From: a virus
DNA length: 22,651 bases
Reading direction: 5' to 3' (one strand)
IMG/VR virus record: IMGVR_UViG_3300043430_000171
Coordinates: 1-22,651 of that record
This document shows positions 1 through 22,651 of this stretch, one piece after another. The notes below the pieces were generated by a model. It searched no databases. It saw only the letters and a list, made by a program, of their open reading frames with translations, and was not told where the DNA came from. Position 1 is the first letter of the stretch. Each line of letters begins with the position of its first letter. The position numbers and the translations under genes were made by a program.

Positions 1-516
1 CAGTGTTTTACCGCTAACCGCATTGTCGTTGGTGTAGTTTACGGCCACGTTATGCGCCGTTGCACCGCTTGCCGTAGTGGTCACTAAAAACGGTTTAACG
101 CCTTTTGTGTAGCGCATAGATGGTGTGCCAACCATTGTTTGTGCGGTAGCAGAGTTGAGCGAAATGCCTGGGTAATAACCCTGAATATCCACCAGCATTA
201 AACAGCCCGGTACGGCTGTAGCTACGGCTGAAATTGCGCTCATGTTGATCAAGTGTTTTGTGGCTGGCGATACGTTGCCACCGTGCGGAATGCCGAAAAT
301 TTGCGTACCGTTTCCGGTTGTTTCGTCACATGCACGCCAGTTTAGCGCCGTGCCTGCCCATGCGTTTGCAACGGGCGCACCGTTTAGCATACTCATATCG
401 TACCAGCGGCCAACGGCATAGGCCGAGCCGCCCGTAATTTTGTTAATGTATTGATCAGAATATTTGCCGTTTGTGGTCATCTCGTTGACCAGTGCGTCTA
501 TGCTGCTAAAACCCAT
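1..516 (-). CDS. Phage structural protein, paralogue of the next gene upstream (3' end outside window)
   Basis: I read an open frame of 172 codons from an ATG at 516 to the left edge with no stop, so the C-terminus is missing. It begins MGFSSIDALVNEMT. It shares with the neighbouring 282-aa product an MGF start, a W-x-D-x-SM-x-x-G-x-P-x-x-NA block, a GN-x-(S/A)P-x-x-KH block, an RYT...GVK segment and an NYTN motif. The two are therefore clearly paralogues. The gene starts one base after the stop of that neighbour, so they are translated in series. I do not recognise the family. Its place at the end of the tail-tip module suggests a virion surface or fibre-associated protein, but this is inference from position only. 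Confidence 0.8.
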   Translation of the reverse strand, partial: MGFSSIDALVNEMTTNGKYSDQYINKITGGSAYAVGRWYDMSMLNGAPVANAWAGTALNWRACDETTGNGTQIFGIPHGGNVSPATKHLINMSAISAVATAVPGCLMLVDIQGYYPGISLNSATAQTMVGTPSMRYTKGVKPFLVTTTASGATAHNVAVNYTNDNAVSGKTL

Positions 517-517
517 T

Positions 518-1366
518 TTAAACCCCTGTAAATGTGACGTGCCCGCGCATGCCAATAGATGACGTTGCGCTGGTTTTTTGTATGAAATTTAAATATGCGC
601 CATCATAAACTTGGCGCAATGTTGGGTGCATAAACAAATAATCTATCTCGGTAAACGTGTTGGCCTCGCGCAGTGTGGCTGGCACTAATGGGCGAACCAA
701 AACGAGCGCAACAAAACCGCCCGCGCCCGTGTTTAATTGCACAGACTCAACGCTACGTATCCCAATATCCCCAGCCGCTAAATGCACAAACGGCGAACAA
801 TGCGCACCACTGGCAGCGCCCTTACCTTGAATGCAACCCACGTTCACCGCGTCTAAAAATCGCGTTGTGGTTTTTGCTACGCCGTTGCTGTTTGTGTAAT
901 TGATTGTCATCACCACGCCACCCGTGGTTTGCGGCGTAGTGCAAACGATCATGAGTTTTACGCCCTCGCCGCTTGTGTAGCGCGGTAACGTGGCGATATT
1001 GTCAAACTCTTGAACGTCGGTACTGTCGCAATCTATCAGCGGGTAAAACAGTAAATAATCGCACAACTCAAAATAACCGTGATTTATACCGAACTGAGTA
1101 CCAAAACTTATGCTGCTGATATGTTTTGCTTTTGGCGCAATATTGCCGCCGGAATACAATCCAAAATTGCCCGCGCCGAATAATTGGGTTGATTCGTACT
1201 GCACGCCCACGTAGGCGTTGTATTTTGGCACGCCTGCGCCCATTGACCAGTCTGCCCAATGATCGGATAGCAGCGGTATAGGCGACGATGTTTTTGTGAA
1301 AAAACTATCGTAATTCCAGCCATCCGTTAACGCATCGGCCAGCGGTTTTACACCGCGAAAGCCCAT
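518..1366 (-). CDS. Phage structural protein of unknown family (282 aa)
   Basis: This is a complete frame of 282 residues with an ATG two bases after the stop of the small tail protein upstream. No signal peptide, membrane segment or coiled coil is visible. It is rich in Gly, Thr, Ser and aromatic residues with alternating hydrophobic stretches, as expected for a mostly beta virion protein. The first 170 residues align by eye with the truncated protein that follows it. The function is not recognised; the position downstream of the host-specificity protein and of two tail-fibre-type proteins suggests a tail appendage or decoration role. A capsid-related role cannot be excluded, because the motif set does not match a family I can name. 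Confidence 0.85.
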   Translation of the reverse strand: MGFRGVKPLADALTDGWNYDSFFTKTSSPIPLLSDHWADWSMGAGVPKYNAYVGVQYESTQLFGAGNFGLYSGGNIAPKAKHISSISFGTQFGINHGYFELCDYLLFYPLIDCDSTDVQEFDNIATLPRYTSGEGVKLMIVCTTPQTTGGVVMTINYTNSNGVAKTTTRFLDAVNVGCIQGKGAASGAHCSPFVHLAAGDIGIRSVESVQLNTGAGGFVALVLVRPLVPATLREANTFTEIDYLFMHPTLRQVYDGAYLNFIQKTSATSSIGMRGHVTFTGV

Positions 1367-1368
1367 GA

Positions 1369-1776
1369 TTAATCCTCGCTACAAACGAGCGCGGCTGCTG
1401 AGAATTGCGGCTGAATGCCAGAGCTGATATTTAACGATGCGCTTAAAGCACCACTATATAAAATCTGACCTGCACCACTCAACACAGTGCCAACGCTAAA
1501 ATGCGTAGCAGTAGCAGAGCCAGCGGTACACTGTGGGAACTGTAGCAATGCAGCGTTTGAGAAATTCGAGCCGCCGTCAGTCCAGCCCGTAGCTTTTGTA
1601 ACGCTCACGCGCGCATAGCCAGTGTACGCCGCCTCGCTGGTGGTTTGCGTGCCTGCTTCGCCTGGGTCTGCAGTGTGCAATGCGATATACACGTTAGGGT
1701 TAGCGCGCCACGCGGGATCGGTGCCTACTAAAATCATTTTTAAAATATCGTTTTCGGTTGTGTTGCTTTTGCTCAT
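1369..1776 (-). CDS. Small tail fibre-type structural protein
   Basis: This 135-aa protein starts MSKSNTTENDILKMIL and then reads VYIALHTADPGEAGTQ, with a YTGYARV segment near residue 52 and a short hydrophobic, glycine-rich C-terminal half. The pattern 'ALHT-x-DPGEAGT ... GYAR' is familiar from small phage proteins annotated as tail fibre or Gp80-like structural proteins. The ATG at 1776 has a GAGG Shine-Dalgarno about 8 nt upstream. An intrinsic terminator lies between it and the gene upstream, so its expression in the late operon would depend on readthrough or antitermination. The exact location in the virion cannot be told from sequence. Confidence 0.75.
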   Translation of the reverse strand: MSKSNTTENDILKMILVGTDPAWRANPNVYIALHTADPGEAGTQTTSEAAYTGYARVSVTKATGWTDGGSNFSNAALLQFPQCTAGSATATHFSVGTVLSGAGQILYSGALSASLNISSGIQPQFSAAALVCSED

Positions 1777-1799
1777 GGTAAAACCTCGAAAAATGGGTG

Positions 1800-1831
1800 T
1801 AAAAAAACCCGCCGCAGCGGGTTTGTTTTTC
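1800..1831 (-). terminator. Intrinsic terminator within tail-fibre genes
   Basis: On the minus strand a short perfect stem, AACCCGC paired with GCGGGTT around a TGCG loop, is followed by a run of seven Ts. A-rich sequence on the other side makes it potentially bidirectional. It separates the DUF2793-like gene from the three genes at the left end. Confidence 0.8.
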
Positions 1832-1848
1832 TAACAATTAATAAATGT

Positions 1849-2214
1849 TTAACCGATTTTCATTAAACCGTTGGCTGTGCCATCGGTGTAATAAAACCCT
1901 GAGAGCGTTGTCGCGAGCGTGAGCGTTGTGCTACCCAATTTTATTGAAAGCGTAGCTGTGCCTAGGTTATGCACGCAAAAAAAACGCTTGCTGGCGGGCA
2001 ATGTTAAATCACGCGCAACCGTGTGGCCGCTGCAGAAGAGCATAAAATATTTTTTAAAATCTTCTGCGCTAACTGTTGCGTTTGCGGCCGTTAAATCCAC
2101 CGGCAAAAAATCTTGCGTGGCAGACTCCAAACCGCGAACCATTTCGTTTGCTGTCACAAATTGATCTACCTGACCACTGGCCAGCTCTGTTAAACCGAGA
2201 ATAGGAGTTGTCAT
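1849..2214 (-). CDS. Small tail protein with DUF2793-like N-terminus
   Basis: I place the start at the ATG at 2214 (121 aa, MTTPILGLTELASGQ) rather than the longer frame, because AGG lies 6 nt upstream and the TTP-x-LGL-x-x-L-x-x-GQ-x-x-x-x-VT-x-NE pattern is the usual N-terminus of DUF2793-type phage fibre proteins. The C-terminal half (DLTLPASKRFFCVHNLGTA and onwards) is a short beta-sandwich-like segment with a final YYTDGTANG, common at the end of small phage tail proteins. It begins eight bases after the stop of the tip protein. It is much shorter than typical DUF2793 proteins, so it may be an adaptor or an N-terminal domain standing alone. Its function is inferred. Confidence 0.7.
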   Translation of the reverse strand: MTTPILGLTELASGQVDQFVTANEMVRGLESATQDFLPVDLTAANATVSAEDFKKYFMLFCSGHTVARDLTLPASKRFFCVHNLGTATLSIKLGSTTLTLATTLSGFYYTDGTANGLMKIG

Positions 2215-2221
2215 TAAAACC

Positions 2222-5200
2222 TCATACAGGATTTGGGTGTTGCTGCGACGGCGGCACAAATGCGCTGGTGTAGCGCGCCGCCATTGTTTGACGTAAATTA
2301 CAAAAATATGCGCTCAACGATGACGCACCACCGTTGAAATTTGCACCAACATATAAATACGCTGTCGCAAACGTTAAATTGCTAGGAAGGCTCCCGGTCA
2401 ACAACAGCGGCGAGCCCTCATAATAAAAATAATGCACGCCGGCACGCCTAACCCATGCAAAATGCCGCCACTCAAAATTCGCCAAACCAACAGCCCCCGA
2501 CAAATTATAATTGGAGCCCCCAGAAAGAGCATTAACGCGCACAGAATCATCCCTAATAATCAACTGCCAATAACCCGACCCCGAACCCACGCACAAAACG
2601 CTGTTGCCAGAAACACTGTCTTTGTCAACCAAAAACAAATCAAACTCAATCGTAAAATCAACAGTACCCAAACCCAACTGACTGCTATACGCGACAGTCA
2701 AAAAATCGCCAGAACCATCAAATACAGCGCTCGACCCACCATTTTTAAATTCGGCGGTGCTAATTTTTGCATCACCATTTGCAACAACCGTTTTGGGCGT
2801 GAGCGATAAATCTGTAAACACCGTTGACCCGTTTGCTCCATTGCAATTTAATTGCAGTACAACAAAATCGCGATACAGATCACCCTCGCCCACAAACTCT
2901 CGACCCACAACATAACCGCGCCCAACGGCGGCCGAAACCTGATATATTTTTACAGAAAATGCAACTGGCAAAACGCCAAAATCGGCCACCTGATCCGTCG
3001 CTGAATAAATAAATTCCGCAGAAAAAACCTGATATGTATTTTTTAAAACGCCGCTATCGTAAATCTCAATGTCAAATTTTGATTCTTGCTCTCCGGCCGG
3101 CGCTGGCATACCCGTTGCCCACTGCGATGAGGCCATACGAGATCGCGGACTGAACGTGATAGTCCAAGTCTCAACATCCAAAACCCCATCAATATTCACC
3201 GGCGAAAGAGGCTTTAAATTTACACCGCGATACGTAAAATCAATTTCAGCCGCAAGTTGCGCATCTTGCCCTGTAGTTACCGATTTGAATTTTCTGGGGG
3301 AGTTTAGCGCTACTGCATCCGCGCCAATAAATGCATTGTCTGGGTCATCTAATAGCACCAGCAAATCGCCCGCGACATGCAGTGCACCAGCCCATTCTGT
3401 GCCAAACAAACCGCGTACAAACGTGCTCAATTTTAATGTGGTGCCAACCAACGTTGCATTTGCGTACTGAATTATTTCCCAGCGACCATCTACACCATAA
3501 GCGCAATAATTTTTCCCCGTTAACATTTGCGCTTCAGAGATTGAAAAAAAATCACCGGTAATAATATTTATTTCCAATTCGCCCACGCGGTTTATGACAA
3601 AATAATCACCAGCATCTAAATAATTTACCGCGCGCGCAATCGTGCAATTGGCAGGAAACGCTTGTATTGCATCGTAAGTTTGGCCGCTATCAATACTGCG
3701 CAGCAACACCCCGCCCCTCCAGTTTGGGCCACCGCTCATTACAGCACCAAAACCGTAGCCGGTTGTACCCTGCGCAATAGCCGGGATATCTAAAATAACT
3801 GCCAGCGATGCAGCCACCAGCGAAATATTTTCACTGGGCGGTGTAACAGCAACACCCACCGCACCGCTTTGATAAACCGCAGGCTCCGCACGGCGCGCAG
3901 AAACCTGAACGCGCTGATCAGCGGTGTAGGTGATGCTGGATATACGCACAACAACCCATACCCCCGCTGCAACCTCTGCAGTAACCACGTTAGACGGTTT
4001 TAGATATAGATATTTTTGAGGCCAAGAAAACTCGTAACTATCACGCTCAGCCCACGCTAAATTTATTAAAACATCCACCAATTTTGCAGCGTCATCCGCC
4101 GACAAAACAATTGCTAACTGCTGATTACGCTCGCTCACCGAGCGCGATGGAAAATCTGCATATTGCGTGCCGGTATCGTACTCCCTGTTGTAATCGATGT
4201 AGACGATAGAGTAGCGGCTAGGCAGTTGCGATTCGGTTTCGCGGTCTCGCCGAACCAGAGCGCCGGGCGAATCACCAGCGGCGCGCGCATCGCACTCAGA
4301 AAGCGGAATTGTTGCAACAGAACTACCGCCGCGCTTTACCGCTTTAATTGTGTAGCCGTCCTCAATTAAATCAAATAAATATGCAATTTGCAGCGGCCCA
4401 ATTTTGCCGCGCGCACTACCAGCCTCTGTTATTTTATACCCAGCAACATAATCATTTTCTAACGCGGTTAAATCGCGCAATGCTGGAGCAACACCGGCTG
4501 CAGACATGTGCCGCCCAACTATTTTATCCAGCGATATTTTTTGCGCAGTATTAAAATCCTTAATGCGCCATTGCTCGTAATGTATTTTTCCGCCGTCGTA
4601 GACGGTGCTCCACCCCAATACAACAATGCCGCCATACACCGCAAACTGCAGCCCTAGCGGCTGGTCCACCGCACTGAACGCACCAAAAACATAATCACGC
4701 TCAATGTCTAGCGTATAAATGTTGTATTCCCAAATTCTGATCTGAGTGCCGGAGGCCGCCATCGTTGCGCGGTATAATATTTCGTCGTCATACCAAAGCA
4801 TGTAATACGTGCCACCAGAAAAATCATTGGTGGCGCGGCTCAACACAATATCGCCACTGGGCGAGAGTTTTATAATGTGCGCATTATTGATAATAAAATA
4901 ATGGCCATTACCGTAGGCGGCACCAAAAACAGGCTCATCACTCCAATCAAACTCACCCGCGTGTAAGCGGTCACCAAAAACTATTTTCAACCCACCCGAT
5001 GTCGCCCAGCCTGCCACTGTCCACCCCGGCGAATTATCTGGAGGGGTACCGATAGTGGGATCATACTCATGCCAATTCAGCGAGTCATCAAATGTTAACC
5101 CCGGGCTGCGCTGAATATCGGCGCTGTAATCCCTAAACACTCGAGACCAGCCAAACTGCACATCAAATAAATGATCGGTAGCCTCTGACTCGCCATAACT

Positions 5201-6109
5201 TTTGCCCTGCTCTATAAACAACCCGCCGGAAACAGAGAGACTCCGAACCGAGACATGGTTTTGGCGCCACTCGCTTGAACCATAATCATAAATATAGCCG
5301 GGGTATGAAATAATAGATTCGAGGATTTTTTGAAACGGCAGCTCATCAACATCTGTTGAATAACCTGAAATTACCTCCACTTTTATGGGGCAACCCTGCA
5401 GGCCATTACCGTACTCGGTTAAATCAAAATCATAAAAAATAATGTACGCGGTGCCCTCATAGCTGGGGCAATTGCCAACGCCTAGCACAGCCTCCATGCG
5501 CGAATCTGGCTCGGTTTGCGTGCCGTCGCAATACATCCACTTTGGCACCAAATCCTCAGGGAACACAGTGCCAGGCGGTGACCACAACCGCTGCCCAGCA
5601 TTGGCGGCACTCTGCGCAAGCGTTTGCCAATCCACACCCTCGCCCACCGAATAAATTAATTTGCCGCCCGCCCAAATACGGCGAATTTTACTACCGGGCA
5701 TTGCCTCGCCAATTGCGACAGCGAAGGTGGCGAAATAAGTGGTGGTAGTGTAACTGCCCTTTGGAGCGCCGCCCTTGCCACCTGTTTTTTGTTTTTTGGC
5801 TACGGCTTTGTATTCGTTATTTTCTAAATAAATAATGCTGCCCGTGTGCGCAATGGTGCCGTGCAGGGTGGCAAGGCTTACGCCGTAGGCCGAAGAATTA
5901 AACCCTGTATCCCCAAGCGTGGGGCCTTTTAAATCGGGGCCGGGGGGCGGATCTATCATACCGCCGAGAGTAGAACCGATAAGCAGCCCGCGCCCAGCAC
6001 CCATAAGAGTGCCACCTATTGCGGTGGCACCCAAAAACATAAACCCGAGCGCAGCACCAACAACCCCACCAATAACAGTTCCTACTATTTGCCCGGTGGA
6101 TTTACTCAT
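2222..6109 (-). CDS. Tail tip / host-specificity protein (GTA gp15-like, Phage-tail_3) with C-terminal LamG-like domain
   Basis: At 1295 aa this is the largest product in the window. Residues 1-55 form a glycine-rich hydrophobic segment (GGVVGAALGFMFLG) typical of the N-terminus of central tail-tip proteins. Residues about 60-250 hold the YGV...G, FAVAIGEA and IRRIWAGGKLIY motifs of GTA gp15/lambda J-type hubs. Around residues 550-750 the segment GYKITEAGSARGKIGPLQ, the following LFDLIEDGYTIKAVKRGG and a later SRYSIVYIDYNREYDT look like the Phage-tail_3 region. Residues about 1082-1295 look like a concanavalin/LamG jelly roll, suggesting glycan binding. The region about 290-545, rich in W, Y and G, is not part of the usual architecture. 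It overlaps the NlpC/P60 gene by ATGA. Its expected role is to close the tail tube and contact the host receptor. Confidence 0.88.
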   Translation of the reverse strand: MSKSTGQIVGTVIGGVVGAALGFMFLGATAIGGTLMGAGRGLLIGSTLGGMIDPPPGPDLKGPTLGDTGFNSSAYGVSLATLHGTIAHTGSIIYLENNEYKAVAKKQKTGGKGGAPKGSYTTTTYFATFAVAIGEAMPGSKIRRIWAGGKLIYSVGEGVDWQTLAQSAANAGQRLWSPPGTVFPEDLVPKWMYCDGTQTEPDSRMEAVLGVGNCPSYEGTAYIIFYDFDLTEYGNGLQGCPIKVEVISGYSTDVDELPFQKILESIISYPGYIYDYGSSEWRQNHVSVRSLSVSGGLFIEQGKSYGESEATDHLFDVQFGWSRVFRDYSADIQRSPGLTFDDSLNWHEYDPTIGTPPDNSPGWTVAGWATSGGLKIVFGDRLHAGEFDWSDEPVFGAAYGNGHYFIINNAHIIKLSPSGDIVLSRATNDFSGGTYYMLWYDDEILYRATMAASGTQIRIWEYNIYTLDIERDYVFGAFSAVDQPLGLQFAVYGGIVVLGWSTVYDGGKIHYEQWRIKDFNTAQKISLDKIVGRHMSAAGVAPALRDLTALENDYVAGYKITEAGSARGKIGPLQIAYLFDLIEDGYTIKAVKRGGSSVATIPLSECDARAAGDSPGALVRRDRETESQLPSRYSIVYIDYNREYDTGTQYADFPSRSVSERNQQLAIVLSADDAAKLVDVLINLAWAERDSYEFSWPQKYLYLKPSNVVTAEVAAGVWVVVRISSITYTADQRVQVSARRAEPAVYQSGAVGVAVTPPSENISLVAASLAVILDIPAIAQGTTGYGFGAVMSGGPNWRGGVLLRSIDSGQTYDAIQAFPANCTIARAVNYLDAGDYFVINRVGELEINIITGDFFSISEAQMLTGKNYCAYGVDGRWEIIQYANATLVGTTLKLSTFVRGLFGTEWAGALHVAGDLLVLLDDPDNAFIGADAVALNSPRKFKSVTTGQDAQLAAEIDFTYRGVNLKPLSPVNIDGVLDVETWTITFSPRSRMASSQWATGMPAPAGEQESKFDIEIYDSGVLKNTYQVFSAEFIYSATDQVADFGVLPVAFSVKIYQVSAAVGRGYVVGREFVGEGDLYRDFVVLQLNCNGANGSTVFTDLSLTPKTVVANGDAKISTAEFKNGGSSAVFDGSGDFLTVAYSSQLGLGTVDFTIEFDLFLVDKDSVSGNSVLCVGSGSGYWQLIIRDDSVRVNALSGGSNYNLSGAVGLANFEWRHFAWVRRAGVHYFYYEGSPLLLTGSLPSNLTFATAYLYVGANFNGGASSLSAYFCNLRQTMAARYTSAFVPPSQQHPNPV

Positions 6110-6540
6110 TTCACAAACCTATAAACAGCGGTTATTTTTTTAAGCCATGCATCATCAATGCGTTGCTCTACAGTGCGGCCAATATCATCGTAAGCGTGAA
6201 TCATGTAGCCGTTGCCCGCGTAAATTCCCAAATGATTTGGCGCGGCTTTTATGCTCATTAAAATCACATCGCCCGCCGCCATTTCTGCAACCGGTACCTC
6301 AATTAAATTGGGTTGCGCGTTTAAAAATTCTTGCAATGAATTTCTATAAGGCAAACGTGGGTAGCCTTGCATATCGGCATGCTCAATACCCAATCTTTTT
6401 GCGCAATGAATAATTACACCGGCACAATCTAAACCGCCGCAATAGGCATCACCAAATTTTTCACCATAGCCACATAAACGGCCTTGGTGCCTAAAGGGTG
6501 TGTTTAGGCACTCGCGGGCGTAACTAACAACATCATTCAT
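6106..6540 (-). CDS. NlpC/P60-family tail peptidase (GTA gp14-like)
   Basis: The 144-aa protein starts at the ATG at 6540, which shares a base with the upstream stop (TAATG); the frame is open further upstream but has no comparable start. It shows the NlpC/P60 cysteine peptidase layout: catalytic Cys39 in GGLDCAGV, His103 in NHLGIYAG and a third polar residue, His115, in GYMIHAYDD. Such proteins form part of the tail tip and cut peptidoglycan cross-bridges during DNA entry. It sits between the DUF2163 protein and the giant tip protein, exactly as gp14 does in the RcGTA tail cluster. The catalytic residues look intact. Confidence 0.93.
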   Translation of the reverse strand: MNDVVSYARECLNTPFRHQGRLCGYGEKFGDAYCGGLDCAGVIIHCAKRLGIEHADMQGYPRLPYRNSLQEFLNAQPNLIEVPVAEMAAGDVILMSIKAAPNHLGIYAGNGYMIHAYDDIGRTVEQRIDDAWLKKITAVYRFVK

Positions 6541-7403
6541 TATTGAGCGCCGAATTTTGATACGGTGGATTGTTGAGGAACATGCGGGAACCCTCCAAAG
6601 CGTTTTCCGTTGGCGAATTTTGTAATGCAATCTTCTGTGAAACGTTTTCTGCAACCGGCGCGAATAATAAATTCATCGCCAATTTGCGGCGTGTAATAAA
6701 ACGGGTATGAAAGTGTAATAGTGCCATCTGCCAAATAGGTTTTTACAAAGGTATAACTCAGGCCCGCATTCAAACCCGTGGTAAAGGTGATTTCACCATT
6801 GCCAAACCAATCCGCAGCGTACACACCATTAAACGCCGAGGCGCGAAACACCATGGCGCTGGTTACGCTGGTCACAGTGCCAGCATGATCATGGGTGGCA
6901 GAATCAATTTTGCAGCGGCTTTTATCGCTAGCAATCAGCTCACCGTTTACATGCGAATCTGTAAAAAAATATAAGCACCCGGGCGTAATTAATCGGCCAG
7001 TGGTTTGGTTTAATAAATCCATTAGGGACAATAATTCAACGGTGTAGCGCTCATCCTCTTCACGGGTTTTGCCCATGATATAAACGCGATCTTCCTCTTC
7101 ATCCTCAACGGGGCTTGCCCAATCGGTGAAGAAGGAATACACATAGGCACCATCCCATTTGGCGCTATCAATTTGTTCGCGCGTGATTGCATCCACACTG
7201 TAAACGCTACCGATATCGATAACCGTTGCACCGCCCTCAACCGTGGCGCTTACATCGGTTTTGGTAGCAATATCGCCACTTTCGTATACCGTGGCATTGC
7301 TCATGGTAAGTGCCATTGGGTAACGCAACACAAAGCGCAAAATGGTGCCGTCTTTCGCTTCAAAACGAATGCATTGGGTGCGGCGTTCTAGGTTTACGGT
7401 CAT
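6540..7403 (-). CDS. DUF2163 / BR0599-family tail tip protein (GTA gp13-like)
   Basis: This 287-aa protein starts with a beta-rich N-terminal half (CIRFEAKDG, LRYPMALTM). It ends in a conserved cysteine segment, AGCRKRFTEDC followed by KFANGKRFGGFPHVP, which is the hallmark of the phage BR0599/DUF2163 C-terminus and related to lambda gpL-type hub proteins. The two visible cysteines here would be part of the metal or cluster site of that family. It overlaps the DUF2460 gene by ATGA and the NlpC gene by TAATG. It is expected to act as a tail hub protein linking the distal tail ring to the peptidase and tip protein. Confidence 0.9.
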   Translation of the reverse strand: MTVNLERRTQCIRFEAKDGTILRFVLRYPMALTMSNATVYESGDIATKTDVSATVEGGATVIDIGSVYSVDAITREQIDSAKWDGAYVYSFFTDWASPVEDEEEDRVYIMGKTREEDERYTVELLSLMDLLNQTTGRLITPGCLYFFTDSHVNGELIASDKSRCKIDSATHDHAGTVTSVTSAMVFRASAFNGVYAADWFGNGEITFTTGLNAGLSYTFVKTYLADGTITLSYPFYYTPQIGDEFIIRAGCRKRFTEDCITKFANGKRFGGFPHVPQQSTVSKFGAQ

Positions 7404-8035
7404 GGGTTTAGCACCTCAATTAGCGCAATGCCGCTAATTTCTCGCCAGCCTTTTTCTAGTGCGCTTACATCAAACGAATCGACAAATGCACAGGGGATAT
7501 CGAATTTACAGCCGCCCGTTACCGCACCCACAGGCGCAACACTAAAGGTGACCATGCCGGTGGTGTAATCCACCGTGAAACCTGTAGTAACCACAACGCC
7601 AGCCACTGCAATTTTTGCAGTATTTGCATGGGGTTTATGTAACAAACGCTTGGGGCGGCCAATGGTGGGCAATGCAGCTTGGCCTAGGCCGTATTCTTTT
7701 TGCAGCTGGTAAACCGTGGCAGAAATTTGTTTTAAGGTGCAATCCAGCGCGGTAGGTTCACTCACACCGTCTTGCGCGGTGGTGTGGTCATCATGCGCGT
7801 ACACACGAAACGCAGCGTAAGAGCCGTACACGCGGCGGTACAGACTAACCACGCTCGCCGCAAGGTCAGTATTTTTTTTAATGTAGTCAAACGAAAAAGC
7901 GTATTGCGGCACCGGTGAAATTAATTTTGTGTAGCGGTTATTTGCGGAATCAACGCTAACATCCACCGAAAACATTTCTTGGCTTTGCATGCCAATGCGC
8001 ACAGCAATAGGCAAGCGATCTTCTAAGAATGGCAT
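7400..8035 (-). CDS. DUF2460 distal tail protein (Dit-like, GTA gp12-like)
   Basis: The 211-aa product begins MPFLEDRLPIAVRIGMQ and contains NRYTKLISPVPQYAFSF and a central FRVYAHDDHTT segment, with an I-x-RPKRL motif near residue 125. This is the layout of DUF2460 proteins, which form the distal tail ring in phages and gene transfer agents. It starts on a TAATG overlap with the tape measure gene and overlaps the next gene by ATGA. Identification is by family pattern and synteny (tape measure - DUF2460 - DUF2163 - NlpC - tip). Confidence 0.9.
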   Translation of the reverse strand: MPFLEDRLPIAVRIGMQSQEMFSVDVSVDSANNRYTKLISPVPQYAFSFDYIKKNTDLAASVVSLYRRVYGSYAAFRVYAHDDHTTAQDGVSEPTALDCTLKQISATVYQLQKEYGLGQAALPTIGRPKRLLHKPHANTAKIAVAGVVVTTGFTVDYTTGMVTFSVAPVGAVTGGCKFDIPCAFVDSFDVSALEKGWREISGIALIEVLNP

Positions 8036-10164
8036 TAGGTGTACCTCTGTGCGCGTGAAATTCCCGCTGCAACCGCACGCGATACCGCACCGGCTGCTTG
8101 GCGCGCCTCTCTGGAATCTTTAATGCCACTCATATTGATATGAATTACATTTGAGCTGCCGCCACCCACGGCACCAACACGGCCACTGTTGCCAGGTATT
8201 AAAAACTGGCGGCCACCCGAGGCGAATAATTCTGGGCGATTATTTTCACCCACCTCATAAAATTTACCGCTGGTAACGGGGCCGCCCACCGCTTTACCGC
8301 CGCCAAATAAACCAGCAACACCAGCAAACAAAGCCCCAACTCCGCCACCGCCAGCCGCACCACCAATACCGGGGAAAACCGCGCCCATAATGTCTGCAGC
8401 AATGGCCTGGGCGATCATTTTTTTAATCATGTCTTCAAAGACTTGCAGAATGTCTGTTTTGCGACCGCTTAGGCCGTCATAGATGGCATCACCAATACCG
8501 GATTGCATATCGCGGTACATATTTTTGGTGATTTCGCTCATTTGGTTTGTTTCTTTTTCTAACTCTTCCATGCGTTTTTTATTGAGATTACCGATAATTT
8601 CGCTGGTTTCCTCTTCGGTCTTCCCCCACTTTTTGACTGTTTCAATTTTTTCATCGTAGGCTTTGTTGATTCGCTGCTCACCGGTCATAAGAGATTCAAG
8701 AATTACCTCCCGATCTTCCGCAATTTTCTTTGCCGCCTCGTCTGCTTTTTGTTGCTCAGCGACCAAATCAATGCGTTTGGCTTCCGCTTCAAACAAGGCA
8801 ACGGTTTGCGCAGTAGCTTTTGCTAAATCACCATGCAAAGTGCGGTATTGAATTTTTTGTAACTCGGTTGCATTCATGCCAAGGGTGGCGCGCTCACGCA
8901 TGGCGGCGAGCTCAGAATTCAACCCCTCTTTAAAGCGGGCGGCTTCCTCGCGGGCTTTTTTCTGAATCTCTATAACGCGCTTTTCAGCGTCTTCAGTTTC
9001 CTTTGTTTTGGCCAATCTCTTTGCAAGCGCCTCCGCTTGCTCAGCTTCATCAGCATCTCTAGACCAAACATCCTCGGTCTGCATCTTAGGCGCCAGAAGC
9101 TTTTGTTGATCTGCAGCAATACTTTTTAACAGCGCTGCACGCTCTTTTAACAGCTCAGCTTCTTTTGCAATAAAATCACCAGGCTTTGCACCAAATGCAA
9201 CCTCCGCACTCAGAAAATCTTTTTTTAATACCGCATCTATAGTCGCAAGGCGTTTTAACTTGTTTGCGATATCACCATCATCAAAACCATTTTCCAAACC
9301 GTCCGCATAGTCTTTTAACGAAACGGTTAATGAAGCCAAGCCAACAACTGATTTCGCTGCAGCTGAGGCCATAGAGATAAGACCGCTTGCAATTGAAGCT
9401 ATATTTTTTTGCGTTTGCGGATCAGAAAGTAAATCTGAAAATTCAGAAAGTGGCTCAATAGTATCGCGGGCAATAATGGTGCCCATATGCGCAATAGATG
9501 TATTTAGGGCATGAATATTACCGTTAAACTTTTCTGCAGCCTTACCGGTTTTTTCATCCAACACCCCACCCACTCGCTCAAGTTCATCACCAGCCGCTTT
9601 TAGGCCTTGCTTACCACCATTGAGCAATGGAATTAATGCAGCGCCAGATTTACCAAATAAATCCTGCGCTATTGAGCTTTTACGCGCACCATCTTCAAAA
9701 TAGGTAAAAGACTGAGCAACTTCGCCAAACAATTCGTTGGTCGTTTTTAACGAACCGTCCGACTTTTTAATATTAATACCGAGAACATTAAATGCCTCTG
9801 CCTGCGCACCCGTTCCCTCAGCCGCCGCAACAATGCCTTTATTGAATTTACCTAGCGCGCCAGTTAAATCACTGAATTCAACATCTGCACCCTTGCCCGC
9901 GTGCGCAAGTTTGGAGAGCTCACCAATTTGCACGCCGGTAATTTGCGATTGCTTGTACATAGCATCCGCATTATCAATTGCCGCTTTTGTAAGCCCCGCT
10001 ATAACCGCTGGCCCCGCAGCAGCCGCAATCGACTTACCGATTTTTACCGCCATCTGTTCGTATTTTCTGGCGTTAGATTCCCACACACGCCGCGCACGGC
10101 CTAGGTCTGACTCTAGGCCAGCAAGGTTTGCCGCCAAATCAATTGTTAATGTACCTAATGACAT
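8035..10164 (-). CDS. Tail tape measure protein
   Basis: This 709-aa protein has the typical tape measure composition. Residues 1-60 contain a coiled coil (LESDLGRARRVWESNARKYE) followed by an Ala-rich hydrophobic stretch. Segments resembling ARKSSIAQDLFGKSGAALIP are typical of lambda-type tape measures. A second hydrophobic region lies near 255-280, a long charged coiled coil covers about 365-545, and a Gly-rich hydrophobic region covers about 585-635 (GGAAGGGGVGALFAGV). The C-terminus carries a short SSNVIHINMSGIKDSREA segment. The ATG lies three bases after the stop of the frameshifted chaperone. From its length a tail in the range of 100 nm would be expected; this is an estimate from the usual length rule, not a measurement. 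Confidence 0.94.
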   Translation of the reverse strand: MSLGTLTIDLAANLAGLESDLGRARRVWESNARKYEQMAVKIGKSIAAAAGPAVIAGLTKAAIDNADAMYKQSQITGVQIGELSKLAHAGKGADVEFSDLTGALGKFNKGIVAAAEGTGAQAEAFNVLGINIKKSDGSLKTTNELFGEVAQSFTYFEDGARKSSIAQDLFGKSGAALIPLLNGGKQGLKAAGDELERVGGVLDEKTGKAAEKFNGNIHALNTSIAHMGTIIARDTIEPLSEFSDLLSDPQTQKNIASIASGLISMASAAAKSVVGLASLTVSLKDYADGLENGFDDGDIANKLKRLATIDAVLKKDFLSAEVAFGAKPGDFIAKEAELLKERAALLKSIAADQQKLLAPKMQTEDVWSRDADEAEQAEALAKRLAKTKETEDAEKRVIEIQKKAREEAARFKEGLNSELAAMRERATLGMNATELQKIQYRTLHGDLAKATAQTVALFEAEAKRIDLVAEQQKADEAAKKIAEDREVILESLMTGEQRINKAYDEKIETVKKWGKTEEETSEIIGNLNKKRMEELEKETNQMSEITKNMYRDMQSGIGDAIYDGLSGRKTDILQVFEDMIKKMIAQAIAADIMGAVFPGIGGAAGGGGVGALFAGVAGLFGGGKAVGGPVTSGKFYEVGENNRPELFASGGRQFLIPGNSGRVGAVGGGSSNVIHINMSGIKDSREARQAAGAVSRAVAAGISRAQRYT

Positions 10165-10167
10165 TTT

Positions 10168-10805
10168 TTACCAACCTAGTAAATCATCTAGCGCAGCGTC
10201 TGCAGCGGAATCGCTATCAAACTCTTGCGGGGGCTCTGTATCGGTTTCTCTCTGAAAATCAACGATGTAAAAAGCCATCCACCGAACAAATTCAGCAGAG
10301 GGCATTGCGTTGATTTCAGCTTCAGTTTTGCCAAGATCGCGCGCCAACCTGAACTTAAAATACAGCTCAGGCCGGCGCCTTAGTTTTTTGCTTCTTCCTC
10401 TTGGGAATCCACTGCAAAACTATTTAGGCGAACAATTTCATCGTAAATTTTGCTGATAACAGCGGGGGATTTTTGCGTAAGCGCGGCAATGTCTTCTTTG
10501 GTAAAACAACGCGCGCCGGTTGAATCTACAATGGAGCCAATCAGCAAACCGCATTGCACCTGCAAATAATATTGCGAAGCGGCAAGAGCATCGTTTTTGG
10601 CGATATCCTGCATTTTTCCAATATCAACCAAGAAATCCATGCGCTGCTCTACACCGAGCGATCGCAAATGCACTTTGCCGCCCCACTCGGGCACATCCAG
10701 CACTTTTATTTGGTTGTCTTGAACCGCAAGAATGTCGCTTTTGCTGAGTGGTTTATCGGCAAAAAAGCCGAGCAACCACATTAAAATTGATTTTAAAAAC
10801 TTCAT
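10168..10805 (-). CDS. Tail assembly chaperone GT, made by -1 ribosomal frameshift
   Basis: The -1 frame from base 10383 down to a stop at 10168 encodes 71 residues (LRRRPELYFKFRLARDLG, then MPSAEFVRWMAFYIVDFQ) with the look of the lambda/HK97 T part of the tail assembly chaperone. It has no usable start of its own: the first in-frame ATG is 27 codons in. At the very end of gene G the heptamer A AAA AAC (10389-10383) is in the right phase for a -1 slip, and the T frame begins exactly where such a slip would leave the ribosome. The predicted fusion is 141 + 71 = 212 aa. GT is expected to bind tape measure and tail tube subunits during tail assembly. The T part ends three bases before the tape measure ATG. 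Confidence 0.88.
10341..10389 (-). promoter_or_regulatory. -1 frameshift signal: A AAA AAC heptamer plus hairpin
   Basis: The slippery heptamer lies at 10389-10383, read as A AAA AAC in the G frame and followed at once by the G stop codon TAA. Four bases further on, GCGCCGGCCTGA (10378-10367) pairs with TCAGGTTGGCGC (10352-10341): a 12-bp stem with two G-U pairs and a 14-nt loop. A slippery site plus a nearby stem is the standard -1 frameshift architecture, here in the same gene where lambda and HK97 use it. Confidence 0.85.
10380..10805 (-). CDS. Tail assembly chaperone G
   Basis: This 141-aa protein contains LSKSDILAVQDNQIKVLDVP followed by EWGGKVHLRSLG, the pattern of the N-terminal half of siphophage tail assembly chaperones (D/E-x-VPEWGG-x-V-x-R-x-L). 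The acidic C-terminus ends QEEEAKN just at the slippery site. The first 20 residues (FLKSILMWLLGFFA) are unusually hydrophobic for the family; an alternative start is the ATG at 10781. It lies between the tail tube and tape measure genes, the conserved place for G. The unshifted product is expected in excess over GT. Confidence 0.85.
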   Translation of the reverse strand: MKFLKSILMWLLGFFADKPLSKSDILAVQDNQIKVLDVPEWGGKVHLRSLGVEQRMDFLVDIGKMQDIAKNDALAASQYYLQVQCGLLIGSIVDSTGARCFTKEDIAALTQKSPAVISKIYDEIVRLNSFAVDSQEEEAKN

Positions 10806-10810
10806 GTTAA

Positions 10811-11464
10811 TTAAACCACGCTCAGTTTTTTGCCGGATACACGCACAGAAAGCGAGCCGGTATTGCGGCCATCCACTGCGCCGGAATCGTTGAAGGATTT
10901 AACGGAACCGTAAAAGATTTTGAAGTAGCCGTTACGCTTTTTAATTTTGAACCAGCGAGGCAAACCGTCTGAGCGAGCGGTTTCTAATTCAATGTGCGCA
11001 AGATCGGTTTCTACGAAATGCATATCGGCCGTGAAGGTGCCGGGGTCTGGCAAGCCGATATCAAATTCTTTTTCATCGCTCACCATGGTGGTTACATCTT
11101 GCTCAGCAGCACCGGGGTCATCAAAGTTGTAACCTTTGTGCTGTTCGCTTTCTACAAACGTGAAAGGCGTTGCAGTACCGGCGCTCGACCATGTGGTGTA
11201 TGCGGTTGAATCTACACCCACCAACTCAAAGGTGTTGGCAGTGAGCACTTTAATGGGTGCCTCTGTACCGTTTAATTCAACCATGCCCACAATGGCCGCC
11301 AGCGCAACCACTTCGCCAGTTGCCATGCCGTGCGCCGTTGAGGTAACCACTGCAGGGTTTGCTTTTGAAATGCCGGTAATGGTTTTTGCAGTACCAACAC
11401 CAACAATATTTTGAATAAAGAAACGGGTGCCCTGAGAGGAAACCGCTTTTGATTTACGAGCCAT
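10811..11464 (-). CDS. Major tail tube protein with FCCH-type repeat domain
   Basis: I start at the ATG at 11464 (217 aa, MARKSKAVSSQG), which has GGAG about 6 nt upstream; the longer frame has no such site. Position before G/GT and tape measure, plus the C-terminal part (FKIKKRNGYFKIFYGSVKSF and SGAVDGRNTGSLSVRVSG), mark it as the tail tube subunit. Residues about 30-105 contain ITGISKANPAVVTSTAHGM...GEVV...GMVELNG...I-KVLTANTFELVGVDS, a pattern found in many phage virion proteins and called the FCCH/ubiquitin-activating E1-like domain. That suggests an added surface domain on the tube. A terminator just upstream isolates the gene from the connector operon. Confidence 0.88.
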   Translation of the reverse strand: MARKSKAVSSQGTRFFIQNIVGVGTAKTITGISKANPAVVTSTAHGMATGEVVALAAIVGMVELNGTEAPIKVLTANTFELVGVDSTAYTTWSSAGTATPFTFVESEQHKGYNFDDPGAAEQDVTTMVSDEKEFDIGLPDPGTFTADMHFVETDLAHIELETARSDGLPRWFKIKKRNGYFKIFYGSVKSFNDSGAVDGRNTGSLSVRVSGKKLSVV

Positions 11465-11477
11465 AAATTTCTCCAAT

Positions 11478-11506
11478 AAAAAAACCCGCACTAGGCGGGT
11501 TTGTTA
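11478..11506 (-). terminator. Intrinsic terminator upstream of tail tube gene
   Basis: Minus-strand ACCCGC-CTAGT-GCGGGT stem followed by seven Ts, in the gap between the DUF3168 gene and the tail tube gene. Its T run ends only a few bases before the tail tube Shine-Dalgarno. Confidence 0.82.
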
Positions 11507-11535
11507 GGTGTTGTTGTTAAAAAATTGTTAAGCGT

Positions 11536-11901
11536 TTAAGCGTCTTGCCAAATGGAATATTCAAGCACTACGTAATACAGTTTTGTTGTTGGGTCTTGCA
11601 GGTCGCGATCGCTAATAAATACCGAATCAAAACCCTGATAATCTTCAATGGCATTTTGTACAGCTTCTGCCAGTGATTTTGCTTGCAGGTAATCGCTGGA
11701 AAAGCACGAAAACTGGAAGCGGCCATTGCGCAAACAGCCGCCCGAAACCATAGAGCCTGCACGGTTGCCCGCAACCAACTGGTAAACCACATAAGGCGCA
11801 GGCTCACCTTCTGGCATGGTGAGCGCGGCAATGCGTTCTTCTACAATGCTCACAACAGCAGAAGAGCCCAACAACGCAGTGCGAATATCGGCTTCAATCA
11901 T
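11536..11901 (-). CDS. DUF3168 tail completion/terminator protein
   Basis: The 121-aa protein starts MIEADIRTALLGSSAVVSIV with a following ERIAALTMPEGEPAPYVVYQ, and carries RFQFSCFSSDYLQAKSLAEA later. This is the DUF3168 pattern (short helix, R-I-x-P...P-x-VVY, Q...A-x-x-LA-x-A-V). Such proteins form the ring that ends the tail tube and joins it to the head. It overlaps the gp10-like gene by ATGA and sits just before the tail tube gene, as expected. Confidence 0.88.
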   Translation of the reverse strand: MIEADIRTALLGSSAVVSIVEERIAALTMPEGEPAPYVVYQLVAGNRAGSMVSGGCLRNGRFQFSCFSSDYLQAKSLAEAVQNAIEDYQGFDSVFISDRDLQDPTTKLYYVVLEYSIWQDA

Positions 11902-12398
11902 CTTGGCATACTCGCTTCACGGGCAATTTTTTCAGCTTCTTTTACAACGCGTTTTTTCAAAATGCCTTCAAACTGCTGCAATGCTTCGTATTTTTTTTCT
12001 TCATAAGCTGGGCGCATGAAAGGCGATGCCGCGTGATGCGCGGTACCGAACTCTTGAAACACCCAGTAGAACGGGTCATTGGGATTATTAGCGCCCTTTG
12101 CCCCACCATTAGTTTGACGAAACGATAGAATTTGTTTACCTGTTAGCGGCTTTACGCTCACATAAACGCCGTATTTATCGCGCTTGGATTTTCTAACGGT
12201 AATGTTTGCTTTAATGGTACCGGCCTTGCGGTGAGGGCTTGGCGTTTGCAGCACCGGCGCATTGGCCTGTGCCTGCTTACGAATAGTTTGCGCGCCAGCA
12301 CGCAGCGCAGCGCGTACAGCACGCTCACCCAATTTGGCGGGCAAGGCATTCAGGGTTTGCTTTAAGGCCTCAAGGCCATGCATGCGAACCTCAGCCAT
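11898..12398 (-). CDS. HK97 gp10-family tail-completion protein
   Basis: This 166-aa basic protein has the gp10 pattern: MHGLEALKQTLNALPAKLGE, RAALRAGAQTIRKQAQANAP, a middle V-x-KPLTGKQ and the conserved YWVFQEFGTAHHAASPFMRP near residues 110-130 (family W-x-x-F-x-E-x-GT...A-x-PFMRPA). It is followed by a helical Lys/Glu-rich tail. It overlaps the gp7-like gene by 8 nt and the DUF3168 gene by 4 nt. The family takes part in joining heads to tails. Confidence 0.93.
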   Translation of the reverse strand: MAEVRMHGLEALKQTLNALPAKLGERAVRAALRAGAQTIRKQAQANAPVLQTPSPHRKAGTIKANITVRKSKRDKYGVYVSVKPLTGKQILSFRQTNGGAKGANNPNDPFYWVFQEFGTAHHAASPFMRPAYEEKKYEALQQFEGILKKRVVKEAEKIAREASMPR

Positions 12399-12723
12399 TG
12401 CTTGCGCCCTCTGTACATAAAATTTCTAATTCAGAATTTTTTTCGCGCAAATTAAGCGCGCTTTTAATATCAAAAACGCGGCCCTTGTAAACAATGCGCG
12501 TGGCGGTGGTCACACCTTCAAAATAACGGCAACGAATACGGTGAGTGATTTCACCCTGCACCTGCCCCGCCGCTAAAATTTCACGCGCACTAATCGGCTC
12601 TATGGATACCCAGCGGGTACCGGCTGGCAAATCTAGCCAGCCATCATCCAAATGGCCCACTTCGTTTTTAAGCGTGGAGCGCTTTTGGAAAGTGGCGCGT
12701 TTGTTTAGTTTGCCGGCGCGCAT
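12391..12723 (-). CDS. Head closure / head-tail adaptor protein (HK97 gp7, SPP1 gp16-like)
   Basis: I place the start at the ATG at 12723, which shares a base with the stop of the previous gene (TAATG), giving 110 aa; the open frame upstream overlaps that gene by a further 30 nt without a better start. MRAGKLNKRATFQ, then DGWLDLPAGTRWVSIEPISA, EI-LAAGQ and T-HRIRCRYFEGVTTATRIVYKGRVFDI follow the PF05521-type head-tail joining pattern. The family forms the stopper ring under the portal. Confidence 0.92.
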   Translation of the reverse strand: MRAGKLNKRATFQKRSTLKNEVGHLDDGWLDLPAGTRWVSIEPISAREILAAGQVQGEITHRIRCRYFEGVTTATRIVYKGRVFDIKSALNLREKNSELEILCTEGASNG

Positions 12724-13046
12724 TAGAAATGCGCCCAGCGGTATGGTGCCCACAAGCGAGTCGTGGTTAGGTCAAGCTCAGTACTAATTGTTCCAGTAAT
12801 AACGGCCTCTCGACTTTCATACCAATGTCCAATCAACAACAGCGCGCCCTGCTCAATGGTTTTTGTGATTTTTAAAGTATTGCCAACAGGGTCTGGCAAT
12901 GTCGCATTGCTGGCAACCAGCGTGCGGTTTGAAAATACGCAAAAGGCATCCACCGCGGAATCAATCAAGTGCTGCAGGTAAACCTCTTCGGTGTCGTCAT
13001 CTGCTTCAAGCCGAAGGTGGAGCTTTACCAAATCGATATCAATCAT
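12723..13046 (-). CDS. Head-tail connector protein (HK97 gp6-like)
   Basis: At 107 aa, MIDIDLVKLHLRLEADDDTE, LQHLIDSAVDAF and the later GALLLIGHWYESREAV match the gp6-like/DNA-packaging family (hhKxHLR-x-D-x-x-x-D...hhxxhhxxA...LL-x-x-HWYENRE). The ATG at 13046 has AAGG about 8 nt upstream. Gp6-type rings attach to the portal and are the first connector of the neck. The order gp6 - gp7 - gp10 - DUF3168 - tail tube is the standard HK97-type order. Confidence 0.93.
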   Translation of the reverse strand: MIDIDLVKLHLRLEADDDTEEVYLQHLIDSAVDAFCVFSNRTLVASNATLPDPVGNTLKITKTIEQGALLLIGHWYESREAVITGTISTELDLTTTRLWAPYRWAHF

Positions 13047-13071
13047 GAGGTGGCCTTAAAAATTTACAGAT

Positions 13072-13452
13072 TTATTTTGCAGCTTTTTTGTTATTGGCCT
13101 GTGCTTCGGCTTCTGCTTTGGCCTGTGCTTCGGCTTCTGCTTTGGCCTGTGCTTCGGCTTCTGCTTTGGCCTGTGCTTCGGCTTCTGCTTTGGCCTGTGC
13201 TTCGGCTTCTGCTTTGGCCTGTGCTTCGGCTTCTTCGTCAATGACTACGCCCGGTAAAATATTGCCATTAATATCGTGCGTGATAGGCGGCAAAACGTTC
13301 GTTGCGTCTTTTGTAGGTTCGGCAACTTTTAAATCATCAATTGCACAGCGCGCAATTTCATCGTCTACGTCATGCACACCCTTGATAAACTCCACAACAA
13401 GAATACCCAGCAACGCATATCGAAACGCTTGATTAACTTTTATCAAAGCCAT
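13072..13452 (-). CDS. Head-region protein with C-terminal EAQAKAEA tandem repeats
   Basis: This 126-aa protein lies between the capsid and gp6 genes. Its N-terminal half (ALIKVNQAFRYALLGILVVE, then FIKGVHDVDDEIARCAIDD) resembles short modules of small Mu-like head-region proteins, but I cannot name a family. From about residue 74 it consists of about six copies of an eight-residue E/A/Q/K repeat encoded by perfect 24-bp repeats, ending NNKKAAK. The repeat should form a long charged helix. It is transcribed after the capsid gene but separated from it by a terminator. The ATG at 13452 has GAG about 9 nt upstream. A head-associated role is inferred from place only. Confidence 0.75.
   Translation of the reverse strand: MALIKVNQAFRYALLGILVVEFIKGVHDVDDEIARCAIDDLKVAEPTKDATNVLPPITHDINGNILPGVVIDEEAEAQAKAEAEAQAKAEAEAQAKAEAEAQAKAEAEAQAKAEAEAQANNKKAAK
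13096..13234. repeat. 24-bp tandem repeat, about 5.8 copies
   Basis: The unit begins GGCCTGTGCTTCGGCTTCTG on the plus strand and recurs without change at 13096, 13120, 13144, 13168, 13192 and 13216, the last copy breaking off after 19 bases. It is in frame and codes for EAQAKAEA on the minus strand. Perfect identity at the third codon positions points to recent expansion by slippage or unequal recombination. Confidence 0.95.
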
Positions 13453-13479
13453 GATGTTTTTCTCAAAAAATAGGTTAAT

Positions 13480-13515
13480 AAAAAAGGCCGCACCAACAGG
13501 GCACGGCCTTTTTTC
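13480..13515 (-). terminator. Intrinsic terminator downstream of major capsid gene
   Basis: Minus-strand stem AAAAAAGGCCG / CGGCCTTTTTT with inner wobble pairs and a short loop, ending in a T run. It lies 15 bases after the capsid stop. Confidence 0.85.
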
Positions 13516-13530
13516 TTTTACGGCTATGAA

Positions 13531-14733
13531 TTAAACGCTGAGCGTTAACACCTTAACCGCTTGCGAATCTACCAACATGCCACCAACGCGCTTGGTGGTG
13601 TAGAAACCCACGTTTGGCTTGTTGGTGTAGGGGTCACGCAATACGCGCACACCAAAGCGATCCACAATGGTATAGGCCGATTTGAAATCACCGAACAATA
13701 CCGCGTTAGCCGCCGAGGCGATTGCAGGCATATCTTCGTTTTCGGCAATGCCGTAACCGTTCAACATAGACGGCTGACCAGCTTCTAAGCCTGGGCGCCA
13801 CAAGTATTGGCCGGTGGAATCTTTCATGGTGCGCACTTTAAACAGCGTGAGCGTTGGCATCATGAATTGGGCGGCTTGGCGGTAGGCGGCTTTGAGCGTG
13901 TAGATTAATTTCAGCACATCATCGCTATCGAAATCACCCGCTGTGCCTGAGTGGATTTTTTCTAGCGTGCCAAATGCGCGCGCGCCGTCTGCAGTTTGCG
14001 CCATTGTGTAGGCGAGAATGCCTTTGGGCTTGTTGGTGCCATCGCCAGACAAGAACGCTGCACCTTCTTTCTCGTTAAATTCGCGAGCAACTTCTGCTGC
14101 AAGCCACGCCTCTGCATTGAAAAACATATCGTCTAACGATGTTTGAGACGCTTGTGGGTTTGCGTAAATCTCACCCATGAACGCGGCAACTTGAGCAAGC
14201 GTAGGCGTGTTGGTGGAAGGACGTGCCGCCGTTTCGCCAACCCAACCCGAACCGGTGCCCGCGAGGTTAACCAGTTTTTTATAGTCTGGCGTGCCCACGG
14301 TAATTTGGCTGCACACGGCGCGCATTGGCGACATGTTGCGCTGCAAATCAATAATGCTACGGTCAATTTCTTCTGGCACTGCGTAACCGCCATCTGCCTC
14401 TACACCGATAGACAAGGCCTTGCTTTGCAGTTCGCCCAAACCATCATCGCGACCCTTGCGCAGAAATTGGTTGTAGGCGGTTTTGTGCGCTTCAACGTCT
14501 TTATTTGAAGCGTTTGAACCTGGGCGTTTTAATGCCAGCAACTCATCTTCAATTTGTTTTTTGAAGGTTTCAAATTCGCTAAGCTTTTCGTTTAAGCCTT
14601 CAACTTGGCCAGCGAGTTTTGATTTTTCTTGATCAACCGCATCAATGCGTTTGTCGTTTACTTTTTTGAATTCATCAAACTTGGTTTGAATTGCTTCGGC
14701 TACGTTTGATAAGTCTTTTTCATCTAAAGCCAT
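13531..14733 (-). CDS. Major capsid protein, HK97 fold
   Basis: The 400-aa precursor has an N-terminal charged coiled coil (residues about 1-70), the scaffolding-like delta domain, then a linker before SIGVEADGGYAVPEEIDRSI (about residue 110). The latter is the usual start of the mature HK97-fold capsid (G-GY-x-VP). Later motifs typical of PF05065 include GWVGETAARPSTNTPTL, F-L-SGDGTNKPKGIL and ILFGDF-like AVLFGDFKSAYTIVDR near the C-terminus. The ATG at 14733 has AGAGGA about 8 nt upstream. It follows the protease gene that is expected to remove the delta domain. Terminators flank the gene on both sides. Confidence 0.96.
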   Translation of the reverse strand: MALDEKDLSNVAEAIQTKFDEFKKVNDKRIDAVDQEKSKLAGQVEGLNEKLSEFETFKKQIEDELLALKRPGSNASNKDVEAHKTAYNQFLRKGRDDGLGELQSKALSIGVEADGGYAVPEEIDRSIIDLQRNMSPMRAVCSQITVGTPDYKKLVNLAGTGSGWVGETAARPSTNTPTLAQVAAFMGEIYANPQASQTSLDDMFFNAEAWLAAEVAREFNEKEGAAFLSGDGTNKPKGILAYTMAQTADGARAFGTLEKIHSGTAGDFDSDDVLKLIYTLKAAYRQAAQFMMPTLTLFKVRTMKDSTGQYLWRPGLEAGQPSMLNGYGIAENEDMPAIASAANAVLFGDFKSAYTIVDRFGVRVLRDPYTNKPNVGFYTTKRVGGMLVDSQAVKVLTLSV

Positions 14734-14758
14734 GATAGATTCCTCTAAATTTTAGGCA

Positions 14759-14791
14759 TAAAAAAAGGCCGCCTTGCGGGCGACCTTTTTA
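14759..14791 (-). terminator. Intrinsic terminator between protease and capsid genes
   Basis: Minus-strand AAAAAGGTCGCC ... GGCGGCCTTTTTTT stem-loop with one T-G wobble. The same hairpin, with almost the same sequence, occurs at 21208-21238. Confidence 0.85.
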
Positions 14792-14804
14792 ATTAATTTA
14801 CGTG

Positions 14805-15452
14805 TTAAATTTTTATTGCGTTAACCATGTTAATCAACGCTTCTGCGCCCGCCTCTCGCGGTGCAAGTGCGCTGTAGCCTTTGGCCATAATGCCTTTGGC
14901 TTGCGAGCTAGAAAACCCTGCCTCACGCAAGGCTTTTTCTACTTTACTGGGTGGCGGTATTTCGCCGCGATCAAGCATGCCTTTTACTTCTGCAATACGT
15001 GCCTCATCGTTAGACGGGAAGGTAACGAGCGACACCTCCCATAAATCAATATCTTTCAATTCGTAGGCTTGCTTGTCTTTATTCCACGCGTAATCGTTGA
15101 GAATGTAACCAATGGATAAACCGGTAATACTGCCCGCTTTCATGTGGACGTGTGCGCGTTTTGCGAGTGGGTCGCCATCAATTAATAAGCGCCCTTTCAC
15201 GTACAGGCCTACATCGTCTTCACGCATTTCAGTATAAATGCCGATTGGTTCGCTCATGTTGTGTTGCCACAACAACGCAGGGAGCTGGCCTTTTTCGCTC
15301 CACTTTTTCAATGATTTTTGAAATGCGCCAGGCACTACAATATCGGAATAAGAATCTTTAACGCCGAACACAGAGCCGTAACCCTCAAACTCGCCCGAGT
15401 CGCTAACGGATTTTAGGTTTAGCGAAAAATCAAGCCGCTGTTTTGTTTGCAT
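14805..15452 (-). CDS. HK97-type prohead protease (peptidase S78)
   Basis: I start at the ATG at 15452 (215 aa) because AAGG lies 8 nt upstream; a GTG nine bases earlier is possible. FEGYGSVFGVKDSYSDIVVP near residue 22, then catalytic His64 in LLWQHN and Ser113 in ITGLSIGY, followed by IDLWEVSLVTFPSNDEARI, are the classical herpesvirus-like/S78 motifs. The enzyme cuts the capsid delta domain during prohead maturation. The C-terminus (KALREAGFSSSQAKGIMAKG) is a short helical tail often seen in the family. It overlaps the portal gene by 23 nt. Confidence 0.95.
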   Translation of the reverse strand: MQTKQRLDFSLNLKSVSDSGEFEGYGSVFGVKDSYSDIVVPGAFQKSLKKWSEKGQLPALLWQHNMSEPIGIYTEMREDDVGLYVKGRLLIDGDPLAKRAHVHMKAGSITGLSIGYILNDYAWNKDKQAYELKDIDLWEVSLVTFPSNDEARIAEVKGMLDRGEIPPPSKVEKALREAGFSSSQAKGIMAKGYSALAPREAGAEALINMVNAIKI

Positions 15453-16653
15453 CGTTTGCACCTTGGTCTTGGTCTGGGTTTGTGGTCATGTTCATTGGCG
15501 TTAAATAGATATCGCCACCCTCGCGAGGGTTTAAATCTTCAAGGGCGCGGCAATCGTTGGGGCTTAATATTCCCCATTGAATGCCTTTACCGTATTGATT
15601 GTAACGAGTAGCTGTATCGCCACGGAGCAATGCACCGGCATTGAACTTTGCGTAATAAATTTTTTGATCTTTTGCACTGAGCAAACCTACTAAAATTCTG
15701 CCTTCTACACGGGTTAGATATGGCACTAAGCCATAATTCATAAATTGCGCGCCCAGTGTTTCGGTGTTGTTTAACGATGCTTTTTCAATATTGGCAACCA
15801 AGTGCGGGGGCACACGGTAGATTGCACAAATCTCATCGCGCTGGAAGCGGCGAGTTTCTAAAAATTGCGAGTCTTCTGCATTTAGGCTGATTGGCTTCCA
15901 ATCTAAACCCATTTCCAAAATCATTGGCTTGTAAGCATTGGCAACGCCCATATGCTCGCCGTGGAACTGCGTTTTTAATCTTTCAAACGCCTCATCACTT
16001 AAAGTTTGCTCTGTGCGTAGCACGCCGCTGGTGACTGCGCCATTGGTAAATAAGCGCGCACCATGCTCCTCGGTTGAAAGACCTAAAGAAATCGCTTGGC
16101 GAGCATAAGCAATGGGGTTTAATCCATTGAGGCCATCAACTGTGAATATGCGCACATGCCAAATTTCGTCTTGGCTTAAGGTTCGCGTTTCATTTTTAAA
16201 TCTAACTTCATAACTGACAGTCCAATCCTCGTTAATTTTTGGCTTAACGCGTGACGGGTCAATGGGTAGCAGCTCATAAACTTCGCCAGCAATAGTGTTT
16301 TTGTATGCGTAAAAATTACCACGCAAGCAAAGGCACACCATTAGCAGCTCCCAAAACTCTTGAGCTGTCATGTAGCTGTTTGGCGCAACGGATAAAATAC
16401 GATTAAGGCGATGGGAAACCGCAATTTCCTTTTTATCGCCAACCTGTTTGTACAATTTGCACGGCAACATGCCAAAGGATTCAGCCAAGACACGAACGCA
16501 TGCAAACACGGTAGTGAGCTGCATTGCGCTCATTGTGCTTACGCTTTTTCCAGTAACCGTTGTGTATTCTTGCAATGCAGCCGCAATTTTATCGGGCGTA
16601 TCAAGAATTACAGGGTCGCTTTTGGTGAAAAATGATTTAATTTTTTCAAACAT
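15430..16653 (-). CDS. Portal protein, HK97 family
   Basis: This 407-aa protein matches the phage portal family (PF04860). It has an N-terminal VFACVRVLAESFGMLPCKLY segment near residue 50, the LLPIDPSRVKP and EIWHVR segments, a central NGAVTSGVLRTEQ and FQRDEICAIYRVPPHLVANI near residues 270-290. The C-terminus is rich in polar residues. The ATG has GGTGGAAA upstream and lies 27 bases after the terminase stop. The dodecameric portal is the DNA channel of the capsid and docks the terminase. Confidence 0.96.
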   Translation of the reverse strand: MFEKIKSFFTKSDPVILDTPDKIAAALQEYTTVTGKSVSTMSAMQLTTVFACVRVLAESFGMLPCKLYKQVGDKKEIAVSHRLNRILSVAPNSYMTAQEFWELLMVCLCLRGNFYAYKNTIAGEVYELLPIDPSRVKPKINEDWTVSYEVRFKNETRTLSQDEIWHVRIFTVDGLNGLNPIAYARQAISLGLSTEEHGARLFTNGAVTSGVLRTEQTLSDEAFERLKTQFHGEHMGVANAYKPMILEMGLDWKPISLNAEDSQFLETRRFQRDEICAIYRVPPHLVANIEKASLNNTETLGAQFMNYGLVPYLTRVEGRILVGLLSAKDQKIYYAKFNAGALLRGDTATRYNQYGKGIQWGILSPNDCRALEDLNPREGGDIYLTPMNMTTNPDQDQGANDANKTAA

Positions 16654-16680
16654 AGATCATTTCCACCGCGTAATTCTTTG

Positions 16681-18435
16681 TCATAGGGTTCTAATGCCAT
16701 GCTTTAAAATGTGCTCTGAAAGGCTATCGCCTTTATCAAGCACTGAATTTATTTTTCCAATCGCCATGAGCAGCGCAATTATTCCATCCACACGGCCCGT
16801 GGCTTTGTCTTTTGCAATTTTTCTATTGCCTGCAGGGTCACTAACAACCACCGCATTAGCTGCACACCACGTTAAAACAGGGTTGTTGTTGTGGCGCAGC
16901 TGATCGTTACTGATAAGTGTTTCTAGTTGATCTACGGCGGGCGCCATATCTTTGAAGCCTTGCCCGAATTCGATCATTGGCGGCAGCGTTACACCTTCAT
17001 CTTCTGCAAGCTGTTTCAAGTCTGCTATGCGCCAGCGATCGTATGAAAGGCTTGCGATATCAAACAAATCTGCAAGCTGCGCAATGCGATGCAAAACGTG
17101 TAATTTGCTGATTGCTTTGCCGGGCGTTGTTTCTAAAAACCCTTGATGCTTCCACGTTGGGTATTCAACGCGGTCTTTATCGGCTTTTTCTGCTAGGCCA
17201 TCTGCAGGGAGCCAGAAAAATGGCAGCACTCGCCAGTAAGGGTCATGCTCTACCGGCTCAAACGCGAGCACCAGTGACGTTAAATCGGTGGTGCTTGATA
17301 GGTCTAAACCGCCGTAGCAGGTGCGCCCATACAGCTCGAAGTCTTCAACAGGGTCTTGGCCTGAATTGCGCCACGGTTCGTAGCCAATCCACGGCGAAAT
17401 TGCTTCTGTCCAAATGCAAAAATTTAATCGCTTAACCAAACTTTCTTTGGCAGGCATGCCGCGCGCTTGGGTTACCTGATCGCGCAAATATTTTTCTTGA
17501 ATGGTTACGCCGAGTGATGGGTTTGCTTTTATCCAGCATGCCTCATCGGTAAATGGGTCATCACCATCATCAAGGCCGCAGATGTACGCAAAAAACGTGT
17601 CGTCTTCGCGTGCGCCTGCGCAAACTTCGCCACCAAATTGGTGGTATTCCCAACACACGCTTTTGCGATCGGTACCGCTATTGGTAATCATCAACAGCAT
17701 TGGCTGTTCGCGGAATTTAAAACCCGCGCGAAGCATCTCAATGACTACGCCGCTTTTGTGTTCGTGCACCTCATCGCACAACCCTATGTGAGGGCGTGGG
17801 CCTGATTGACCGTCATCTGCAGCAATGGGGCGAAAAAAACTATCGGTGTCGTGGTATGCCAGGTTCCATTCTTTGCCACGGCCACCACTGCGAGCGATGC
17901 ATGCGTCAAGGTCTGGCGATTGATCCACCATCGCAACAGCATCGCGAAATAAAATCATCGCTTGGTCTTTCTTGGTGGCGGCCGCATAAATTTCAGCGCG
18001 GCTTTCACCATCGGCAATCATGCCAAACAAACCTAAGCCTGCAGCGAGTGGCGATTTGCCAGAACCCTTTGCAGTTTCAATGTAAACAATTTGGAAGCGG
18101 CGCAGGCCAGTGGCTTGCCATTTCCAGCCGTGCAAACTGCCAACAATAAAGCCTTGCCATAGCTCTAATTCAAACGGTTTGCCTTCAAATTTACCGCCGT
18201 TTAAACGCAGTACAGCGGGGAAAAAACCTATGGCATAGCGGGCGGCTTCTACATCCCAAAACAATCCACGCTCATGGCCGCTTTCTAAATCGCGCAAATG
18301 TCTTGCGCAGGCGGCGCGAACGTGGGGCCCTGCTAAAATTTCGCCAGAATTTACACGTGTTGCGTAGTGACTAACCGGGTCGTTTATTTCCAAAATACTG
18401 AGCAGCTGGGGTTGCTGAGGTGCCGCTGTTTGCAT
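16681..18435 (-). CDS. terL: Terminase large subunit (Terminase_1 family)
   Basis: The product is 584 aa from the ATG at 18435; a TTG two codons earlier (18441) has a better-spaced AAGG and is a possible alternative. ATPase motifs are visible: Walker A ETAKGSGKS near residue 125, Walker B IGLCDEVHEH near 220 and a coupling-like MLLMITNSGT near 260. The nuclease half starts at YGGLDLSSTTDLTS near 385, with SYDRWRIADLKQL near 480 and the final GRVDGIIALLMAIGK that supplies the last acidic residue. The enzyme pumps and cuts phage DNA at the portal. The gene overlaps the small subunit by 65 nt, more than usual. Confidence 0.96.
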   Translation of the reverse strand: MQTAAPQQPQLLSILEINDPVSHYATRVNSGEILAGPHVRAACARHLRDLESGHERGLFWDVEAARYAIGFFPAVLRLNGGKFEGKPFELELWQGFIVGSLHGWKWQATGLRRFQIVYIETAKGSGKSPLAAGLGLFGMIADGESRAEIYAAATKKDQAMILFRDAVAMVDQSPDLDACIARSGGRGKEWNLAYHDTDSFFRPIAADDGQSGPRPHIGLCDEVHEHKSGVVIEMLRAGFKFREQPMLLMITNSGTDRKSVCWEYHQFGGEVCAGAREDDTFFAYICGLDDGDDPFTDEACWIKANPSLGVTIQEKYLRDQVTQARGMPAKESLVKRLNFCIWTEAISPWIGYEPWRNSGQDPVEDFELYGRTCYGGLDLSSTTDLTSLVLAFEPVEHDPYWRVLPFFWLPADGLAEKADKDRVEYPTWKHQGFLETTPGKAISKLHVLHRIAQLADLFDIASLSYDRWRIADLKQLAEDEGVTLPPMIEFGQGFKDMAPAVDQLETLISNDQLRHNNNPVLTWCAANAVVVSDPAGNRKIAKDKATGRVDGIIALLMAIGKINSVLDKGDSLSEHILKHGIRTL

Positions 18436-18880
18436 TTCCAAACAAATCGCCTTGTAGTGTTACGTTTACTTTTGATCGCGCACTGGGTGACATACCAAAA
18501 TCACCGAGAGAGCTTTTGATTTGCTCTACTGCGCGGTTGCTGATTTGCAACCAAACGCCCATTTGCTTGTGGCCATTCGGTGTTGTTTCAACCAATCCAC
18601 TTTCTTGCAGTTCTTTTAACTTTAATTCGGCATATTCCCATCGAGAAAATGCAGCGCAATAGATGGCTATTGCAGCTCTATCTATCTTTGCTATTAAGCC
18701 AAGTTTTTCTAATTCAGGAACAATGAGCTTCCACTCGCGCCTAGCGCCAGCATCTAAATGTTTTGGTACCAAAGGAATCTCAACGGGAACGCGAGAGCCA
18801 TCAGATAAAACAGAAAATTTCTTTTTACTTGGATTGCCGTTTATCAAATGAACATTGGCGGGCAATGATTTTCTACCCAT
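18371..18880 (-). CDS. terS: Terminase small subunit, P27 family
   Basis: This 169-aa protein starts MGRKSLPANVHLINGNPSKK and shows P-VPKHLDAGARREWKLIVPELEKLG, IDRAAIAIYCAAFSRWEYAE and ISNRAVEQIKSSLGDFGMSP-SAR, the pattern of P27-type small terminases (PF05119). It recognises the packaging start site and loads TerL. The ATG at 18880 has AAGG about 9 nt upstream. The gap before it separates it from the HNH gene. Confidence 0.94.
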   Translation of the reverse strand: MGRKSLPANVHLINGNPSKKKFSVLSDGSRVPVEIPLVPKHLDAGARREWKLIVPELEKLGLIAKIDRAAIAIYCAAFSRWEYAELKLKELQESGLVETTPNGHKQMGVWLQISNRAVEQIKSSLGDFGMSPSARSKVNVTLQGDLFGNANSGTSATPAAQYFGNKRPG

Positions 18881-19015
18881 AAAAACAACCTTGAATTATC
18901 AAAACGCAAACTTACCAAGGGAGCACCCCCCCTCCAGAATTTCCCGCTCATGCAAAAAACGATGTGAGACCGGTCTTTAGGCGGCAAGGTAAAACCTTTT
19001 TTACCTCCCCCTCCC
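18881..19015. other. Non-coding gap between HNH and terS, candidate cos region
   Basis: These 135 bases hold no convincing gene. They contain a run of seven Cs in GGGAGCACCCCCCCTCC (18919-18935), a perfect 10-bp palindrome AGACCGGTCT (18967-18976), a GGTAAA...TTTACC dyad (18988-19005) and a strongly strand-biased C/T stretch to 19020. HK97-like phages with a P27 terminase and an HNH endonuclease usually carry cos in this place. The assignment is inference from position and composition. Confidence 0.4.
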
Positions 19016-19312
19016 CTATCTATTCCAGTGATGATTCGCATCAATTGGAACACCATTTAACCCGCAACCAACAACAAGCCCAGACTTCTCTAGGCGTTGC
19101 TTATGTGAGTCATGGCAATGCTTACAAAGCGCCTGCCAGTTCTTGCGATCCCAAAACAATTTTAGATCGCCTTTATGTGGAACCTTATGATCAACAACAC
19201 AAGCCGCAACAACCAAACCTCTCTTGCTATGATCACTACACAGCGGATTGTCACGCAGGAAATCAAGCCGAGCCTTTTGCCACTTACTACCGTATGAGCT
19301 ACTTATACTCAC
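19016..19312 (-). CDS. HNH endonuclease, packaging-associated
   Basis: I use the GTG at 19312 (98 aa, reading SISSSYGSKWQKARLDFL), which gives the usual YG-x-x-WQKAR N-terminus; the open frame continues to 19345. The HNH core is intact: D41-H42 in VVDHKVPHKGD, N58 in FWDRKNWQALC and the C63-x-x-C66-H67 knuckle. The first zinc knuckle is C25-x-x-H28 instead of the more usual CxxC. The end, GLNGVPIDANHHWNR, is typical of phage HNH proteins next to terminases, where the nuclease works with TerL/TerS in cos cleavage. It overlaps the Fn3 gene by 14 nt. Confidence 0.9.
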   Translation of the reverse strand: MSISSSYGSKWQKARLDFLRDNPLCSDHSKRGLVVAACVVDHKVPHKGDLKLFWDRKNWQALCKHCHDSHKQRLEKSGLVVGCGLNGVPIDANHHWNR

Positions 19313-19757
19313 CACGCTCAGCCACTCTACACCCAGGCGACACACACGCAGCCTTTACATCAACACCCAGCCGCTTAGCAGTCGCGTTAGTAACCGGCTT
19401 AGGGGTGGCAGCAACAGCAGGCACAATAGCCACCCAACCGCTATACAAACCATTGGTGTCGTACACAGCCAACTGATACTCATACTCACCCGCAGCAACA
19501 CCCGCCAGCACATAGCTGGTTGCGGTACCGCTAGGGATAGCCACATACGAATAATTGTTTGCAGTCTTTAGTCGATACCGCAACTCATAACCACCAAGTT
19601 CAGCAGTGGTGAGAGCCGCGCCATTCTCGCGCTGAGTAGGCGCAACCCAATTAAATTGCAGCGATGGAGCAACAGCACCAGCAGCAGGCGTTTGCGCGAT
19701 AACAGCACTGCACAACATCGATAAGCACAGCACGAAATAAACCATCAACTTACGCAT
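19299..19757 (-). CDS. Secreted protein with one fibronectin type III domain
   Basis: The start is placed at the ATG at 19757 because GGGG lies about 6 nt upstream; this gives 152 aa beginning with a clear signal peptide (MRKLMVYFVLCLSMLCSAVI-AQ). Residues about 33-115 form one Fn3 domain: LQFNWVAPTQRENGAALT, LGGYELRYR, and G-EYEYQLAVYDTNGLYSGW. A low-complexity linker and a short C-terminus with two cysteines follow. The signal peptide means that it is exported to the periplasm or beyond. It stands in the lysis cassette between lysozyme and HNH genes. Its role is not known; spanin-like help in lysis, adhesion or exclusion of other phages are all possible. Confidence 0.8.
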   Translation of the reverse strand: MRKLMVYFVLCLSMLCSAVIAQTPAAGAVAPSLQFNWVAPTQRENGAALTTAELGGYELRYRLKTANNYSYVAIPSGTATSYVLAGVAAGEYEYQLAVYDTNGLYSGWVAIVPAVAATPKPVTNATAKRLGVDVKAACVSPGCRVAERGEYK

Positions 19758-19775
19758 AACAAACCCCACAAATAA

Positions 19776-19880
19776 TTACGCAACGTGTTGAACAGCAGCA
19801 GCCGTATTCAACACACCATTGATAAAAACAAATAATACCCACGCACAAACTAAAACAAGAACTGCCCTAAGCCTGCACAT
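19776..19880 (-). CDS. Possible 34-aa membrane peptide in lysis cassette
   Basis: An ATG at 19880 overlaps the lysozyme stop and opens a frame reading MCRLRAVLVLVCAWVLFVFI before a short polar tail (NGVLNTAAAVQHVA). It would be a single membrane helix with a positive N-terminus. There is no good Shine-Dalgarno. The position between lysozyme and Fn3 genes is where spanins or small lysis peptides often lie, but the frame may be chance. Confidence 0.35.
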   Translation of the reverse strand: MCRLRAVLVLVCAWVLFVFINGVLNTAAAVQHVA

Positions 19881-20352
19881 AACACAACCCAATCTCAGCC
19901 TCACGGCGCAATACCAAACCGCGCAACACCTTGCCACCACCGCGCACCCACTTACGCAACTCAGCAGGCACAGCATCCCAATCATCCGCATTAATGCGGC
20001 GGCGCAATGTCGATTGCTTTAAATTGTTAGCACCAAGATTAAACGCAAAATCAATAATCGCAGCCAAGCGATACGGGCACGTAATGCCGGGGCACAAACG
20101 CAACACTGTAGGCATGTAAACCGTCTCAATCATCCACACCAGCAACAACTCAGCGCGCTCTTTAGTGATAGGAGGATCAAGCAGCGTAACGCGAGTACCA
20201 TCCTCGTAATAGGTCGCGCCATTGCCGATAGTAGGAATGCCCGCAGGGCAAAGGTAAGGCCGCAGATAAGTGCCCTCAAAACGCCGCGCAAGCAGCGCAG
20301 CAATAAGCGCAGGGTTATTTCCCACGCTTAGCAAGGTTTCTGTCTGCAACAT
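19867..20352 (-). CDS. Phage endolysin, GH24 (T4-type) lysozyme with E-C-T catalytic triad
   Basis: This 161-aa muramidase has Glu26 in RRFEGTYLRPY, Cys35 and Thr41 in LCPAGIPTIGNGAT. The spacing E-x8-C-x5-T equals the E11-D20-T26 spacing of T4 lysozyme, with Cys in place of Asp, a substitution known in a number of phage lysozymes. Later RLAAIIDFAFNLGANNLKQSTLRRRIN and GGGKVLRGLVLRREAE are the standard helical part. There is no signal-arrest helix, so release should depend on a holin. The ATG at 20352 overlaps the preceding gene by 38 nt; GTG at 20325 is an alternative. Confidence 0.93.
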   Translation of the reverse strand: MLQTETLLSVGNNPALIAALLARRFEGTYLRPYLCPAGIPTIGNGATYYEDGTRVTLLDPPITKERAELLLVWMIETVYMPTVLRLCPGITCPYRLAAIIDFAFNLGANNLKQSTLRRRINADDWDAVPAELRKWVRGGGKVLRGLVLRREAEIGLCYVQA

Positions 20353-20779
20353 ACAAACCCAAAATCACCGCAAACAATTCTTTCGAGTATTCACTCAAAA
20401 TAAAACCAGCCGCGATAATCTCAGCAACAATAAATAAAATTGCCAAAGTCGCGAGCAATGGGCGAATCGCACCATTCCACGCATCAATAAAATAAATGCC
20501 GGTTTTCTTAGCGGTAGCGCGCGACATATCAGCCCACGCATCCACCTCTAAACGAGAGATATCAGCATCACGCTGCCCCTCAATCGTTTTAATACCAAAC
20601 TCAGCCTGCAAGCGGATAGATTCAAGATTGCGAGCATGCGCAGCGGAATCAACACGCTCTTGCAGCTCCAACCGAGCCAATTCATGCTTATGCTCTTGCC
20701 TCGCAGTAAACCAAGCCGCAACCTCGCCCCAAAGCATTCTAAAAGCCGAACCGCCCAGAAACGAAAGTAAGCCGCCCAT
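20315..20779 (-). CDS. Coiled-coil membrane protein of the lysis cassette (3TM holin-like)
   Basis: The 154-aa protein has an N-terminal amphipathic segment, a long charged coiled coil (about residues 27-95, RQEHKHELARLELQERVDSA and following) and two hydrophobic helices near the C-terminus (RPLLATLAILFIVAEIIAAG and LFAVILGLYVADRN). WNGAIRPLLA recalls the W-x-x-x-x-RP motif of GTA/3TM-type holins, but the long coiled coil is longer than usual. It starts on a TAATG overlap with the LydA-type gene. It may be a second holin, antiholin or a holin partner. The role is inferred from context. Confidence 0.7.
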   Translation of the reverse strand: MGGLLSFLGGSAFRMLWGEVAAWFTARQEHKHELARLELQERVDSAAHARNLESIRLQAEFGIKTIEGQRDADISRLEVDAWADMSRATAKKTGIYFIDAWNGAIRPLLATLAILFIVAEIIAAGFILSEYSKELFAVILGLYVADRNLAKRGK

Positions 20780-21102
20780 TAATCCACCCCAAACTTTTTC
20801 TTAACCCAACGCTCCAGGACTTGCTCACCAACGAGCAATGCACGGCTACCCATATGCGATGTAACAGCGATAAACGCAGCCGATAACATGCTGTCGATAT
20901 TCGCCCACTCACACAAAAAAAACGTAATTAAACCAACACCGATAGAGATAACAATCTCACCGATAAATTCAACAGCTGAATAACGCGGCTTATCCATCAA
21001 ACGCACGCGGCGAATATAACTTGCAGCACCACCCCAGAGCGACAACACCGCAACCCACGAATACGTGAGCAATTCATAATTGAGCGGGTCTTTCTCTGGC
21101 AT
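20779..21102 (-). CDS. Holin of the LydA type (phage holin superfamily III)
   Basis: At 107 aa it has three hydrophobic segments: LTYSWVAVLSLWGGAASYI (about 11-29), IGEIVISIGVGLITFFLCEW (about 47-66) and MLSAAFIAVTSHMGSRAL (about 71-88), then a charged C-terminus. The size, topology and the R-D-R-charged linker after the first helix fit the LydA-type holin family. It is the first gene of the late operon after the Q gene and the two leader terminators. It would make holes in the inner membrane at the time of lysis. Confidence 0.82.
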   Translation of the reverse strand: MPEKDPLNYELLTYSWVAVLSLWGGAASYIRRVRLMDKPRYSAVEFIGEIVISIGVGLITFFLCEWANIDSMLSAAFIAVTSHMGSRALLVGEQVLERWVKKKFGVD

Positions 21103-21116
21103 AGCAAAAAATTCTC

Positions 21117-21151
21117 AAAAAAAAAGCCCCGTGCGGCGAGGCAACGGGGCA
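21117..21151 (-). terminator. Intrinsic terminator in late leader
   Basis: Minus-strand GCCCCG / CGGGGC stem with a GC-rich loop and a run of nine Ts, lying 15 bases before the holin ATG. Together with the next hairpin it forms a double stop before the late genes. Confidence 0.88.
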
Positions 21152-21207
21152 AGCTTACGTCTTAGGAAAAACAACAGGTAAAAATTGCGAACAAAAGCCA
21201 GAAAACA

Positions 21208-21238
21208 AAAAAGGCCGCCTTTTAGGGCGACCTTTTTA
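21208..21238 (-). terminator. Intrinsic terminator after the antiterminator gene
   Basis: Minus-strand AAAAAGGTCGCCC...GGCGGCCTTTTTT stem-loop, sharing 15 nt on one arm and 13 nt on the other with the terminator before the capsid gene. It is placed like tR' of lambda, between the possible late promoter and the late genes. Confidence 0.87.
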
Positions 21239-21263
21239 CATAACTTTGTTCACAATAGCTGAA

Positions 21264-21293
21264 AATGTACACTTACTGGATTCCACTATGCAA
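21264..21293 (-). promoter_or_regulatory. Possible late promoter
   Basis: TTGCAT (21293-21288) and TACATT (21269-21264) with an 18-nt spacer lie just after the Q-like gene and before the leader terminator. The match to sigma-70 consensus is weak; the position is the main support. Confidence 0.27.
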
Positions 21294-21301
21294 GCACTTT
21301 T

Positions 21302-21703
21302 TTACGCAGCCTGCAAAAATTCTTGTGGAGATGACTGAGAATCTAAATACACATCAACATTCAAAACGAAATCAACCCAGGTATACGCGCACTCATAAAG
21401 CCTGGATACCGCAGGGTGGGCGATATTCATTGCATCACCAACAGCCCTAAACGAATACCCACAAACACACGCCAACCAAAGCACTTTAAAAAACTCAGGG
21501 CGATGAACTTTAAGCCTCGCCATAGCGCGATCAACTTCCATCGCATCATCATCAGTGATATGCGCAACCTCATAGCCGTCATCATCACGCGCCGATTGCA
21601 TAATCATTTGCATTGCACTACGCGCCCGTAAATTAAAGCCAGAATCCTGCTTTAACCAAACGCCCCACTCTTGCAATAAAACCGCTGTATTACGCTCGCC
21701 CAT
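21302..21703 (-). CDS. Phage antitermination protein, Q family
   Basis: I use the ATG at 21703 (133 aa, MGERNTAVLLQEWGVWLKQD) because AGGG lies 8 nt upstream; an ATG at 21718 is also possible. ITDDDAMEVDRAMARLKVHR then PEFFKVLWLACVCGYSFRAV and NIAHPAVSRLYECAYTWVDF show the pattern of the small Q-type antiterminators, with a helix-turn-helix in the second half. Such proteins act at the late promoter and make RNA polymerase pass terminators. The gene lies just before a double terminator and the lysis genes, in the same place as Q of lambda. Confidence 0.85.
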   Translation of the reverse strand: MGERNTAVLLQEWGVWLKQDSGFNLRARSAMQMIMQSARDDDGYEVAHITDDDAMEVDRAMARLKVHRPEFFKVLWLACVCGYSFRAVGDAMNIAHPAVSRLYECAYTWVDFVLNVDVYLDSQSSPQEFLQAA

Positions 21704-21738
21704 AACACTCGCCCTCATTATTTTTGCCCGCAGAGAGT

Positions 21739-21766
21739 TTACTATTTTTTATGGATTTTCTGTTAA
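21739..21766 (-). promoter_or_regulatory. Possible promoter for the Q-like gene
   Basis: TTAACA (21766-21761) matches five of six -35 bases; a weak TAGTAA lies 16 nt on. The region is very AT-rich, so chance matches are likely. Confidence 0.25.
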
Positions 21767-21802
21767 TTTTTTAACCAAAAGTAATAATAAAACAAAACAC
21801 GT

Positions 21803-21825
21803 TTTCCCGTTTTACACCCCGTAAT
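21803..21825 (+). repeat. Outer inverted repeat, left arm (21 of 23 bp)
   Basis: TTTCCCGTTTTAC (21803-21815) is perfectly mirrored at 22046-22058, and CCCCGT (21817-21822) at 22039-22044. The distance from here to the inner repeat is 41 nt when measured from the perfect 13-bp part (21816-21856). Confidence 0.9.
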
Positions 21826-21856
21826 CTTAAAGCTTGTAAGTTATTGATATTTATTA

Positions 21857-21883
21857 ATTTCCCGTAATCCCGTAATCCCGTTT
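21857..21883 (+). repeat. Inner inverted repeat, left arm (27 bp)
   Basis: Core CCCGTAATCCCGTAATCCCG at 21861-21880 with AT flanks; its exact reverse complement lies at 21978-22004. The core itself is a 9-bp direct repeat of CCCGTAAT. Confidence 0.97.
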
Positions 21884-21977
21884 ATATAAATCTCGCGTAG
21901 AAAAAAATAATTAATAAAAAATCCCGAATCACGTTAAGTTACACGCACACATATATGCGCACGCGAGGCAAAACGTA

Positions 21978-22004
21978 AAACGGGATTACGGGATTACGGG
22001 AAAT
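21978..22004 (-). repeat. Inner inverted repeat, right arm (27 bp)
   Basis: Core CGGGATTACGGGATTACGGG at 21981-22000, exact reverse complement of 21857-21883 over 27 bp. The arms are 94 bases apart. Confidence 0.97.
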
Positions 22005-22035
22005 CTAATGTTTTCAGCGGGTTACAAAAACACTA

Positions 22036-22058
22036 ATCACGGGGAGTAAAACGGGAAA
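22036..22058 (-). repeat. Outer inverted repeat, right arm (21 of 23 bp)
   Basis: GTAAAACGGGAAA (22046-22058) mirrors 21803-21815. The distance to the inner arm is again 41 nt (22005-22045), with unrelated sequence over most of that distance. Confidence 0.9.
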
Positions 22059-22065
22059 GCGGGAT

Positions 22066-22651
22066 TTATGCGGCTTTTTGATCATAAATATACTCCACTT
22101 TGTTCAAAATCTCACTATGACCCTCAACACAAGCACCAAGCCATTGCTCTTGCGTTTTATCATGCGGGCACAAACCAACCACAAAAAACGTAGCTTTCCC
22201 TATAAATGTTTTGTAATTGAAATTTAAATCTTTCCGTTTTTTAACTTTACTGCCAATAAACGAAGCGAAATTCTTTGAACCTAAAGAGTGTTCATTATTG
22301 ATTTTGCACCACGCCGAAAAATATTTAAACAAATCTGAAACGCGAATTGAACCAAATGGCACAGGCATATTATTATGCTCAAGCGCGCCACGCTCCCACT
22401 CATTATAAAAAACCTCCCAAACAGCGCGACCATGCTCAATCAAACGCTCTTTAGCCTCAGTCATTGGTGGTTCAGTATGCTCATCGAATGGGTAAGACTC
22501 ATCATCGTTTTGCATTTTAGTGTCAAGCAGGAATTGATAAAATGCAGCTGCACCACCCTCTTTTAAATCAGCATCTACACCACGCTGCAATTCTTCGTAG
22601 AGCTTTGTTTCTGGCCATATCACCAAAAATCGTCTATCGCTTGGCTCAACA
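22066..22651 (-). CDS. D5/P4-like primase-helicase, C-terminal part (5' end outside window)
   Basis: The frame is open from the right edge to the stop at 22066, about 194 codons. Its first residues read VEPSDRRFLVIWP; the (D)RRF-x-V motif is typical of the arginine-finger end of the SF3 helicase domain in DUF5906/D5-type phage proteins, and shows that the TTG at 22626 is not the true start. The rest (AAFYQFLLD, HTEPPMTEAKERLIEHGRAV, DLFKYFSAWC) fits the helical C-terminus of that family. Such proteins unwind DNA and often prime it at the phage origin. It lies directly next to the repeat array, which supports a replication role for both. Confidence 0.82.
   Translation of the reverse strand, partial: VEPSDRRFLVIWPETKLYEELQRGVDADLKEGGAAAFYQFLLDTKMQNDDESYPFDEHTEPPMTEAKERLIEHGRAVWEVFYNEWERGALEHNNMPVPFGSIRVSDLFKYFSAWCKINNEHSLGSKNFASFIGSKVKKRKDLNFNYKTFIGKATFFVVGLCPHDKTQEQWLGACVEGHSEILNKVEYIYDQKAA

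Follow-up and report, generated by a model that had tools for sequence, protein, structure and literature searches.

A probable replication origin built of mirror-image iteron blocks downstream of the primase-helicase gene in tailed phages

The window, that is, the whole stretch of DNA analysed here, is a 22,651-bp IMG/VR virus record whose minus strand carries the late region of a tailed phage, with genes for a tail module, portal, terminase, HNH, lysozyme, holin and a Q-like antiterminator. A small protein encoded at 13072-13452 (minus strand), adjoining the major capsid protein gene, contains a long, coiled-coil-like EAQAKAEA repeat. An array of inverted repeats occupies the gap between the Q-like antitermination gene (21302-21718, minus strand; PF06530, PHROG 79), a neighbour lying outside the proposed origin, and a primase-helicase gene fragment (22066-22650, minus strand), the array starting directly at the stop of the latter. 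This fragment, cut by the window end, encodes the C-terminal 194 aa of a DNA primase (PHROG 4762/1156/2249), which would comprise the end of an SF3/DUF5906 helicase and a C-terminal winged-helix domain. The 194 residues give no DUF5906 match; as the gene is cut, its helicase domain is deduced from full-length relatives, which have a DUF5906 helicase followed by a C-terminal winged-helix domain. The two nearest viral contigs, whose primase-helicases are 74% and 65% identical to that of the window, encode full-length proteins with PriCT_2, Toprim and DUF5906 domains, and both show the same kind of nested repeat layout at this position.

Two pairs of inverted repeats share one centre at 21930.5, and recomputed coordinates agree with an earlier note on this DNA as to the nesting, the centre and the arms. 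The inner arms (21857-21883 and 21978-22004) form a perfect 27-bp inverted pair with 94 nt in between, and the outer arms (21803-21825 and 22036-22058) match at 21 of 23 positions, a match that extends at 84% over 32 nt (21794-21825 and 22036-22067). The longest reverse-complement match, 27, exceeds every value obtained when the region was shuffled 300 times (mean 8.9, maximum 20). The unit of the array is an 8-bp repeat, TAATCCCG, and the window word is CCCGTAAT. Each inner block contains three such repeats, on the plus strand at 21857-21883 and in perfect inverted copy on the minus strand at 21978-22004. The primase-distal outer block (21794-21825, plus strand) has repeat cores at 21805 and 21817, and the primase-proximal one (22036-22067, minus strand) at 22040, 22052 and 22060. 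All repeats on the left thus run one way and all those on the right the opposite way. Across the 22.65-kb record, CCCGTAATCCCG is confined to the array, where it occurs twice per strand, and its reversed form never occurs; the array is the only one in this record, itself a fragment. A copy of ATCCCGAATC noted earlier off-centre (about 21921-21930) is indeed present, but it is not conserved in the closest relatives.

The spacers between inner and outer arms (21826-21856 and 22005-22035) are equal in length and dissimilar in sequence (11 matches in 31), as had been claimed, although each measures 31 nt and not 41. Within the left spacer, a perfect IHF consensus, TATCAATAACTTA (WATCAANNNNTTR), lies at 21837-21849 on the minus strand, and TCAATAACTTA at this site is identical in five aligned members of the clade. 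The right spacer holds a degenerate IHF-like site with 2 mismatches, at a place where relatives keep a better one. The description of the 94-nt centre as AT-rich applies to one half of it: 21884-21930 is 77% AT, whereas 21931-21977 is 53% AT, against a window mean of 52%. The AT-rich stretch at 21884-21919, a candidate unwinding element, includes a conserved TCTCGCGTAGA (TCTACGCGAGA in gene orientation) at 21891-21901. The other half carries a GC-containing, largely alternating purine/pyrimidine tract (21943-21968) that adjoins the inner block and whose position is conserved in relatives.

Related loci were collected in wider scans, 167 in 62 groups and then 124 more, giving 66 groups in total at 80% identity. 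Each was scored by its best repeated 8-mer no more than 560 bp from the primase-helicase stop, with a cut-off of 10. Scores of 10-26 were obtained in 61 of the 62 initial groups; shuffled sequences gave 5-9, and 244 control windows taken from these loci gave 5-13 (median 6). With the later loci included, a score of at least 10 is found directly 3′ of the primase-helicase stop in 62 of the 66 groups. Two loci just under the cut-off, L286 (9) and L288 (8), are classed as weak. Two others, L066 and L185, were considered as exceptions and rejected as such, the array being displaced by one inserted gene after the primase-helicase and found beyond it. The product of the inserted gene (L185:3847-4310, L066:6089-6540) is a separate protein similar to the C-terminal winged-helix domain of the helicase itself and might regulate copy number or the origin. 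In all annotated phages of Pseudomonas, Moraxella, Stenotrophomonas and Halomonas whose primases are related, an array follows the gene. Absence of the array or of its spacing from close relatives had been named in advance as evidence against an origin; both proved to be present. No published description of the array in these phages was found in the open-access literature.

The primase half of the protein varies among relatives (PriCT_2 and Toprim, Prim-Pol, Zn-ribbon and Toprim, or split genes). The DUF5906 helicase and the C-terminus, by contrast, stay with the array whatever the primase module, which indicates that the array follows the helicase and its C-terminus. An AlphaFold model of the last 445 residues of a relative, covering the helicase and C-terminal domains (mean pLDDT 93.5), resembles the C-terminus of NrS-1 polymerase, poxvirus D5/E5 and SaPI5 PriRep1. 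The closest solved helicase is that of the NrS-1 primase-polymerase (PDB 6k9c, 6k9e, 6lrb), both in sequence (E 5e-26) and in fold (TM about 0.65). The recognition site of NrS-1 is 8 nt long and occurs twice, and an array of the present kind is not described there (PMC7102993). In the Halomonas phage H4907, a gene annotated as "replicative helicase" lies among head genes (L367:18982-19362) and is probably misannotated.

The same survey bears on the proposal that the array is a packaging (pac/cos) or partition site. The array of Stenotrophomonas phage S1 does lie near the terminase genes, but across relatives the array follows the primase-helicase and not the terminase, and the terminase genes of the window are set apart from it by Q, holin, lysozyme and further genes; the probability left to such a function is negligible. 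Transcriptional control has a better basis. A repressor or the Q-like protein could bind the repeats, loop the DNA and control late-gene transcription. The Q-like gene is directly next to the array in the window, and looped operators too may have symmetrical repeats with IHF-like sites. In phage S1, however, terminase genes come after the array and no Q gene is annotated there, and scans of the array region for promoters and terminators found no promoter-like excess and no terminator above chance. An Rfam search found no RNA family.

Geometry was compared in the 49 groups in which both outer blocks are recognised. The outer blocks are in mirrored orientation in 42 of them, and in 30 of the 49 the inner-outer distance on the left differs by no more than 1 bp from that on the right, where 9.9 are expected and none of 2000 permutations, in which the right-hand distances were shuffled among groups, reaches 30. 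The earlier suggestion that the geometry is kept rather than copied therefore holds across clades. The symmetrical layout, which had been called unusual, turns out to be the rule among related loci, where two forms are common: the fully nested form of the window, and another in which, on either side, the outer repeat closest to the inner block has the opposite orientation. Both spacers are enriched in IHF-like sites (1 mismatch or fewer), which occur in 36 of 60 on the right (4.8 expected) and in 17 of 60 on the left (1.9 expected). The centre itself is asymmetrical in relatives. The alternating purine/pyrimidine GC tract adjoins the primase-proximal inner block; its median run is 15 versus 7 in shuffles and it lies in the first half of the centre in 53 of 54 cases. 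The AT-rich stretch adjoining the other inner block ends in a YGCGAG element, found in the AT-rich half in 37 of 59 cases and in the opposite half in 3, with 2.2 expected.

While orientation and inner-outer spacing remain mirrored, the iteron word varies by clade. For example, the Cellvibrio mixtus J3-8 prophage (L005) uses CCCGTAA(T), locus L006 uses TGCCGTYT in the same geometry as the window, and words in annotated phages include TGTGTTGGG, GTGCAGGGT, GTGAAGGGT, TGTGCGGG and TCAGACAG. Because the word changes between clades, a scan of viral contigs for the exact window word was nearly empty, returning just two contigs, both unrelated. Word sharing amounts to 85-90% at 75-85% C-terminal identity and to about 1% below 50%, and word identity also tracks overall divergence, beyond the C-terminus alone. 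In six Pseudomonas loci (L143, L144, L096, L139, L151 and L169) the inner blocks carry TGTGTAAGG and the outer blocks largely TGTGTTGGG; these may be mosaic origins caught in the middle of a word change in which the inner blocks go first.

The clearest exchange involves loci L054/L180 and L111, whose helicase DNA is 92-99% identical. Between the beginning of the C-terminal domain and the far edge of the array, identity is 51-63%, and over the next several hundred bases downstream it is mostly 86-99% again; across this exchange the word passes from GTGCAGGGT to TACAGGGT. Between L054 and L111, the stretch from 300 bp before to 300 bp after the stop displays a sharp-edged replacement in phages that are otherwise near-identical. 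Loci L182 and L188 have the L111 word, and L185 has an L111-like C-terminus together with that word, all of which is consistent with exchange; L347 versus the S1 group provides a milder case. To judge from these alignments, the C-terminal winged-helix domain and the array can be swapped as a unit. Domain and word do not correspond strictly, since two Moraxella phages, Mcat1 and Mcat4, have different C-terminal domains and share the word, so that different domains can read the same word. That the array moves jointly with the helicase C-terminus while both flanks stay also argues against an operator. The earlier note had placed an operator on an equal footing with an origin; with these observations and those made on phage S1, it is improbable.

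Known mobile elements offer precedents. In SaPI Rep and SCCmec Cch2, the origin lies directly 3′ of the gene, the iterons are recognised by the C-terminus of the protein, and the initiator is a self-loading helicase for which binding as two hexamers has been proposed (PMC7581432). The phage arrays likewise place iterons directly downstream of an initiator helicase gene; the staphylococcal systems, however, belong to Gram-positive satellites and cassettes, and Cch2 has just three 5-nt iterons. PICI origins consist of an AT-rich region between two iteron sets, and in the E. coli island EcCICFT073, rep and the origin at the same place form a sufficient replicon, as tested by plasmid maintenance (PMC6092414). 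Two traits of PICI/SaPI-type origins recur here: inverted blocks stand on both sides of a centre of which one half is 77% AT, and the array lies immediately 3′ of the initiator helicase in the window and in the 62 groups mentioned above. Read with TCTACC, the EcCICFT073 origin has spacings of 9, 46, 22, 11 and 9 plus their mirror, so that it shares with the phages the mirror-image halves, the pair-to-single spacing of about 46 bp and the subsequent 22, 11 and 9 bp. Its pairs lie outside and its triples inside, whereas the phages have the short-spaced pair or triple of their inner block turned towards the centre; the words also differ (TCTACC versus CCCGTAAT). PICIs are satellite islands without a full set of virion genes, unlike the window, whose terminase, portal and tail-module genes mark it as a phage.

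In satellite P4 (NC_001609), the alpha protein combines DUF5906 with a C-terminal Pox_D5 winged-helix domain that has been solved (PDB 1ka8). The annotated repeats of P4 ori are spaced 10, 11, 22 (inverted), 43 and 10, which equals one half of the Pseudomonas-phage arrays. The sequence is different, as the earlier note had observed, the P4 type-1 iteron word being GGTGAACA and that of the window CCCGTAAT. Directly 3′ of alpha lies crr, with two direct 120-bp repeats, each a 14/18/43/9 pattern; ori and crr are about 4.7 kb apart, and a mirror partner is absent next to ori. A half-site template of this spacing fits the P4 and PICI origins at 6 of 6 positions each, with unrelated words (permutation p 0.018 and 0.002, respectively), and with its variant fits 39 of the 66 phage groups at 5 of 6 positions or better, against 3.6% of within-locus permutations; these fits are suggestive only, since the template was composed after the P4 and Pseudomonas arrays had been seen and was not blind. 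Unlike P4, the clade of the window uses an 8-12-43-8-8 variant. The poor fit of the window, at 2 of 6 positions for the P4 template and 3 of 6 for the variant, is due to its degenerate distal outer block; L099 and L020, which are near relatives, fit the variant at 6 of 6.

The position of crr raises the possibility that the array serves autoregulation or copy control, the primase-helicase limiting its own expression or copy number by binding there while the true origin lies elsewhere, as P4 ori is separate from a crr found at exactly this position 3′ of alpha. Yet the array is downstream of the gene, away from its promoter, and the PICI origin at the same place, combined with rep, is enough for a replicon (PMC6092414). 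In four complete phage genomes the iteron words are concentrated at the array, with 0-3 matches elsewhere, and with words so nearly confined to it a second array is not apparent. This makes copy control improbable. Cumulative GC skew, put forward earlier as a check, does not turn at the array in four complete relatives, its extremes lying near the record ends or elsewhere; this counts against an origin, though gene orientation confounds the comparison.

The array is thus very probably a phage replication origin, with two mirror-image half-origins that would be bound by the C-terminus of the primase-helicase, and it is best read as the pri-rep-ori kind known from PICIs, SaPIs and P4, here in complete tailed phages. 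Comparison of related loci shows the layout, its conservation, the turnover of words, the linkage to the helicase C-terminus and the enrichment of IHF-like sites. The earlier reading of the array as an origin whose iterons are bound by the primase C-terminus is the one best supported, by linkage across the 66 groups, kept geometry, block exchange and P4/PICI spacing. In the proposed mechanism, two half-origins would face each other across a melting region, each with an inner block of 8-bp iterons, an outer block and a spacer that usually has an IHF-like bend site. The iterons would be bound by the winged-helix domain at the C-terminus of the primase-helicase, which is encoded immediately upstream, and IHF or an equivalent would bend each spacer, bringing outer and inner blocks together. 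The AAA+/SF3 helicase domains could then form two opposed hexamers that melt the AT-rich part of the centre, from which replication, presumably bidirectional, would start.

A broader reading, tentative and with somewhat less than an even chance of being right, is that these origins are defined by a spacing grammar and not by sequence. One half-origin module (an iteron pair, about 43-46 bp, an inverted single, then 22, 11 and 9-10 bp) would be used with unrelated words in tailed phages, PICIs and P4. Two modules would stand face to face, with pairs inward in phages and triples inward in PICIs, ori and crr of P4 would be the two halves taken apart, and iteron and winged-helix domain would evolve or swap as cognate lock and key in a fixed frame. 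A single origin design would thereby link PICIs, P4 and ordinary phages, and a testable explanation is offered for the split ori and crr of P4. The phage loci are a counter-example to the published view that confines this origin organisation to PICIs. Origins are rarely annotated in phages with DUF5906-type primase-helicases, and the layout gives a sequence-independent route to them in this large class of temperate phages. Natural exchanges of C-terminal domain and array constitute ready-made pairs in which to study how the specificities of initiator and origin change jointly. As a minor observation, the word of the window also occurs in an apparently unrelated 9.2-kb record (IMGVR_UViG_3300027576_000011), in which CCCGTAATCCCGTAATCCCG faces TTACGGGATTACGGG at L008:5957-6038.
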